A DNA stretch of 64,000 bases from Calothrix sp. PCC 7716 (GTDB taxonomy: Bacteria; Cyanobacteriota; Cyanobacteriia; Cyanobacteriales; Nostocaceae). Positions within the stretch are counted from its first letter, which is position 1, and every line of letters begins with the position of its first letter. The notes beneath the pieces are model-generated. The model was not told where the DNA came from. It was given only the letters and a program-made list of their open reading frames with translations, and did no database searches. Position numbers and translations under genes: made by a program. Shown here piece after piece: positions 1-64,000 of the stretch. The DNA is taken from contig NZ_AP025018.1 of NCBI RefSeq assembly GCF_019977735.1, forward strand, positions 372,001 through 436,000, in the 5' to 3' direction.

Positions 1-878
1 TTTTTATTGGCGCCTTATTGGGAGTTGCTGCTGCGTTCTTAGTTGATGTCATTGATAAATCAATCAAAACTGTTAAAGAAGCTCAGGATGTATTTGGTTA
101 TACATTGCTTGGTTTAATTCCCAAATTTGATACCAATAGTGCTTCTATTGAGCAAACAATGGAAGGTGCCTCACCAAGGGTAGTTGTAGGAACTTTGCCA
201 CGCTCAGTAATTCACGAAGCGTATCAAATGCTACAAGCGAACTTAAAATTTATTAGTCATAAAACAGTTCGCACTATTGTAGTTACTAGTTCAGTTCCAG
301 GTGAAGGAAAATCTGAGGTGAGCGCGAATTTAGCCGCTGTAATTGCACAAGCGGGTAAACGTGTCTTACTTGTAGATTCTGACATGCGTAATCCTTCGCA
401 ACATCATTTGTGGGGAGTGATGAATTTAACGGGGTTGAGCAATGTGATAGTCGGACAAGACCGTATTCGCAACTGTATTCAAACCGTAACACGAAATATA
501 TCAGTATTAACGGCTGGGGTAATACCACCAAATCCTCAAGCTCTATTAGACTCTGATGGCATGAGCGCTTTGATTCAAGCTTTATCACAACACTATGACT
601 ATATAATCTTTGATACTCCACCTTTAGCTGGAACTGCGGATGCAGCAGTTTTGGGTAAAATGGCAGATGGTGTTTTGGTTGTAGTTCGTCCTGGTGTCGC
701 TGACTTGAAGAGCGCACTTGCAGCTAAAACTTTGCTTATGCGTTCAGAAGCTAACGTTTTAGGTATGGTCGCTAATGGTGTCAATATCAAACATGAGCCT
801 GATAGATATTTCTATTACAACAGTACCCGTGATACTAATAATAGTTCGCTTGTAGTTCAGGCATCTGATAGTAAGTAG
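1..878 (+). CDS. Wzc/CpsD-type bacterial tyrosine kinase, C-terminal part (5' truncated by window edge)
   Basis: The reading frame is open from base 3, so the gene starts outside the window. It opens with the end of a membrane helix (GALLGVAAAFLVDV) followed by the cytoplasmic kinase domain. The BY-kinase motifs are visible: Walker A in VPGEGKSE, Walker A' in LLVDSDMRNP, Walker B in YIIFDTPP, and a C-terminal tyrosine cluster (RYFYY) of the kind that is autophosphorylated. The missing N-terminus should carry the Wzz chain-length domain. Such proteins control polymerisation and export of exopolysaccharide with Wzx, Wzy and Wza. It heads a long run of glycosyltransferase genes on the same strand, which fits this role. 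Family assignment is secure; the polymer is unknown. Confidence 0.9.
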   Translation, partial: FIGALLGVAAAFLVDVIDKSIKTVKEAQDVFGYTLLGLIPKFDTNSASIEQTMEGASPRVVVGTLPRSVIHEAYQMLQANLKFISHKTVRTIVVTSSVPGEGKSEVSANLAAVIAQAGKRVLLVDSDMRNPSQHHLWGVMNLTGLSNVIVGQDRIRNCIQTVTRNISVLTAGVIPPNPQALLDSDGMSALIQALSQHYDYIIFDTPPLAGTADAAVLGKMADGVLVVVRPGVADLKSALAAKTLLMRSEANVLGMVANGVNIKHEPDRYFYYNSTRDTNNSSLVVQASDSK

Positions 879-899
879 TACCAAAATATAGGCGCCTAT

Positions 900-1442
900 A
901 TGGATAATACGGTTAGCACAGAATTAGGTTTTTGGGAGCAAATAAAAGAAGATTGGAAGTCACACGGGTGCGACTGGACACTTCCTGGTTTTCGTGCAGT
1001 GGCAGTACATCGATTTGGTGTATGGCGTATGACAGTACAACCAAAGCTTTTACGCGCTCCTTTAAGTATTCTCTACCGAATGTTATTCCGTAAAATTCGC
1101 AACGGTTATGGTATTGAACTACCTTACACTGTTAACCTTGGGCGCCGTGTAGTTATTGAACACCAAGGAGGTATTGTAATTCACGGTTACAGCACAATTG
1201 GTGACGACTGCATTATTCGTCAAGGTGTAACTTTAGGAAATCGTTATCTCAACCGTCCGTTAGATGCACCTTGTTTAGGCAAGCGCGTTAATGTTGGTGC
1301 TGGCGCCAAAATTTTTGGTGATGTCACCATTGGTGATAATGTCAATATTGGCGCTAATGCAGTAGTACTAAGCGATATTCCTTCAGAGTCAACTGCTGTA
1401 GGTATTCCCGCAAAAGTTATTCAGAAATCACTCGTCAATTAG
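900..1442 (+). CDS. Serine O-acetyltransferase-like hexapeptide-repeat acyltransferase
   Basis: A 180-residue protein starting 21 bases after the tyrosine kinase stop. The C-terminal half (about residues 80-175) has left-handed beta-helix hexapeptide repeats such as IGDDCIIRQGVTLG, VNVGAGAKIFG and VTIGDNVNIGANAVVL, and ends with the GIPAKVI motif of CysE-like enzymes. The N-terminal part has the RFGVWRM helix seen in exopolysaccharide-cluster acetyltransferases (EpsE/colanic type). It probably O-acetylates a sugar or a precursor in polysaccharide assembly. A cysteine-pathway role cannot be excluded from sequence, but the gene position favours sugar modification. Confidence 0.82.
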   Translation: MDNTVSTELGFWEQIKEDWKSHGCDWTLPGFRAVAVHRFGVWRMTVQPKLLRAPLSILYRMLFRKIRNGYGIELPYTVNLGRRVVIEHQGGIVIHGYSTIGDDCIIRQGVTLGNRYLNRPLDAPCLGKRVNVGAGAKIFGDVTIGDNVNIGANAVVLSDIPSESTAVGIPAKVIQKSLVN

Positions 1443-1505
1443 AAACCGGGTTCCTTACCACAAGTTAAAATTTTTACCCAAGTTTTTCACAGGAACCCGG
1501 TTTCT
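1441..1505. repeat. Inverted repeat (AGAAACCGGGTTCCT type), possible terminator
   Basis: A perfect 15-bp inverted repeat, AGAAACCGGGTTCCT at 1441-1455 and its reverse complement at 1491-1505, with a 35-bp loop. It follows directly on the acetyltransferase stop. A closely related repeat lies at 18280-18344, and a degenerate relative at about 13976-14000. It could act as a transcription terminator, but there is no clear T-run. Confidence 0.75.
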
Positions 1506-1532
1506 TGGATAAACATTAGGAAATTCTCTAAC

Positions 1533-2729
1533 ATGTATACAAATCAGTTAGTGCATCTATCAATAGAAATAATTCTGCTGATAAGTGCCCTTTTTTTGCT
1601 TGTTCTGTGTTCTGTTTTACTAATTGAATGTATCGCTGCTCTGTTTCCACTCACTCCCACCACTTCAAAAATTCAGACTAATAAGGTGGCAGTCTTAATT
1701 CCTGCTCATAATGAAGAAGCTGTAATTTCAAATACATTAAAAAGCTTAAAATCTACGTCATTACCACATCATAAAATTGTAGTAGTTGCTGATAACTGTA
1801 CAGACGCAACTGCTGAAATCGCGTCACGTGCAGGAGTTACAGTCATAGAAAGACAAGATGAGAACAAGAAAGGTAAAGGATACGCTTTAGACTACGGGTT
1901 AAAATTTCTAGAGAATAACCCACCTGAAGTTGTTGTATTTATCGACGCTGATTGTGTAGTTCAAAGAAATACAATAACGCTGTTGACCGAGAAAGCTAAT
2001 AGTACAGGTAGACCAGCACAAGCAGTCTACTTGATGTCAAAACCTAATCAACCGACTCCTAAAGATTCAATATCAGTCTTTGCATTCAAAGTCAAAAACC
2101 TTGTGCGTTCACGTGGTTTAGTACGCATGGGTTTACCCTGTTTGCTGGCAGGTACTGGAATGGCATTTCCTTGGTCAGTTATTCGTTCGGTTGACCTGGC
2201 AAATTCTGAAATTGTCGAAGATATGAAACTCGGATTAGATTTAACTATTGCTGGATATCCACCAATTTTTTGTCCACAAGCAAGCGTAAATAGTAGTCTA
2301 CCTCAGAACACGAAAGCAGCAAAAAGTCAACGTACTCGTTGGGAACATGGTCATATTCAAACTTTGCTTACTTATGTACCTAAGTTAATTACTAATGGAG
2401 TACGTCAAAGAAGATTAGACTTGTTTTTCAGCGCACTTGATTTGTGTATTCCACCCCTATCGTTATTTGTCGCAATGTGGTTTGCGGTGATGTGTACTTC
2501 ACTTCTATTCGCATTTTTGATATCAATATGGATACCTGTTTGGATTACTGCTCTTGCAGGAACATTTATTTTGACGGCAATATTAATAGCTTGGTCAAAC
2601 TTCGCGCGTTCTGACTTACCGTTGTTAGAACTGTTTGCTATACCGTTTTACATCCTCTGGAAAATTCCTTTGTACTTCAAATTCTTAGTTCAACCCCAAA
2701 AAACATGGGTTCGTACTGAACGAGACTAG
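1533..2729 (+). CDS. Membrane-bound glycosyltransferase family 2
   Basis: A 398-residue protein. One N-terminal membrane helix (residues about 8-38) is followed by a GT-A fold with VAVLIPAHNEE, the acidic VVVADNCTD, the metal-binding FIDADC (DxD type), and later EDMKLGLDL and QRTRWEHGH (the Q/RxxRW-type motif of processive or integral GT2 enzymes). At least two C-terminal membrane helices follow (about residues 300-385). It should transfer an activated sugar to a lipid-linked acceptor on the cytoplasmic face. It is co-directional with the upstream exopolysaccharide genes and followed by a hairpin. Confidence 0.87.
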   Translation: MYTNQLVHLSIEIILLISALFLLVLCSVLLIECIAALFPLTPTTSKIQTNKVAVLIPAHNEEAVISNTLKSLKSTSLPHHKIVVVADNCTDATAEIASRAGVTVIERQDENKKGKGYALDYGLKFLENNPPEVVVFIDADCVVQRNTITLLTEKANSTGRPAQAVYLMSKPNQPTPKDSISVFAFKVKNLVRSRGLVRMGLPCLLAGTGMAFPWSVIRSVDLANSEIVEDMKLGLDLTIAGYPPIFCPQASVNSSLPQNTKAAKSQRTRWEHGHIQTLLTYVPKLITNGVRQRRLDLFFSALDLCIPPLSLFVAMWFAVMCTSLLFAFLISIWIPVWITALAGTFILTAILIAWSNFARSDLPLLELFAIPFYILWKIPLYFKFLVQPQKTWVRTERD

Positions 2730-2756
2730 TGGCAACGGATGTAACGGATGAGTGTT

Positions 2757-2790
2757 CCCCACTGTATTATTTGTATACTGTGGGGATTTT
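2757..2790 (+). terminator. Probable intrinsic terminator
   Basis: Stem CCCCACTGTAT pairs with ATACTGTGGGG (one mismatch) across a short loop, followed by ATTTTA. It sits 27 bases after the GT2 stop and before the next start, so it could separate two transcription units. Confidence 0.6.
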
Positions 2791-2819
2791 ATGTATAACT
2801 TATATTTAGATGTATTTAA

Positions 2820-4013
2820 ATGCAAATGGAAGCTAATAAACGCTTGTTAATAGTTCAGTATGCGGGTGACTACCGTGAAACCTTTAAGCAAGTTCGAGAA
2901 AATGGTATAGAAACATACCACGCGCAAAAGTATGTGATTGATTCGATAAACGATATCAGTCAAGAAATTGAAGAAGCTATTTTAATGTGTTGCCAAACTA
3001 CAGAAAAATATAACACGCTTTTGCAACCTGGAATACGCGCGGTAGGCGCCGCAGTTGACCCATTTAAGCAAAGTCAAGAAATTTGTCAAATTATCGCTGA
3101 ATTAAACCCCACGCACTTAGTCGTTCACTCACCAATTCCAGCTATATTTAGTTGGGCGATTAAAAAGCGCGTTAAAACTATGGCATTGCTCGCTGATTCA
3201 TTTTTACAGCGAGGATTACGAAATCGTATCAAAAACTCTCTTCTGGCTGCAAAATTAAATAACCCTTATATTGAGTGGGTGGCAAATCATGGTGTAAATT
3301 CTTGCCTTTCGCTTCAAAATATCGGTGTTAACCCAAATAAAATTATTCCTTGGGACTGGCCGCACTTCAAAACCCCCGACGAGTTTACACCAAAAACATT
3401 ACCATCTACTGATGTTTGGAATCTAGTTTATGTTGGTGCTGTGGTTCCTAGTAAAGGTGTTGGAGAAATTTTTGAAGCATTGGCTATTTTACGTGAGCAA
3501 AATATCACAGCCAAGTTACACATAGCAGGTAAAGGCGATATTGATTATTTTATTAATAAATCTCAAGAATTAGGCATACAGGATAATATTAATTTTTTAG
3601 GTTTGGTTCCTCACAACGAAGTAATTGATTTAATGCGACAAGCGCACTTAGTAATAGTACCTAGTTGGCATGAATATCCAGAAGGATTACCATTAACAAT
3701 ATACGAAGCCTTGTGCGCGCGTACTCCTATTGTCGCTTCAGACCATCCCATGTTTAGAAGAAATTTAGAAGATGGCATTAGTGCAGTTATATTTCCAGCG
3801 CGCGATTCCAAGATGTTAGCAAATTCTATACATAAGCTCATATCAAATCCAGAACTTTATTACAGTGTCAGTTTCGCTTCGCTCAAATCATGGAAACAAT
3901 TACAGTTGCCAGTTAAATGGGCTAAATTAATTTATACATGGCTTAACAATTCGCAACATGATAGAAACTGGCTGTATGAAAACAATTTAACTTCTGGACG
4001 GTATAAATACTGA
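2820..4013 (+). CDS. Glycosyltransferase family 4 (GT-B)
   Basis: A 397-residue protein. The C-terminal Rossmann domain has the GT4 signature: VYVGAVVPSKGV (about residue 200), LHIAGKGD, NFLGLVPHNEVIDLMRQAHL, and the nucleotide-sugar-binding EGLPLTIYEAL with the E-x7-E spacing, followed by PIVASD. The N-terminal acceptor domain is less conserved. It is predicted to be a cytosolic, retaining, nucleotide-sugar-dependent transferase that builds the polysaccharide repeat unit. An in-frame ATG six bases downstream is an equally possible start. Sugar and acceptor cannot be told from sequence. Confidence 0.85.
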   Translation: MQMEANKRLLIVQYAGDYRETFKQVRENGIETYHAQKYVIDSINDISQEIEEAILMCCQTTEKYNTLLQPGIRAVGAAVDPFKQSQEICQIIAELNPTHLVVHSPIPAIFSWAIKKRVKTMALLADSFLQRGLRNRIKNSLLAAKLNNPYIEWVANHGVNSCLSLQNIGVNPNKIIPWDWPHFKTPDEFTPKTLPSTDVWNLVYVGAVVPSKGVGEIFEALAILREQNITAKLHIAGKGDIDYFINKSQELGIQDNINFLGLVPHNEVIDLMRQAHLVIVPSWHEYPEGLPLTIYEALCARTPIVASDHPMFRRNLEDGISAVIFPARDSKMLANSIHKLISNPELYYSVSFASLKSWKQLQLPVKWAKLIYTWLNNSQHDRNWLYENNLTSGRYKY

Positions 4014-4268
4014 TTAAAACAGAGCAATAAAATGCACTATTAATTCCGAAATAAACGTTTTATTATAATCGAATATAGTAAAAGTTATTGAAAAAATAAA
4101 TTTTTTCTAAGTATTAACGCTAGCTTAAATAAAGCTAAAATAATATCATTTCGTATTAAGCACTTTTATGCTTACTGTGAACATTTGTCCTGTATCTGAG
4201 TATTATTACGGTTAAATCACCATAAAAACCGTGTAATTACTCACATACAAATATCGCGGTGCGTCCGA

Positions 4269-5636
4269 ATGAAAAAAACATCAAAACAGCTCCGAGTCTT
4301 ATATGCAGTCGGACCAGAAGATGTGATTGCAGCATATAAGCATTGGAAACACGGAACAGAATCACCTTTACAAGTATCAATTCCTTATTCAAGTCAGTTT
4401 TACGAAGTTTGTCAAAGTTTAAACATTCAAGGCTATGTAATTGCACAGTCTGCAATTAAACAAGTCGTCAAAGATGACAAGTTCGTAATCAAACGTCTAC
4501 CAATTCTAGTCAATCGCGCTCATGGTATTTTTTACCACATTCATCATATTTGGAATGGACTGTATTTACTTGTTTGTGCGGTAAAGTTCAGAGCATCGGT
4601 ATGTATTGCATCTAGTGGAACTACGCACTGGTTTATGTGGCGCCTATTTTCTTTGTTGAGAATCAAGGTAATTCCATCAGTACATTGTGTATTATGGCGC
4701 CATTTCGGACATCAAACTCTAGGTGAAAAACTAACTCTCAAATTAGGCGCCAGCTTATTTAGTTCAAATTGTACGGCAACTTTAGCGGTATCAAATCAAA
4801 TCACAAAGCAAATCGCACAACTAACTCAAAATCATCACCAACCAGTTCACGAGTTTACACCTACCTACTGTCGTCAAGACTTTGCTCATATTAACAAGGC
4901 AAATTTAAACGCATCTATATTCCGTGTCTTATATGCAGGACGAATAGAACATGACAAAGGTGTATTTGATTTACTCCAAATTGCCAAACGATTTCAAAGT
5001 GAAGGTTTACGAAATATTGTTTTCGATATTTGTGGTGAAGGTTCAGCATTTGATGAACTGTGTCAAGAAGTTACAGACTCTCGGTTAGAAGCAAATTATC
5101 AATGTCACGGTCACTGTACAAAACTAGGGTGTTGACTTTGTGGGAAATTAGGTCAAAATCGTTCATACAACTTTTGTGTCTAAACTAAAAGCTCAAAGCA
5201 GCTATAATACAAGGCTTAACACTGGCGCCACCAGACACAGATTGTGCATGAAAAATTATTGTCCCCGAAGCATCAGAGTCAACACCCTAGTACAAAACCC
5301 AAGATGCATTCTATATTCAGTGACTCACACGTCGTAATAGTACCAACACAAACTAAATTTGTTGAAGGTTTTAATAGAGTTGTAGCAGAAAGCATTTTAG
5401 CTGGTCGTCCAGTCGTCACATCCGCAGTATGTCCTGCTATATCCTACGTGCGTTCTGCTGTAATTGAAGTACCTCCAAACGACATCACAGCATACGGTGA
5501 TGCTTTGATTGATTTATACAAAAATCATTTACTATACGAACAAAAGCGTCTTGCTTGTCTGAAACTACAAGAACAGTTTTATGATGTGAATAGAAGTTGG
5601 GGCGCCAAGCTAAAATCTATATTGATAGATATTTAA
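4269..5636 (+). pseudogene. Glycosyltransferase family 4 gene interrupted by a MITE
   Basis: Two same-frame open segments, 4269-5135 and 5244-5636, together match the intact 391-residue protein at 9309-10484 along its length. The first starts KQLRVLYAVGPEDVIAAYK against KQLRILYAIGTEDVIEAYK. The second contains EGFNRVVAES, AVCPAISYVR and LQEQFYD, also found in the paralogue. The break coincides with a 167-bp inverted-repeat element (5124-5290) that brings an in-frame TGA at 5133-5135. Removing the element plus one 7-bp duplication deletes 174 bases (58 codons) and restores the frame. The gene was therefore functional until insertion. The first part could still make a truncated protein lacking the UDP-sugar site. 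Confidence 0.9.
5124..5290. mobile_element. MITE, 167 bp, with 14-bp terminal inverted repeats and 7-bp target duplication
   Basis: Ends are CTAGGGTGTTGACT (5124-5137) and its exact reverse complement (5277-5290). It is flanked by a direct duplication TACAAAA at 5117-5123 and 5291-5297. It holds no reading frame of use, so it must have been moved in trans. It lies inside a glycosyltransferase gene whose paralogue lacks it, which confirms the boundaries. It contains one GGCGCC. The parent IS family is not identifiable here; no transposase with these ends is in the window. Confidence 0.9.
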
Positions 5637-5957
5637 GCTACAAATGCAAGAACTTGATTTTTGCTTAATTACTCCTAGTTATGCACCAGACTATCATCGA
5701 TGTCAGCTGCTGGCTTGGAGTATAGAAGCATTCGCACCCGAAAAGGCAAAGCATTATATAATTGTGCCAAAGCGCGATTTACCTCTTTTTCGTCAAATCA
5801 AATATAGAAACACTCAAATAATTACTCTTGAATCAATCTTACCTACTTGGGTTCAATTACCCTTTATCAATAATTGTTGGTTTAATATCAAGCATTTACT
5901 TGTGCGAGGATGGATAATTCAGCAACTCATTAAACTTGCAGCAGCAGAATTTCTTAG

Positions 5958-7371
5958 CTCATATCTTGCACCTAACGTAAAAACCCGTATAAAGCCAATT
6001 AGAGATGGTAAAACTATAACCAAAAGATAATTTTATTACCTAAGTATGAAAGAACATATTTTTGACTACGAGGCACCATATTAATACGTATTTTAAAGCT
6101 GAATTTTCATTTGATAATGGCGCCATTGAATTGAAAAATACATACAAATATACTGTTAGCAGTAAGTGATAATGAATTTAATTTGCATTGTGGCGCCAAA
6201 ACATGAGAAAAAGGGCGTTGAAGTTTATATGAATAAGCAAGAAATATGGTTTCAATTCTTGCCCACGCCCAAAATCTAGTTTACACTTTGCTGTCATTGA
6301 TGCCTTCTACCTACCAACAAGAAAATCTCGAAGCGATGTTTGGGATGTTTTTAGAGGCACAAGGTTATCCTCTACCTCAACACAGTAAAAGTAAGTCAGC
6401 TAGCGCCTTAAGCAGATTTCTCAACGTTTATAATTGGTCAACTAGAGGTGTGATTCGCACTGCCCGTAACCGTATTATTAAGGAGATTTTATCTGAGCGT
6501 TCGTTGGGGCGCCAACCATTTTTACAAGTTATTATTGACCTAACAACTTTGGAGAAAGCCGGAAAATTTAAGGGGCTTGAAAGCTTAATCAGCGTTTACC
6601 ACGGAAAACGAGGTATGCATTTGGTTGTGGTGTACTTAGTTGTTGGTCGGTGGCGAATACCCTGGAGCTTCCGTGTTTGGAGGGGGAAAGGCGCCACTTC
6701 CCCAGCAAGATTAGGATTAAAAATGGTTAAATCTTTACCTAAAAAATTAACCAAGCACTTTAAAGAGGTAATGGTTTTAGTAGATACAGGCTTCGGCAGT
6801 ATCCAATTTATACACGGTGTTCGAGAGAAAAAATTTCACATAATTGCTGGCATAGCTTGTACCCGTAAGTTAGTTGATGGGCGCAGTGTCGCCCAATTAC
6901 ACAAACGAGGACAGCAACTTTACCTTCAGGGTTTAAAATTTCCTGTCTATATATCCTGGTATTATTTTAAGCGTCATGACGGTAAGTATGAGAAACGATT
7001 TGTTATTTCAACCAAAGCCCTCAAAGCAAGCACTATTTCTTGGTGGGGTAAACGAAGATGGCAGATAGAGGGTTGGTTTAAAACCGCAAAACACCGTTTT
7101 GGATTACATCGCTTTGGACAAGGAACCCTCCTAGGGGTTTATCGCTGGTTAGTGTTGTCCCTGATATCTTATGTTTTGGCACATTGGGCTTATTTATCGA
7201 CATCGGGCGCCAACGGCGACTTACCTGACTGGGGTGAAGCAGCAGAAATTGCATTCCAAACTATATTTCCCCATTTAGTAGTGTTACTTCTTTTACAACA
7301 TATCGAACAGATGAGAGACTTGCTACTGAGTCAAGGAATTGACATCCAAATTTCCAGGTGCAAGATATGAG
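5958..7371 (+). mobile_element. Complete IS701-family insertion sequence, 1414 bp
   Basis: Terminal inverted repeats CTCATATCTTGCACCT (5958-5973) and its exact reverse complement (7356-7371). It is flanked by the 4-bp direct repeat TTAG (5954-5957 and 7372-7375), which fits the YTAR target duplication known for the IS701 family. One transposase gene fills most of it, and its stop lies within the right inverted repeat. The element looks intact and recently mobile: perfect ends, perfect duplication, uninterrupted transposase. It carries five GGCGCC sites, so it has been resident in this lineage. Confidence 0.92.
6246..7370 (+). CDS. IS701-type DDE transposase
   Basis: A 374-residue transposase, the only gene of the surrounding element. 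DDE-type features: IIDLTTLEK (first acidic residue, about residue 100), VMVLVDTGFGS (second, about 178), and the C-terminal RRWQIEGWFKTAKHRFGL (the Y/W-[2]-R-W-x-IE-x-WFKT box with the catalytic Glu). The proposed ATG lies in the loop of a small stem (GCAAGAA at 6237-6243 with TTCTTGC at 6256-6262), which would damp translation. MPSTYQQ, 18 codons in, is an alternative start. The frame is uninterrupted. Confidence 0.9.
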   Translation: MVSILAHAQNLVYTLLSLMPSTYQQENLEAMFGMFLEAQGYPLPQHSKSKSASALSRFLNVYNWSTRGVIRTARNRIIKEILSERSLGRQPFLQVIIDLTTLEKAGKFKGLESLISVYHGKRGMHLVVVYLVVGRWRIPWSFRVWRGKGATSPARLGLKMVKSLPKKLTKHFKEVMVLVDTGFGSIQFIHGVREKKFHIIAGIACTRKLVDGRSVAQLHKRGQQLYLQGLKFPVYISWYYFKRHDGKYEKRFVISTKALKASTISWWGKRRWQIEGWFKTAKHRFGLHRFGQGTLLGVYRWLVLSLISYVLAHWAYLSTSGANGDLPDWGEAAEIAFQTIFPHLVVLLLLQHIEQMRDLLLSQGIDIQISRCKI

Positions 7372-7932
7372 TTAGCGAACAGGTATTTGTATTTGTAGAT
7401 TCTGATGTTGCTTTTATTCGTCCTTTTGATTGGAACTTTTTTATTCGTGATAGTTTAGTGCGCTTGTACCGTATTCATGGAAATCTTTCTCCACAGGCGC
7501 CGATTGGTGAAAAATGGAATTATAATGCTCGTCGTTTACTTAATTTACCAAGTGGTGATATTCCTGTCACTGGTTATATAAGTCAAATCATGACATGGCG
7601 AAGCGATAATTTAAAACAACTTTATAAATATATCGAAAAGGTATCAGGACGTAAATGGATTGAAACTGTTTGCAGTAATTGGAATTTATCTGAGTATGTG
7701 TTGTATGGGGTTTTTGTAGAGGAAGTACTTAAAGTATCGGGACATTATTTTGACTCAGAATGCATTTGTCATGAATATTGGTTTAATCAACAAATGTCTG
7801 ATATGGATTTGGAGAACTTTTTTCAGCGTACCCCAAAAGAGCATATTGCTGTGATGATATCAGCCAAGTCAGGTATAGAAGTGCAACAATATGAGAATTT
7901 TGTCAAAAAGTTTCAGAAAATAGGGTAAAAAG

Positions 7933-9174
7933 ATGTTCAATCCTCTTACATCCCAATCAATGCGAATTGCCTATTTAATACCTGAATTTCCGGGACAAAC
8001 ACACATTTGGATGTGGAGAGAAATTACCCATCTACGCGCGTGGGGAACCGAGATTGATATTTTTTCCACCAAGCATCCTTCTCCAGATGTTAAAGCTAAA
8101 CACGATTTTGCCGATGCACAAGCTTACTATCTATGGAAGCAAAACATTTTCAATAATATAATTGACATTTTTATCGCTATATGCTGGGCAATAACTCGTC
8201 CGTTTAGTTTATATAAAGCAATAAAACTAGCTTTAACTATAGATGTAGAGGCGCCACGTTGGCATGTTATTGCTTTAGTGCCAATTGCTTGTATATTAGC
8301 TCGTTGTTGTGTCGCACGCGCGATAAAGCATATGCACTGTCATAGCTGTGGAAATTCCGCAATATTAGCAATAATGCTCAAACAGCTAACTGGCATTTCA
8401 TACTCACTAACGCTAAACGCGAACTTGGAATGGTGGGGAGGTGGAATGAAGGAAAAATTTACGAATGCTGCTTTTATTATTGCTATAACCAAAAAGCTAG
8501 AACAAGAAGTACGACTGAATTACCCACTTCAACAAAACCAAGTACTGTTAGGACGTATTGGTGTAGACACAGAAAAATGGAATCCACAGCTTTATGAATC
8601 AAATCATAAAACTAATAATCAAACCTTTTACATTCTTACCGTTGGGCGCCTACACACAAGCAAAGGTCACGATACTCTAATTCAAGCTGTTAAATGCCTT
8701 GTAGATGCTGGTAAATTTGTTCATCTTACAATAATTGGCGCCGGTTCCGAGTTAGAGAATTTAAGAACATTGGCAGCACAGCTAGAAATATTTCATCTAA
8801 TCGAGTTTACAGGAACTTTATCAGAAAACCAAATTATCCAAAAAATGTGTCAAATAGATGCATTTGTACTTGCTAGTCATGCAGAACCATTAGGTGTAGT
8901 TTACATGGAAGCGATGGCGATGTCAGTTGCAACAATTGGCACCAACGCGGGTGGTGTTCCTGAAATAATTACTGATACTCAAGATGGGTTACTAGTGGCG
9001 CCAAGGGATGTTATAGCTTTAACACGCGCGCTAAAACTACTGATTGAAAATCCGACACTCAAAATGCAACTAGCACGTAACGGACGCGCTTCTATTATTG
9101 AGCGTTTCGACAGTAGAATTGGCGCCGCAACACTTAGAGAAAAAATTATCAATCAAATTAATACGGGTGCTTAA
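7933..9174 (+). CDS. Glycosyltransferase family 4
   Basis: A 413-residue protein starting four bases after the stop of the broken DUF6492-like gene. The N-terminal domain begins AYLIPEFPGQTHIWMWREI, the pattern of colanic-acid/amylovoran-type transferases (YlvspyP.qshtFi.rEi). The C-terminal domain has ILTVGRLHTSKGHDTLIQAV, LTIIGAGSELENL, EFTGTLSENQI and the EPLGVVYMEAMAM nucleotide-sugar site followed by GGVPEII. It is cytosolic and should add one sugar of the repeat unit. Expression may now depend on transcription through the IS upstream. Confidence 0.87.
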   Translation: MFNPLTSQSMRIAYLIPEFPGQTHIWMWREITHLRAWGTEIDIFSTKHPSPDVKAKHDFADAQAYYLWKQNIFNNIIDIFIAICWAITRPFSLYKAIKLALTIDVEAPRWHVIALVPIACILARCCVARAIKHMHCHSCGNSAILAIMLKQLTGISYSLTLNANLEWWGGGMKEKFTNAAFIIAITKKLEQEVRLNYPLQQNQVLLGRIGVDTEKWNPQLYESNHKTNNQTFYILTVGRLHTSKGHDTLIQAVKCLVDAGKFVHLTIIGAGSELENLRTLAAQLEIFHLIEFTGTLSENQIIQKMCQIDAFVLASHAEPLGVVYMEAMAMSVATIGTNAGGVPEIITDTQDGLLVAPRDVIALTRALKLLIENPTLKMQLARNGRASIIERFDSRIGAATLREKIINQINTGA

Positions 9175-9308
9175 GTTATATTTTATATACAGCTATTAGC
9201 TTGATTACTGCTGTACCATGTAAGAAAAATTATAAAGTTTCAGTAAATATACGAGAAATGAATATAATCATAATTATTAACTCTTATATTTAAAACCAAA
9301 GTTATAAA

Positions 9309-10484
9309 ATGTCCAAGCAACTGCGGATTTTATACGCAATTGGTACGGAAGATGTAATTGAGGCATATAAATGTTGGACTAAAGGTTGCGATGTTGGGTC
9401 ACAGGTTTCGATGACCTTTTCAAGTTATTTCTATTCGGTTTGTACAGCATTAGATGCTTTTGGCTATGTGATTGGGTTGGCTAGAAAGACTGAAGTTATT
9501 AAAGACGGTCGTTTTATAATCGAAAGGCGCCGAGTTTTGTTATATGGCGCCAAAGGTGTGTTTTATCATGTCAAGCAAATTCTACAAGGAATACAGTTGC
9601 TGATTTCAGCGATTCGTTTTGGCGCCGACGTTGTAATTGCTGATAGTGGTACGACCTACTGGTTCTTATTATTACCATTATCTTTGATTGGAGTAAAAGT
9701 AATTCCATCGCTGCACTGTACTTTGTGGCGTAAGTATTCCAAACAAACCCTAGGAGAAAAAATAATTCTTTGCTTGGGTCGTAGTTTGTTTACAAGATGT
9801 CATAGTATACACGCGGTTTCCCATGATATTACTGAACAAGTTGCTGTATTAACTCAGGGAATACATCCACCAGTTTATGAATTTTTACCTGTATATAAAA
9901 GAAGTGACTTTGCTGATATTCCCCTTCCACCTACTGAACGTGTACCATTACGAATTTTATTCGCGGGTCGTGTCGAGTATGATAAAGGTGCCTTCGACTT
10001 ACTACAAATAGCCAAGCGTATAGCTTCTATGGGTATCAAAGATATTGTTTTTGATATTTGTGGAGATGGTGCAGCACTACAACCTTTACAAACATCTGTG
10101 AAAACAGAAGCTGTAGAAGACTTGTTCGTATTCCACGGTTATTGTAATAAACAACAAATGCATTTCATGTTCGGCAGGTCACATGCTGTAATTGTTCCAA
10201 CACGTACAGATTTTCTTGAAGGTTTTAACCGAGTTGTTGCCGAAAGTGTGTTATCAGGTCGTTTGGTAATAACGAGTGCAGTTTGTCCAGCTATATCTTA
10301 CGTGCGTGAAGCTGTTATTGAAGTGCCACCAAATGATATAGAGGCATACGTAGCAGCTATACTTCAAATATACAATGACCCAATAATTTGTGAACAAAAG
10401 CGACTTGCTTGTTTCAAGTTACAGGAGCAGTTCTATGATAGTTCCAAGTGTTGGGGTACTGTATTAGAGTTGAGCTTAAATTAG
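9309..10484 (+). CDS. Glycosyltransferase family 4, intact paralogue of the MITE-broken gene
   Basis: A 391-residue protein, similar from end to end to the disrupted gene at 4269-5636. Key parts: an N-terminal domain KQLRILYAIGTEDVIEAYK, then ILFAGRVEYDKGAFDLLQIAK at about residue 220, FDICGDGAAL, and EGFNRVVAESVLSGR with the donor-site Glu residues, followed by AVCPAISYVREAVIEVPPND. The paralogue pair points to a local duplication, after which one copy decayed. It is the last of a set of co-directional transferases before the polymerase gene. Confidence 0.86.
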   Translation: MSKQLRILYAIGTEDVIEAYKCWTKGCDVGSQVSMTFSSYFYSVCTALDAFGYVIGLARKTEVIKDGRFIIERRRVLLYGAKGVFYHVKQILQGIQLLISAIRFGADVVIADSGTTYWFLLLPLSLIGVKVIPSLHCTLWRKYSKQTLGEKIILCLGRSLFTRCHSIHAVSHDITEQVAVLTQGIHPPVYEFLPVYKRSDFADIPLPPTERVPLRILFAGRVEYDKGAFDLLQIAKRIASMGIKDIVFDICGDGAALQPLQTSVKTEAVEDLFVFHGYCNKQQMHFMFGRSHAVIVPTRTDFLEGFNRVVAESVLSGRLVITSAVCPAISYVREAVIEVPPNDIEAYVAAILQIYNDPIICEQKRLACFKLQEQFYDSSKCWGTVLELSLN

Positions 10485-10503
10485 TATTAATACCAATATT
10501 GTT

Positions 10504-11700
10504 GTGCTTAATATTACATTTTTTGAAAAAATATTTGTTGTTCTTGGGGTGCTATTTTTCTCTGGAGCTTTTTCAGAACTATTTAGAGGGGCGCCGATTA
10601 CACTGCTACGGTATATTATTTGGGGTGGTGCAACTGTTTTAGTTTGCATACGTTGGCAAGATTCGTTACGAGTAATTAAATCAGATATATTTTTAGTGCT
10701 TTTAAGTGTAATCGCATTCGCATCATTTCTGTGGTCAGATTTCTTTGTTAGCAGCTTGAAAGACAGTCGTGAAATTTTGCAGATGACTTCATTTGGGTTG
10801 TATATTGCCGCGCGTTTTACTATTAGAGAACAAGTAGAAACCATTGGTGCTGCTTTTTTCATTGGCGAATTAATGAGTCTGCTTGCAGGTGTCGCAATGC
10901 CAATACTTGGTATTCATGGTAGCGACCACCCAGGCGCCTGGAAAGGGGTATACGGGTATAAAAACTTGTTAGGGGCTATTATGGTAATAAGTTCATTTAC
11001 ATTTTTTTTGTTACCGAATAGTAATAATAAACTACAAAAAATCTATAAATGGACTGGTTTTACGTTTGGGGTAATACTAATGTTGCTTTCAACGTCAAAA
11101 ACCTCATTAGTAGTATCAGTGGTATTATTTTCGGCGTTATATTTCTACCGTTATTTTCGGTTTGTGGGTAAAACAACGGTAATATTTCTAGATTTATTCA
11201 TATTAATCGTTAGTGCAGCAATAACTCTCGTTTTAAGTAACTGGACAGAGTTATTAACAGGTATTGGTAGAGACCCAACATTAACAGGAAGGACACCGAT
11301 GTGGGGTATAGCACTCACGCGACTTATGGATAGACCTTTGTTAGGTTTTGGACGTGGTGCTTTTTGGGCGCCAGGTAGTCCATATGCATTAGAAGCGGGT
11401 AAAGCAGTGGCGGTTGGTTTTGTACCTCCACATGGACATAATGGATTTATAGACTTAGCACTTGATGTCGGACTAATAGGTGTGACACTATTCGCGATTA
11501 GTTTTGTAATTGCTTACTTCAGAGCCTTAAAACTAGCATATGCTACAAAGGCGCCGGAGAGAATGTGGTATTTAGCTTTTCTGATGTTTTTCTTCATGAA
11601 TAACATGACCGAAAGCTTCATGCTATTCAAAACCAATATCTATTGGACACTATATCTAACAACAACCCTCTCCCTAGGAAAGAAAAACTGCTCCTCGTAA
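10504..11700 (+). CDS. O-antigen polymerase/ligase-like membrane protein (Wzy_C family)
   Basis: A 398-residue, strongly hydrophobic protein with about ten membrane segments. Between the later helices is the periplasmic-loop signature of the Wzy/WaaL family: GRTPMWGIAL, GFGRGAFW and then HGHNGFIDLALDVGLIG (the conserved H-N-x-x-L region). It likely polymerises lipid-linked repeat units at the periplasmic face. The start is GTG at 10504; it follows the glycosyltransferase stop by 19 bases, so the two are probably cotranscribed. Polymerase rather than ligase is inferred from the Wzx and Wzc partners. Confidence 0.85.
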   Translation: MLNITFFEKIFVVLGVLFFSGAFSELFRGAPITLLRYIIWGGATVLVCIRWQDSLRVIKSDIFLVLLSVIAFASFLWSDFFVSSLKDSREILQMTSFGLYIAARFTIREQVETIGAAFFIGELMSLLAGVAMPILGIHGSDHPGAWKGVYGYKNLLGAIMVISSFTFFLLPNSNNKLQKIYKWTGFTFGVILMLLSTSKTSLVVSVVLFSALYFYRYFRFVGKTTVIFLDLFILIVSAAITLVLSNWTELLTGIGRDPTLTGRTPMWGIALTRLMDRPLLGFGRGAFWAPGSPYALEAGKAVAVGFVPPHGHNGFIDLALDVGLIGVTLFAISFVIAYFRALKLAYATKAPERMWYLAFLMFFFMNNMTESFMLFKTNIYWTLYLTTTLSLGKKNCSS

Positions 11701-11771
11701 TCAGCACTTTAGTGCTTAAAATCTGACTTTTTCCTCGAAATTTTGGCGCCACATAAGTAATTTACGTTTAT

Positions 11772-11815
11772 AGTTAAGCAGTAGTTAAGCAATAGTTAAG
11801 CAATAGTTAAGCACT
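11772..11815. repeat. Tandem repeat, four units of 11 bp (AGTTAAGCAAT)
   Basis: Units at 11772, 11783, 11794 and 11805 read AGTTAAGCAGT, AGTTAAGCAAT, AGTTAAGCAAT and AGTTAAGCACT. It lies in the convergent intergenic space after the polymerase, beside the motif CACTGAAGTGCTTA. The function is unknown; it is likely slippage-prone. Confidence 0.85.
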
Positions 11816-11858
11816 GAAGTGCTTATTACACGGGGGGTTTTTTGCGTGCTTAGTACAG

Positions 11859-12923
11859 CTATGTCCATCTGTTGGAGATGGGACGGTATCCATGTGCGCG
11901 ATGATAGTCAGCGTCTCGTATTGCGAGTTTTTGATTAACTGCTCGCACTGCAAAATTGGCAATTTTACTTATAGAACTGCGCTTACACCAGTTTGAATAT
12001 AATGAAGCAACTTGTGTAGATAAAACTTCATGCCAACGTAATGCAATTTGTTCTGTAGAAAATTCAAGAGCGCGTTTTTGACCGTTAATAACCATTTGTT
12101 CGTATAAACCAGGGTCATCTCGCAGGCGCCGAATTGCTGTAAGAGCTTCTTTATGTGTTTTGACTTCGATATAATCTAAATGCGACTGTCGTAAATATTG
12201 AAAAGCAGGTTCTGGACCTAAAAGTGCTGGAACTCCTGCTGCCCAAGCGTTGATTAATTTACTCGCAGGTTTTACAAAAGCATCTCTTTCAGTTAAGTCT
12301 CGCACAGCCAAAACTAAATCAGCTTCACTATAATCATGCCATTGTACTGGTTTATCTTTATGTAAACCATTTATTTCTAACTTAACACCAAGATTTGCGA
12401 GTTCTTGAATGAACTCTGGTGAACGAAATGCTTCATATAAATTTATCTCAGAACCTTTAAAAACTATATTACTAATACGATTTTTACGCGCGCTATCTCG
12501 TTTTATTAAACCAGGTTGTGGCCAGTGAGGTATAAATATGTCTGTATTCGACTTGATATTTGCTTGATTTTGGACAATGGCAACATCACATAAAGCAGGT
12601 CTAGGTCCATCCGAACGACAACCGACAACAAAAGATGAAAAAGTTTTTTGTTTAATTCCAAAATCTAACGCGCTAGCAACACATATATTACCTTCAACAA
12701 ATTGGTTAGACAAATATACATTGAGGTTTCTTCGTTTTAAATGTAAATAAGTCATAACAATCCAGCATTCCTCGTTTGTAACAATACGTCCAGGAATTGT
12801 ATCCGGGTCAGGAAGCTGGTTCTCATTGGATAATAAATCAGCCCATTTTTCTAAATCTTGACAAACGAATGTAACTGGGTAGGGCAACACAGTAAATTTT
12901 GTTTCTAGTTTTTGGAATTGCAT
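11859..12923 (-). CDS. Glycosyltransferase-like protein (GT-B fold, C-terminal domain)
   Basis: A 354-residue protein on the opposite strand to its neighbours. The C-terminal part resembles the donor domain of GT4/GT1 enzymes: EADLVLAVRDL, PASKLINAWAAGVPALLGPEPAF and then AIRRLRDDPGLYEQM and the terminal RW-x-EVL helix. The N-terminal half is not recognisable to me. It starts 37 bases after the stop of the next minus-strand gene, so the two form an operon. It probably serves the same polysaccharide pathway. The usual E-x7-E motif is weak, so activity is inferred. Confidence 0.65.
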   Translation of the reverse strand: MQFQKLETKFTVLPYPVTFVCQDLEKWADLLSNENQLPDPDTIPGRIVTNEECWIVMTYLHLKRRNLNVYLSNQFVEGNICVASALDFGIKQKTFSSFVVGCRSDGPRPALCDVAIVQNQANIKSNTDIFIPHWPQPGLIKRDSARKNRISNIVFKGSEINLYEAFRSPEFIQELANLGVKLEINGLHKDKPVQWHDYSEADLVLAVRDLTERDAFVKPASKLINAWAAGVPALLGPEPAFQYLRQSHLDYIEVKTHKEALTAIRRLRDDPGLYEQMVINGQKRALEFSTEQIALRWHEVLSTQVASLYSNWCKRSSISKIANFAVRAVNQKLAIRDADYHRAHGYRPISNRWT

Positions 12924-12960
12924 TGCTGTATTTTGTTTTCAAAAACGCTACTATGGTTTT

Positions 12961-13947
12961 CTAATAGCTTCGACAGAGTTTAGAATAAGCTAACTCTTTT
13001 CGTTTTCTGTAAAATTCTAGCATTTTTTTCATCACTCGCGATCTCATCGGCGCCTCTATTTGCATTGGTCCTATTTGTACTAACCATTCTCCAACATATG
13101 GATGACTCGCATTAACTGCAAAATAAAAAGTATCCCAAAACCAAGGCCACATTGCATCATGATGATGAATAATTTTGGCAGTTTGAAGATACTCTTGAGT
13201 ATACCAATTTTTTGGAACGCATGTACCGATGGAAAAATTATGTGAATACGAAAGAGTGTCCCAAGGAATTTGCATTTTTGCAACAGTTAATCCTAAAGCT
13301 ACTTGGTCATTGAAAAAAAATCCTGAGCGATTAGACATAACTTGAGCATCACACAACCGTGTAAAAGTGTCTAAATAATGTTGAGCAAAATTTGTGCTGC
13401 GACGATAAACAAAAACACCACTATTAAAGCAGAACCGCATTGGTAAATGCTGTGGTTCGCTTGAGACCCAAGGTAGTGCTTCTATATCTATATCAACACA
13501 TTTACATATTTGGCGCCAGTAAGGGTCATTTGGGTCATCTGCTCCAGAAGTTTCGTTGGTCAATTTATCAGCAGGACAAGCAACAAAGCTAAAATCCTCC
13601 TTCATCATAAATTCACTTGGCTCATCGACTATAAGTAAATCGCTGTCTAACCAACCAATAAATTCAGTTTCAGCAATGTCTTCCACTGCTTTCAATGCCA
13701 TTAGTTTGTTCAAAAACTTATTCCAAGAATATTTATGTCTACTAGTAAAACTAATGTACTGAACTTGAAGTTGTTCTAATTGAATACGTGTGTTTTTAGA
13801 GATAGGTGGTCCAAAGCGAGGTGTAACGGCGTATACTGGACAAGAAGCATAGGCGCCTCCCCATCGACGTAAACTTTCAATCATGCGTAATGTTTGAACT
13901 TCGAGCCATCCAGATTCTATACAGCAAACAAAAGTAATAGGCACCAT
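12961..13947 (-). CDS. GT-A-like nucleotide-sugar transferase family protein
   Basis: A 328-residue protein beginning PITFVCCIESGWLEVQTLRMIESLRRW. A DxD-type metal motif occurs in FIGWLDSDLLIVDEP (about residue 120), followed by FCFNSGVFVYRR and a NDQVALGL segment, the layout of family 8-like or DUF6492-like glycosyltransferases where N/D-Q follows the NSG turn. It is the upstream gene of a two-gene minus-strand operon. It may carry out the kind of step lost with the IS-broken gene at 5644-7928, but that is speculation. One of the six GATC sites in the window lies in it (13040). Confidence 0.68.
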   Translation of the reverse strand: MVPITFVCCIESGWLEVQTLRMIESLRRWGGAYASCPVYAVTPRFGPPISKNTRIQLEQLQVQYISFTSRHKYSWNKFLNKLMALKAVEDIAETEFIGWLDSDLLIVDEPSEFMMKEDFSFVACPADKLTNETSGADDPNDPYWRQICKCVDIDIEALPWVSSEPQHLPMRFCFNSGVFVYRRSTNFAQHYLDTFTRLCDAQVMSNRSGFFFNDQVALGLTVAKMQIPWDTLSYSHNFSIGTCVPKNWYTQEYLQTAKIIHHHDAMWPWFWDTFYFAVNASHPYVGEWLVQIGPMQIEAPMRSRVMKKMLEFYRKRKELAYSKLCRSY

Positions 13948-14194
13948 ATTAGCTATTTTTTGGAATGAGAAATCAGAAACCCGGTTTATTAGGGTTTCTA
14001 TTGATTATTTTGCACAAAAATATTATTTTTTAAAATAGCATACAAAATCTATCTTAAGTATGATGTTTAATTCAGAAGGTGAAAAGTGAAAAAATATGGA
14101 AAAATGTCGAGGAAAAGGGCTGTTATCCTTATTCCATGATGCTTGGGTGTTTTGAATAATTGTTAATAAGTTTTGTGTTACAGGGGGTTTGGAT

Positions 14195-15193
14195 ATGCAG
14201 TCGATAGGGGTGGTAGTTATAGGCAGAAACGAAGGAAAGCGTCTCGAACGGTGTTTACTTTCGATATTATCAGAAGGAGTGATTGTATGTTATGTTGATT
14301 CTGGTTCTAGCGATGGAAGTGTCGCAATGGCTAGTGCGTTGGGTGTATATGTTGTAGAACTTGATACTTCAATTTCATTTACAGCAGCACGCGCCCGCAA
14401 TGCAGGTTTTGATAAGCTTTTAAAATTGGCGCCAAATTTAGAATACGTCCAATTTGTCGATGGAGACTGTCAAGTGGCACAAAATTGGCTTTCGGTAGCG
14501 GCAAAATATCTTGATGAGCATCAAGAAGTTGTTGTCGTGTGCGGTCGGCGCCGAGAAAGGTTTCCGTCAGCATCGAGATATAATCGGTTGTGCGATATCG
14601 AGTGGGATACACCAATAGGAGAAACCAAAGCTTGCGGTGGAGACTCAATGATGCGTGTTAATGCATTTAAAGCAGTAGGTGGTTTTAACCAAGCTTTAAT
14701 TGCTGGAGAAGAACCAGAATTATGTTTACGACTCCGTACTAATAAAGGTGTAATCATGCGTATTGATGAAGAAATGACGCAGCATGATGCACAAATGACA
14801 AATATTGGTCAATGGTGGAAACGTTCTTTACGTGCAGGCCATGCTTATGCACAAGTAGCTCATATGCACGGTAAAAATTCTGAACAATATTGGGTAAAAG
14901 AATCTCGTAGCATTTGGCTATGGGGATTTATATTACCATCAATTGCCATTGCGACCAGTTGGCTTACATACGGGTTTAGTTTATTAATAGTTGCATCATT
15001 ATATACATATTTATTTTATCGAATCTATCAATATGGAAGAGCAACTGGCTTAACAGCACAAGATGCTAGACTATATGCTTTATATTGCATTTTAAGTAAA
15101 TTTCCTTCTTCACAAGGTCAAATTCAATTCCACTTATCACGTTTACTCAAACGTCAACCGACGTTGGTTGAATACAAAAGTGCCACATCTTAA
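14195..15193 (+). CDS. Glycosyltransferase family 2
   Basis: A 332-residue protein with a classical GT2 start, SIGVVVIGRNEGKRLERCLLSIL, then VCYVDSGSSDGS, FVDGDCQVAQNWL (metal-binding DGD), and EEPELCLRLR. Two C-terminal membrane helices (about residues 235-275) anchor it. I placed the start at the ATG 14195 because AGGGGGT lies eight bases upstream; a TTG six bases earlier is also possible. It is divergent from the minus-strand pair next to it. Confidence 0.85.
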   Translation: MQSIGVVVIGRNEGKRLERCLLSILSEGVIVCYVDSGSSDGSVAMASALGVYVVELDTSISFTAARARNAGFDKLLKLAPNLEYVQFVDGDCQVAQNWLSVAAKYLDEHQEVVVVCGRRRERFPSASRYNRLCDIEWDTPIGETKACGGDSMMRVNAFKAVGGFNQALIAGEEPELCLRLRTNKGVIMRIDEEMTQHDAQMTNIGQWWKRSLRAGHAYAQVAHMHGKNSEQYWVKESRSIWLWGFILPSIAIATSWLTYGFSLLIVASLYTYLFYRIYQYGRATGLTAQDARLYALYCILSKFPSSQGQIQFHLSRLLKRQPTLVEYKSATS

Positions 15194-15635
15194 GGAATAG
15201 ATGGGATTTGATAGTTTTATATATGTACCTTCAGATATCTGCATTCAGATAGAGGTTGTACACATAAATTTATCAAATTCCGCCAACTTCACTTGTCTTT
15301 ACAATAACTTCACAAAAAAACCATAAATTTAAAGATTAACTTCACATAAGTAATTGATTTTACATAAAAAAAATATTAATTTTACAAGTAATAAAGTGCC
15401 AACTGCGTGCAGTAAAACGCTCCTTAGCGTAATTCTAGGCTTACCCAAGTATACAAACGCACACAATATTAAAGATAGTTGGTTTAATTTTATTAGCTAT
15501 AGTGTTACTATTTGAATTTTTAACTATACGTATGGTGGGCACTGCTCACCTTACAGGTACTTAGATTTTTTCAATTATCAAATCGGATTCCTATAGCCAA
15601 TTGTTTTGAACAAATGTGGTGCATTATAAGCAAAA
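15194..15635. other. Intergenic region, 442 bp
   Basis: An AT-rich spacer with no credible reading frame. Near 15532-15560 it holds one copy of the dispersed hairpin repeat of the GGTGGGCACTGCTCACC type, which is also seen near 43784 and 56230. Nothing else was recognised; it should contain the promoter for the downstream transferase-flippase genes. Confidence 0.6.
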
Positions 15636-16889
15636 ATGAAAGTAGCATACTTAGTCAATAAATACCCGAAGGTAAGCCATAGCTTTATTAGGCGTGAAAT
15701 AGCGGCCCTTGAAGCTTCGGGTATATCGGTGACTCGATTTTCGATTCGTTCTTGTGTCTCGGAATTGGTTGACCCAGAAGATAAACTAGAATTCGAGAAA
15801 ACGCGGGTAATACTAGATGTAGGAGTATTGAATCTACTATTATCATTGATTAGTTTTGCGATTTTCAAACCAGCAGCATTGCTTAGGGGTTTATTTTTAG
15901 CTCTTAAGGTTGGCATAAAATCCGATACGGGAATTTTGCACCATATTATATATCTAGCGGAAGCTTGCACTTTGCGACGCTGGCTTGTAGAGTGTGAAGC
16001 GACTCATCTCCATGTCCATTTCGGAACTAATTCGACGACTGTAGCAATGTTGTGTCATGCTTGTGGTGGTCCCGAATACAGCTTTACAGTTCATGGACCT
16101 GAAGAGTTTGACCGTGCGGTTAATATAGCTTTAACAGAAAAAATCAATCGTGCAAAGTTTGTTGTGGCAATTTGCTCTTTTGGTTTGAGTCAGTTGTATC
16201 GTTGGTGTCATTACGAGCAGTGGCAAAAAATCCATGTTATTCACTGTGGAGTTGATGACGAGTATTTTAACCAACCACAAACAGACATTCGCAGTGGTAG
16301 TAATTTAGTTTGCGTAGGAAGGTTATGCGAACAGAAGGGTCAAATTTTGCTATTAAATGCAATTAAACAACTTTGTGATGAAGGTTGGGATTTGCAGTTG
16401 ACCTTAGTAGGTGATGGAGAAATGCGAAGTCATCTTGAAGCACTTATCCACGAATATAATTTGCACAACTTCGTCAAAATTACGGGATGGGCAAGCGGTT
16501 CACAGGTACAACATCATATAAAAAATGCTCGTGCTTTAGTCTTGCCGAGTTTTGCTGAAGGTTTGCCAGTGGTGCTGATGGAAGCGTTTGCGTTGTCTAG
16601 ACCTGTAATTAGTACATATGTTGCAGGTATTCCCGAATTAGTTGAATCGAATATTAATGGTTGGTTAGTACCAGCAGGTTCGGTTGAAGCTTTGACTACT
16701 GCGATGCGTGAATGTTTACGAATGCCTCCTGAAATCTTAACTCAAATGGCAGTGTCTGGCGCCCAATCGGTGATAGAACAACATTCGGTTGCGGTAGAAG
16801 CGAAAAAGCTAGCAGTTTTATTTAGTCAGTTCAACGACCAGAATAATAACCAGGTGTCTGAACCAAAGTTATTGTTGACAACGCAGTAG
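15636..16889 (+). CDS. Glycosyltransferase family 4, colanic-acid type
   Basis: A 417-residue protein that starts KVAYLVNKYPKVSHSFIRREIAALE, typical of WcaL/AmsK-type transferases. Further motifs are HLHVHFGTNSTTVAML, LVCVGRLCEQKGQILLLNAI (about residue 227), LTLVGDGEMRSHLE, ITGWASGSQVQHHI and AEGLPVVLMEAFAL with the donor-site Glu pair. It is soluble. It is followed within 30 bases by the flippase gene, consistent with one operon for repeat-unit assembly and export. Confidence 0.88.
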   Translation: MKVAYLVNKYPKVSHSFIRREIAALEASGISVTRFSIRSCVSELVDPEDKLEFEKTRVILDVGVLNLLLSLISFAIFKPAALLRGLFLALKVGIKSDTGILHHIIYLAEACTLRRWLVECEATHLHVHFGTNSTTVAMLCHACGGPEYSFTVHGPEEFDRAVNIALTEKINRAKFVVAICSFGLSQLYRWCHYEQWQKIHVIHCGVDDEYFNQPQTDIRSGSNLVCVGRLCEQKGQILLLNAIKQLCDEGWDLQLTLVGDGEMRSHLEALIHEYNLHNFVKITGWASGSQVQHHIKNARALVLPSFAEGLPVVLMEAFALSRPVISTYVAGIPELVESNINGWLVPAGSVEALTTAMRECLRMPPEILTQMAVSGAQSVIEQHSVAVEAKKLAVLFSQFNDQNNNQVSEPKLLLTTQ

Positions 16890-16916
16890 ATATAAATAGA
16901 ATACTTTACCCAATCC

Positions 16917-18272
16917 ATGACAACCCTAAAAAAACCGACTCTAAAAAAGCTTGCTATTCGTGGTGCAATGTGGACTATTATTGGTTACGGCGCCAGTCAA
17001 TTTGCGCGATTAGTGAGTAACATTATATTGACTCGGTTATTAGTGCCAGAGTTTTTTGGGTTAATGGCAGTAGTGAATACGCTGCTGATGGGTATAGAAT
17101 TATTTTCAGACCTAGGTATCGGTCAAAGCATTATTCAAAACAAACGTGGTGAAGAACGAGAATTTTTCAACACTGCATGGACACTACAAGCAACACGGGG
17201 GTTTTGGGTATGGTTCATTTGTTTAGCAATTACATATCCCGCAGCACAATTTTATAATGAACCGCGACTGTTATGGTTAGTCCCAATTATGGGGTTAACA
17301 TCTATTATCCTTGGATTTGCCTCACCGGCGCCTGCACTACTCAACCGTCGTATGGAAGTTGGTAAAGTCATAATGTTTGACTTTATCGTACAAATACTAT
17401 CACTAATAGTATTGATAACTTTAGCTTGGTGGTTACGCAGTTTGTGGGCATTCGCAATTAGTGGACTGATTGGAGGTACAATTCGTGCAATTGGTAGTTT
17501 CTTCTTAATTCCAGAACAAAGACCAAAATTTTCTTGGGACAAAACAGCACTCAAAGAACTTCTATCTTTTGGTAGATGGATGTTCATCGCCACAGCAATT
17601 ATGTTCTTAGCAGAGCAATCTGACCGATTAATATTAGGTAGGTTACTATCATTTCAAACGGTAGGTGTGTATACTATCGCAGCGACACTAGCAAATATGC
17701 CGCGTGAAGTAATAAAAACCCTAAGCTATCGAGTCATATTTCCAACAATATCCAATCAAACCGACTTACCAAGAGAAACCTTACGAGCAAAAATAGTTCG
17801 TCAACGTCGGTTGATAGTATTTGCATGTGCAGTATTGTTAGCAATACTAGTAAACATTGGAGACTTTGTTATTGCTCGACTCTATGACCAAAGGTATGCA
17901 GAAGCAGTATGGATGATGCCAATACTTAGCTGTGGTGTATGGTTCTCAATCTTGTATTACACAACAAGTCCAGCTTTGCTAGCACTTGGGAAACCATTAT
18001 ACTCTGCCCAAAGTAATTTACTAAGATTTTTAATGGTAAGTATTGGTATGCCATTAGCGTTTACTACACAAGGAATATTGGGAGTAATTGTTGTGATAGC
18101 ACTTTCAGACTTTCCATTGTATCTTGGAAACCTTTATGGTTTATGGTGCGAAAAACTTTTTTGTTTCATTCAAGATGTGCAAGCAACAATATTGTTTGTG
18201 GGAATGTTAGCTTTGTTCGTTTTAATTCGTAGTTCTATCGGTTTCGGAACTCCATTTCAAATCTTTATGTAA
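16917..18272 (+). CDS. Wzx-type polysaccharide flippase (MOP superfamily)
   Basis: A 451-residue integral membrane protein with about twelve hydrophobic segments. The N-terminus, IRGAMWTIIGYGASQFARLVSNIILTR followed by PEFFGLMAVVNT, is characteristic of the WzxC/PST branch of oligosaccharide translocases. It should flip the undecaprenyl-linked repeat unit across the plasma membrane for the polymerase at 10504-11700. It is somewhat shorter than the usual 480-500 residues, ending after the eleventh or twelfth helix, but shows no frame break. Confidence 0.88.
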   Translation: MTTLKKPTLKKLAIRGAMWTIIGYGASQFARLVSNIILTRLLVPEFFGLMAVVNTLLMGIELFSDLGIGQSIIQNKRGEEREFFNTAWTLQATRGFWVWFICLAITYPAAQFYNEPRLLWLVPIMGLTSIILGFASPAPALLNRRMEVGKVIMFDFIVQILSLIVLITLAWWLRSLWAFAISGLIGGTIRAIGSFFLIPEQRPKFSWDKTALKELLSFGRWMFIATAIMFLAEQSDRLILGRLLSFQTVGVYTIAATLANMPREVIKTLSYRVIFPTISNQTDLPRETLRAKIVRQRRLIVFACAVLLAILVNIGDFVIARLYDQRYAEAVWMMPILSCGVWFSILYYTTSPALLALGKPLYSAQSNLLRFLMVSIGMPLAFTTQGILGVIVVIALSDFPLYLGNLYGLWCEKLFCFIQDVQATILFVGMLALFVLIRSSIGFGTPFQIFM

Positions 18273-18279
18273 GAAACCA

Positions 18280-18344
18280 AGAAACCCGGTTTCTAGTTAA
18301 ATCTTTATTTTGATTACAATATTGATATAAGAAACCGGGTTTCT
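18280..18344. repeat. Inverted repeat (AGAAACCCGGTTTCT type), possible terminator
   Basis: AGAAACCCGGTTTCT at 18280-18294 and its exact reverse complement at 18330-18344, each arm itself nearly palindromic. It lies directly after the flippase stop and resembles the repeat at 1441-1505, so it is a dispersed family placed after polysaccharide genes. TAATTTTAA follows, so it may terminate transcription. Confidence 0.75.
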
Positions 18345-18382
18345 AATTTTAACTTTCAGTTTTAATAGCGTTGTATTGAGTT

Positions 18383-19471
18383 GTGACTTATAGCAACTTA
18401 GAAAAAAAGCGCTGTTTGTTCTTTATCGCTTTAAATATCATGTTAAAGACAGCATCTCTTTGGAAGTGGCAATATTCACATTGGAATAAACCAATCGACG
18501 AGCGAATTCTTGGCTATACAGTTTTACTACCCGTTCCAGGTGATTTACCAGTTTTTCTCAAAATTGCTTTAGAAACTTGTTCAAATCAAAAACCAGATGG
18601 ATTATTTGAAACCCTTGTCATACCAGACCAACTTGTACCAGGTTTTTCTGAATTGCTCGAAGAAACGCGCGATAAGTACTATACATCAATTCGTTTAATT
18701 AATCCCAACCCTTTAGAGCAAATAATTTCCCGTTACCAAAATAATCCGCATAACAACCATTGGTTGCAACTTGTTCGTGGAGTCAGTGCAACTCAAACGA
18801 CACACGCACTTTTACATGATGCTGATTTATTTATCACCGAAGATGAATTCATGAAGATTCATTACGAAACTTGTAAATCAGAAAATTTAGCGTGTCTTGG
18901 TGTGAGTCCAGTATGGGATGCTTGGTATAAAGACAATGGACTGAATCATCTTACTGCAACCTGGGAAATGATGTTCGACGTAGACTGGGTAAGAAGTTTT
19001 CGACCTTGGGAACATCGTGGACATGACGGAGAAATACTAAGTCAAATTCATACATTTGATACAACTCTATATCCGCAATGTCAGACTAAACCAGAGTTGA
19101 TAAGGTATCACCAGCAAGAATGGGGATTTATTCACTTTAATTACGTGATTTGTACTTATCGGTGGTTTCAAAGAAGTAAAACACGATTTGAAGACGAATG
19201 CTTCCGAATTCTTTTAATTCGATTACTCATCGAAGCATTTGACAAATCTGGGTGGAAATATCAAGTCCCTTCTCTGGATGAATTAATCAAAGGTATAACA
19301 GACGAAACTAAAAGAGTCACCTACATTCGAGATAAAACAAGGCAAAATTACTCCGATTTTCGCACCAAACTACAAACCCTTATCGACAGTAATCTTTTAG
19401 ACGAAGAAAAAACTTGCATACTCAGTAAAGGCGCCACCAAATTTGATAAAGTATTTGGGTATAGCATGTAA
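18383..19471 (+). CDS. Conserved protein of polysaccharide locus, GT-A-like, function unknown
   Basis: A 362-residue soluble protein. YTVLLPVPGDLPVFLKIALETCSNQKPDG resembles the first strand-helix of GT2 enzymes, and ALLHDADLFI is a plausible metal-binding acidic motif (about residue 150). The rest, with WEHRGHDGEI and QQEWGFIHFN, is not recognised. It is likely a glycosyltransferase of a poorly described family, because it lies between the flippase and another transferase. The GTG start at 18383 is uncertain; ATG at 18440 (MLKTASLW) is an alternative without a clear ribosome-binding site. Confidence 0.55.
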   Translation: MTYSNLEKKRCLFFIALNIMLKTASLWKWQYSHWNKPIDERILGYTVLLPVPGDLPVFLKIALETCSNQKPDGLFETLVIPDQLVPGFSELLEETRDKYYTSIRLINPNPLEQIISRYQNNPHNNHWLQLVRGVSATQTTHALLHDADLFITEDEFMKIHYETCKSENLACLGVSPVWDAWYKDNGLNHLTATWEMMFDVDWVRSFRPWEHRGHDGEILSQIHTFDTTLYPQCQTKPELIRYHQQEWGFIHFNYVICTYRWFQRSKTRFEDECFRILLIRLLIEAFDKSGWKYQVPSLDELIKGITDETKRVTYIRDKTRQNYSDFRTKLQTLIDSNLLDEEKTCILSKGATKFDKVFGYSM

Positions 19472-19555
19472 CATTGATAGTAAGTTGGGTTACGTTCCTT
19501 CACCCAACATACATCAATATACTAATATCACTTTATAGCTATAAAAGGATGTACT

Positions 19556-20614
19556 GTGAAGTACCACATCGTCTTAAGTCGTGCATTTGACTTAGAGTCC
19601 ATAGCTCAAAATGCACAAGCAGGTAAATCTCCTTGTCACGTCATGTGGGAAGCAAGTCAAATTTTACAAGCTGAGATACATCAACCAGGCAAATACTTAC
19701 CTGTACAATCAGATACACTACGTGCATTGTTGATGGGTAACAAAGAACACTGGGCATTAGCGCGTACACTATCGCAGCAACTTACCGAAGATTCAGTAGT
19801 ATTTTGTACAGGTGAAGACATAGGTATACCATTAGCTAGTTTATGTGGCGCTAATAAAAAGCGTCCAAAAACAGCAGTATTTATTCATAATATTAATAGA
19901 TTACGTGGACGCTTGGCATTGAAACTATTCCAGGTGCAGGACAAAATAGACTTGTTCATGACTTACACCTGTGCAAGTGCAGAATTTTTGCGCGACTATT
20001 TAAACTTACCAGAAAGTAAAATTAAATTATTTTTAGAACAACCAACAGATATTACATTCTTCACACCAGGTAAAACATCTCCTACTAAAACACGTCCAAT
20101 AATAGCGAGTGCAGGGTTAGAACAGCGAGACTATCGTACCCTTGCTGCTGCGACTCAAGACTTATTAGATATAGAAGTCAAAATTTGTATAGCATCACCA
20201 AATGCCAAAGCAACAAAACGTGCATTCCCTTTATTGGCGCCAAAAAATATGTCGTGTCGTTATTACGATTGGCAAGAGCTAGTACAATTATATAGAGATG
20301 CCGACATTGTAGTAATACCCTTATTTGAAAATAACTATCAAGCTGGACTGAGTACGATGTATGAAGCCCTAGCATGTCGGCGCCCGGTTATAATTACAAA
20401 ATCTCCAGGAATAATAACAGAGCTAGAAAAAGCAGGTGCAATTAAAACTGTACCTCAAGGAGATGCACACTCATTACATGAATCTATAACCAAACTACTA
20501 CACAACCCAGAAAAAGCAGACAACCTAGCACAACGAGGATACGACTTAGTACTAAAACACTACAACCACAAAATATATATAGATAAATTTGTAGAACAAA
20601 TAAGTTCCCTGTAA
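19556..20614 (+). CDS. Glycosyltransferase family 4-like protein
   Basis: A 352-residue protein with a GTG start preceded by AAAGGATG. Donor-domain features: IIASAGLEQRDYRTLAAA, VKICIASPN, the loop YRDADIVVIPLFENNYQAGLSTMYEALACRRPVI with the GT4-type E near the end, and a C-terminal HNPEKADNLAQRGYDLV helix. The E-x7-E spacing is relaxed (the QAGLSTMYEAL form), as in hormogonium-polysaccharide-cluster transferases. It is the last gene of the polysaccharide locus and is followed by a strong hairpin. Confidence 0.78.
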   Translation: MKYHIVLSRAFDLESIAQNAQAGKSPCHVMWEASQILQAEIHQPGKYLPVQSDTLRALLMGNKEHWALARTLSQQLTEDSVVFCTGEDIGIPLASLCGANKKRPKTAVFIHNINRLRGRLALKLFQVQDKIDLFMTYTCASAEFLRDYLNLPESKIKLFLEQPTDITFFTPGKTSPTKTRPIIASAGLEQRDYRTLAAATQDLLDIEVKICIASPNAKATKRAFPLLAPKNMSCRYYDWQELVQLYRDADIVVIPLFENNYQAGLSTMYEALACRRPVIITKSPGIITELEKAGAIKTVPQGDAHSLHESITKLLHNPEKADNLAQRGYDLVLKHYNHKIYIDKFVEQISSL

Positions 20615-20627
20615 AAACCATATCCCC

Positions 20628-20654
20628 AAAATGTGAACCAATGGTTCACATTTT
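20628..20654 (+). terminator. Hairpin AAAATGTGAACC/GGTTCACATTTT
   Basis: A 12-bp perfect stem with a three-base loop and a T-run on the 3' arm, 14 bases after the transferase stop, so it is well placed as an intrinsic terminator of the polysaccharide operon. Nearly the same palindrome recurs at 22332-22352. Confidence 0.7.
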
Positions 20655-20839
20655 AGTTAGGGCACCAAAGAAAATGTAAGTACATACTAGTTAAATAAAG
20701 TACTTGCTATGAAAATAAAATTTCGTATTTAACTCAATATAAACACGTAAATTGGATTATTAATGTTATTAAAAATACCTAATTTTTGGTTGTGTGGCGC
20801 CGCGTGACTTATTTTTCGTTTGTTGTAGGGAGTATAGAG

Positions 20840-20977
20840 TTATGAATCTACATCATCGCAATTACGCTGTTGTTCAGTAGGTTCTTCAGTTATTTCCTTA
20901 AAATCTTCAGAAAAAGCACTTTTTAACACGTTACGTTCTAAAAGTTTTGCTAACTCCTTACCTGACATGGAGTTCAT
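20840..20977 (-). pseudogene. HicA toxin remnant
   Basis: A 45-residue frame whose ATG overlaps the hicB stop (ATGA). It begins MNSMSGKELAKLLERN, the typical start of HicA mRNA interferases, but then runs into unrelated acidic sequence. It lacks the following beta strands and the GSHH segment with the catalytic histidine. The toxin has therefore been deleted from about residue 16 onward, leaving an antitoxin without a working partner. Whether the short peptide is made is unknown. Confidence 0.6.
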
Positions 20978-21177
20978 ACAGCAATTTCCATAACTTTAGA
21001 TTTATTTGTTATTTGTTCTGAGTCAATATTAACTGATAAACACACCTCAATAGCCTCATATAAATTCTCAAGTAACTCTTCAAACGTATCCCCTTGAGTT
21101 GCACAACCGGGGATAGCTGGAACTTCTGCCCAATATCCACCTTCTTCAGCTTCGTGAACTATGACTTGAAGTTTCAT
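20974..21177 (-). CDS. hicB: HicB-family antitoxin
   Basis: A 67-residue protein with the HicB/UPF0150 fold signature KLQVIVHEAEEGGYWAEVPAIPGCATQGDT followed by EELLENLYEAIEVCL. HicB proteins neutralise the HicA RNase and often repress their own operon. The gene precedes the hicA remnant with a four-base overlap (hicB-hicA order). It has no separate C-terminal DNA-binding domain, as in the short HicB class. With the toxin truncated, it may be a leftover or may act against HicA proteins elsewhere. Confidence 0.82.
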   Translation of the reverse strand: MKLQVIVHEAEEGGYWAEVPAIPGCATQGDTFEELLENLYEAIEVCLSVNIDSEQITNKSKVMEIAV

Positions 21178-21347
21178 TTTGGTATTACTTATTTCAATTG
21201 AGAGCGCGTGCCTCTTCTATTTTAACTTAAAAATACTTTATTTATGATTTTCAAGGTTGAAGGCTAAAACAAGGTGATTATAGTTGGGTTCCGTTCCTCC
21301 AACATACAGGTTAATATTGAGTATAGTTGAAGTAAAGTTACATAATA

Positions 21348-21755
21348 ATGTTAAATATGTTTGCTTGGACAAGTCTTGTTACATCTCTTACGCTTCTGGT
21401 TTATTTAGTGTTAACGATAAATGTTGGTAGAGCTAGAGCTAAATATAAAGTACCAGTACCGCAGATGAGTGGAGATGCAAATTTCGAGCGAGTATTGCGT
21501 GTACAGCAAAATACTTTAGAGCAATTAATTTTCTTTTTACCAAGTTTATGGTTGTTTTCTTTTTATGTTAGCCCTTTATGGGGAGCTATTATCGGCGCCG
21601 TTTGGCTGGTTGGCCGTATAGTTTACGCTTGGGGATACTACCAAGCAGCAGAAAAACGAACGCTTGGTTTTGGTATAAGCTCTCTTTCGGGTATGGTTTT
21701 ACTTGTTGGCGCCATTATTGGTATAGTTACGAAACTTGTTTCTGGTGGAGTATAG
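21348..21755 (+). CDS. MAPEG family membrane protein
   Basis: A 135-residue protein with four predicted membrane helices. The MAPEG signature is visible: FERVLRVQQNTLEQLIFFLPSLW in the first loop and helix 2, and VGRIVYAWGYYQAAEKRTLGF before helix 4. Family members are glutathione transferases or peroxidases acting on lipid or small electrophiles. ATG at 21348 is used; a second ATG lies nine bases downstream. Its 3' end overlaps by 29 bases with the convergent DUF2085 gene. Confidence 0.85.
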   Translation: MLNMFAWTSLVTSLTLLVYLVLTINVGRARAKYKVPVPQMSGDANFERVLRVQQNTLEQLIFFLPSLWLFSFYVSPLWGAIIGAVWLVGRIVYAWGYYQAAEKRTLGFGISSLSGMVLLVGAIIGIVTKLVSGGV

Positions 21756-22230
21756 GCATAGTGAATAAACCCCATGCTAATCCAGTAATGAAACCAAACG
21801 GTGTAACAATAAAATTATTAAAGTTCCACCATCCCAACACCTGCACAGCTAACTCAAAAGGATAAGCCATCATTAAAATAGCAGCAATCGCGGCACCGTT
21901 CCAACCGTACTGACTCAACCAGTAAAAACCTTTACCACCTGTAACCGCAAATAAAACGCGCGTTACGAGTAAGCCTGTAACAGTACCATAACACCGCATG
22001 CACACAGCCATGATAAATGGTGGCGCCATCATTACTCCCATATCAGGCTGTGGACACACATAATGTCCCATAAAATAAATAATATCGGCAATTATCGGCA
22101 ACATTGGTAAACCAGACGCAGCAAGGAAAGGAGCAACCACTGGACCAACTACCATCCCTGAAAGCAAAAAGTCTCCAATAAAACTTACCGCTTTTGTACG
22201 TGACTGTTTTTCTAAAATGGCGCCTTGCAT
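21727..22230 (-). CDS. DUF2085 family membrane protein
   Basis: A 167-residue hydrophobic protein with about four helices. It has the DUF2085 pattern: GHYVCPQPDMG and then FIMAVCMRCYGTVTGLL, whose conserved histidine and cysteines (H..C..P and C.RC.G) suggest metal binding. The function is unknown in the literature I know. It converges on and overlaps the MAPEG gene by 29 bases, so transcripts could interfere. There is no operon partner. Confidence 0.75.
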   Translation of the reverse strand: MQGAILEKQSRTKAVSFIGDFLLSGMVVGPVVAPFLAASGLPMLPIIADIIYFMGHYVCPQPDMGVMMAPPFIMAVCMRCYGTVTGLLVTRVLFAVTGGKGFYWLSQYGWNGAAIAAILMMAYPFELAVQVLGWWNFNNFIVTPFGFITGLAWGLFTMPILHQKQVS

Positions 22231-22331
22231 AGCTTGTTTGTAATAATTTGAGTTGATTGTAAAGATATTGTAATATTTAATGAATTAATAATTAATAATA
22301 CATAAGTATTGTTTAAAAATCTAATTACAAA

Positions 22332-22352
22332 ATGTGAACCATTGGTTCACAT
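22332..22352. repeat. Palindrome ATGTGAACC-ATT-GGTTCACAT
   Basis: A 9-bp perfect stem with a three-base loop, the same core as the hairpin at 20628-20654. Together they bracket the hicB/MAPEG/DUF2085 block. Either is compatible with a terminator or a protein-binding site. Confidence 0.7.
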
Positions 22353-22472
22353 ATCCAATATATTACAAATTGTTTCACAGTTTATCCCACTACCTGTAAT
22401 AATCAGCGAAGGGGCGATTTTCTGGGGTTTAGACAGCAGAAGTGACAAAATTAAGCAATAATAATATACCTG

Positions 22473-23051
22473 ATGTATTTGTGCGTTGGAAGACAAATCC
22501 AACTTAAAAGCGGAAAGAGCTGGTCAAGAAATATACTACAAATAACTGAAATACAGCCAGGTGAATTCATAAAAGCAGAAAACCTGCCAGGAGGGTTAAC
22601 AATAAAAGTCCAAATGCCCTTTACACAGTATGGTATAAGTTGGCGCCTTTACAATCCTCTAGCTGGGTATAAAGTCGGAGATGCTTGGGAAGCCATTAAG
22701 AATCTTAATGATTGGAGTGAATTTAATGATGCTCGACAGACTCTCAATTATCGCTACCACAACTCATTCAAGAACCCGCTAAACAAAGAATGGCATCATA
22801 TACATGAGCGAAGCGCAGGAGGAGCAAACTCTGTTGAGAATTTAGCAGTCACCGATACTATAAACAACCAAAACTTCAATCAATGGTTCGCTAAACCGCA
22901 AATTGGTACTTTAGGAGTATCTGTAAGGCTTTTTCTCAAAAAAGCATCAGCACAGGAGCATCGTGAATGGGGGTACAAAGCAATTCAAGCACATGGACTA
23001 AAATTGATTAAAAGAGACCTCGGTCGAGGTTTATTCCAAGAAATAGTTTAA
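22473..23051 (+). CDS. HNH-type nuclease-like protein, possible toxin domain
   Basis: A 192-residue protein. The centre (about residues 105-140) reads NKEWHHIHERSAGGANSVENLAVTDT, an HNH-like finger with the double-His WHHI start and the N of SVENL. This form is common in the C-terminal nuclease domains of polymorphic toxins. There is no signal peptide or N-terminal delivery domain, so it is either a stand-alone effector or a cut-off toxin cassette. It is followed 17 bases later by a 270-residue protein that could be its immunity partner. The nuclease fold is inferred from the motif only. Confidence 0.6.
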   Translation: MYLCVGRQIQLKSGKSWSRNILQITEIQPGEFIKAENLPGGLTIKVQMPFTQYGISWRLYNPLAGYKVGDAWEAIKNLNDWSEFNDARQTLNYRYHNSFKNPLNKEWHHIHERSAGGANSVENLAVTDTINNQNFNQWFAKPQIGTLGVSVRLFLKKASAQEHREWGYKAIQAHGLKLIKRDLGRGLFQEIV

Positions 23052-23067
23052 GGGTATTAAATTTAAC

Positions 23068-23880
23068 ATGAAAGTAATTCATTATCTTGAGCTTAAACTT
23101 TACAATTATCATGGAGAGATTACTCCTGGATATGAAGAATTTATCAGTAAGTACGCTCCTTATCGGCACGGTTCTAGCACAAGTTATATTTTTTCAGACT
23201 CTCAACAGTTAGCAGAAGCAATATCCATGTTGACAAAACAGGGATTGCCTGTGGAGCATTTTTACAGATTTGAACTTGCGACAAACGAGTTGGAAACTTA
23301 TCCAGCACTGTATTTAGGTGTATATTGCATTTTTGAAGTATTTGGCATTGAGTCAGGCAAAGAAAAAGTAAATGCTAATATTTTGAATGATTATCAGATG
23401 GTGCAAGATTATGAAAGTGAAAGGATTGTAGTATCTACAAAAATTAAAAAAATATTAGATGGCATGACCAAAAGATTAAGTTGGGAATCAATAGAAACAA
23501 CGAATGGCGAAGAGTGTTTTATTATGGAAGTACAGGAAATTCTTCCAGAACCGATTGTTGTACCGTTTCCGGTTAGTGTCGAACCGGAAGACCCAGTACT
23601 TACTTTTGCGGTGCGAAGTGATGGACGTTCAGCAATTACTGAGACTAACATTGCCAAATTAAGAGAAGTTGGTATAGCTTTAAGTCTAGATGTAAAAACT
23701 CCATTGATGGTACTACCGTGGCAGCGTCGTCTTCTTGCATCTGGTAAAGTTATCAAAGCTTTGCAAATGGCAGGTATGAAAAATATTCTAGAACTTACCG
23801 AACCTCTGCTTTTAGAGTCACACCTATTAATTGCAGGAATTAATCAATCAACAGAATATCAAACCATCACAAGTGTATAA
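23068..23880 (+). CDS. Unknown protein, possible immunity partner of the HNH protein
   Basis: A 270-residue soluble protein with no motif that I recognise. It is acidic overall in the first 180 residues. The last 90 residues (TETNIAKLREVGIALSLD, LASGKVIKALQMAGMKNILELTEPLL) look like a separate helical domain. It is translated 17 bases after the HNH-like gene on the same strand, and the pair is isolated from other genes by repeat-rich spacers. Immunity proteins to toxin cassettes are often placed this way, so this role is proposed, not shown. Confidence 0.45.
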   Translation: MKVIHYLELKLYNYHGEITPGYEEFISKYAPYRHGSSTSYIFSDSQQLAEAISMLTKQGLPVEHFYRFELATNELETYPALYLGVYCIFEVFGIESGKEKVNANILNDYQMVQDYESERIVVSTKIKKILDGMTKRLSWESIETTNGEECFIMEVQEILPEPIVVPFPVSVEPEDPVLTFAVRSDGRSAITETNIAKLREVGIALSLDVKTPLMVLPWQRRLLASGKVIKALQMAGMKNILELTEPLLLESHLLIAGINQSTEYQTITSV

Positions 23881-24286
23881 TGCGACCAAAGCCAATTTAA
23901 TTGAACAGTAGTTAAATTATATACTTTTTGCAAAAATAAAAAGGCGGGTTTTGCTCAATATAAACACTTAAAATAGCTTTTGCATGTGATTATTAATACT
24001 TGCTTACAAATTTTTTTCTATATATTTGCTTGCTAGCTACATTGTAGGGCATCGGCGCCTTTGTGACGAGAGTAGTACGCCTCACTTTGACCCTCTTAAC
24101 TCTTGCCTCTGTGGACTCTGTGTCTCTGTGGTAAAAAAATATACAGACAAAATTAATGACATAGACCAGTAGTTGGGTTCCGTTCCTCCAACGGCACTCG
24201 CTTCAACCAGGGGAACCCCGGCAACGCGGTGCCTCCCCAACCTACAATTTTAAGGGCAGGCAGGATGCCTACCCCACAAGATTATA
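23881..24286. other. Intergenic repeat-rich region, 406 bp
   Basis: No gene was seen. From 24098 it holds three dispersed repeat types found elsewhere in the window: the ACTCTGTGTCTCTGTGGT type (24117-24134, reverse of the ACCACAGAG repeats), GTTGGGTTCCGTTCCTCCAAC (24173-24193, also at 21283) and GGCAGGCAGGATGCC...CCACAAG (24253-24280). One GGCGCC lies at 24055. Confidence 0.7.
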
Positions 24287-26398
24287 TTACCTTGCTTTAG
24301 TTACATAGGGGCTGGTTAGTTTATCGAGTTGCTGTATTAGCAAGCTTAGGAACAAACCTACGTCTGTGACTACACCAACAGACTCTACGGAACCTCTATC
24401 ACTAAGTTTGGTTACGACTGCGGGGTTAATATCGACGCAAACCATTTTGACTCCCGCAGGTGTCATGTTACCCACACCTATAGAGTGCAACATTGAAGAA
24501 AGCATCAAAATCATTTCGGCGCCGCGAATATGTTCTGTATACTCGACTTGTGCTTTAACCAAATCCATTTGAGTATCAGGAAGGGGGCCATCATCACGAA
24601 TGGAACCAGCAAGTACGAAAGGTACGTTATTTTTAACGCACTCGTACATGATTCCACCTTTAATAATTCCGGCTTCTACGGCTTTAGCAATGCTACCATG
24701 ACGACGAATTGTATTTATAGCTTTAAGGTGGTGGCGATGTCCTCCTCTTACAGAAACACCGCGTTTCATATCAACACCTAATGATGTTCCCATCATTGAC
24801 TGTTCAATATCATGAACCGCAATAGCATTACCACCTAGCAATGCTTGTACATAACCTTCACGAATTAAACGCGACAAATGTTCACCACCACCCGTATGAA
24901 TTACCACGGGTCCTGCGGTGACAACTACCTTACCACCGGCATCACGAATTTTACGTAATTCCCAAGCGACCTGTTCTACAACTAATTCTACACGACGTTC
25001 GCTAGAAACACCTGCGGACATAAAGCTGAATTCTTCGGCATTACGTTTCTCGCGCGATTCGGTTTTACGAATAGTGCGGATACCTAAAACATCAACAACA
25101 ACTTCTTCACCTACTTCTAAATCGCGTAACAATTTACACTTGGCAACAGTACCTTGAGGTGTTCGTGTAATTGCAATGGCGCCATCCATACGTTGGTTTT
25201 GCACCTGTATCCACTCACCACTAATACGCACTTCAGTTGGGTATATAGTAGTGACATAGAAATCATCAGGCGCCACACCGTTTTTCTCAACAGGCTCAAG
25301 TTTAGCATCGCGTTCATCTTGGGGTAAATCTACAGCACCCAAATCAATTAAGTGCGAAAGAATACTTTCCATGACTTCGTGCGATGGTGCAGAAACTTTA
25401 ACTTCTGCTGCCGAAGTACTTTGACGCTGTTCGCCCAAGTTAAAGTTTAATACCTGGAAGCTACCGCCGCTATCAATAATTAAATCGAGTGCGCGGTTAA
25501 TTAAACCTGAATCAAGTAAATGTCCTTCAAGTTTGAGTATACGACTTTCAACGTACACACTTGCATGAACTTCATCGCGTACAGGTTCAGTAGTGCGTAG
25601 AGTTAAACATTTTGCGGCGCCACCTGCCTTAAGAAATTCAGTTAATGGAGTTTCGAGTATTTGAAAACCAACTTCAGATAGTCGTGCTTTTAAGCTATCA
25701 GAAGCTTTATTCATTACGACAATATGGTCAATGTTAACTGCATTACAAGCAAAGTTAACTGCATCAGCTTCTTCGAGGACAATGCGTTTTTCTGCTGCTA
25801 CACGCATTTCAATCAGACGGTTTGAATATGAATCAAAGGCGCCGGGATAATAAAGTAAATACCCGTTAGCTAAAGGACAAAAACAGGTATCAAGATGATA
25901 AAATCTATCATCAATAAGGCGTAAAGACAACACCTCAATATCAAGCCACTTTGCTAAATAAGGGTGTGAGTCTAATTCTGAACGAAAACCATACCCAGCC
26001 CAAAGCCAACGTCCTTCTCGGTCTAGAAGTGCATCGCCGGCACCTTCAAAAGGTAAATCTTTGGGAAGTTCGTAGACAGTATAACCGTTTTGTTCAAACC
26101 AAGCTTTAAAAAATGGTTCTTCACCCTGCCGTTCTTTGTGTAAAAAGCGACTTAAAACAACATTATTACCTAGTACTAAGCCAGCATTGGCGGTAAACAC
26201 CATATCAGGCACACCTTTTTCAGGCGCCACCAAATCTACAATTGCGTGTTCCTTGAGTATATGGTGTAACCCCTGCCACTGTTCAACAGCCTTATCGCGC
26301 GAAGACTTATGGATATTTCCCTCCATCCAAGGGTTAATCACATAGTCCACATCATAGTGGTCAGGAGCGCACATCAAAAACTTAATTCGAGGAGTCAT
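24287..26398 (-). CDS. agrE: Bifunctional arginine dihydrolase / ornithine cyclodeaminase (AgrE/ArgZ)
   Basis: A 703-residue two-domain enzyme. The N-terminal domain (about 1-280) is a guanidine-group hydrolase giving ornithine, CO2 and two ammonia from arginine. The residues expected for ArgZ are in register: Asn71 in VFTANAG, His168 in DRFYHLD and nucleophile Cys264 in GAAKCLTL. The C-terminal LOR/SDH-type domain (about 285-700) is the part that in AgrE turns ornithine into proline, with the nucleotide-binding segment GGKVVVTAGPVVIHTGGG. Together they break down arginine released from cyanophycin, the cyanobacterial nitrogen store. Length matches the Nostoc/Anabaena enzyme. Confidence 0.95.
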   Translation of the reverse strand: MTPRIKFLMCAPDHYDVDYVINPWMEGNIHKSSRDKAVEQWQGLHHILKEHAIVDLVAPEKGVPDMVFTANAGLVLGNNVVLSRFLHKERQGEEPFFKAWFEQNGYTVYELPKDLPFEGAGDALLDREGRWLWAGYGFRSELDSHPYLAKWLDIEVLSLRLIDDRFYHLDTCFCPLANGYLLYYPGAFDSYSNRLIEMRVAAEKRIVLEEADAVNFACNAVNIDHIVVMNKASDSLKARLSEVGFQILETPLTEFLKAGGAAKCLTLRTTEPVRDEVHASVYVESRILKLEGHLLDSGLINRALDLIIDSGGSFQVLNFNLGEQRQSTSAAEVKVSAPSHEVMESILSHLIDLGAVDLPQDERDAKLEPVEKNGVAPDDFYVTTIYPTEVRISGEWIQVQNQRMDGAIAITRTPQGTVAKCKLLRDLEVGEEVVVDVLGIRTIRKTESREKRNAEEFSFMSAGVSSERRVELVVEQVAWELRKIRDAGGKVVVTAGPVVIHTGGGEHLSRLIREGYVQALLGGNAIAVHDIEQSMMGTSLGVDMKRGVSVRGGHRHHLKAINTIRRHGSIAKAVEAGIIKGGIMYECVKNNVPFVLAGSIRDDGPLPDTQMDLVKAQVEYTEHIRGAEMILMLSSMLHSIGVGNMTPAGVKMVCVDINPAVVTKLSDRGSVESVGVVTDVGLFLSLLIQQLDKLTSPYVTKAR

Positions 26399-26686
26399 AA
26401 AAATTACCAGCGTTTAGATGCCTAGAGCCTGTATTATATAGACCTGCAAACGCTATCGTACCTGAAATAGCAAAAAACGTCTGCTTTTTAATTTTGATTA
26501 AATAGGTTGGCATAAGTAATATACATAGGACAGGCAGGATGCCTGTTCCACAAGAAAGAAACTACTACATCTAATTGGGTGAAATCTGGTATGCTCACTA
26601 ATTAGGGCAAGTATTATTATAGGAAGTATAGAGATATAGCAACGCTTCTGCTACAGGCTTGAATAGAACTCAATATAAGAATAATT
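26399..26686. other. Intergenic region between divergent genes, with one dispersed repeat
   Basis: A 288-bp divergent spacer that must carry the promoters of agrE and the radical SAM gene. A GGACAGGCAGGATGCC...CCACAAG repeat is at about 26527-26554. No regulator site was recognised. Confidence 0.55.
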
Positions 26687-27751
26687 ATGATGCTTGCCGA
26701 TAAAGTTAGTACTTCTAGCACCGAACTGCGTCCAGTTAAGTTATGGATGCCAGAACGAGTAGTGTTTACACCCGCAGCACTTGATGAACCTTGGGGACAG
26801 AAGATTAAGCAGCGTATAGAAGCGCTTAATTTACCTATTGAAGAATTACCTCGTAACCGTCTTACTGGTTTACGCGGAGAAACTGAGCGCGAGACTTATG
26901 ATATTTCTAAGCGTACCCTTGCTGTAGTAACGGCGCCACCAAGTCAGTTTAAGCTTAGTCCTATTCCACCTTCTGCTGACTGGCAGTTCCATTTAGCTGA
27001 GGGTTGTCCAGCACATTGTCAATATTGTTATTTAGCTGGCAGTTTAAGTGGTCCACCAGTAATTAGAGCATATGCCAATTTACCACAGATACTAGATAAT
27101 TTAGCTAAATACGAGCAACCTGGAAAGGCTACTAGTTATGAGGTTAGTTGTTATACTGACCCGCTTGGTATTGAGCATTTAACGGGTAGTTTAGCTGAGT
27201 GCATTCGTTATTTTGGTACTCGCTCTGATGGGTATTTACGTTGGGTATCGAAGTTTGATGCTGTGGAACCACTTTTAGATTTACCACATAACGGACATAC
27301 TCGTTGTCGAGTTAGTGTAAATGCGGCGCCAATTTCTGGTAGGTTTGAAGGTGGTACTGCGTCGGTGGCATCTCGGTTAATGGGACTGCGAAAGTTAGCA
27401 TTAGCGAAGTATCCAGTTGGGTTGGTAGTGGCGCCAATTATGCCAATGGAAGATTGGGAAATGCACTACAGTAATTTGTTTAACCAAATTAGCAATACAT
27501 TAGACTTTGAATGTGATTTAACTTTCGAGTTAATATCGCACCGCTTTACACCTGGTTCCAAAGAAGTATTACAAACCTGGTACCCACACTCGAAGTTAGA
27601 TATGGATGAAGAAAAGCGCAGCGTTAAGCGTAACAAGTTTGGTGGTACCAAGTATGTGTACGATAACGATATTATGAAGACATTACGCCGCTTTTTTGAA
27701 GGTGAAATTGGGCGCCGTTTCCCCAACGCCAAAATCCTATATTGGACTTAA
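26687..27751 (+). CDS. Spore photoproduct lyase-like radical SAM protein
   Basis: A 354-residue protein. The radical SAM cluster motif is CPAHCQYCYL (Cx3Cx2C, about residue 106), within AEGCPAHCQYCYLAGSLSGPP, the form used by the SplB branch. RCRVSVNAAP and the C-terminal RFTPGSKEVLQTWYP and KRNKFGGTKYVY also fit this family. SplB repairs UV-made thymine dimers of spores; cyanobacteria make no endospores, so the true substrate of this homologue is open. It is a single gene with no operon partner. Confidence 0.8.
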   Translation: MMLADKVSTSSTELRPVKLWMPERVVFTPAALDEPWGQKIKQRIEALNLPIEELPRNRLTGLRGETERETYDISKRTLAVVTAPPSQFKLSPIPPSADWQFHLAEGCPAHCQYCYLAGSLSGPPVIRAYANLPQILDNLAKYEQPGKATSYEVSCYTDPLGIEHLTGSLAECIRYFGTRSDGYLRWVSKFDAVEPLLDLPHNGHTRCRVSVNAAPISGRFEGGTASVASRLMGLRKLALAKYPVGLVVAPIMPMEDWEMHYSNLFNQISNTLDFECDLTFELISHRFTPGSKEVLQTWYPHSKLDMDEEKRSVKRNKFGGTKYVYDNDIMKTLRRFFEGEIGRRFPNAKILYWT

Positions 27752-27764
27752 TCGTAGCACACAA

Positions 27765-27872
27765 CCGTAGCACAGGCATCCTGCCTGTGCAGTAATGTGA
27801 TTTTATTTACCACAGAGCGCACAGAGGAGGAAAGAACCACAAAGGCACAAAGGACACAAAGAAAGAATAATT
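27765..27872. repeat. Dispersed cyanobacterial repeats
   Basis: The hairpin CACAGGCATCCTGCCTGTG (about 27770-27788) is followed by an ACCACAGAGCGCACAGAGG / ACCACAAAGGCACAAAGG block with an AAAGAAAGAAT tail. The same blocks recur at 32420, 56108 and 62785. Placed just after the radical SAM stop, the hairpin may end its transcript. Confidence 0.7.
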
Positions 27873-27929
27873 AAGAAGTGAACTCCCCAAAACGTATTAC
27901 ACAGCGTACTAGATTATATATTTACCGTT

Positions 27930-28727
27930 TTACTTTCTGACTTCCCAAACCTGTTTAATTACTCTTTTGGTAAATATCGAAAAATTTGCTTCCATCATCC
28001 AGTGGTAGTATCCAGGATTTTTCAAAAGCACATCTACGATAGGTTGTCCTTTATACTGACCAAAATTGAATATAAGTTTACCCTGCTCGTCGGTAATTAT
28101 TTTATTGGTAGGGTCAACCAAATTAAAGGGTGTAAAATCAGCTAAACTATCTATATTATTAGTTACAGGGTAAGATAAATTTCCATCTTTGTCTTCATAT
28201 GGTACATTCTCATACCGTAAAAGTTGAGCTTTGAGAATTTCGTATGTAGCAACAATATCATTTTCTGCATCATGGGCGCCCACTAATTCTTTTCCGCAAT
28301 ATAATTTATATGCGGCTTTTAGTGTACGAGGTTCCATTTTATGAAATATTGTCATGACATCGATAAATTTTTTGTCTTCAATATTTAATTCTATACCCAC
28401 ACGTGAAAATTCTATTATTAGCAAAGGGATATCAAACTTATTAGAATTAAACCCCGCAAAATCACCATCTTCAATATATTCTGCTAATTTTACAGCTATT
28501 TGGGCAAAAGTCGGCGCCTCTTTTACATTTTCATCATATATATTATGTATTTTTGAGGCTCCTTCAGGAATAGAAATAGTTGGATTGAGTAGAAATTTTT
28601 TTATTTCCTGAGTTCCGTTAGAATATACTTTTAAAATTGCGATTTGTACAATTCTATCTTGATTTATATCTACACCTGTTGTCTCTAAATCAATAAACAC
28701 TAACGGACGTGTTAAATTTAACTTCAC
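27930..28727 (-). CDS. DEDDh 3'-5' exonuclease (DnaQ-like)
   Basis: A 265-residue protein with the DnaQ exonuclease motifs in order: Exo I FIDLETTGVD (about residue 12), Exo II FAGFNSNKFDIPLL (about 90), and Exo III HDAENDIVATYEI (HxAxxD form, about 147). The last 80 residues form an extra C-terminal domain that includes FNFGQYKGQPI, seen in cyanobacterial and other stand-alone DnaQ-like proteins. It should degrade single-stranded DNA or RNA 3' ends in repair or turnover. Divergent from the helicase gene, it need not belong to the island. Confidence 0.85.
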   Translation of the reverse strand: MKLNLTRPLVFIDLETTGVDINQDRIVQIAILKVYSNGTQEIKKFLLNPTISIPEGASKIHNIYDENVKEAPTFAQIAVKLAEYIEDGDFAGFNSNKFDIPLLIIEFSRVGIELNIEDKKFIDVMTIFHKMEPRTLKAAYKLYCGKELVGAHDAENDIVATYEILKAQLLRYENVPYEDKDGNLSYPVTNNIDSLADFTPFNLVDPTNKIITDEQGKLIFNFGQYKGQPIVDVLLKNPGYYHWMMEANFSIFTKRVIKQVWEVRK

Positions 28728-28987
28728 TCGGTATTTACTCCTAATAATTAAGGCTATAGTTGGCGCCTATTTTATTGTAATTTTTATAGGTATGGAGTAA
28801 ATTAGATGATGTCAAAAATGTCACTTTGTATAATAACAGGCAGGGATGCCTGTTCTACAATAATAAAAATGCGATACGTTTCGTTATTAAGATTTGTTGA
28901 ATGGCACGGGTGTGTAAGTTGATTAAGGGTTATTAAAGAGATATCTTATTTAAGGTTTAATGCAAAAGTACATGTGGGACTACCGCT

Positions 28988-31900
28988 ATGATTCAAATTG
29001 GTTCACTAGTACGTTCGCTTGATAATGAACTAGGTACGGGAAAGGTAGTTCAACATAGTAATCAAGACGTAGTAGTTGAGTATTTCTGCTCAGTAGGGCA
29101 ATGTATTGAGGAAACAGTGCCTTTAGATGAGTTGCGTCGGGTAACACTTCAGCGTCAAACTCGGTGCTACGTAAAGTCAGAGAGTGATAGATGGTTGATA
29201 GGAAGAGTTTTTGGTTGGGATGAAAATCACTTAGCCTATCAAATTGATTTGCCTGACAGTAAAACTTTGTTTGCTAGGGAGCGGGATGTATATGTTCGCT
29301 GCAATTTGCCAATCGAAGACCCTATCGATATATTGACGTATAAAGGTCAAGAAACGCCTTACTTCCACCAAAGACGTTTTGCGCTTGTGAAAAACCTAAC
29401 TTCGCAACGCGCGGTTAGTCGAGGAATGACGGGGTTAATTTCTGCGAATATTGAGTTGCTGCGTCACCAGGTTGAAGTTGTGCGTCGGGTACTTGAAGAC
29501 CCTATTCAACGGTATTTGTTAGCTGATGAGGTCGGACTAGGAAAAACTGTGGAAGCAGGCGCCATTTTGCGTCAATATTTACTTGATGACCCAGAGAGAC
29601 GCGCGATAGTATTGGCGCCGCAGTATTTACTCGAACAGTGGCGTACTGAGTTGAAGAATAAGTTTTATCTGTCGCATTTTCCCGATAGGGTAGTATTAGC
29701 AGCGGTTGAGGATGTTCACAAGGTTAATGCAAAAGCTGATATTGGGCTAATAATTATAGATGAAGCTCACCACGTAGCAGCAATGGCAAGGTCAACGGAT
29801 GCAGTAAAGCGCAGCAGCTTTGCAGCTTTCAAAAAGCTTGCTCACCAGTCAGAGCGGTTGTTACTACTTTCTGCGACTCCTGTCGTCAACAACGAGGAAG
29901 ATTTTTTGTCAATGTTGCATTTGCTCGACCCGACAAATTATAAATTAGATGATTTGGAAGGTTTCCGTGACCGAGTGGCAAAGCGTCAAGATATTGGTCG
30001 AGTATTATTGTCGTTTCAAGAGGGTGCAAATTCTTTCGTTCTCAAAAATCAAGCTACACAACTTTGCAGTTTATTTCCCGAAGATAAATACTTATCGGAT
30101 TTGGCAGAAAAGCTACAAAATTCTTTACAAGAAAAAACTGGTAACGAAAATAAAATAGTTAGAGCGATTCGTACTCATATTAGCGATACTTATAGACTTT
30201 ACCGTCGAATGCTGCGTAATCGTCGCGCTTCTGTGGAGGATGTAATTTTTGACAGGAATGTGGCGCCGAAAGCTGAGTATGATTTAGATGAGCGTGTTTA
30301 CGACATTCATGAGTTAATGGAAGAATGGCGTGGACTGGCGCCTGATAACTCAAACTATCACCGCATCTTTTTACTATTGTTCCGTGCCAGTGGTACTTGG
30401 TTAGGAATTTTACAGCAAGTTCTCGAAGCGCGTTTAAAGGGTAGTTTTCCTCAAGTGTTGACGAAAGAGTTTGACACAGACAGTTTGAATATTTTGACTG
30501 AAACTCCCAAATTCGACAAGGAAGAGGAAATTTTACAAGGTTTGCTAAAAATTCTTGAGAAACCTTCAGAAGATGGCGACCGTTTGGTGTTACTGAGAAT
30601 AGTAATACTTTACAAGCTCTCAGAAAACTTTAAACTCCAATCGTTCCGTAGTAATTTACCAAAGTTACTCGAACAAGTGCAATTACGGTTAAGAAGACCA
30701 ATACCTGGGGATAAACTACCAAAAATAGTGATATTTACCAGTTATGTACAAGTTTGCGCTCAAATCATCAAGTTTTTGCGAGATAGCTTTGGAGAATCAT
30801 GTATTGCAAGTCATTTACTCGGAGAACCACGAGCGCAAGTAGAAAAAAGTCTTGATAGATTTAAAAATGACCCTAACTGCTTTATTCTCGTTTGCGACTA
30901 TTCGGGTGAAGAAGGTCGTAATTTGCAATATGCTGACTCAATGATACATTTTGACTTGCCTTGGTCGCCAAATCGTTTAGAGCAACGAATTGGTAGAATT
31001 GACCGTATTGGGCGCCAGTTGAATGTAGAATTTACAGTATTTGCAGGCGCCGAGATAGATGACAGTCCGCACGATGCATGGTATCAATTGTTGAAAGATG
31101 GATTTAATATCTTTGAGCAGTCGATAGCAAGCTTCCAGTTTTATGTTGATGGCAAACTGCCGCAGCTAGAAGCAACTTTGTTTAAATCTGGGGCAAATGG
31201 GTTATTAGAAAGTGTAGAGCAAGTTAAACAAGAAATAGGCTTAGAGCTAGTTAAAATAGACGAGCAAAACACCTTAGATGAAATTAACGCTCTTGATGAA
31301 ATAGCTAGCGAGTACTTTGAAAGCTTAGATAACTTTGATGCTCAACACCAAGAAATCGAGCGAGTTACCGAAGACTGGTTGTGTAACGCTTTGAGATTAA
31401 AACAGCTAAATGACCCAAACGTCTCAGCAGCACAGCGTTATGAACCAACACAGAAAACCTTAATACCCATCGACGATTTGAGAACTTACTTCGTGGGGTT
31501 AACAAACGATACAGGTACATATAACCGAAGAGTCGCCAATCAAAAACCCAACGTCAACCTGTATCGAATTGGTGAAGGTTTAATCGACTCATTATCATCT
31601 TATATACATTGGGATGACCGAGGTCAAGCATTTGCCATGTGGCGAGTTGACGACACTTGGGAAAAGAGTGAAGGTGCTGAATGGTTTGGTTTTAGATTTG
31701 ACTACATTATCGAAACCGACTTAAGTAGTTATAAAATAGACCCAATCAAGTACAAAACACTACAACGTCGTGCAGATAGCTTATTTCCACCAATCATCCA
31801 AAGTATCTTTATCGACGCACGCAACGAGCCAATGAGCATTGTTGAAGACGAAGCACTGTTAGAAATATTACAACGCCAGTACAAAGGCAAAGGCAAACCG

Positions 31901-32374
31901 CCAATTAAACCGCCAATTAAAGCTGCCGATAAAGCTGCCGCCAAAGCCGCTAGTAAAACACCTCCACCTGGCGCCAACAACCAAGATTACAACCTAGCAA
32001 AAAGTCGTTTGCCAATACTAGATAACTTTATACACCCAGACGATTGGCAAGATTTTTGTCGCGACGCGCGTAACGCATCTGTAGAGTTACTAATTAGCCA
32101 AGATAACTTTATAGAGATGTGCGAAAAAACAGCAGAAAACGCAGAACAAAAACTCGGAAGACGACTCGAACAACTACGTTTACGTCTCAACCGCATCAAA
32201 CAACAAGAAAAAATGATTGACAAATCACTTACCCAAGAAGTAGTAGAAGAAGCCAAACTCAACCAAGCAATAATAGAAGGTATCCGTCACCCAAATATTC
32301 GCCTTGACTCCGTAGGCTTCATTATCGTTTCCGGGCGCCATCCCATTCAAGGAGCAGAAGTAGAAGACTGGTAA
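28988..32374 (+). CDS. DpdE-like SNF2/RapA-type helicase
   Basis: A 1128-residue ATPase. The N-terminal 140 residues (GSLVRSL, VEYFCS, QTRCYVKSESDRW, ETPYFHQRRF) match the leader domain I associate with DpdE. The SNF2 core follows: Walker A ADEVGLGKTVEAG (about 179-190), DEAH box IIIDEAHH (about 256), LLLSATPV, and C-lobe motifs LVCDYSGEEGRNLQYAD and RLEQRIGRIDRIGRQ. A low-complexity Pro/Lys/Ala linker is near 965-1000, with a coiled coil in the last 100 residues. DpdE occurs with 7-deazaguanine DNA modification islands, but no dpdA or other dpd gene is here. GGCGCC density is normal, so the gene is a long-term resident. Confidence 0.8.
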   Translation: MIQIGSLVRSLDNELGTGKVVQHSNQDVVVEYFCSVGQCIEETVPLDELRRVTLQRQTRCYVKSESDRWLIGRVFGWDENHLAYQIDLPDSKTLFARERDVYVRCNLPIEDPIDILTYKGQETPYFHQRRFALVKNLTSQRAVSRGMTGLISANIELLRHQVEVVRRVLEDPIQRYLLADEVGLGKTVEAGAILRQYLLDDPERRAIVLAPQYLLEQWRTELKNKFYLSHFPDRVVLAAVEDVHKVNAKADIGLIIIDEAHHVAAMARSTDAVKRSSFAAFKKLAHQSERLLLLSATPVVNNEEDFLSMLHLLDPTNYKLDDLEGFRDRVAKRQDIGRVLLSFQEGANSFVLKNQATQLCSLFPEDKYLSDLAEKLQNSLQEKTGNENKIVRAIRTHISDTYRLYRRMLRNRRASVEDVIFDRNVAPKAEYDLDERVYDIHELMEEWRGLAPDNSNYHRIFLLLFRASGTWLGILQQVLEARLKGSFPQVLTKEFDTDSLNILTETPKFDKEEEILQGLLKILEKPSEDGDRLVLLRIVILYKLSENFKLQSFRSNLPKLLEQVQLRLRRPIPGDKLPKIVIFTSYVQVCAQIIKFLRDSFGESCIASHLLGEPRAQVEKSLDRFKNDPNCFILVCDYSGEEGRNLQYADSMIHFDLPWSPNRLEQRIGRIDRIGRQLNVEFTVFAGAEIDDSPHDAWYQLLKDGFNIFEQSIASFQFYVDGKLPQLEATLFKSGANGLLESVEQVKQEIGLELVKIDEQNTLDEINALDEIASEYFESLDNFDAQHQEIERVTEDWLCNALRLKQLNDPNVSAAQRYEPTQKTLIPIDDLRTYFVGLTNDTGTYNRRVANQKPNVNLYRIGEGLIDSLSSYIHWDDRGQAFAMWRVDDTWEKSEGAEWFGFRFDYIIETDLSSYKIDPIKYKTLQRRADSLFPPIIQSIFIDARNEPMSIVEDEALLEILQRQYKGKGKPPIKPPIKAADKAAAKAASKTPPPGANNQDYNLAKSRLPILDNFIHPDDWQDFCRDARNASVELLISQDNFIEMCEKTAENAEQKLGRRLEQLRLRLNRIKQQEKMIDKSLTQEVVEEAKLNQAIIEGIRHPNIRLDSVGFIIVSGRHPIQGAEVEDW

Positions 32375-33023
32375 AAGTCCTGTATTTGTGGAACGGGCAT
32401 CCCTGCCCGTTTTTTTTTTACCACAGAGACACAGAGAACACAGAGAGGAAAATTCAGTAACTACTCATATTATCCTTGTGGCAAAATTACAACAGTACAT
32501 GTTAGACTCATGGGAATACGGTAATTTCTCTTAACTACCAGTGCGTTTCAACTATTACTTACACTTAATAAGCCATACTTAGTACACTTGCCTTATTAAG
32601 ATAACTAGCGCACCTAATTTTAGTTCCTATAAAATTGTGTATTCCCTATTTTATCTTCTTATCTTATTTATCTTGTTCTCTTGTGGAACGGGCATCCTTG
32701 CCCGTTTGTAATATTGAAAATTAAAGGACGGGCAGGGATGCCCATCCCACAAGATGTATCATAAGATGTATAATTATTTGCCCAAAATTACTGATTTTAT
32801 TTTTATAAATACCAAACTGCTGGCACCATTATCATTCTCAAACCATCCAGTGCAAGTAGTATTACGAGTACGAAAAATTACAGTTGGCAGTTCTAAAAAT
32901 AAAATGTTACAAAAAATTTATTAGGGTTAATCCTGATTTAAAACTTCCTTATATGTATAAAACCTATCGTTACCTTAAGACTCAACACATATAGAACAAA
33001 TACACTAACCCAAGTAAAGATTT
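32375..33023. other. Intergenic repeat-rich region, 649 bp, between helicase and BREX-like operon
   Basis: No gene was seen on either strand. Contents: hairpin GGGCATCCCTGCCC with a T-run at about 32387-32411 (probably terminating the helicase transcript), an ACCACAGAGACACAGAG block at about 32420-32447, and two opposed GTGGAACGGGCATCC / GGATGCCCATCCCAC repeats at about 32683-32755. The last 250 bases are plain AT-rich sequence and should hold the promoter of the downstream operon. There is no GGCGCC in the whole stretch. Confidence 0.65.
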
Positions 33024-33851
33024 ATGGCTCGATTAGAAATGCATTTCAACGGAACCTTTGCTTTAAAAAGGGAAGAAGTCAGTAGAATTCTCAAAGCAGC
33101 TAGTGAAGAAAAAGCATTAGATGATACGCTTAAGAATTTAATGGACAGAACTAATTTAGGCAATGCCAAAGTAGGAAAAATAAAAGGTTGGACAGAGCGT
33201 TCTGGTTTAGTAAAAGGGAAACATTTAACTCCAGAAGGAGAAATTGTTTGGCAATTAGACCCTCATCTCAAACTGTACATAACATGTTTATTAATGCATT
33301 TTTATTTATCCTTTGGAAGTAAAGGATTACAGAAACCACCAAATGAACCTTCTGACTGGGGTGGTTGGTCTTATTTTGTTTATAGTTTTCTACCACAAAA
33401 CAAAGTATTTACAGCTACAGATTTACTCAATAGTGGGGGAGCGATTTTTGAGGAAAAAAGCGATGTAATTTCTCAGAGATTTTCTTTTATATTGCGCGCG
33501 TATACTGAACCTTATGCTCTAGCTTCTTGTGGTTTTCTGACTAAGCAAGGTGATGAATATTATGCTTATAACACTAACTTAGAGAATTATTATTTAATTG
33601 GGTATTTTCTAGCAAAACTGTGGGAACGTGATTTCGGTGCCACAACTTCAGTTTTAACGGATGATATATTAAATCAGAAAATGGGACTGGTGCCTGTTTT
33701 AGGTGTAGACACTTCAACTCTCCAAAGCTATTTAAATCAGATGGAGATATTAGGAATAATAGAGCAAAGACGTGCGGTTTCTCCTGCACAAATAATTCGT
33801 CGCTGGGATGACCCAATGACCTTATTGGAGAAAGCATATGATAATCAATGA
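33024..33851 (+). CDS. DUF4007-like protein
   Basis: A 275-residue protein whose layout fits DUF4007: FNGTFALKREEVSRIL at the start, NAKVGKIKGWTERSGLVKGKHLTPEGEIV (winged-helix-like wing, about 50-78), DPHLKLYITCLLMHFYLSF, and a C-terminal winged-helix STLQSYLNQMEILGIIEQRR. DUF4007 genes are usually found beside PAPS-reductase-like (DndC-type) genes in defence loci, where they are thought to bind DNA. Here no such gene exists. It is the first gene of the operon and overlaps the next by 14 bases. The assignment rests on pattern memory, so it is moderate. Confidence 0.6.
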   Translation: MARLEMHFNGTFALKREEVSRILKAASEEKALDDTLKNLMDRTNLGNAKVGKIKGWTERSGLVKGKHLTPEGEIVWQLDPHLKLYITCLLMHFYLSFGSKGLQKPPNEPSDWGGWSYFVYSFLPQNKVFTATDLLNSGGAIFEEKSDVISQRFSFILRAYTEPYALASCGFLTKQGDEYYAYNTNLENYYLIGYFLAKLWERDFGATTSVLTDDILNQKMGLVPVLGVDTSTLQSYLNQMEILGIIEQRRAVSPAQIIRRWDDPMTLLEKAYDNQ

Positions 33852-34269
33852 TTTAAGGTTACGTGAAGCAAGACCTAGTGACCGTCCTCATTTGCTGTTA
33901 TGGGATACTCCAAATGATTTAGAACTCAAACAACTTGCTTTATACGAGAATGCTGAATGCATTAGTTATCGGGATAATCTTATAAGTCGTACACCAGCAA
34001 CAAGACGCTTCTTGAAATTGCATTTGCATCTGGCTCGTGAACTAGAGGAAATCACAAAAATGTGCATGAACAGAAGTAAACCTGTTGTGTTACTCAAAGA
34101 CTTTGATTGCCTCATAACGTATTTACGTACAGAACCAGAGGCAAAATTGACATTTTTTTGGAAAAACCTTGAGACCACTAGACATTTGGAAAGTGTTCTT
34201 TGGATAATACTACCTCGTAAATTGGCGCCTACCGATTGGGATGAAAGACGCATTAAATATATTGACTAG
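33838..34269 (+). CDS. Small defence-operon protein, possibly BrxF-like without a P-loop
   Basis: A 143-residue protein, translationally coupled to the DUF4007-like gene (ATG inside its last codons). A strand-turn near the start, HLLLWDTPND, lies where a P-loop NTPase would have GxxGxGK[ST] but has no lysine-serine. Later KPVVLLKDFDCLITYL looks like a Walker-B-like strand, and LESVLWIILP a sensor strand. This is the shape of small BREX proteins such as BrxF, with the nucleotide site lost. No enzyme function is evident; a structural or adaptor role for the large ATPase downstream is my inference. Confidence 0.4.
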   Translation: MIINDLRLREARPSDRPHLLLWDTPNDLELKQLALYENAECISYRDNLISRTPATRRFLKLHLHLARELEEITKMCMNRSKPVVLLKDFDCLITYLRTEPEAKLTFFWKNLETTRHLESVLWIILPRKLAPTDWDERRIKYID

Positions 34270-34322
34270 TAATTCATACATAATAACTTATAAATATTTA
34301 TATAAACAGGTAAAGTAATCAA

Positions 34323-37300
34323 ATGTATTTAAGTCAACTTGTTACAATTAATGAAAAAGCGATAGTCGCAAATGCTGTTAATTTTAGTTTAATGGATGAC
34401 GCTGAAAAAAATTTGCGATTGTGCGAAGGTTTTGTCTTTAATTATGACTCAAATAAAATCAAAGCTTCTACAGTTGGCGTATTGGATGCTTTAAGACGTG
34501 GTTTTCATAGTCCCAATGAACCAAACATCCATTTAATGGTACAGGATTATGGAAAGGGAAAATCTCATTTTGCCTTAGCAGTTGCAAACTTTTTTCAGAA
34601 ACCCTACGATAGCCTCGAAGTTCAAGGGGTTTTAAAACAAGTTGAATATGCAACATCTAGTAATAATCAAATGTTAGAAGCTTTAAAGCACTATAAACAA
34701 CAAGGCAGAAATTTAGTAATTTGTCTGAGTGGTGATAGAAGCGATAAAGACTTAAAAAGACAGTTTATACAAGCTGTGAAAAAAACTTTAAATAACGAGG
34801 GAATTACAGATGTAATAGCTCAAAGAATTTGCAATGAACCTCTTCAATTCCTGGAAGATTTAACTGTACATCAGCGTGAAATAGCAGAAGCATATTTAGA
34901 AGAAATTGGTAATCCAGATGATATAGACGAAATTATTGATAGTTTACGAGAGAATGACTATAGAGTGGTTAGTTTAGTCAAACAAATTTGTCGTAAACTT
35001 AATAATGTTACACCTGATTTTGATGCTGACATTGATGTAGAAATTATTCTAACAGATTTAATAACTAATTTATGCATTGGTGACAATAGGCGTTTTAACG
35101 GAATATTGATTATTTTTGATGAGCTTTATAACTATTTGCAGAACTGGTCAACTGACCCTACTGCTGCTGGAGGTACAACTTTACAAAATATAACTAATAT
35201 TTGCGAAAGATATAATGGTAAGATAAGTTTATTGAGTTTAACTCAACGAAGACCAGGACGAGTTAATCCATCTAAAAATGTTGAAGATTATAATCGACTA
35301 GTTTCCAGAGTTGAGTTACAAAAAAGTACATATGAACCTGCTACAAGTTTAGAATCTGTATTAAATAATTTGCTGTGCCAGGAAACTCAAACGTCAGCAT
35401 GGCAAATATTTGAAAGGAAATGGCAAGACACATTAAACGATATTAATACTAAGATTTTCCAGAACCGAACTAATAAATACTATCAGAATCGGAACTGGCA
35501 AGCAGATAAGTTTAAAAGAGAAATTACATTAGGTTGTTTTCCATTACATCCTTTAACATCGTACTTGTTATGCAATTTAGATTTTACTCAAGGTCGTGGA
35601 GCAATTCAGTTTGTTCAAGAAACAGTTCATAATTTTATTCAACAACAATCTGTTGAAGTTAATGGTCATATTAATTTTTTATATCCTGTTGAATTAGTTG
35701 ATGCACTTGAGAGCAATTTTTCTAAATATGGTGAAAATTCAGAGTATTCAACGGCTTTTTCTGATTATACTTACTCAATTAATAAACTCAAAGCTTCCGC
35801 CGATGCAGAACTAGAGGAATTATTAATATTAAAAGCTTTATTGCTTTTTTATACAAGTAATGGAAAGCTCATCAAAGCAGATAAGGAAAAGCATGAAGAA
35901 CTTTTAAGCCTTTTAACTGGATTATCAGTAAAGAAAACCAAAGAGACTTTAGATAAGTTAGATAAAACCAGAGGAATTATATATCTAAATCCAGCAGGTG
36001 ATACTTATCGCTTCTACTCTAACGGATTTGGAATTGATGAAATTAAAAGACAAATTAAAGAAAAAACAATTAATAAATCGCCTTCACTTGAAAAAGTTGT
36101 AAGTTTTTGTCAAACAGAGATTAATAAGCTTGTTGGTGGCGAAACTACGACACCATCTCAATTTATAGCAAAAAATGGTCTGCGTAGTGAAGATTGGAAA
36201 TACCAAAACAAAGTCTACACTATTACAAGATTTAAACAAGCTTTGCAAAACCCTAGAAGTCTTGATGGTGTTGAAGCATCTGGTATAGTGGCTTATGTTA
36301 TTGTAGAAACTCAGGAACAGTTATCGGGATTTCGTAATGAAGTAAACCAGCTATTAGAACGTTCTCCAATCAAAGATCAAATTGTTGTAGCAATTATTTC
36401 TCAACCAATCGATAAGTTAGCTATAAAATTGATGGAGTACGGAGTTGTAGAAAACATGCGTCTTCAAGAATATAACGCTGCTTTACCTCAAATTAAGCAA
36501 GTATATGATAAAGAAATCAATGATATTGCAACAGAGTTATTTAAATCTTGTATTTATCACTGCCACATTTTAGATAAAATACCAACTGCTCAACGTAATC
36601 ATATTTCCAATGTTGTTAGTGCAGTGCTTGAGGACAGATATCCTTTTGTTCCAACTGTAAATAATAATGATAAAATGTACTTGGGTCATGCAACTGGTTC
36701 TAAAGTTATAGGTTATGTTTCAAAATGCTTATTAGAGGATGATTCTTTACCTCAAGTTTTTCCAGATAAAAGCTTTAAGACTGTAGTAGACCAAGTTTTT
36801 ACAAGCTCTTGGGGATTGTTTAAACTAGTAAATCAAAGGTATGTTATTAATGTTCCAACTCATCGCAACGTCAAAGCAGCTTGGGATGAAATTTCTAATT
36901 TAATGGCTCTAGGTCAAGACACAGAAAAAATTGTTAAGATTAGCACAATTTGGGAAACTCTTTCTAACCCTCCTTTTGGTTATAATCAATATACTTTCAC
37001 AATTTTGCTTGCTGGTTGGCTGGCTTACCACCGTTCAGAATTATTAATAAATGGTGCGTTTGGTATTCCTCAGAAAAAGTCAGAGCAAGTAACAATACGC
37101 AAAGAAGCAGTAAAAAACTGGGCATCTGTAAATGTTTTTGAGAAACCGAAAGATTTTGTCAATATTTGGTTAAAAAATGGGCAAAATTTTATAATTCGCC
37201 GCAAACCAACTCCTTACCCTCAAGTACCAAATTCTGTGAGCTACGACTTAGCGCAGCAGTTTATTCAAGATATTAATGATTACCTTGCAACCGCCCAAGA

Positions 37301-39728
37301 TGCAGATAAGATTCAGCAAATAACAAGCGAACAGCGAATGCTTACTACAGGCGCCGCACAAATTGATACTTTAATAGAACCTATCGCACAAGCAGAGAAT
37401 CTTCTTCAAAAACATAATCTATCTACAGATATAGATATTCAGTCTTTGCTTAATATTTCCGAGGCCTTGCAAAAACCGTTATTGACAGTTTCTGTAGGAA
37501 GGTTGTCTATACATCCTACACCGCAGCAGGAGGAAAGGCGTCGAAAAGCTATAAATGATATCATCGAAAAAATTGGACAAATTATAGACCTAGAGTGCGC
37601 GCGCGTTAATTCATTAAAAACTCAAGCTGAGTGTGAAACTTACAAAGTTCATATAAACAAGCTTCAATCTAAAGTTTCTCAAACAACTTACTTGCCATCT
37701 CGATTTGTCGAACAGTTACAAAGTGCAACACTTGCTAGTGATAGTAGATTATCAGAAATTGTAGAACAAAATAAAGTTGATAGTTGTATTAGTCAGATAC
37801 AAAAGCTTCATAGCTCTTTAAACGCTTTGGCAAGACAAGCTGAGTATCGTGAGATACAAATACAGATAGAGCAAGAAGTTACAGCAGTGCCTATTGTTAA
37901 ACAACAAGAAATTTATCAATATATTATCAGAGATATTGAAGCAAAACAAGAAGCTCTCACTCAAAAAATATCTGATTGGGAAAATCAATTTACTCAAAAC
38001 ATATCTTCCACATTTGCACTTCAGATAAGTACTAGCATCAATCAAGAAATTCAACGTTTTACAGACGAAGATAGCAAAGTTAGACTCAATAAACTTCTGA
38101 AGCGCTTAAATGATATTATTTTGCAGCGTCAAACAGAGGAAGAAGAATCTGATGTTATTAACGATGTTCTCGAAACTGCCGCGCGTAAATTAGCAGAAAT
38201 CGAAAACTATAAGAAATTATCAGATATTTTTAAAGCATACAAGGAACTCGACCAGTTAAAATTACCACTTCAAATTAAAGCTACAGCGTTAAAAAATAAA
38301 CCATCAGAATTAGATGGAATAAAATCACAAAGTTATACATCCGTTTTAGCAAAAATTAATCAAATTTTTGACAACTGTGACCATCCAATAAGTAAAATAT
38401 TTGACTACCAGCAATTGCAAGATTTCCTACGGCAAATCGAAGGATTTATTAGCACTTGTGATGATTTTAGAAGATTATCAGATGATTTACGCGAAGCAAA
38501 AGAGAATTTGCAAGGACAGTACGATGAGTTTCAAAAGTATGAACGAGATAGGAAAATTCTTGAAGATATTCGTCAAAAAAATCTTAAAAATGCCAATACA
38601 ATTCATTTATGTGAAGAAGCAATTGTGGAAATAGAGACTTTAAGATGCAATTTTAATTACCCTGAAAATTTTGCTTTGGAAGTTGACAAACTAGTTAAAG
38701 ATTTTACCAACAAAGTAAACAGCTATAAGCAAAAATTAGAAAGTTTGCGAGAAAAATTATCTACAGCTAAAACATATCAAGAAGTTGGAAATGTTAGAAA
38801 TACTCATGCACAGTTAAAACTAATATTTAATGATTCGAGTGAGTATAATACTTACCAAGAACTACAAGTAGCTATTGACTCAGTAGGAGCAGACGTAGAA
38901 CGTATCAACCATTGGGAAGGTCTTTACAAGCAAAGTAACTCAATTGCTTCTTGTAATACTACTTTAGAAACAATTACTCAAGATGAAGCTAATTTACATG
39001 ACGTTGAACGTTTTAAACCTCAACTTCAGCAATTAAAACAGAATCTTACAAATAAGAGACAAGGTTACATTGACCAACTTAATGAAATTCAGACCAAATT
39101 AAGTAACATAACAAATCAAAAAGACGCTCAAAAGCTTCAAGATGAATTGGCTAGTAAATCATCTTATTATATAGATTCTCCAGAACAACAAAGTTATCAA
39201 GAGCTTCGGTCAGAACTTAGTACTCTCAATACCCTACTACAAATTACTGCTACTCAAAAAATAGATACAAACGATAACTGTACACAAGAAATAGCACGCT
39301 TACAAGACTGGCGCCAAAGTAAAGGACAAATTACAGCAATTGTACAAACTCGCTTTGATACAATACTTAATGATTTGGAAGAAACACGGTGCCAGTTAGA
39401 AAATAAGCAAATAGAAGCAGCAAACGCATGGTTTAATGAGTTGATTATTCAAAAGTTAAACCTTGAAAATTCTAGCGAAACCACAAATATTAATAACGCT
39501 ACTAATCTGCTGAAAAAAATTCAGACAGAAAGAAGTAAATATGAAAAACTTTTACAAGAAAAGCAAAAAGAGGATTTAGAGCAAATTATTATATCCTGTA
39601 AAGGAATTGAGAATAAAAATACAGAAAGTAAGATTATTGTTCTATTCCAGAAGCTACCACGCTCTAAACGCGAAGCTTTACTGAGAAAGTTAGCTGAAAT
39701 CAACACTACTGCAACGGAGGAGTTTTAA
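34323..39728 (+). CDS. Giant BrxC/PglY-like P-loop ATPase with long coiled-coil tail
   Basis: A 1801-residue protein. The ATPase part is N-terminal: Walker A VQDYGKGKSHFALAVANFF (about 73-91) and Walker B NGILIIFDELYNYL (about 258-271), separated by an insert, with LLSLTQRRPGR as a sensor-like strand. Residues about 300-950 follow the BrxC/PglY layout (RWYSNGF-like and FTILLAGWLAYHRSELL helices). The last 800 residues are heptad-rich coiled coil with many KLQ/ELQ repeats. BrxC/PglY is the scaffold ATPase of BREX systems; 1801 residues is well above the usual roughly 1200. It has only two GGCGCC sites in 5.4 kb and one rare GATC (36375), a different base signature from neighbours. The stop overlaps the next ATG (TAATG). 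Confidence 0.78.
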   Translation: MYLSQLVTINEKAIVANAVNFSLMDDAEKNLRLCEGFVFNYDSNKIKASTVGVLDALRRGFHSPNEPNIHLMVQDYGKGKSHFALAVANFFQKPYDSLEVQGVLKQVEYATSSNNQMLEALKHYKQQGRNLVICLSGDRSDKDLKRQFIQAVKKTLNNEGITDVIAQRICNEPLQFLEDLTVHQREIAEAYLEEIGNPDDIDEIIDSLRENDYRVVSLVKQICRKLNNVTPDFDADIDVEIILTDLITNLCIGDNRRFNGILIIFDELYNYLQNWSTDPTAAGGTTLQNITNICERYNGKISLLSLTQRRPGRVNPSKNVEDYNRLVSRVELQKSTYEPATSLESVLNNLLCQETQTSAWQIFERKWQDTLNDINTKIFQNRTNKYYQNRNWQADKFKREITLGCFPLHPLTSYLLCNLDFTQGRGAIQFVQETVHNFIQQQSVEVNGHINFLYPVELVDALESNFSKYGENSEYSTAFSDYTYSINKLKASADAELEELLILKALLLFYTSNGKLIKADKEKHEELLSLLTGLSVKKTKETLDKLDKTRGIIYLNPAGDTYRFYSNGFGIDEIKRQIKEKTINKSPSLEKVVSFCQTEINKLVGGETTTPSQFIAKNGLRSEDWKYQNKVYTITRFKQALQNPRSLDGVEASGIVAYVIVETQEQLSGFRNEVNQLLERSPIKDQIVVAIISQPIDKLAIKLMEYGVVENMRLQEYNAALPQIKQVYDKEINDIATELFKSCIYHCHILDKIPTAQRNHISNVVSAVLEDRYPFVPTVNNNDKMYLGHATGSKVIGYVSKCLLEDDSLPQVFPDKSFKTVVDQVFTSSWGLFKLVNQRYVINVPTHRNVKAAWDEISNLMALGQDTEKIVKISTIWETLSNPPFGYNQYTFTILLAGWLAYHRSELLINGAFGIPQKKSEQVTIRKEAVKNWASVNVFEKPKDFVNIWLKNGQNFIIRRKPTPYPQVPNSVSYDLAQQFIQDINDYLATAQDADKIQQITSEQRMLTTGAAQIDTLIEPIAQAENLLQKHNLSTDIDIQSLLNISEALQKPLLTVSVGRLSIHPTPQQEERRRKAINDIIEKIGQIIDLECARVNSLKTQAECETYKVHINKLQSKVSQTTYLPSRFVEQLQSATLASDSRLSEIVEQNKVDSCISQIQKLHSSLNALARQAEYREIQIQIEQEVTAVPIVKQQEIYQYIIRDIEAKQEALTQKISDWENQFTQNISSTFALQISTSINQEIQRFTDEDSKVRLNKLLKRLNDIILQRQTEEEESDVINDVLETAARKLAEIENYKKLSDIFKAYKELDQLKLPLQIKATALKNKPSELDGIKSQSYTSVLAKINQIFDNCDHPISKIFDYQQLQDFLRQIEGFISTCDDFRRLSDDLREAKENLQGQYDEFQKYERDRKILEDIRQKNLKNANTIHLCEEAIVEIETLRCNFNYPENFALEVDKLVKDFTNKVNSYKQKLESLREKLSTAKTYQEVGNVRNTHAQLKLIFNDSSEYNTYQELQVAIDSVGADVERINHWEGLYKQSNSIASCNTTLETITQDEANLHDVERFKPQLQQLKQNLTNKRQGYIDQLNEIQTKLSNITNQKDAQKLQDELASKSSYYIDSPEQQSYQELRSELSTLNTLLQITATQKIDTNDNCTQEIARLQDWRQSKGQITAIVQTRFDTILNDLEETRCQLENKQIEAANAWFNELIIQKLNLENSSETTNINNATNLLKKIQTERSKYEKLLQEKQKEDLEQIIISCKGIENKNTESKIIVLFQKLPRSKREALLRKLAEINTTATEEF

Positions 39729-40897
39729 TGGCTGAACTCTATCCTATTGGTCAACCTGAAAACGAATCCGAGCGTAAAGCTTTTGAGTATTTACGCGCGC
39801 ATCTGCCAAACTCATATAAACTATTTACGAATTTAGAAATTAGCCAAGGTGTGGAAATCTATGAAATAGACTTAATCATCCTGGCGCCACATTGTGTGTA
39901 TGTTGTAGATATCAAAAACTGGCATGGTAATATCGATATATATGATCCTTATTGGCACCCTGATAATTACCAGCCTTATATTTCGCCGTTAAAAAAGTTA
40001 AGGAAACATGCAAAGGTTCTTAGTACTGCAATTTGTGATACTAACCGTGCCAGAACGCAAGAGTTGCAAAAAGTTCATATTCAAGCATCTGTTTTAATGG
40101 CAAATGTGAATGTTAAAATAACTGACTATGGTGATAAAGACGGCGCCCATGTAACATTTTTAGATAAACGCTGTATTGAATATTTTAAAGATAATTCATA
40201 TATTCCTGAACACCGTTCTATAGATATTAAAATTTACACATTTTTCGTTGAACAAGCAATAAGGGGTAAATCAAAACCAAAGTCGGCGCCACTACGCTAT
40301 CGTGACTGGCAAGTTGAAGAAAAGCTTAGTTCGGATGAACTGCGACAATATATAGAATATCGTGTGAAGAAAACCACTATAGGTATGAGTGGTTTAACTG
40401 CGCGTTTGCGGGTTTATAAAGTTGACCCCTTATTAGAACCAGCTGAACGCGAGGAACAGTACAGGTTAATTAGTACAGCAATGCTCGCACTTGGTCAGTT
40501 GCCATCACATCAAAATATATTAAGCATACAAGAATGTTTTGAAAGTTCAGAGCATAACAGCTTAGTGATGGTGACAGAAGATGTGAAGGGACAGGTTTTA
40601 AGTCAACATATTAAAAAGCAAAGTCTTAGTTGGAAAAGAAAAATATCTATTATAAAAAGTGTTTTACGTGGATTACAACATATTCACGAGCATGAGATTA
40701 TTCACCGCAATATTACCCCTGATACCATTTTAGTTACATCTACAGGACAAGCGCGTTTAATTGGCTTTGATTACGCGCGTATTTCTAACCGCACCAGTAC
40801 TATCGCTAACCATATTAGAGAGAAGCTCGAAAAGTATGCTGCATACCAAGTAGAGAAAATAAAATCGCTCCTTACCTCGATTTTCAACAGAAAGTAA
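39728..40897 (+). CDS. NERD-domain protein with truncated pseudokinase domain (PglW-like)
   Basis: A 389-residue protein. Residues about 10-120 are a NERD nuclease-related domain: YEIDLIILAPHCVYVVDIKNWHG carries the D...(D/E)xK core. Residues about 215-375 are a protein-kinase fold resembling the PglW kinase of type 2 BREX. The catalytic loop reads IIHRNITPDTILV (HRD Asp changed to Asn) and the DFG position reads LIGFDYARI (Asp changed to Gly), so phosphotransfer is unlikely. No glycine-rich loop is evident. The frame stops shortly after the activation-segment-like KYAAYQVEK, losing the kinase C-lobe. Its 3' end overlaps an open frame that leads into PglZ. Confidence 0.75.
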   Translation: MAELYPIGQPENESERKAFEYLRAHLPNSYKLFTNLEISQGVEIYEIDLIILAPHCVYVVDIKNWHGNIDIYDPYWHPDNYQPYISPLKKLRKHAKVLSTAICDTNRARTQELQKVHIQASVLMANVNVKITDYGDKDGAHVTFLDKRCIEYFKDNSYIPEHRSIDIKIYTFFVEQAIRGKSKPKSAPLRYRDWQVEEKLSSDELRQYIEYRVKKTTIGMSGLTARLRVYKVDPLLEPAEREEQYRLISTAMLALGQLPSHQNILSIQECFESSEHNSLVMVTEDVKGQVLSQHIKKQSLSWKRKISIIKSVLRGLQHIHEHEIIHRNITPDTILVTSTGQARLIGFDYARISNRTSTIANHIREKLEKYAAYQVEKIKSLLTSIFNRK

Positions 40898-41181
40898 CAT
40901 TACGCGATAAACAGTCTCCACCAAAACCCGAACCACTGTCAATAGATGCAAGTCCACAACAAGCATTCACTTGGGTAACAGAAAATTACCTTCCTTTTCG
41001 TCGTTGGGAAATTGTTGTTGACCAAAAGCCATATGACCAGAGAGACAGCGACCGTCTAGCGGATAGTTTTGTTGAGTGGATACTACAGCACTATCCAGAA
41101 CTAAAATTTGATGCAGTTGAGCATTCACTGCTCAATTATAGTGTTGCATATGATGTTCAGAATCTTTGTAAGATAAATCCT

Positions 41182-42294
41182 GTGCTTTGGGTTGTTGTTG
41201 ATGGACTAGGTTGGTTAGACCATATAGAACTTTTGTCTTACCTGACAAAAAATAATCAACTTGCTATAGAACGCTATATTGAACCCCGCTTCAGCATCTT
41301 ACCAACAAAAACTGAGTATGCTAAATGGAGTTTGTATACTCAACTTTTACCTTCTCATTCTTCATGGGTCAATGATGCGGGTAAAGGTTTTGTACAAATG
41401 GGTAAGGGAAAACGCTATACAGATAGTCGTAGAGCAGAACTACTTAAAGATTTAAAATCTCGCAAACATCAACTATATTGTTGGGATACACAACAATTTG
41501 ACGAACTGTATCATCATGAACGTGACTGGGAACACCTTTATAATAATAGGCGCCCTTATATTCTAGAAGGGATTGCAAGAGAAATATTATCTTTTGTCAA
41601 CTCATATGAGCAACCCGACAATCTTCAAATTGTCATAGCTAGTGACCACGGTCAAATGTTAGGTATTTCAGAGCAGATACTTCCTAGTGGCAATAAATTA
41701 GACACAAAAGGCAGAATGGCTATAGGCAAAAGTGATGATACTCGTCTTGTAGTTTTAGAGCGTGAACGTTATGGTCTGCCTCATGATATCAGTGTTGTTC
41801 GAGGCGCCGCTAGTCTTGGCGCATTTAGCTACACAACTGATAAAAAAATCATTGGTTCTCATGGTGGGTTATTTCCAGAAGAAGTTGTAGTTGGAGTATC
41901 GGTACTGCGAACATCTATCCAGCGTTTGCCTGTACTAATAACATGTAGTGGAAAAGGAAAAGCTAATAAGCAGGGAGAACTAACTATTACCATTGATAAC
42001 GCAAACTCTGTACCTCTTACAAATCTTTGGTTACGCATTAATGAAATAAACATTTTAAAATCAGGGCAACCTTTAGAAAGAAATGTTTTAGAAAATGACA
42101 AATTAACTTTTAATATCAATATTCATGTACCATCATTACCTCTAGATTCTCAAGAAGACATTTTGCCTTTAACTGGTGAATTAACGTTTCAATTTGCAAA
42201 CGCTGAAACGAAAAGTATAATTCTATCTAGTGACTCTAGCATGGTTATCGAACAAATATTTGATAGTGGTTTTAGCTTAGAGGATTTTTTATAA
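41182..42294 (+). CDS. pglZ: PglZ-domain protein (BREX core), true start upstream or lost
   Basis: From the GTG at 41182 the product is 370 residues and begins inside the core strand VLWVVVDGLGWLDHIELL, the metal-site strand of the alkaline-phosphatase-like PglZ fold. Further motifs are SILPTKTEYAKWS, NLQIVIASDHGQM and SHGGLFPEEVVVGV. The same frame is open without a stop back to 40819, and its translation (AFTWVTENYLPFRRWEIVV, LADSFVEWILQHYP, LLNYSVAYDVQNL) looks like a genuine PglZ N-terminal region, yet contains no ATG, GTG or TTG. The real protein is thus probably about 490 residues, reached by frameshift from the kinase gene, or the gene is damaged. BrxL follows with no gap. Confidence 0.82.
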   Translation: MLWVVVDGLGWLDHIELLSYLTKNNQLAIERYIEPRFSILPTKTEYAKWSLYTQLLPSHSSWVNDAGKGFVQMGKGKRYTDSRRAELLKDLKSRKHQLYCWDTQQFDELYHHERDWEHLYNNRRPYILEGIAREILSFVNSYEQPDNLQIVIASDHGQMLGISEQILPSGNKLDTKGRMAIGKSDDTRLVVLERERYGLPHDISVVRGAASLGAFSYTTDKKIIGSHGGLFPEEVVVGVSVLRTSIQRLPVLITCSGKGKANKQGELTITIDNANSVPLTNLWLRINEINILKSGQPLERNVLENDKLTFNINIHVPSLPLDSQEDILPLTGELTFQFANAETKSIILSSDSSMVIEQIFDSGFSLEDFL

Positions 42295-43743
42295 ATGAGT
42301 TATACTGATATTTTTACTTACAATAACGATTTAATCACTGAAGTTTTTGGTAGTCTTTGTATTGATAAAAATCGATTACCATCAAGTGGGTTAACTTCTG
42401 CTGGTGTACCTAGTTTTGTTGCAGAGTGGTTACTCGATAAAATTGTACCTGGAACTGGAAAACTGGTGCCAGCAGAGTTAGAAAAAATTAACACATTTAT
42501 AAGTAAAGCTTTTCCTCGTAAAGATGACTATAAAGTTATTATGTTTGAGCTATCTCAAGGAGAAGCAAAGAAAATAATTGCTTTAATGCAAGTAAGTATA
42601 AAAATAGACCAACAAGGGAAGTTAATCCCTGAACCTTCAGCACAAATCAAAGTACTTAATTTAGAAGACTGTAGAATTTCTCCTACAATTGTAGAACGTC
42701 ATCAAATGCTCTTACGTCAGGGAGTTTGGGGAAAAATTACCTTGGCGATGTTGAAGGGTGGAACTGTAGAGGTAATGGACTTTGACCCATTTCAATGTTC
42801 TGAAGTTAACTTGAAACTTTACGCCGAGTGTAGAGAAAAATTTAGTATACAGCAATGGCGAGATTTACTATTTTGTTCAATGGGCTTTAACCCCGAACAT
42901 CCAGATTATACTATAGAAGCAAAAACTTGGGTATTAGCTAGATTATTACCTTTAGTAGAGCCTAACTACCATGTAATGGAATTAGCTCCTAAAGGTACAG
43001 GTAAAAGCTTTGTTTTTGAAAGCATTAGTAGCAAAGTATCTCTCATTAGTGGGGGTAAAGTCACACCTGCACAGTTATTTATCAATGGTAGAACTAGAGA
43101 AGTAGGGTTATTAGGGCGCCATGATGTAGTAGTACTCGATGAAGTTCAAAGTTTAACTTTTGACTCACCCGATGAAATGATTGGCCCCTTGAAAAATTAT
43201 CTAGCTAGTGGTCGGTATAACCGCTCCGGTTTTGCAGAAGTTTCCAGCGACTGTTCGCTTGTGATGCTGGCAAATATTGAATTAGACGAACAGTTACGAC
43301 CCCGCAACGAAGATAATTTAATTAGCGAACTACCAAAATTTTTTAGTGAAACAGCCTTTTTAGACCGTTTCTGTGGCATTATTCCAGGATGGGAGGTTCC
43401 AAAATTTAAACAAGAAATGGCAGCATCTCAAATTGGCTTAAAAATGGACTTTTTTGGCGAAGCATTACTTTCTTTACGTAAAGACAATAGTTTTATATCT
43501 TACGCAAAAGACCATACCCAGTTTGAGAATAACGTAACAGTGCGTGACCAGAATGCTATTCTAAAATCAGCATCAGGATTTTTAAAAATTCTCTATCCCC
43601 ACTTACAACTAACATCAAGTGATTTTTATCGTAATTGCTTAGAACCAGCCATAAAATTACGTCAATCAATTCGTAACTCGCAATACTACCTAGATGATGA
43701 ATTTAGACAACTAGGTAAAGAAATTTACGCTGATGCTAAGTAG
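42295..43743 (+). CDS. brxL: Short BrxL-like AAA protein
   Basis: A 482-residue protein whose ATG directly follows the pglZ stop. The N-terminal region (residues about 1-200) has the BrxL layout; the AAA core has Walker A LAPKGTGKSFVFE (about 228-240) and Walker B HDVVVLDEVQSL (about 275-287), then the SGRYNRSGF and FFSETAFLDRFCGIIPGWEVPKF segments typical of BrxL. The C-terminal Lon-type serine protease domain of long BrxL (about 680 residues) is missing, which matches the shorter BrxL variant. BrxL multimers bind DNA and block phage in type 1 and type 4 BREX. It ends the operon. Confidence 0.85.
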   Translation: MSYTDIFTYNNDLITEVFGSLCIDKNRLPSSGLTSAGVPSFVAEWLLDKIVPGTGKLVPAELEKINTFISKAFPRKDDYKVIMFELSQGEAKKIIALMQVSIKIDQQGKLIPEPSAQIKVLNLEDCRISPTIVERHQMLLRQGVWGKITLAMLKGGTVEVMDFDPFQCSEVNLKLYAECREKFSIQQWRDLLFCSMGFNPEHPDYTIEAKTWVLARLLPLVEPNYHVMELAPKGTGKSFVFESISSKVSLISGGKVTPAQLFINGRTREVGLLGRHDVVVLDEVQSLTFDSPDEMIGPLKNYLASGRYNRSGFAEVSSDCSLVMLANIELDEQLRPRNEDNLISELPKFFSETAFLDRFCGIIPGWEVPKFKQEMAASQIGLKMDFFGEALLSLRKDNSFISYAKDHTQFENNVTVRDQNAILKSASGFLKILYPHLQLTSSDFYRNCLEPAIKLRQSIRNSQYYLDDEFRQLGKEIYADAK

Positions 43744-43815
43744 AGACGCGATTTTGCTCGTATCTTGCGCTAAAAGCTTCCCAGTAGGGTGGGCAATGCC
43801 CACCTTACATATTAT

Positions 43816-44676
43816 TTAATTTTGAACTAATTGACGCAATTCGTCTAAGTTGTCAACCATTTTAATTGCGTCTTTAATAACTTTAAGTTGCTCTAAATCT
43901 GAGATTTGAGAAATAGATTCCATTAATTGTAATGCATCGGCGCCGAATTTTAACTCCAGTCCTAATTCAATTGCTGATAAAATACCCCGTTGCTCACCAA
44001 TTTCTTCTCCTATTTGCTGTCCTTCTTTAAGAATTTGCTCATACCAAGGAGATTGTTGTAGTACTGCCATATCTAACCTCATTATGCTTTGTACTAATGG
44101 ACTATCTAACACAAATGTAGCAAAAAAACCTAGGAGCATTTCAAATTGCTCTAATTGCTCATCAGCACGCAGTACTCGCAATGCTTGCTCAATTGTTGCT
44201 TCGTTACCACCATTTTTGAGGATTGGCACAAATGGTAGCAGAGAAGACAATCCATTAAAGGCTACCTGTGCGTCAATTTCCCAGAGATTAATAACTTTGT
44301 AGTCCTGACGTGCTAATAAACCCATGAATTTTGATTTGAAGCGAGTGGGTATTTTAGTATCGCTTCCTTTTATGATGTTTATTAGGACAGGGTATACTGG
44401 CAGGTCGTACTTTTCTTCCGCTAACCCTGTATACGCGCGCATTCGTTTGGGCATTCTTATTTTATAACGCAGTTGTAATTCGTTGAGAATAAGAAATTTT
44501 CCAAGTGTTGGACTTTCCGCACGAATTAAAACGTCACTTTCACGACTTACCCATTCAAATCCTGAGCTGGGAACTTCTTGAACTATTATATCCGAGGCGC
44601 CTGTTACCCAGTTTGCCCACTGTTGTGGCGCCAGACTTATCAAACGCTTGGAACCGATATCAGCTGCTTTTGCCAT
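43816..44676 (-). CDS. Rpn-family recombination-promoting nuclease-like protein (PD-(D/E)XK)
   Basis: A 286-residue protein facing the BREX-like operon. The nuclease fold is suggested by SDVLIRAE and LGKFLILNELQLRYKIRMPKRM (D...ExQ form of the PD-(D/E)XK core), then YPVLINII and a DUF4351-like C-terminal helix pair (GEEIGEQRGILSAIELGLELKFG). Cyanobacteria carry many such Rpn/transposase-31-like genes. They cut DNA in vitro in the studied E. coli cases; the cellular role here is not known. It converges with brxL across a dispersed GTGGGCAATGCCCAC hairpin at about 43785-43800. Confidence 0.72.
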   Translation of the reverse strand: MAKAADIGSKRLISLAPQQWANWVTGASDIIVQEVPSSGFEWVSRESDVLIRAESPTLGKFLILNELQLRYKIRMPKRMRAYTGLAEEKYDLPVYPVLINIIKGSDTKIPTRFKSKFMGLLARQDYKVINLWEIDAQVAFNGLSSLLPFVPILKNGGNEATIEQALRVLRADEQLEQFEMLLGFFATFVLDSPLVQSIMRLDMAVLQQSPWYEQILKEGQQIGEEIGEQRGILSAIELGLELKFGADALQLMESISQISDLEQLKVIKDAIKMVDNLDELRQLVQN

Positions 44677-45022
44677 TTTTAATTATACTTCAAGGATGAC
44701 AAATCAATATTGATTTCTAAGTGAATAGAATAAATGGCTATATTGATTCATGTCACGCTTTATTCAAAAAATATAACTTGAACACTTAATAATCATTCTC
44801 AGTAGATGCTTGCTAGTTTTTATCCTTGAAATATAAGGATTTTACTGTCTATTGCATTTTGATATTGGGAATAGTTAGTACTATCGTATACATGTACGGA
44901 TGTTGCGAATTTTACCTATCGCTTGGCAGAGTGTAATAATGGGCGGGCAAGGATGCCCGCTCCACAAGAAAATCTCCACAAGAAAATCTCCACAAGAAAA
45001 TCTCCACAAGAGAATACAGCCT
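44677..45022. other. Intergenic region, 346 bp, with CCACAAG tandem repeats
   Basis: No gene was seen. At 44941-44966 lies the dispersed hairpin GGGCGGGCAAGGATGCCCGC, followed at 44961-45015 by three full units and a partial fourth of the 14-bp tandem repeat TCCACAAGAAAATC. The tandem arose from the usual CCACAAG tail of the dispersed repeat. It sits just past the stop of the minus-strand hydrolase gene. Confidence 0.75.
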
Positions 45023-45874
45023 TTATGATTTTTCTGAGCGTCGCATGAATGGTAGTAAGTCTTGTAAGATGGTTTCGTGGTAGTGTTCTTGCGGGTAGTG
45101 ACCGACGTTATTAAGTTTTACTAACTCTCCATCGGGTGTAGCTTTAGCAAATGTTTCTGCCATATCTACAGATAACCAAGGGTCTATTGCTCCCCATTGT
45201 ACTAATATTGGTTGCTTCCATTCTTTAAATCCAGTTTCGATTTCTTGCATGGCTTTGTCTAGTTGCAAGTTACGAATAGTTGCTAACAGCGCGCGTCCTG
45301 ATGATGAACTTTTTAAATATGGTTTACGATAAATATCTAAATGTTCGTCATCGATACGATAACGGGCGCCTCCTTCTAATGTTCTATCAACTAATAATGG
45401 GTCTTGAGTCATCATTTCACCTGCCAAGGGTAAACCCATTTGCTGAATTTTCCAGGGTACTTTGGCAGTTGCAGAAATTGGTGCATTCAAAATTGCTATA
45501 TTAGCGATTTGCTCAGGGTGACGTAAAGCGTATTGTAAGCCAACTGAACCTAGAAAACCCTGAACGACTAAAGAAAATCTTTCTAGCTTTAATTCTGTGA
45601 TAAATTTTTCTAATGCAGTAATAAATGCATCTGGTGTATACGCAAAGTCGCGTTTTTCTGGTTTAGAAGAAAACCCGTATCCAATCCAATCTGGTGCTAT
45701 TGCGTGTGTTCCTTGCTGTGCTAATGCTGGAATTATATTTCGCCAACTGTAACTTTGTGATACTAACCCATGCAGTAATATTACAGGTAATAAATCACTG
45801 CGACCAATGGGTTCAGATTCGCGGTAAAACCATTCTAATGAGTCGATTTTTATCTTTTTTTCTGCTATTGACAC
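45023..45874 (-). CDS. Alpha/beta-hydrolase-fold protein lacking the usual nucleophile
   Basis: A 283-residue protein with the alpha/beta hydrolase layout: oxyanion-hole strand PVILLHGLVSQSYSWR (about 29-44), APDWIGYGFSSKP, cap domain, acid residue in VQWGAIDPWL and histidine in NNVGHYPQEH. At the nucleophile elbow, where GxSxG is expected, it has LVVQGFLGSVGLQYAL, so no Ser, Asp or Cys is at the turn. The Asp and His are kept. It may be a non-catalytic or unusual member. It is the third gene of a minus-strand group with psbQ and a flavoenzyme, 33 bases after the latter. Confidence 0.78.
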   Translation of the reverse strand: MSIAEKKIKIDSLEWFYRESEPIGRSDLLPVILLHGLVSQSYSWRNIIPALAQQGTHAIAPDWIGYGFSSKPEKRDFAYTPDAFITALEKFITELKLERFSLVVQGFLGSVGLQYALRHPEQIANIAILNAPISATAKVPWKIQQMGLPLAGEMMTQDPLLVDRTLEGGARYRIDDEHLDIYRKPYLKSSSSGRALLATIRNLQLDKAMQEIETGFKEWKQPILVQWGAIDPWLSVDMAETFAKATPDGELVKLNNVGHYPQEHYHETILQDLLPFMRRSEKS

Positions 45875-45907
45875 GGTTTTTTATGTGCTGCTTGTATTTT
45901 AGTTTTA

Positions 45908-46993
45908 TTAAATAATCATCTCACGAATTGTTACCGCAGTTGCAGGCGCCAGTAAAACACCGTTACGATAATGCCCCGTAGCAACAAGAATATTACTATA
46001 CCCAGGTAGTTTTTCAATAATTGGGGCAGGGCGCCCTTCGGGACGGGGACGTAAACCTGACCATGTGCGGGTAATAGTCGCGTTTTTTAGTTCGGGACAA
46101 AAAGAAATAGCTTGCTGTTTGACTGACTCTAGTAATTCAGTATCAGGAGGTAAGCTATATCCTTCTGTGTTGGGAAACTCGACAGTGGCGCCTACCCAAT
46201 AATCTGTTGCGGGTACAATGCCGGCGCCGCATGGAACAATATGTACATCATTCCCTGTAATAGCTGGCTGAAAATCTGGGTTGCCAAGCGCGTGTCCAAC
46301 ATGAAAGTGTATAGCTTGCCCTAATACAGGACGAATATCTATTTTTTGATTTAAATGCGCTGTTACTCTAGTTGAACCTAGCCCAGCAGATACAATCACT
46401 TTGTCTACGGATATTTTACCTGCGCTTGTCTCGATGTTATGAGAACTAAACCCGTTAACTTCTACACCAAATTTGAAACTGACACCATTTGACATTGCTG
46501 CATCTACCAAAGCTAATGTCAATGTCGTTGGGTCGAGTTGACGGTCACATGGTGAATATACGGCGCCTGTAATTTGTTCAGTATTTAACTGTGGACATGC
46601 TTGCTGGAGTTTTGCTGTGTCCCATACTTCTAACTGCCAACCTTGTTTCGCACGAATTGCTGCTAAATTTTCCCATTGTGCCCCCTTAGAAATTTCTTCA
46701 GGAGTTAGTAACATCAAGATTCCCTGACGATTAAAAGGTATTTTACGCCCAGAAACAGCTTCTAATTTGGGAATCCACTGTTCGTAAGTCGCAATACTTT
46801 GTTCTCGCATTCGCCACGCTTTACCCTTGGTCTTGTGGCTAATAATGCCCATTAATACACCTAATGCCGCCCCTGTTGAAGCTTGTGCTGGCGGTTTTAG
46901 GTCGAAAACTGTAATTTTTAATCCTGGAACTTGACTCAGTTCGTATGCTATTGCGGCGCCAACAACGCCACATCCAATAATTGCTATGTGCAT
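45908..46993 (-). CDS. FAD-dependent amine oxidoreductase (DAO/ThiO-like)
   Basis: A 361-residue flavoprotein. The N-terminal dinucleotide fold is IAIIGCGVVGAAIAYELS with the acidic end of strand 2 in VFDLKPP. The C-terminal FAD-contact segment is TRTWSGLRPRPEGRPAPIIE, then NILVATGHYRNGVLLAPATA, the typical end of glycine/sarcosine oxidases and ThiO, which makes the thiazole precursor of thiamin from glycine. Substrate cannot be fixed: it could be ThiO or another amino-acid oxidase. It lies between psbQ and the hydrolase gene on the same strand. Confidence 0.8.
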   Translation of the reverse strand: MHIAIIGCGVVGAAIAYELSQVPGLKITVFDLKPPAQASTGAALGVLMGIISHKTKGKAWRMREQSIATYEQWIPKLEAVSGRKIPFNRQGILMLLTPEEISKGAQWENLAAIRAKQGWQLEVWDTAKLQQACPQLNTEQITGAVYSPCDRQLDPTTLTLALVDAAMSNGVSFKFGVEVNGFSSHNIETSAGKISVDKVIVSAGLGSTRVTAHLNQKIDIRPVLGQAIHFHVGHALGNPDFQPAITGNDVHIVPCGAGIVPATDYWVGATVEFPNTEGYSLPPDTELLESVKQQAISFCPELKNATITRTWSGLRPRPEGRPAPIIEKLPGYSNILVATGHYRNGVLLAPATAVTIREMII

Positions 46994-47044
46994 GATTTGA
47001 GAGTTAGAGACCAGGGACTAATCCCTAGCCCCCTTTATTCAAGA

Positions 47045-47551
47045 TTAACCTTCTTCAGCAGAATTAAGCTTAGACGGCATTAAATTCAGGAATTTGTCAA
47101 TATCCGAATATACCGCTTCAAAGTTGCTGGCAGCAACAAGCTGATTACCAGAAGAAGCTGCTTGGTCAACTTTGACTAAGTGGTCGAACACATCGCGTGC
47201 AACTTTACGCGCAGGCGCCTGTTCAGATGGCAGCAAGTTAGGAACAATATATGTCATGTCCAAACGCGCTTCCGCCATTGGCCCATGTATAAAATTACCC
47301 ACCTTAATCCATTGTTTAGAGTCAATTAACTCTCCAAGTTCTGATTTACGTTCACGTACTGCTTTGATATCAGTTAAATATCCCTGAATCTTTTCCAGTT
47401 GCGTTTGCGTATAGGTTGGAGGTGGAGTGGCAACGGTGGGTCCACCACAACTCATTAAGAAAGTTGCCAAAAATACCAGTATTAGGGAAATGATGCTCCG
47501 TTGACGCGCCATAAGCTGCATACGATTTGATAGCCATATAACAGTTGTCAT
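47045..47551 (-). CDS. psbQ: Photosystem II PsbQ-like lipoprotein (CyanoQ)
   Basis: A 168-residue precursor. A lipoprotein signal (ISLILVFLATFLMSC, lipobox LMSC with lipidated Cys) is followed by a mature four-helix region with YLTDIKAVRERKSELGELIDSKQWIKVGNFIHGPM, the PsbQ/CyanoQ fold. It binds the lumenal side of photosystem II and stabilises the oxygen-evolving complex. The long start gives 24 residues before the hydrophobic core; MARQRS at 47512 is a likelier start by analogy with other CyanoQ proteins. It heads the minus-strand group. Confidence 0.9.
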   Translation of the reverse strand: MTTVIWLSNRMQLMARQRSIISLILVFLATFLMSCGGPTVATPPPTYTQTQLEKIQGYLTDIKAVRERKSELGELIDSKQWIKVGNFIHGPMAEARLDMTYIVPNLLPSEQAPARKVARDVFDHLVKVDQAASSGNQLVAASNFEAVYSDIDKFLNLMPSKLNSAEEG

Positions 47552-47887
47552 TTTAGATCGGAGCGGCCTTGTTTACGAGTGCTTATTGGTAATTCTTGTT
47601 TTATCAACATACCTGATTTTACTAGCTCACAACTTACATACTACAAAACTGGCAACTTTTATCACTTACAAGTAAAATTGAGTATAATTGCTCAATAAAC
47701 CTCTATAACTCAAAAATTTTTGTATCAAAAGTGTCAAAAAATACAACTAAGGACACAAATATTATAAAATGGCAAATTTTAAGTTGATTTCTTTGTGTAG
47801 TATTGTTAAGCTGTAACACCAATAAAGCAAGTTTCGTGTCGTCACAAATTCGGGAATCATCGATGCAGTAACAATGGAGGATAATTC
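47552..47887. other. Divergent intergenic region, 336 bp
   Basis: This should contain the psbQ promoter and that of the conserved gene at 47888. It holds one of only six GATC sites in the window (47556). AT-rich; no repeat or RNA was recognised. GGAGG at about 47876-47880 is the ribosome-binding site for the downstream GTG start. Confidence 0.5.
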
Positions 47888-48325
47888 GTGAACGCAGCTG
47901 AAATGGCAACCAGTCTTGAATTCACTAGTAAGATAGCGACGGTAGTTAATTTATTCAAGCGCGAATTTCCAGATGCAAAATCTGACCTTAAACCTTGGCA
48001 CAATGACCCCGACACTCGCGAGTTAATTGACCCTGACTCAATTGATATTGGTTTTCATTTTCCTGGTATTAGTCGGTCGTGGCGTGTTCGCAGTTTACTG
48101 TTTCAAATTCGTTTACACTTAGACCCAGAAACTAATTCGCGTTTTTGTGTGGGTGTTGAAGTCGCTGGTTTCGACCATCGCGGTGAAGCTTGGCGCCTTT
48201 CTACGGTGGAAAACTGGAAATTTGTAGGCGCCACCATGCCATCTGAACAAGTAGGGGAACGGCTCAAACAAATTTGTCGCCAAATACTAGAAATATTTAA
48301 TACGGCGCCGAACTTTCACATTTAA
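47888..48325 (+). CDS. Conserved cyanobacterial protein of unknown function
   Basis: A 145-residue soluble protein with a GTG start preceded by GGAGG seven bases upstream. It has no motif that I recognise. Visible parts are FKREFPDAKSDLKPWHNDPDTRELIDPDSIDIGFHFPG (loop-rich), a beta-hairpin region around SWRVRSLLFQIRLHLDPE, and GVEVAGFDHRGEAWRLST. The last 29 bases overlap the convergent caspase-like gene. No function is proposed. Confidence 0.7.
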   Translation: MNAAEMATSLEFTSKIATVVNLFKREFPDAKSDLKPWHNDPDTRELIDPDSIDIGFHFPGISRSWRVRSLLFQIRLHLDPETNSRFCVGVEVAGFDHRGEAWRLSTVENWKFVGATMPSEQVGERLKQICRQILEIFNTAPNFHI

Positions 48326-49559
48326 GCAGCTTATTCAAAATAGCAATTTGCTGCTGATTACCAGATTTACGAATATTATTTTCCATGCTGATATCTACAA
48401 GTTCCATACTCAAGCGTTTGAGATAAGCTTGCTCTTCTTCGGTATCATACTCAGAAGCGCTTAACTGGTCGTAATTATCACCATAAGACTTGGTAGAATT
48501 CCAGTTAAACATTTTGACTATCGAATTAACTACATACTTTTGCTCTGGACGCGCAGTTCTAATAATTTCGCTTATCGGTCGCTGCATTATTCTTTCTATA
48601 TCAAGAGAGCTAGCTTTTGATTGTAACCAAGATTCTGAAGTCGAAATAGGTAAATCCATTGTTTGCTCGTCAACTTTAGCAAAAGCATGAGCCTCAGCAT
48701 AAGAAACTTTATTATCTTTGTTATAATCGGCTGAAGCTACAGGTTGTCCAATTCGATTTCTACCGCTCAACCCAGCAAAGAAGCTTGAACTATAATCTTT
48801 GTAATCAGCTTCGTTAACAAGTGGTGTACATCCTACCGAAGGTCGTGTTTTAACAGTCGCAAAGAAACCACACCGAGTTTGTAGTGCAACTGGACGCTGC
48901 GGATTACCCCCTGTATAGATAAAATTGGCAAAAGAACCAGAAAAACACTGCGCCATTATTACCGCTACAGGTGTTTCTTGTGGCATTTTATCGAGCATCG
49001 TCGAAAATTCTTTAACACTCATTGATTTACGGTTCCAAAGCGTCAATGCATTATTGTTCAAATCTTGTTCGTTAGGAATTCCATGTCCTGTAAAATACAT
49101 TAATATTGGTTTTTTCGGAGTTTGGCTAGCTTGTTGTACCCAGCTAGTTAAATTGTCTAAAGTTGAGGCGCCTTTAAGTTCAGGAATAGCTGGCACTTTA
49201 AATTTCTCGTTACCCGCATCATCTATGTAGCGAATAGTCGCTTCACCATCATTACCATTGGCAAAGTATACCGATGCGTCTTTTTGGTCGTATCCCAATA
49301 GACTAAGCGTTCGTTGAAAATAAAGTACGTTCTTTTCTAAAGCTATTTCATTATGGTCTGGGGCGCCACCACCTGCCAAAACCAAAAAATTTAACTTATT
49401 CTTCTTATCCCAGTTTGCTTTTAACTGCTTTACATCATGCTGCACCGAACAACTACTCTTAGTCACTGCAAAATTGGGAGCCATTTCGAGTAGTGATGTA
49501 GTAACTATTACAGCAAAAGCAGTACCCGAAAAAAGCTGGCGATGCATAAAATACCTCAT
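48297..49559 (-). CDS. Secreted caspase-like (clan CD) cysteine peptidase
   Basis: A 420-residue protein. The N-terminal 38 residues are a signal-like segment (LFSGTAFAVIVTTSLLEM). The clan CD dyad is visible: His in ILMYFTGHGIP (about residue 160) and Cys in AVIMAQCFSGSF (about 207), each at the end of a hydrophobic strand. About 60 residues later DYNKDNKVSYAEAHA has the DxNxDxxxxxxE spacing of a calcium-binding EF-hand loop, suggesting Ca2+ dependence as known for metacaspases. It may belong nearer the C13 legumain-like or C14 group; I cannot decide. It is probably periplasmic or exported. Confidence 0.78.
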   Translation of the reverse strand: MRYFMHRQLFSGTAFAVIVTTSLLEMAPNFAVTKSSCSVQHDVKQLKANWDKKNKLNFLVLAGGGAPDHNEIALEKNVLYFQRTLSLLGYDQKDASVYFANGNDGEATIRYIDDAGNEKFKVPAIPELKGASTLDNLTSWVQQASQTPKKPILMYFTGHGIPNEQDLNNNALTLWNRKSMSVKEFSTMLDKMPQETPVAVIMAQCFSGSFANFIYTGGNPQRPVALQTRCGFFATVKTRPSVGCTPLVNEADYKDYSSSFFAGLSGRNRIGQPVASADYNKDNKVSYAEAHAFAKVDEQTMDLPISTSESWLQSKASSLDIERIMQRPISEIIRTARPEQKYVVNSIVKMFNWNSTKSYGDNYDQLSASEYDTEEEQAYLKRLSMELVDISMENNIRKSGNQQQIAILNKLLKCESSAPY

Positions 49560-49911
49560 GATAGACTCTCAAGCTTGATTTACCGTCTAAATTACTTAAT
49601 TTTAGTGATTTTTATTTCATATTTCATAAGTAGTTTTTTAAACTTATATAAAGAAATATACTGATATTTCTGGCGCCTCATACCCAAAATCTTGACATTT
49701 CGTTAGTACTATAGTATTATATAATTATTCACGGCGCCGCTACAACTGCTATAAAAATAGGGCGCATAAGTGTAGAGTAAACATTTTGTAATATCTGCAT
49801 TGATCCCCCCTAACCCCCCGAAGTCGCGGGGGGGACAAGAGTCAATTCTTAGCCCCCCTTATCAAGGGGGGTTGGGGGGATTTCTTTATAATATCCAGGG
49901 AAGTTAAAAAT
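49560..49911. other. Intergenic region, 352 bp, with a G/C-run dispersed repeat
   Basis: No gene was seen. The stretch 49802-49882 is a dispersed repeat rich in CCCCCC and GGGGGG runs (for example CCCCCCTAACCCCC and AAGGGGGGTTGGGGGG), able to form a long hairpin, and it holds a rare GATC (49802). Two GGCGCC sites lie at about 49672 and 49733. It ends 30 bases before the next start. Confidence 0.65.
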
Positions 49912-51315
49912 ATGACAGAACAAACAGGCGCCTTTCTATCCCTGCTCGAATTGATTAAAATCTTAGAAGAGCATCGCAACAGCATTATTATCAACTTTAA
50001 GCATTTACAAGAAAACTATCAACATCAAGGAATTAAGCGTATAAAAGGTGTACGTGATAGTAAGGGAAACTTGATAGAACCTTGGTTGAAAACCCAATAT
50101 ATTGATGCGGGTGAGTATGTTGATATGGGGACGTTTGAACTTAACCGTAATACTGCCACTATTAATATGCTGATAAAACGTCGAGTTAAATTGGTGGCAG
50201 CAGAAGATAAAACACCAATTATTGAAGTAGCGGGTTTACTAGCAAATGACCTTTACACGTTTAATAATTATACGGTTGTAAGTGATGGTGAAGTTAATAT
50301 CAGGTCGTTACGAGTCAAAATAAGTGCCAAGAAAACTTTTGATTTACTTAAAGCTAAGGGTGTAGTTCTAGCAGAAAAATTTGATTTTAGTTCGGAGTAT
50401 GAAATTTTACTCGATAATTTACCTTTGGTAACATTTGATGCACATTTCAATAATGTAGATGGGTTATTTTATGAACTTGCTCAGATGAAAGTGCTATTAA
50501 GTATTATTAGGGCACATCTCAAGCAAAAGTCGGATGTATATATCCCTGACCAATTAGATGAATTGCAAAAACATTATTTGTCAAAAAATGTGTATCTTAA
50601 TTTTCCAACCACAAATGAGTATACTGATATCAACACAGCGCTAGCCACGGGTGTAATTGATACACGTGTTAGCTATAAAATTGATATCGGTAGTCGGGAT
50701 ATTCTCAACTTTGGTAAATTAATGAGCGCGAATAGATTCCTTGACAGAATGTATCGTGCTTACAATAGTGAAACGGGTGAAGCGTTCCAAAAGGCAATAT
50801 TTGAAATGACGTGGGAAGAAAATATTTACTTCCAACGTAAGTCACCATCCGCGCGTATGAAGATTACAGCAGTAGATGATTTGATGGCGCCTATTTTTGA
50901 TGACTTTCTTGGCTTTGAGAATAACGGTATCGTTAGTGCAATACTTAATAAAGTTGGTCTAAACGGCGCCGACCATAAGATATTAGAAGCCAAGCGAAAC
51001 GGTATTTCGGTAAATAAAGAAGAAACGGTAGCAGCTTTTACAGCGGCAAATACCAAGTTGAGTCATCATATAGATAGGGTTTACCGCGAAAATATTTCAC
51101 CGCTTATTTTTTACATCGGTTCCACAGGAATTTTACCCGACCAAATTGATGGCAAAGTGGTTTCAGCTATTGAGCTTGCAGCAAAATATCCAAATTTACA
51201 GTTTAGTGAGGATGAAAAAAATGGCACATTTTTTGAAGTAGGCAACAGCATTATTGGAGTATACGCTAAGACCGAATATTACAGCACGCGAATTCCCACA
51301 AATGTAGAAACGTGA
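49912..51315 (+). CDS. Orphan protein of unknown function, 467 residues
   Basis: A soluble, mixed alpha/beta protein with no family that I recognise. There is no signal peptide, membrane helix, or nucleotide-binding motif. The N-terminus (FLSLLELIKILEEHRNSIIINFKHLQENY) is helical. Residues about 60-180 alternate short beta strands (VDMGTFELNRNTATINMLIKRR, EVNIRSLRVKISAKKTF). The C-terminal third contains FYIGSTGILPDQIDG. It stands alone, preceded by a repeat and followed by a bare spacer. The uninterrupted frame and GGCGCC content similar to resident genes support it being a real, settled gene. Confidence 0.7.
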   Translation: MTEQTGAFLSLLELIKILEEHRNSIIINFKHLQENYQHQGIKRIKGVRDSKGNLIEPWLKTQYIDAGEYVDMGTFELNRNTATINMLIKRRVKLVAAEDKTPIIEVAGLLANDLYTFNNYTVVSDGEVNIRSLRVKISAKKTFDLLKAKGVVLAEKFDFSSEYEILLDNLPLVTFDAHFNNVDGLFYELAQMKVLLSIIRAHLKQKSDVYIPDQLDELQKHYLSKNVYLNFPTTNEYTDINTALATGVIDTRVSYKIDIGSRDILNFGKLMSANRFLDRMYRAYNSETGEAFQKAIFEMTWEENIYFQRKSPSARMKITAVDDLMAPIFDDFLGFENNGIVSAILNKVGLNGADHKILEAKRNGISVNKEETVAAFTAANTKLSHHIDRVYRENISPLIFYIGSTGILPDQIDGKVVSAIELAAKYPNLQFSEDEKNGTFFEVGNSIIGVYAKTEYYSTRIPTNVET

Positions 51316-51631
51316 TAATTTTGGCGCCTAAATTTTTATGCGATGAAAGAAAATAAATAAAAGTTTGAGAATTTTCCGTAATTCAGATTTTAAGAGTGTA
51401 TTAGTACAAAACACCTGAATTGAGTTCTGTAAACCTTGCGATTCGATTTTTATTAAACTCTAGCCAAGGATAATTATACCTACTAGTTTCAAACTAAAAT
51501 GCTGTTCCGAAATTGATACGAAAGATACAAATATTACTAGTGGCAAATAAAATGTAAGCTCTTTGTTACCTAGAAAAAATCCAGGATGCAGAACCATGAC
51601 AATTGCAGCTTCTTTGTAGCATTTCATAGTA
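51316..51631. other. Intergenic region, 316 bp
   Basis: AT-rich, with one GGCGCC at about 51323. I see no gene, repeat or hairpin of note. Confidence 0.5.
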
Positions 51632-52594
51632 ATGAAAAATCTTGTGAAGCAATCGCTTATGGTTATTAAAAAATGGCAACTCAAATCATGGGGTTGTTTG
51701 GATGCTGTTAAGACAACTTTACCGCCAATGGGACAAGATAAACAGACTGTTTCTGAGTTGATTACTTTATTAAAACATGACAATGTGACGGTTCGCATCA
51801 ACGCTATTGAGTCACTTTGCAAAATTGGTGACTGCAAAGCGATTCCAGCACTAATTATTGCTTTACAAGATACAGACTCACAAGTGCGCGCAAATGCTGC
51901 GTTTGCACTTGGTTGTTTTCGTTCTCAAGCGATAACTGCAGTTGAACCACTAATTATGAGTTTGGAAGATTCTGATGAATGGGTACGTGCGAAAGCTGTA
52001 GAAGCTTTAAGTCATATTCGTAATCCTAAAGCTACTGTACATCTAGCTGCTGCTCTACACGATAACTATCCAGGAGTACGTGCAAAAGCGGCTTTAGCTT
52101 TACCTAATACGAGTCACGCTAGTTTTGCTGTACCACTATTAATTGCAGCATTAACAGATACAGATACGCGAGTACGTGCTGCTGTTGCTGACGGTTTGGG
52201 TATGTTTGGTACATTAGCGAATGACTCGGCGCCATATTTAGTAAACGCTTTGCAAGACGAAGACTTACATGTTCAAATCAATGCAGCTAAGGCATTAATC
52301 AAAATCGGCTCGCATACCACTCATAGTATGAATATTTTGATGCAGATGCTGAATCGCGAAGACACCAATACTCGCATCACTACGGCTTTAAATTTGGGTA
52401 TTATTGCTCTACACTTCCAAGATAAAGCAAATTTTTTATCTGTGTTGGAACTAGAACAGGTAATATACGACTTAGAAACAGTAAGCGAGTTGTTAAAAAT
52501 AAACTCTGACTTTGAAGCTGCACAATTTGCGCTTGTTTCTGTCAACAATGCATTATGTTCTTTGAAGAAAGAACGAAAAAGTCGTAATAATTAA
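51632..52594 (+). CDS. HEAT-repeat protein (PBS-lyase-like repeats)
   Basis: A 320-residue protein built mainly of about seven 31-residue HEAT-like repeats from residue 38 to 250, for example LLKHDNVTVRINAIESLCKIG, ALQDTDSQVRANAAFALGCF, SLEDSDEWVRAKAVEALSHI and ALTDTDTRVRAAVADGLGMFG. Such repeats occur in phycobilin lyases (CpcE/F type) and in many scaffolding proteins. There are no phycobilisome genes nearby, so a protein-binding scaffold is as likely as a lyase subunit. The final 70 residues depart from the repeat. Confidence 0.8.
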   Translation: MKNLVKQSLMVIKKWQLKSWGCLDAVKTTLPPMGQDKQTVSELITLLKHDNVTVRINAIESLCKIGDCKAIPALIIALQDTDSQVRANAAFALGCFRSQAITAVEPLIMSLEDSDEWVRAKAVEALSHIRNPKATVHLAAALHDNYPGVRAKAALALPNTSHASFAVPLLIAALTDTDTRVRAAVADGLGMFGTLANDSAPYLVNALQDEDLHVQINAAKALIKIGSHTTHSMNILMQMLNREDTNTRITTALNLGIIALHFQDKANFLSVLELEQVIYDLETVSELLKINSDFEAAQFALVSVNNALCSLKKERKSRNN

Positions 52595-52731
52595 AATGAA
52601 TGACTTTGGGCAGGGCGATGATTTATTTTGTTAGACGCTTGAGCTACAAATAACGTTAAAATTTGGGCAGTTACAAAGTACAATATATATCGACATATAA
52701 GAAGCCTACTTACGCTGTGGTACTAAATTCT

Positions 52732-53697
52732 CTAGGAATTAGCAGCAATTGGCTGAGATTGCATCATATACATCAAATCTTGAATGCCTTTTTGCAGATA
52801 TCGCGTTACAGTCATTGGACTTGTGCCAATTTTCTTAGCTGCATCTTTACGCGAAAGCTCTTTTAAGAACACTAGTTCTACTGCCATCCGAGGTTTATCT
52901 TCAAGCTGTGTAATGGCGCCTTGTAGTTGCTGACGTTCTTCTTCTTCAAGCTGTACAGAAGTGGAACGTGGACAAGGTAGTGCTTCACCCAAGGTAATTT
53001 GGCAGTCTACATAGTGAACAACTGTAGCATCTAAACTCAATGGCATCCGATTTTGGGCAGCGAGTTTTGTTTCTTGCCATTCGTGTAATGGTACATCAAG
53101 TAAGTCAGCAATTTCTGAATCTTTGGGTGGGCGCCCTAAAGACTCCGCCAAATCTTTGCGAATTTTCTGTCCTTCGTTATATAATTCCTGCCAACGACGA
53201 GGAATTTTTAGTAAGGTGCTGCGGTCACGTAAGAAGTGCAGCATTTCACCGCGAATGTAAGGAACAGCGAACGAGCTAAAAGCATAACCTTGACTAGGGT
53301 CAAAGCGTTCAATTGCGCGAATTAAACCAAAATAACCAATTTGTTCCAAATCCTCATAAGGTTCGTTACATTGATGGCTAAACTTATGCGCCATTTTACG
53401 AACCAAACCAGTGTGTAGCTGGACTAATTCATTACGAAGTTTTATAGAGGGATTTTGATGATAAGTGAGCAATAGCTCCATGCTATCAGAAGGCATTGTA
53501 GAGCGATTTCCGCTTTCACAATTGCCGTACCGCATATACGACTGATTGGCGACCATATAATATATCCTTTTAATTAACCCCGATACTGATTTACCGAAGT
53601 CGCGTAATTTTTCATCTAAGCTGTAATTATTTTCCTTACTGAGGCTTTTAGACACCATTCGTTGTTCTACTGAACTTGCTGGAGGGGTCAAACCCAC
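52732..53697 (-). CDS. sigF: Group 3 RNA polymerase sigma factor (SigF-type)
   Basis: A 321-residue protein of the sigma-B/F/G class. Region 2: LVRKMAHKFSHQCNEPYEDLEQIGYFGLIRAIERFDPSQGYAFSSFAVPYIRGEMLHFLRD, core- and -10-binding. Region 3: IRKDLAESLGRPPKDSEIADLL. Region 4: LEDKPRMAVELVFLKELSRKDAAKKIGTSPMTVTRYLQKGI, the -35 HTH. Cyanobacterial SigF directs motility, pilus and stress genes. The N-terminus as drawn has about 70 extra residues; a later Met (for example MPSDSMELLLTY) may be the start. No anti-sigma gene is adjacent. Confidence 0.88.
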   Translation of the reverse strand: MGLTPPASSVEQRMVSKSLSKENNYSLDEKLRDFGKSVSGLIKRIYYMVANQSYMRYGNCESGNRSTMPSDSMELLLTYHQNPSIKLRNELVQLHTGLVRKMAHKFSHQCNEPYEDLEQIGYFGLIRAIERFDPSQGYAFSSFAVPYIRGEMLHFLRDRSTLLKIPRRWQELYNEGQKIRKDLAESLGRPPKDSEIADLLDVPLHEWQETKLAAQNRMPLSLDATVVHYVDCQITLGEALPCPRSTSVQLEEEERQQLQGAITQLEDKPRMAVELVFLKELSRKDAAKKIGTSPMTVTRYLQKGIQDLMYMMQSQPIAANS

Positions 53698-54336
53698 GGT
53701 CAGTATTTATACGGTTATCTTTTCCGGGATATTCTGTTCTAAGCAAATTTTAGTTTGAGCGTTGTGGATGAATAATTTGAAGTGCAATTCGCTATAGAGC
53801 TTACCATTCCAATCTTCTAGCGTTTTATTATAAGTCCCACAAGCATCATTCAACTCTGCTTATTCTTGTTGTACCCAAAATCGAGCAACGATTTTACAAT
53901 ATGGGAAAAATTTATGTCTTTTTCAAAAAACTCTGCCCATAACTCGAAATTTCAGTAATTTATCACAAAAATTAAGGGGCGGGAGAATTTTACACTATAA
54001 AGGCATATTATTCAATAACGTAATCTTATGTAACACTTAGTAAAAAATTTTTACTCGAACATCAAATTTTATCCCAACATTACCTATGGTATTATACACT
54101 ACAAAATCACGACTCTTTCATAATAATTTCTGCAATTGAAACAACACAACCACAGCAATGACTAAAAGATTTATGGCGAATGTATAATTACTATTCTGTC
54201 AAATGATTTACTAATTCAAAAACAGGATTTAGATATAAAAAGGGGTACTAAGCTACAAGCATATATCGAAAATTTTGTCAAGAAGCCCGCTTTCTAACCC
54301 TGATGGAAGATGTGAGCTACGTTCAGTATGACAATT
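53698..54336. other. Intergenic region, 639 bp
   Basis: A long AT-rich stretch with no credible gene on either strand and no GGCGCC. It may hold the sigF promoter. The end near 54270-54336 is close to the truncated AraC-like frame and could be the scar of the deletion that removed its DNA-binding part. Confidence 0.45.
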
Positions 54337-54750
54337 TTAAGATTTTAAGTAAAGAAAACAATTTGTAATTAAAACCGTAACGATTGAATAAATAAATTGT
54401 TTACTTAAGGGATTTTGACGTTGAATTTCTGTTATAAGTAAGTTTGCCATATGCAGCATTGAGGGGTCGGTAATTTTGGTTTGATGAATATAAGCTTGAT
54501 TTAAGCAAATTATTGTTTGGTCAGTAATTTGCTCAAATCGAAATGAACTGAGAGTAAAAAGCAGATATTCTTTCATGTGATTAATACAGGCGCCGTGAAT
54601 CGCATCAAATTGTTCTAAGGTATTATTAAGTATTACAACACCCACAATTAAACTATCACCCTCAGTTAGAGGAATTCCTGCATTTACATACTTTATATCT
54701 AGTCCATCCCATGAAGCGTTAAGGATAGAAGTTTTAGAGTGCATAACCAA
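54337..54750 (-). pseudogene. AraC-family regulator, N-terminal remnant without HTH
   Basis: A 137-residue frame. ILNASWDGLDIKYVNAGIPL fits the start of AraC-type regulators (the SSxxxGWDGIxLEYxxxP pattern), and the end, DPSMLHMANLLITEIQRQN...IYSIVTVLITNCFLYL, fits the linker helix just before the HTH domain. The double HTH that should follow (about 100 residues) is absent, so the regulator cannot bind DNA. It lies 91 bases upstream of nothing on its strand but next to the aldo/keto reductase gene, which carries a putative operator. Probably a disabled local regulator. Confidence 0.6.
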
Positions 54751-54797
54751 CTGTTCGTCGTGATTTATTCATATTGTTAAATTATGGAATTTATTTG

Positions 54798-54827
54798 TGT
54801 AGAGACGTTACATGTAACGTCTCTACA
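54798..54827. repeat. 30-bp perfect palindrome, TGTAGAGACGTTACA type
   Basis: Half-site TGTAGAGACGTTACA followed by its exact reverse complement, 14 bases past the aldo/keto reductase stop. A second copy, with GTGACA/TGTCAC at the centre, is at 60904-60933. This is a dispersed repeat; at this place it could end transcription. Confidence 0.8.
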
Positions 54828-54840
54828 TTTGATTGTTTAA

Positions 54841-55953
54841 TTACGAAACACCTGCACCAGCAGATTGAATTAGTACATTAGGCTGATATCCCGCAGGTTT
54901 ATCGCCAACTTTTACACCACCGTGAATCATTCCTTGAATTTCGGCGCCAAAGAAACTGTAAGGAAACTGTGGTTCTGGACGACTAACAGCTTCTAAACGG
55001 TTTGCCAATTCTGTGGGAATTTCAAAATCGAGTGCTTGGATATTGTCTTCTAATTGTGATACTTTTGAGGCGCCAACTATAACCGTTGCAATACCAGGAC
55101 GGTTTGCAGTCCAATTTACAGCCACTTGTGCCATACTGCGTCCAAGTTCTTTAGATACGGTTTCGAGTTCTGTGACAATTTTCCAGTTGCGTTCGCTAAC
55201 CTTTTGAAATGCTGGGTTACTAATACCGCGTGTAGTATCAAGGCGCCCTTCTCCAGTAAATCCTGACTCGCTTGGTTTATATTTACCACTAAGTAAACCA
55301 CTTGCCAAAGGACTCCATACCATCGTTCCCATTCCTAACTGTTGACCAAGAGGAATAAGTTCGCGCTCAATATTACGTTCAACTAAGGAATATTCGAGTT
55401 GTAGTGCAGAAATTGGTTCATAATTACGGTATTCAGCTATAGTTTGCGCGCGTGCTGCATACCAAGCAGGAGTATCGCTCAACCCAATATGTCTTACTTT
55501 ACCAGCACTGACTAAATCATCCAGTGTCCGCATTACTTCTTCAGCAGGTGTAATTGTGTCCCATGTGTGAAGAATATATAAATCTATATAGTCAGTATTG
55601 AGTCTTTTCAATGAACCTTCTACCGCACGCAAAATATTTTTACGTCCGTTACCACCTGCGTTAGGGTTTCCTGGTTGGGCATTATAAGTAAATTTAGTGG
55701 CAATTACGACCTTATCACGGAGATTACGCGCAGTAATAAACTTGCCAACCCAAGTTTCGCTGGTACCATTGGTGTACAAATCAGCCGTATCAACAAAGTT
55801 ACCACCAGCATCTATATATGTATTAAACAACTGACGCGCGTTATCTTCATCGGCGCCCCATCCCCACTCAGTGCCAAAAGTCATGGCGCCTAATGCTAGG
55901 GGACTTACGCGCAGTCCAGAACGTCCAAGGGTGTAGTAGGTGTTGAGAGGCAT
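54841..55953 (-). CDS. Aldo/keto reductase
   Basis: A 370-residue NADPH-dependent oxidoreductase with a TIM-barrel. Catalytic tetrad: Asp and Tyr in FVDTADLYTNG, Lys in VVIATKFTYN, His in LYILHTWD. The C-terminal coenzyme segment is VAVNWTANRPGIATVIVGASKVSQLEDN. It reduces aldehydes or ketones; the substrate is unknown. The start at 55953 (MPLNTYYTLG) has AGGGA nine bases upstream; the frame is open to 56022, but the longer version would overlap the conserved upstream element at 56013-56050. Monocistronic, minus strand. Confidence 0.87.
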   Translation of the reverse strand: MPLNTYYTLGRSGLRVSPLALGAMTFGTEWGWGADEDNARQLFNTYIDAGGNFVDTADLYTNGTSETWVGKFITARNLRDKVVIATKFTYNAQPGNPNAGGNGRKNILRAVEGSLKRLNTDYIDLYILHTWDTITPAEEVMRTLDDLVSAGKVRHIGLSDTPAWYAARAQTIAEYRNYEPISALQLEYSLVERNIERELIPLGQQLGMGTMVWSPLASGLLSGKYKPSESGFTGEGRLDTTRGISNPAFQKVSERNWKIVTELETVSKELGRSMAQVAVNWTANRPGIATVIVGASKVSQLEDNIQALDFEIPTELANRLEAVSRPEPQFPYSFFGAEIQGMIHGGVKVGDKPAGYQPNVLIQSAGAGVS

Positions 55954-56012
55954 ATGTTTATTTCCCTGTTTTTGTGTGTTATGTATACTGTAGGGAATTT
56001 TGGTTTGTGGAG

Positions 56013-56050
56013 CATACCCCATTTTTGCGCGGTTATATCAAAATCTTGCT
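56013..56050 (-). promoter_or_regulatory. Conserved 38-bp upstream element (copy 1), putative promoter/operator
   Basis: Nearly identical (one difference) to 62665-62702. Read on the minus strand it contains TTGATA, 19 bases, then TATGCT, a possible -35/-10 pair, with CCGCGCAAAAATGGGG between them. It lies 60 bases upstream of the aldo/keto reductase start. The same distance in the second copy suggests a shared control site rather than a random repeat. Confidence 0.55.
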
Positions 56051-56483
56051 TTACTGTTTGTTTTGTGAGATGGGTCTCGCCTGTGGAATAATCTAGTTTT
56101 TTTTTACCACAGAGACGCAGAGTACACAGAGAGAAGATAATTTAACCACATAATCCGGAGGATTTCCCGCTCTTTAGACACGCTCGTACACAAAGAAAAA
56201 GGTAAGAAGAGAGAACACACCAAAAGTAAGGTGGGCACTGCCCACCATACAACACCCCAGAATTAATAACACAGACCACTAGAATATCAAGCTTAGAGAT
56301 GTGGCCAGTAGATTGTTTTTCATGTTTATTAGGATTAGTATCTGGCGTGCCTTGTAGATATGCATAAAACGGCGCCAGTTGCAAGAATAAAAAAATAAGC
56401 TGCTTATCGTTTGTTAACAACCAGCTTTTTATACAGGGTGCATTATTAAATGATTTATAGATATTATAGCATAATATTTGGAT
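56051..56483. other. Intergenic repeat-rich region, 433 bp
   Basis: No convincing gene. It holds ACCACAGAGACGCAGAG...ACACAGAGAG at about 56108-56132, the GGTGGGCACTGCCCACC hairpin at about 56231-56247, and one GGCGCC at about 56372. A 92-codon minus-strand frame through these repeats has no coding character and is not annotated. Confidence 0.6.
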
Positions 56484-56807
56484 TCACTTTACTACAGGCG
56501 CCGTATCCTTGGCAGTTTTTGATTCACCTAAAAGACTTTTGGAAAGCGAATCTAGTTTTTTAACAGAATTATTAGCTTGTCTCACAGCTTCTTCTGGTGT
56601 TAAAATAACAGTAGGCTCGTCAGGTTTTGATACTTTAACTGGCTTGTCAGATTTTAATATTTGAGTTTCACCATTTTCTTTAATAGCATCTACATCAATT
56701 GATGAATTAGTAGTTACAGCAGGAGATGACAGGTACACCATACTACTTGCAACCAGCACCAAAAACATCGACAGTAGCCGCAATCTGAGTCTAATAATAT
56801 GCTTCAT
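56484..56807 (-). CDS. Small secreted protein of unknown function
   Basis: A 107-residue protein with a basic start (MKHIIRLRLR) and a hydrophobic core LLSMFLVLVASSMVYLSSPAV, a signal peptide. The mature part is short, hydrophilic and Lys/Glu/Ser-rich (LKSDKPVKVSKPDEP, EEAVRQANNSVKKLDSLSKSLLGESK), probably a flexible or single-helix protein. No cysteine in the mature part and no family was recognised. It stands alone between spacers. Confidence 0.55.
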   Translation of the reverse strand: MKHIIRLRLRLLSMFLVLVASSMVYLSSPAVTTNSSIDVDAIKENGETQILKSDKPVKVSKPDEPTVILTPEEAVRQANNSVKKLDSLSKSLLGESKTAKDTAPVVK

Positions 56808-57009
56808 TATTTTCTGTGTGTGAAGTATTGTGACATATAGAAATTAGTTTATATTAAGCAATGCTAAAGAAAACTCACCCTTGAGGCAGAATATCGCCAA
56901 ATGGCGCCTAACCTTAATTTCCCGGCATTTTCCAAAACATAACTTATATAATCCTTGAGAAAGGTTCTTCTTTGAAGGTGGGCTTGTTACTATATATAAT
57001 ACGCTCTTT

Positions 57010-57828
57010 GTGATTTATCCAGTCATAGTGAATGAGGTTGTGGTTTTGAAATCCCAATTAACTAACCATCGAGTTGATTTACAAGATTGTACTATTTTTT
57101 ATCAGCAAAGTAGGTTGGAGTCTGGTTCAATCCCCATCCTATTTCTACATGGATGGGGAATCTCTACTAAACCTTATACTGAAGTGCTGAAACTACTAGC
57201 ACTTTCTCATCCCATAATTGCTCCTGACTTGCCCAGTTTTGCAAGGTCAAATTACTTTGGGCTAATTCCCGATTACGTTAGCTATAGCAAAATTCTCCTA
57301 TCATTTCTGGAAATTTTGGATTTACAACAATTTCATGTAGTCGGACACTCATTAGGTGGAGGTATTGCCATTACTTTATCTACACTTGTTCCAGAAAAAG
57401 TCAGAAGTGTAATTCTAGTAGATAGTACCGGGATTCCTGGCCCGTCTATACCGGAGATGATAGCGCGAAGGGCAATCGAAATGACGGTTCAAATGTTTCT
57501 TCCAAGACGCAGATTGAAATTAGTTGATATTCCTTTGGTTTTCTCCTATAACTTGTTATTCAATACAGTAAATGTCATTCAAGGGTTGCTAATTTCTTTA
57601 TACGAAGATATCAGCCATCTGTTACCTAAAATTCAAGCCCCCTGTTTATTGTTATGGTCAAAAAAAGACCTAACGACACCATTAAATAACGCTCAAGCAA
57701 TGGCAGCAATGATTCCCAACTCTAAATTAATTACTGTAGAAGAAGGTTTACACGAATGGGCACTTTGGTATCCTGAAAAATTTACATCACTCATACTGGA
57801 TTTTATTTGCCAACTTGAGCAATATTGA
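57010..57828 (+). CDS. Alpha/beta hydrolase
   Basis: A 272-residue protein with an intact triad layout: oxyanion region IPILFLHGWGIST (about 43), nucleophile elbow VVGHSLGGGIAITLS (Ser about 118), acid LLLWSKKDLTTPL and histidine EEGLHEWALWYPE. The substrate is unknown. The start is uncertain: GTG at 57010 gives the longest product, and further GTG or TTG codons lie within the first 15 codons. It converges on the GST pseudogene, whose 3' end is 14 bases away. Confidence 0.8.
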   Translation: MIYPVIVNEVVVLKSQLTNHRVDLQDCTIFYQQSRLESGSIPILFLHGWGISTKPYTEVLKLLALSHPIIAPDLPSFARSNYFGLIPDYVSYSKILLSFLEILDLQQFHVVGHSLGGGIAITLSTLVPEKVRSVILVDSTGIPGPSIPEMIARRAIEMTVQMFLPRRRLKLVDIPLVFSYNLLFNTVNVIQGLLISLYEDISHLLPKIQAPCLLLWSKKDLTTPLNNAQAMAAMIPNSKLITVEEGLHEWALWYPEKFTSLILDFICQLEQY

Positions 57829-57898
57829 TACAGCCAGCTAATCTAAGCTCTACTGGACTTAAATTTTTCCATAGCCTCTTGCGTAGGTAGACTTTTAA

Positions 57899-60167
57899 CC
57901 CACATTCCGCACCCCCAGGCGCCACAATCCCAAGAACACTTGTATTTAGTATAAAATAACTAATAGGCTGAGAAGATTTTATCGGCTAGATAGAAATTAA
58001 TTGCATTAAGCTTAGAGCATAAGTATTAAGTAGAAAATTTGTTAGTAAGCAGTCAACTCACACTTTTAACAAAGTTTAAAACTTTTTAAAATAAAATTAT
58101 TAGGCACACTACTATGTAAAAATATTAAGAGGTATTTGATATTTTGGTAGGGTGTTATGTCTACTCTCAAAGAGATTGAAGTTCAGAATATAGACCACTT
58201 AGGTATAGTAGCAGGTGTTATTGATTCAATTGGTTTAGTAGAAATAATTAATGGATTGTTAGGAGAAGATGTTTCAGAAAAGATTAGTTCAGGGCATGTT
58301 GTCAAAGCAATGATTTTAAATGGTCTAGGTTTTGTTTCGGCGCCTCTATACATGTTTTCAAAGTTTTTTGAAAGCCGAGCATCTGAGCATTTGATTGGAG
58401 AAGGCGTAAAACCTAAATATTTAAATGACGATAAGTTAGGCAGGACAATGGATAAATTATTTAGCAAAGGATTAAGTACAGTATTTTTAGCTATTGCTTT
58501 AAATGTAATCAAAAAGTTTGATGTATCACTACTATCCTCACCTCCACGATTCAAGCTCCTTCCATGTACATGGTAAATATACTGATAATTTGACAGATTT
58601 GATTCTTACTAATCAAACTAAAAGCGATATTAAAAAACCAGAAATGATAGAAGCATCAGAGCCAGAACCCATAACCATTACATATGGTTATTCTCGTGAT
58701 CACAGACCTGATTTAAAACAATTTATTATAGATTTAATATGTTCTGGAGATGGTGATATACCAATTTTTTTCAAATCAGCATCAGGGAATGAAGCAGATT
58801 CAGCAAGTTTTGCAAAAATCCTTGTTAATTTTAAAAAACAAATAAAAGTTGATAGCTTGATGGTAGCAGATAGTGCTTTGTATAATGCGGCGAATTTACA
58901 ATTATTATCTGAAATTCTCTGGTTGTCTCGCGTTCCACTATCATTAGCCGAAGCCAAAAAATTAGTTTCAAGTATAGTTGAATCAGAATTGATAGAAAGT
59001 GAAATAAAAGGCTATTCGTATGCTGTTTATAAAAGTAATTACGCCTCTATTGAACAAAGATGGTTAGTAGTTCAAAGCGAGGTTAGGAAGCAATCAGACT
59101 TGCGTCAATTAGAGAAAAGAATAAAAAAATCAGAAAATAGTGCTACTTCGCAATTGAACAAATTACAAAAAGAAAAGTTTAATTGTTATCAAGATGCAGC
59201 CAACGCCATATTGAAGTTATCCAAAAAATTCAAATACCACAATGTAGAGAATATTCAGATTAATAAAAAAATATCAACAAACAAAAAATTAAATCAGGAA
59301 TGTTTTTATCAAATATCTGCAACTTTGTCAAAAAATGAGCTTGCTATCAACTTAGAGATTCAAAGTGCAGGTCGTTTTATACTTGCTACAAATATTTTAG
59401 ATGAAAATATACTTACTCCCGATGCAATGATTTCTGAATATAAAGCTCAACAATGTTGCGAGAGAGGTTTTGGTTTTCTTAAAGACCCCTTGTTTTTTGC
59501 AGACAGCGTTTTTCTTAAAACTCCTAAAAGAATAGAGGCACTTGCAATGATAATGGCGTTATGCTTATTAGTCTATACTCTTGCACAAAGGCAAATGCGC
59601 GCGGCTTTACTATCATCTAAATCAACTGTTAAAAACCAATTAGGTAAACCTACAGAACGTCCTACATTACGATGGATATTTCAATGCTTCCAATCTATTC
59701 ATATTGTTGCTTTGAATGGTGAAAAAGAAATATCTAATCTTACTCCTTACAGGCAATTCTTACTCAGCTTTTTCCCTTCGGAATGTTATCAATATTATTA
59801 TTGTTAGCTTAATTAACTAATATTATTATTTATATATTTATTTTTTAGAGCTATTTAATTTTTTATTTGTAGCTCTCAATCACTATGTTTATTTTTATAA
59901 TTTTCTAGCTTTTACTATCAGTTTTATTAAACAATCAACAAGTAAATATAAGTTCTGATAATTATTCAAGTACAACTGTTTGTTAATTACCCAATTTTAA
60001 TTAATTGATGCTTATTGACATTACAAGAAGGCGCCCTAAAAGAGAACCTACAATCAGTCATATGTAAAAATTATAAACTTGAGTATAATTTTACTCTTTT
60101 TTATTCATGTAGTTCAATAATTACCGCGTACTACATTTTAATGGCGCCTGGGGGTGCGGAATGTGGG
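57899..60167 (+). mobile_element. IS1634-family element, 2269 bp, decayed
   Basis: Perfect 26-bp terminal inverted repeats (57899-57924 and 60142-60167; outer bases CCCACATTCCGCACCCCC) flanked by the 6-bp duplication TTTTAA (57893-57898 and 60168-60173), matching the 5-6 bp duplications known for IS1634. The ends are confirmed by reconstruction of the GST gene. Each terminal repeat contains one GGCGCC. The transposase gene is frameshifted. About 310 bases after it are AT-rich non-coding sequence. Confidence 0.9.
58157..59807 (+). pseudogene. IS1634-type transposase with DUF4277 N-terminus, frameshifted
   Basis: The first frame (58157-58576) has the DUF4277 start EVQNIDHLGIVAGVIDSIGLVEIIN. 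The second frame (from about 58518 to 59807) has the catalytic part: HLHDSSSFHVHG (first Asp), DSLMVADSALYN (second Asp) and AQQCCERGFGFLKDPLFF (Glu region). The shift is +1 near 58535-58545 (reading FDVSLLS then HLHDSSSF), consistent with one inserted base. The two parts together give about 550 residues, a normal length. Programmed frameshifting is not known to me in this family. One rare GATC at 58698. Confidence 0.82.
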
Positions 60168-60786
60168 TTTTAACCCAAGCAGGACGTTGATTCAGATTTT
60201 CAAGCCAAATACTTAGTTTCGGATGATTATCAAGCGATAGACCCACGAGATGTAAACTACTTGCTACGGTTCCTGCTGTCACATCTGCTAGGGTGAGTTG
60301 TTCCCCTGCAAAGTAGGTTTGCTCACCTAGAAGCTCTTCAAAAAACGTTAATACTGTAGAAACCTTATTTTGTGTTTGCTCAATTGTTTTTGATTCTACA
60401 GGTAATCCAAACAATATAGGGAACATAGGCATTATTCCAGGTAGTAACTCGTTAACTGTTAGCATTTGCACCATCCGTACTTTAGCTAAATTTCGAGCAT
60501 CACGAGGAAGCAACGAAGGTTCTGGATACTTTGCTTCTAAATAATCGAGAATTGCAAAGGATTCGACTATTCTAAAACCGTCATCTTCTAAAACAGGTAT
60601 ATGATGGAAAGGATTAATCTCTAATAATTCTGCTCTATTTGGTTAACCACTCAATTCCAGCTCCACTAACTCTGCTTTTATATCTTTTTCCAGTAACGCG
60701 ACTAAAACGCGCCGAGAGTGAGGAGAAATTGAATTACAGTAAAGTTTAAGCATAATTTGCTTTCCAAATTTTATAGTTCAAATAGT

Positions 60787-60903
60787 CTAATCAGAAATTG
60801 TTATGAGCCATTCACGAAATTGGGCTGGTGTTAAAGGAGCAGAACTGTTATCTAACTCATTAAGCGCTTCAAAAAGAGGCAATGAAATTAATTTCAAACG
60901 GTT
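60787..60903 (-). pseudogene. C-terminal fragment of an unknown gene
   Basis: A 35-codon open stretch ending in TAG reads LKLISLPLFEALNELDNSSAPLTPAQFREWLITISD. It has amino acid composition like a normal protein tail but no ATG start, and it is cut off at its 5' side by the palindromic repeat at 60904-60933. Most likely it is the end of a gene removed by deletion. The parent family is not recognised. Confidence 0.35.
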
Positions 60904-60933
60904 TGTAGAGACGTGACATGTCACGTCTCTACA
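60904..60933. repeat. 30-bp perfect palindrome, TGTAGAGACGTGACA type
   Basis: Second copy of the palindrome at 54798-54827, differing only at the symmetric centre pairs. It lies 30 bases past the stop of the SnoaL-like gene. Confidence 0.8.
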
Positions 60934-60962
60934 TTTGTATATATAATATTGCTACATCATTT

Positions 60963-61511
60963 TCAATTAAATCCGCTTGGGCTTCCCCATGCTTCGATAA
61001 AGACGATGGGGTCAAAATATTCGCGAAATAATGTCACTTTGCCATCGCGGAATTTAAATAGTCCGGCGTAGGTGTTATTATAAGGCTTTTTAGTTGCTAA
61101 AACTTCGATTTCGCCACGGAATTCTACAAAGAATGTATTGGGGTCAGTGGTAGGATATATTTTTAGGTCAGGAAATACCATTCTGCCCACACTCGTAGGT
61201 AATGCTGAATAATGTTTAGCCACAGCAGCTTTACCCTCAACTCGTTTCGGAAAACCTTTAGGAGAAAATGGCATATCTTGCACCCCATCTTCAGCCCATA
61301 ACTTCAACCATTCGTCCATACGTTTTTGTGATAATAGCTCAAAATATCTACGAATAGTTTGCTCATTTCTGCTACGAATAGTTTCAGCTTGAGTATTTGC
61401 AGGCGCCGCAGCAACATTATCCACACTATTCGCTGCTAACTCAGTTTTCGGAACAAAACTTAATAAACCTAAAATTAAACTGGCGCCAATTAAACTTCTT
61501 TGTAAAAACAT
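60963..61511 (-). CDS. Secreted SnoaL/NTF2-like protein
   Basis: A 182-residue protein with an N-terminal signal peptide (RSLIGASLILGLLSFVP). The mature part fits the NTF2-like fold: helix NEQTIRRYFELLSQKRMDEWLKLWAEDG, PKGFPKRVEGKAAVAKHYSALP, then strands FFVEFRGEIEVLA and AGLFKFRDGKVTLFREYFDPIVFIEAWG. SnoaL-like proteins bind or isomerise small hydrophobic molecules. It is transcribed with the upstream alpha/beta hydrolase (47-base spacer), so the two exported proteins probably act on the same compound. Confidence 0.78.
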   Translation of the reverse strand: MFLQRSLIGASLILGLLSFVPKTELAANSVDNVAAAPANTQAETIRSRNEQTIRRYFELLSQKRMDEWLKLWAEDGVQDMPFSPKGFPKRVEGKAAVAKHYSALPTSVGRMVFPDLKIYPTTDPNTFFVEFRGEIEVLATKKPYNNTYAGLFKFRDGKVTLFREYFDPIVFIEAWGSPSGFN

Positions 61512-61558
61512 CTTCCTTCCTCCTCTTCCTTAGCGTTCTTCGCGTCCTTTGCGGTTCG

Positions 61559-62602
61559 TTATAAAGACTTCTTCAAAAACTTCGCCACCTCACCAACAGA
61601 CTGATTAACAGTATTTTCTTTGTCATAAAAATCAAACTGAGTGCGGTTATCTAACCAAACAAAGCTCTTATTCTTTGTGGGAATATCATTAAAAAATTGT
61701 CTAGCACCATCAGGAATAGCAGCTTTCTCACTGTGAACAAACAAAGTAGGCACATTAATATTCTTAGCTTGTGACATAGGCTTAAAAGTCAACCATTCAG
61801 CCCAAGATGCAACAGCAAACTTATTATCCCACTGAGGAATGGCGCCACGTTGAGGATTTAAATAATAATCAATCTCACCGAACATTGGTGCATTTTTATC
61901 AGTTCTACTAGCAGCAGGGACATATTCAACTTTCCCTGTTTTCTCAAACTTCTTCCGTGCAGCTTGCCCAATTTGTATTTTCTCTTGCACAGCCTTCCCA
62001 CCACCATATACAGTATTCAAAATCGCTGTATCATGAATCCAAGGCGCCACTGTTACAAGTGACTTAATGCGAGAATCTTCTGCTGCTGCAACCGTCATAT
62101 AACCAGCACTCGCGCAAATACCTAACCCAGCAATTTTATTCGAGTCAACCGCATCAACTGTCTGTAAAAAGCTAACTGCATTTTTGATATCTTTAATTTT
62201 CTCAGTTGGAGACTCAAAATTGCGAAGCTTACCACCGCTTTCTCCAAAAGTGCGAAAATCAAAAGCAAACGCTGCAAATCCTTGTTCAGCAAGCTTTTGA
62301 GCATAAGTAGCTGGCATTTGCTCCTTGATTGTCATCCAGGCGCCTGTCACTATTACAGTAGGTAACTTATCACCTGGTTTATAGTTAGCAGGTAAATACA
62401 AGTTACCAACTAGTCTTTCCCCCTCACTTTGGAACGTCACGCGGTTAATACCAGGTTTGTAGGTATTGGCTGCAATTACAATATTTGACTGTTGTACTTG
62501 TGGCATTACGTTGGAAAGGTTGGAAGCTTGAGAAATGGCGGCGCCACCGAATAAAATTAGTGAGAGTGTACAAGCCTTGATAGCGCAGTTAGCAAGTTTC
62601 AT
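61559..62602 (-). CDS. Exported alpha/beta hydrolase (DLH/X-Pro peptidase-like)
   Basis: A 347-residue protein with a signal peptide (CTLSLILFGGAAISQAS). Hydrolase features: PTVIVTGAWMTIKEQ (oxyanion region), AFDFRTFGESGG, nucleophile elbow AGLGICASAGYMTVAAAE (Ser within CASAG), acid in PTLFVHSEKAAIPDG, and histidine not evident at the usual place (the end reads VWLDNRTQFDFYDKE). ATG with GGAGA seven bases upstream. The gene is preceded, 63 bases upstream, by the 38-bp element shared with the aldo/keto reductase. First gene of an operon with the SnoaL-like gene. Confidence 0.78.
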   Translation of the reverse strand: MKLANCAIKACTLSLILFGGAAISQASNLSNVMPQVQQSNIVIAANTYKPGINRVTFQSEGERLVGNLYLPANYKPGDKLPTVIVTGAWMTIKEQMPATYAQKLAEQGFAAFAFDFRTFGESGGKLRNFESPTEKIKDIKNAVSFLQTVDAVDSNKIAGLGICASAGYMTVAAAEDSRIKSLVTVAPWIHDTAILNTVYGGGKAVQEKIQIGQAARKKFEKTGKVEYVPAASRTDKNAPMFGEIDYYLNPQRGAIPQWDNKFAVASWAEWLTFKPMSQAKNINVPTLFVHSEKAAIPDGARQFFNDIPTKNKSFVWLDNRTQFDFYDKENTVNQSVGEVAKFLKKSL

Positions 62603-62664
62603 AATGATTTCTCCGTGTTGGTTTGTTTCGTTAAATCCAATTTAGAGAATCTGCACTTCAAAAC

Positions 62665-62702
62665 CATACCCCATTCTTGCGCGGTTATATCAAAATCTTG
62701 CT
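62665..62702 (-). promoter_or_regulatory. Conserved 38-bp upstream element (copy 2), putative promoter/operator
   Basis: Matches 56013-56050 at 37 of 38 positions. On the minus strand: TTGATA, 19 bases including CCGCGCAAGAATGGGG, then TATGGT. It is 63 bases upstream of the exported hydrolase start. Confidence 0.55.
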
Positions 62703-62863
62703 CTCTGTGTACTCTGTGTCTCTGTGGTGAAAGTTTTCTATGCCCCAAAACTTATAATATTAACCAGAAGTAGTATATTTTTTACCACAGAGGCGCAGAG
62801 TACACAGAGGGATGAACCACAAAGGACACAAAGAAAGAATTGAGGAGTTGCGACTAGGAAGTA
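62703..62863. repeat. Dispersed repeat cluster
   Basis: It holds CTCTGTGTACTCTGTGTCTC (about 62702-62725) and the opposite-orientation ACCACAGAGGCGCAGAG...ACCACAAAGGACACAAAG block (about 62783-62840), the same family as at 24117, 27810, 32420 and 56108. No gene. Confidence 0.75.
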
Positions 62864-63234
62864 CTAGTTGTTATTTTGTTGTAAATTTGAGGCGCCTGGG
62901 TTGGCGCCAACACGAACTACAACTTTCTGGTTTTGTTGAGCGCGCTGTAGTGTGAGCGTTAATTCTTCACCTATCTGAGATTTTGCAACCTCGGCTGTTA
63001 TGTCATTAGCTTCAGTAACAGCTTTACCATTAAGCGCCACAATAATATCACCTACTTGGATACCCCGCCAATTCAGCAGGAGAATTTTGTACTACTTTTC
63101 CTACTAATACACCTTTATCTACCGAGAGGTCAAAATTTTGATTGTTTTTAAGCTGCTCACGTAGCTCTGGTGTCACAGTAACAATTTGCACTCCTAAATA
63201 AGGACGGTCTACTTGCTGTTGGGTTATGTTTTCA
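62864..63234 (-). pseudogene. HtrA/Deg protease remnant (PDZ domain only), frameshifted
   Basis: The frame VDRPYLGVQIVTVTPELREQLKNN...KGVLVGKVVQNSPAELAG matches the PDZ domain of cyanobacterial HtrA-type proteases. One extra G in GGGG (about 63055) then shifts the frame; reading on in the other frame gives IQVGDIIVALNGKAVTEANDITAEVAKSQIGEELTLTLQR and a TAG at 62864-62866. The trypsin-like protease domain that should precede is missing, replaced by a G/C-run repeat at about 63240-63300. A non-functional fragment. Confidence 0.78.
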
Positions 63235-63334
63235 TTTGGTGTAGGAGTGGGGGAAACTGCCCCCCAACCGCTCTCCTACCAGGGAAGGGGGTTAGGGGGT
63301 AAGGTTCATGAAACTATCAAAAAGCTATTTTTTA

Positions 63335-64000
63335 CTAACAGCTATAATGATGACAGCTTCCATAATTAGGATGAATTGGTTGAACAGGAGCAGGCGCCGG
63401 ATTAGAAGTTGGTGTAGTGTTATTTTGATATATGTATTCATAACTTGGCGCCTGTTGAGAACTACCTCCACCACCACCGTTAGTTAAAAATGTTGCAAGT
63501 AAGCCTAACATAAACAAATTTGCTTCTGCTTGCCTTTGTCTGAGTGCCTGCTGCTGCTTAATATAAGCTCGTTTTTGTTCTGGAGATAAACTCTCAAAAT
63601 ACTGTCTTCTTCTTTCTGCTTCCTGAAGTTGCCTTTCGGTAGCTGCTCTACGAGCTGCCGCAAGTTCTTCTCGCCTTCTTTTCCTCTTTTCCTTCAGTGC
63701 TTGAAGTTGCAGCTGCCTTTGTTCATACTGCTGTTGCCGTATCTCACGCCTTCTGTTGTTTTCTATTATTTGCTGTTCTCGTTTCTGTCGTCGTATATTA
63801 CGCCTGTTAATGATATCTCTTGTTTTATCTACATCATTAATAATTCTTGTAGCATCTTTAAAGAACTCTGCAACTAGAACGTTTTTGGAATTTCCTTGAT
63901 AATCTAATTTTTGGTTTGATAGTGTATTCTGTTGTTTAGATGCAGCTAGAACAGGATTAATACTTGTGACGACTATCAGTGTAAGTGCAAGTTGTGCAAG
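63335..64000 (-). CDS. Secreted coiled-coil protein, 5' end outside the window
   Basis: The minus-strand frame is open from the right edge for 222 codons to the stop at 63335-63337, without an ATG near the edge, so the start is outside. The visible N-terminus is the end of a signal peptide (LAQLALTLIVVTSINPVLAAS). Then comes a very basic, Gln/Arg/Glu-rich helical stretch (RRQKREQQIIENNRRREIRQQQ, RRREELAAARRAATERQLQEAERRRQ), a hydrophobic segment ANLFMLGLLATFLTN, a GGGGG run, and a Pro/Asn-rich tail ending CHHYSC. No family was recognised. It may be an envelope-anchored or peptidoglycan-linked protein. Confidence 0.65.
   Translation of the reverse strand, partial: LAQLALTLIVVTSINPVLAASKQQNTLSNQKLDYQGNSKNVLVAEFFKDATRIINDVDKTRDIINRRNIRRQKREQQIIENNRRREIRQQQYEQRQLQLQALKEKRKRRREELAAARRAATERQLQEAERRRQYFESLSPEQKRAYIKQQQALRQRQAEANLFMLGLLATFLTNGGGGGSSQQAPSYEYIYQNNTTPTSNPAPAPVQPIHPNYGSCHHYSC

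What the first reader, a model, noticed from the sequence alone, without database searches (positions are those of the whole stretch)
33024..43743. BREX-like operon without any DNA-modifying enzyme
Six tightly packed genes on one strand: DUF4007-like, 143-residue small protein, 1801-residue BrxC/PglY-like ATPase, NERD-pseudokinase, PglZ and short BrxL. PglZ plus BrxC-type ATPase is the BREX hallmark, and BrxL with PglZ resembles type 4, while a NERD-kinase resembles type 2 PglW. No methyltransferase (PglX), PAPS reductase (BrxP) or adenylyltransferase lies in or beside the set. Either self-marking is done by a gene elsewhere, or the system works without modification. I do not know a named subtype with this gene list.
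Basis: partly seen in the sequence, partly recalled or inferred. Interest (0 to 1): 0.85.

Follow-up and report, generated by a model that had tools for sequence, protein, structure and literature searches.

The report
Broken orphan of sulfur-linked BREX-like defence
The six genes are really five, one of them cut in two by a deletion, and they look like the left-over attack half of an antiviral system that in related bacteria sits beside genes that mark DNA with sulfur, which makes it a candidate for the restriction partner that sulfur marking in cyanobacteria was said to lack.

Summary
The ORFs are there, but two of the six are pieces of one gene. In the relatives L001, G002 and G008 the "NERD-pseudokinase" and "PglZ" are one NERD-pseudokinase-kinase-PglZ gene (1487-1567 aa). 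The window lacks 1,996 bp of it against its Calothrix relative (junction 40850/40851), and the frame is broken, so this copy is probably dead.

The intact module is: a second SspB-like protein (DUF4007), a small P-loop-like protein without Walker A, an SspC/BrxC-family AAA+ ATPase, PglZ (with or without NERD-kinases) and BrxL. Of 60 loci read, 28 have phosphorothioation (PT) ssp genes nearby, 15 of them all four (sspB-sspC-sspD-[module]-sspA). Ten lie 3-667 bp from dndD. Fourteen with adequate flanks, the window among them, have neither. Thermomicrobium roseum has the nine-gene ssp form.

The window is an orphaned, broken restriction arm of a PT-linked, BREX type-4-like system; its genome keeps dndC/D/E 7.6 Mb away. 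The family looks like a new variant: a duplicated SspB/SspC pair on the attack side, a MAD6-type kinase fused to PglZ, and linkage to two PT writers. Function is inferred, not tested.

The parts
33024..33851 (+). DUF4007-like protein, 275 aa: a second, divergent SspB relative (DUF4007b)
   Evidence: Pfam DUF4007 21.2 bits, below the cut-off of 27. Profile-profile match to SspB 99.2%, E 5e-20. Model pLDDT 86; the only Foldseek PDB hits under 1e-3 are three SspB chains, TM 0.69-0.70. dN/dS 0.13-0.16.
33838..34269 (+). Small protein, 143 aa, predicted P-loop-like fold without Walker A; candidate counterpart of BrxB/BrxF (inference)
   Evidence: No PADLOC or NCBIfam hit; one weak Pfam hit far below its cut-off. 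Alignment of 16 sequences; the protein at the same gene position in divergent G264 has a P-loop. Model pLDDT 86.7; Foldseek hits weak, best E 0.0035, TM 0.45.
34323..39728 (+). 1801-aa AAA+ ATPase of the SspC/BrxC superfamily (ATPase2) with a long C-terminal extension
   Evidence: Invariant G77, G79-K80-S81 and D266-E267 in 10 sequences, two of them partial. hhalign to SspC 99.8%, E 8e-28, 683 columns. Homologues in G022 and G264 hit PADLOC SspC at 8e-19 and 1.5e-56; the T. roseum homologue hits none.
39728..40897 (+). 5' remnant of the NERD-pseudokinase-kinase-PglZ gene: NERD and part of the pseudokinase, then a short out-of-frame tail
   Evidence: NF047741 (MAD6) 373 bits, below its cut-off of 460; NERD 65 bits. 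87% identical to the start of the L001 fusion.
40850..40851 (+). Deletion junction: 1,996 bp missing against L001, 1,897 bp against G002; frame broken
40851..42294 (+). 3' remnant of the same gene: C-terminal part of PglZ with its metal-site-type motifs; no usual start codon before GTG 41182
   Evidence: PADLOC PDLC02549, positions 275-648 of 726, 67.7 bits. 86% identical to the end of the L001 fusion. Start-codon scan.
42295..43743 (+). BrxL, 482 aa, short form
   Evidence: TIGR02688 443 bits, cut-off 329. PADLOC PDLC02507 433 bits. dN/dS 0.08-0.10.

Best explanation
The window holds the orphaned and broken attack half of a phosphorothioate (PT)-linked, BREX type-4-like antiviral system. In the intact form a PT writer (SspABCD, or Dnd in ten genomes of the window's family) puts sulfur marks on host DNA (known for these enzymes). 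The five-gene module would be reader and effector. A second SspB-like DNA-binding protein and a second SspC/BrxC-like AAA+ ATPase survey DNA; the small P-loop-like protein acts as adaptor or sensor; unmarked DNA licenses the PglZ nuclease and the BrxL DNA motor; in one architecture a fused NERD-pseudokinase-kinase adds a trigger or a second nuclease. In the lineage of the window the ssp genes are no longer beside the module. In this genome a deletion of about 2 kb has also removed the active-looking kinase and the PglZ N-terminus and broken the frame. Shown here: gene content, homology, linkage, deletion, purifying selection on the sequence. Inferred: the biochemical steps, PT dependence, an ssp-linked ancestor, a recent break, and loss of function of this copy.
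For: Deletion inside one gene. Of 60 loci tabulated, 28 have at least one ssp gene in the stretch read, 10 have dndD (8 of these also dndC), 22 have neither, and 8 of those 22 end within 1.5 kb of the module. T. roseum, of another phylum, has the nine-gene order with ssp genes. The module-to-dndD spacing is 3-667 bp in 10 of 10, always at the downstream (brxL) end and convergent; in G744 and G757 no BrxL ORF was found. DUF4007b and ATPase2 are relatives of SspB and SspC. On the tree the 10 Dnd-linked loci lie in one 15-row clade whose sister is two ssp-linked loci, and the window clade (G000, G001, G002) lies in a fork with ssp-linked G008, G799 and G789. T. roseum and G264, the outermost rows, are ssp-linked. 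The genome keeps dndC, dndD, dndE and a TIGR04096 gene. dN/dS is 0.08-0.25 for the module genes and both remnants.
Against: No experiment. Fourteen loci with adequate flanks have no ssp or dnd gene nearby, and 8 of them have a full-length PglZ, so nearby PT genes are not strictly needed. DndC also occurs without the module (G004 confirmed; long PF01507 hits in G003, G005, G006), so its presence is weak support. The Dnd-linked cases are one clade, hence perhaps one event. PglZ damage is not significantly commoner in solitary loci (p 0.17 by the scripted rule; 0.051 with three motif variants counted as intact). Seven of the 28 ssp-linked loci rest on the desulfurase SspA alone. The deletion rests on one assembly.
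Confidence: 0.75

Rival explanations
1. Solitary forms with all five genes whole (G001, G002, G100, G201, G290, G678, G682) are complete BREX-like systems that need no DNA modification and recognise invaders by some other cue through the duplicated SspB/SspC-like pair; the window copy would be a broken member of these.
For: 14 solitary loci with adequate flanks, 8 with full-length PglZ, 7 of these with a whole BrxL. Purifying selection between G001, G002 and the window, which have no ssp or dnd gene beside the module.
Against: 9 of 9 tested genomes with a solitary-type module have a long DndC match, 632-667 bits (G000, G001, G002, G100, G290, G318, G201, G123, G087; G123 has a short flank and G087 also an ssp-linked copy). 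Six of the 14 solitary genomes were not tested for DndC. The nine loci with readable flanks from other orders are ssp-linked, two by SspA alone, and 0 of 11 such genomes has a full DndC.
Confidence: 0.12
2. The window copy still works as a split system: a NERD-pseudokinase protein plus a short PglZ core protein starting at GTG 41182.
For: The fragment keeps the PglZ metal-site-type motifs. Both remnants show dN/dS of 0.12-0.19 against relatives, as a recent break would too. A shortened PglZ persists in another lineage. A weak AAGA lies 8 bp before the GTG.
Against: The frame is broken and no ATG, GTG or TTG precedes 41182. The active-looking kinase and the PglZ N-terminus are gone. The short form elsewhere keeps the ends and drops the core, which is the reverse.
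Confidence: 0.05
3. The deletion is an assembly error or sits in only part of the culture, and the strain has an intact orphan module.
For: A clean junction with at most about one base of homology; only one assembly seen.
Against: The genome is 12.37 Mb in 10 contigs, listed as 100% complete. The flanking sequence aligns without other breaks of frame.
Confidence: 0.07

Closest known systems
BREX type 4 (BrxP-BrxC-PglZ-BrxL, PT-based)
   Same: PglZ and BrxL. The best PADLOC PglZ and BrxL models for the window (PDLC02549, PDLC02507) match the T. roseum proteins from first to last residue. PT genes nearby in 38 of 60 loci. Read: PMC12839542, abstract, sections 14, 21, 34, 36 and passages.
   Different: Section 34 lists one ATPase (BrxC = SspC) and DUF4007, often fused to the PAPS reductase. 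Here a second DUF4007, a separate small protein and a second ATPase lie on the effector side. The window has no PAPS reductase nearby and a broken PglZ.
SspABCD with SspE or SspFGH
   Same: The module lies beside sspD where other Ssp loci carry other effector genes: FtsK-type genes after sspD in L188 and L189, DndB/helicase/PLD-type genes between sspD and sspA in L186.
   Different: Different effector genes. [quoted passage not shown]
Dnd systems (DndFGH or PbeABCD as partner)
   Same: In 10 genomes of the window's family the module is convergent with dndD at 3-667 bp.
   Different: None of the module proteins is called DndF, G, H or PbeA by PADLOC. Cyanobacteria were reported to lack dndFGH (PMC8569181, passages).
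BREX type 2 PglW / MADS MAD6
   Same: NERD-pseudokinase-kinase order. The Calothrix fusion passes the MAD6 model (691 against 460 bits).
   Different: PglW model far below cut-off (201 against 990). Here the kinases are fused to PglZ. No other MADS gene was looked for.
BREX-related capture (BRC) systems
   Same: PglZ, BrxC-like ATPase, STAND-type protein and DUF4007 together (PMC12839542 section 36).
   Different: BRC always has HerA/FtsK; I did not search for it here and saw none among the annotated or HMM-scanned neighbours. BrxL is part of the present module.

Membership tests
BREX type 4 | PglZ | tested here: not met
   Window: C-terminal part only, gene broken. Whole in many relatives.
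BREX type 4 | BrxL | tested here: met
   TIGR02688 443 bits against 329.
BREX type 4 | BrxC/SspC ATPase | tested here: inconclusive
   Related to SspC by profiles, but no PADLOC BrxC hit for the window protein. Ssp-linked G008 has a separate true SspC besides it.
BREX type 4 | PAPS reductase (BrxP/SspD) in the locus | tested here: not met
   None found in the window. In the genome PF01507 gives two hits, one in a 246-aa frame (CysH-like by length) and DndC; the same search finds SspD in G008 and others.
Ssp system | sspB-sspC-sspD with the module | tested here: not met
   Not found in the window. SspC and SspD not found in the genome (without control; for SspD with controls); SspB and SspA were not sought genome-wide. 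28 of 60 loci have ssp genes in whole or part.
Dnd system with this module as partner | dndD/dndC adjacent | tested here: not met
   The Dnd locus of the genome is 7.6 Mb from the operon along contig C1. Adjacent in 10 of 60 loci.
BREX type 2 | PglW and PglX | tested here: not met
   NF033442 93 bits for the window ORF, 201 for the intact fusion, cut-off 990. PglX itself was not sought by HMM; only short motifs were checked.
MADS | MAD6 kinase with the other mad genes | tested here: inconclusive
   The intact relative passes the MAD6 model; the window remnant scores 373 against 460. Other mad genes not looked for.
PT-dependent restriction | Restriction depends on PT marks | not testable with these tools
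   Needs phage assays with and without the PT writer.

The most novel reading that the evidence does not exclude
One effector module has been paired with two unrelated PT writers: with SspABCD in cyanobacteria and Thermomicrobium, and with DndCD in the window's family. It works with both because its own SspB/SspC-like pair reads the mark. It would be the restriction partner that the ancient cyanobacterial Dnd system was said to lack, and solitary copies would run on Dnd marks made elsewhere in the genome.
Probability: 0.45. Interest if true: 0.78.

Novelty: new variant of a known kind. Interest (0 to 1): 0.6.

Why it matters
A 2021 study placed the origin of Dnd phosphorothioation in ancient cyanobacteria, probably Nostocales, reported that cyanobacteria lack the restriction arm dndFGH, and proposed a first role as an antioxidant system (PMC8569181, passages). 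A five-gene BREX-like module lying 3-667 bp from dndD in ten genomes of six genera of the window's family, and among ssp genes elsewhere, is a concrete candidate for that arm and can be tested by gene removal. It also suggests an architecture in which the SspB/SspC pair was duplicated, one copy for marking and one for attack, and an attack arm that can change its marking partner. The window copy matters mainly as an example of how such an arm decays once separated.

Tried and rejected
Rejected: (a) six separate genes; ORFs 4 and 5 are remnants of one. (b) A true PglW or type-2 BREX; model score far below cut-off. (c) Membership of the DpdE-like helicase 28988-32374 in the module; a close homologue was near it only in the three same-genus loci G000, G001 and G002 (G048 has a weak partial hit). 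(d) Remnants of ssp genes in the window; none by tblastn, with G226 as positive control. (e) A claim that solitary copies lose PglZ more often: 8 broken of 37 linked against 6 of 14 solitary, p 0.17, or p 0.051 with three motif variants (G799, G804, T. roseum) counted as intact; not significant and not corrected for kinship. (f) Presence of dndC as proof of pairing: relatives without the module have it too.

Limits. The 60 loci come from ATPase searches and a BrxL search; G037, G044 and G048 have no ATPase ORF in the stretch read. Not read: 8 of the 38 hits (G015, G715, G721, G722, G736, G746, G778, G791), 9 of the 22, weak or fragmentary (G099, G118, G346, G395, G406, G416, G423, G549, G645), and 5 of the 15, with BrxL hits of 24-40% identity (G004, G006, G018, G019, G027). 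G123's desulfurase (43% identical to SspA, about 5 kb upstream of the module) was set by hand to "not ssp". Solitary G032 has a TIGR04096 gene nearby. In one search G022 (Dnd-linked) was still labelled solitary. In one search G264 and T. roseum were left out for long branches and rows with under 1,200 residues were dropped; PglZ columns of eight broken or partial copies were left empty. Both trees are quick ones without bootstrap, and the program warned of long branches that meet. For the PglZ count G063, G345, G599, G775, G777, G030, G712, G123 and G693 were dropped as cut or short-flanked. The DndC model also rings in 5 of 14 control genomes, so weak hits mean little. PF01507 missed a truncated SspD in G087. 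The family name Nostocaceae for the window's GTDB family is recalled from its Calothrix relative; I take L001 and G001 C7 for the same contig by their equal length.

Literature: searches. In them and in the papers opened I saw no description of a second DUF4007/ATPase pair in PT-linked BREX or of this module beside Dnd. Goldfarb 2015 and the 2024 type-4 study are not held, and supplements were not read. PMC12839542 was read in its abstract, four sections and passages. PMC6459918, PMC10853773, PMC8092258, PMC8569181, PMC11931770, PMC12707154 and PMC9716671 were seen in passages. PMC12205998 was seen in a search listing. MADS is known to me from recall and model names; searches gave no paper on it that I opened.


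Full report
Observation. The six ORFs exist at the given coordinates with gaps of -14, 53, -1, 284 and 0 bp. BrxL is certain (443 bits), and so are the NERD and kinase domains. PglZ scores below all curated cut-offs but matches a PADLOC PglZ model. The 1801-aa protein matches nothing at E<=1 in PADLOC and Pfam, and only one chance-level NCBIfam model.

Two ORFs are one gene. The relative L001 (Calothrix MAG; taken to be G001, same genus) has the same gene order, but with a single 1518-aa gene between ATPase and BrxL. G002 (1487 aa) and G008 (1567 aa) agree. Aligned to L001, the window lacks 1,996 bp in one block at 40850/40851, and 1,897 bp against G002. Both shift the frame, and the rest is collinear. 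The lost part holds the second kinase (HQDIKPSN motif in L001) and the N-terminal part of PglZ. The PglZ frame has no ATG, GTG or TTG from the junction to 41182, where a weak AAGA stands 8 bp ahead.

What the parts are. The intact fusion passes NCBIfam's MAD6 model (691 against 460 bits) but not PglW (201 against 990). DUF4007b is an SspB relative: profile match 99.2%, E 5e-20, and the only PDB matches of its model under 1e-3 are three SspB chains (E 4e-9 to 7e-9, TM about 0.70). The big ATPase is an SspC/BrxC relative: 99.8%, E 8e-28, with invariant Walker A and B residues in 10 sequences. The 143-aa protein is predicted as a P-loop-like fold without Walker A. Its structural matches are weak (best E 0.0035), so its reading as a BrxB/BrxF counterpart is inference from position, size and published descriptions (PMC12839542 section 21).

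Neighbourhoods. ATPase searches gave matches, own genome included, in 15 of 291 genomes of the order, 22 of 388 of the class (nine weak or fragmentary) and 38 of 217 of the family. I read the neighbourhoods of 60 loci, found by the ATPase or by BrxL. In 28 at least one ssp gene lies in the stretch read: 15 have all four, 21 have sspB, sspC or sspD, and 7 have only sspA. The full order is sspB-sspC-sspD-DUF4007b-small-ATPase2-PglZ-BrxL-sspA, at times with other genes between. In G008 SspB, SspC, SspD and SspA were confirmed by PADLOC; sspD and DUF4007b are about 80 bp apart, and brxL and sspA overlap. Thermomicrobium roseum carries the same nine genes on its plasmid; its small protein is placed by position only. 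In 10 loci, all of the window's family and in six genera, the module is convergent with dndD at 3-667 bp; dndC was seen in 8 of the 10, and BrxL in 8 of the 10 (not in G744 and G757). In G022 the neighbours were confirmed by PADLOC: DndC, and an ABC ATPase that scores higher as PbeC (954 bits) than as DndD (771). In 22 loci neither was seen; 8 of these end within 1.5 kb of the module, leaving 14, the window among them. Other Ssp loci carry other genes beside sspD.

History. On a tree of 54 loci the Dnd-linked cases lie in one 15-row clade whose sister is two ssp-linked loci (support 99-100); the Dnd label needs 3 changes there. The window clade (G000, G001, G002) shares a fork with ssp-linked G008, G799 and G789 (98). 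The label "none" needs 9 changes. In one search, rooted on T. roseum with G264 next, both ssp-linked and long-branched, "solitary" needed 7 changes, with G022 still counted as solitary. The simplest reading is an ssp-linked ancestor, several separations, and one capture by Dnd. These are quick trees without bootstrap and with long branches.

The genome of the window. No SspC or SspD relative was found (without control; for SspD, with controls). It has a Dnd locus at C1:8.04 Mb: DndC 651 bits, an ABC ATPase at 925 bits as PbeC and 761 as DndD, DndE 59 bits and a weak DndB-like protein, 67 bits, with a TIGR04096 gene close by. A long DndC match, 632-667 bits, was found in 9 of 9 tested genomes with a solitary-type module (G000, G001, G002, G100, G290, G318, G201, G123, G087), G123 having a short flank and G087 also an ssp-linked copy; six of the 14 solitary genomes were not tested. 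It was found in 0 of 11 tested genomes from other orders, where the nine modules with readable flanks are ssp-linked, two by SspA alone. This fits marking in trans, but G004, without the module, has dndC-dndD too, and G003, G005 and G006 have long PF01507 hits, so the support is weak and confounded with taxonomy.

Selection. Between the window, G001 and G002 dN/dS is 0.08-0.25 for DUF4007b, small protein, ATPase2, BrxL and the two remnants. I infer that the module was useful until recently and that the break is recent.

Mechanism (inferred). PT marks written by Ssp or Dnd label self DNA, the SspB/SspC-like pair of the module surveys DNA, and PglZ and BrxL act on unmarked DNA, with the kinases as an optional layer. 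Nuclease activity of PglZ is reported for type 1 (PMC12205998, search listing) and was not tested here. For the window copy I expect no PglZ-based function.

Literature. Type-4 BREX is described with DUF4007, one BrxC/SspC, PAPS reductase, PglZ, BrxL and often a cysteine desulfurase (PMC12839542 section 34). Dnd genes are described as enriched in Nostocales, with dndFGH absent from cyanobacteria (PMC8569181, passages). In searches I saw no account of this module beside Dnd or of the duplicated SspB/SspC pair; key papers were not held.

Verdict. The window locus itself is a casualty, a broken orphan. The family it belongs to looks like a new variant of PT-linked BREX and a good candidate for the missing restriction arm of cyanobacterial PT marking.

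Noticed in passing
G649 (L238-L239), G651 (L242-L243), G770 (L240-L241), G030 (L032): PglZ is shortened to 201-219 aa: N- and C-terminal ends kept, catalytic core missing, frame open. dN/dS among the first three is 0.41-0.51 against 0.17-0.34 for the other module genes. A core-less PglZ occurs in three genera.
   Followed up: partly
window 28988-32374 (+): DpdE-family SNF2 helicase (NF041062 1075 bits against 500) directly upstream in the window, L001 and G002; other Dpd genes were not searched for.
   Followed up: partly
L126 7295-8257 (own genome, near dndC): 320-aa HNH protein near the PT-DNA restriction endonuclease model NF045808 (128.7 bits, cut-off 180), close to the host's own dndC; a PT-cutting enzyme beside a PT writer would be odd.
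   Followed up: no
L186 (T. variabilis plasmid A), L187 (Synechocystis pSYSM), L190 (Leptolyngbya BL0902): Ssp-type loci of named strains have other or partial contents before sspA: DndB/helicase/PLD-type genes (L186), a short SspC and an HNH gene with no PAPS reductase annotated (L187), or a run of Uma2-type genes with no PAPS reductase annotated (L190).
   Followed up: no
L093 9093-18155 (G264): A divergent version of the module (BrxL 38%, PglZ 25%, ATPase 21%, DUF4007 24% identical) whose small protein has a P-loop, near sspD and sspA.
   Followed up: partly
L138 1016-3130; G000:C1:8047779-8049206: The TIGR04096 putative methyltransferase lies near many dnd- and some ssp-linked modules and was found over its cut-off in 16 of 16 genomes tested and 0 of 14 controls; its role is unknown.
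   Followed up: partly
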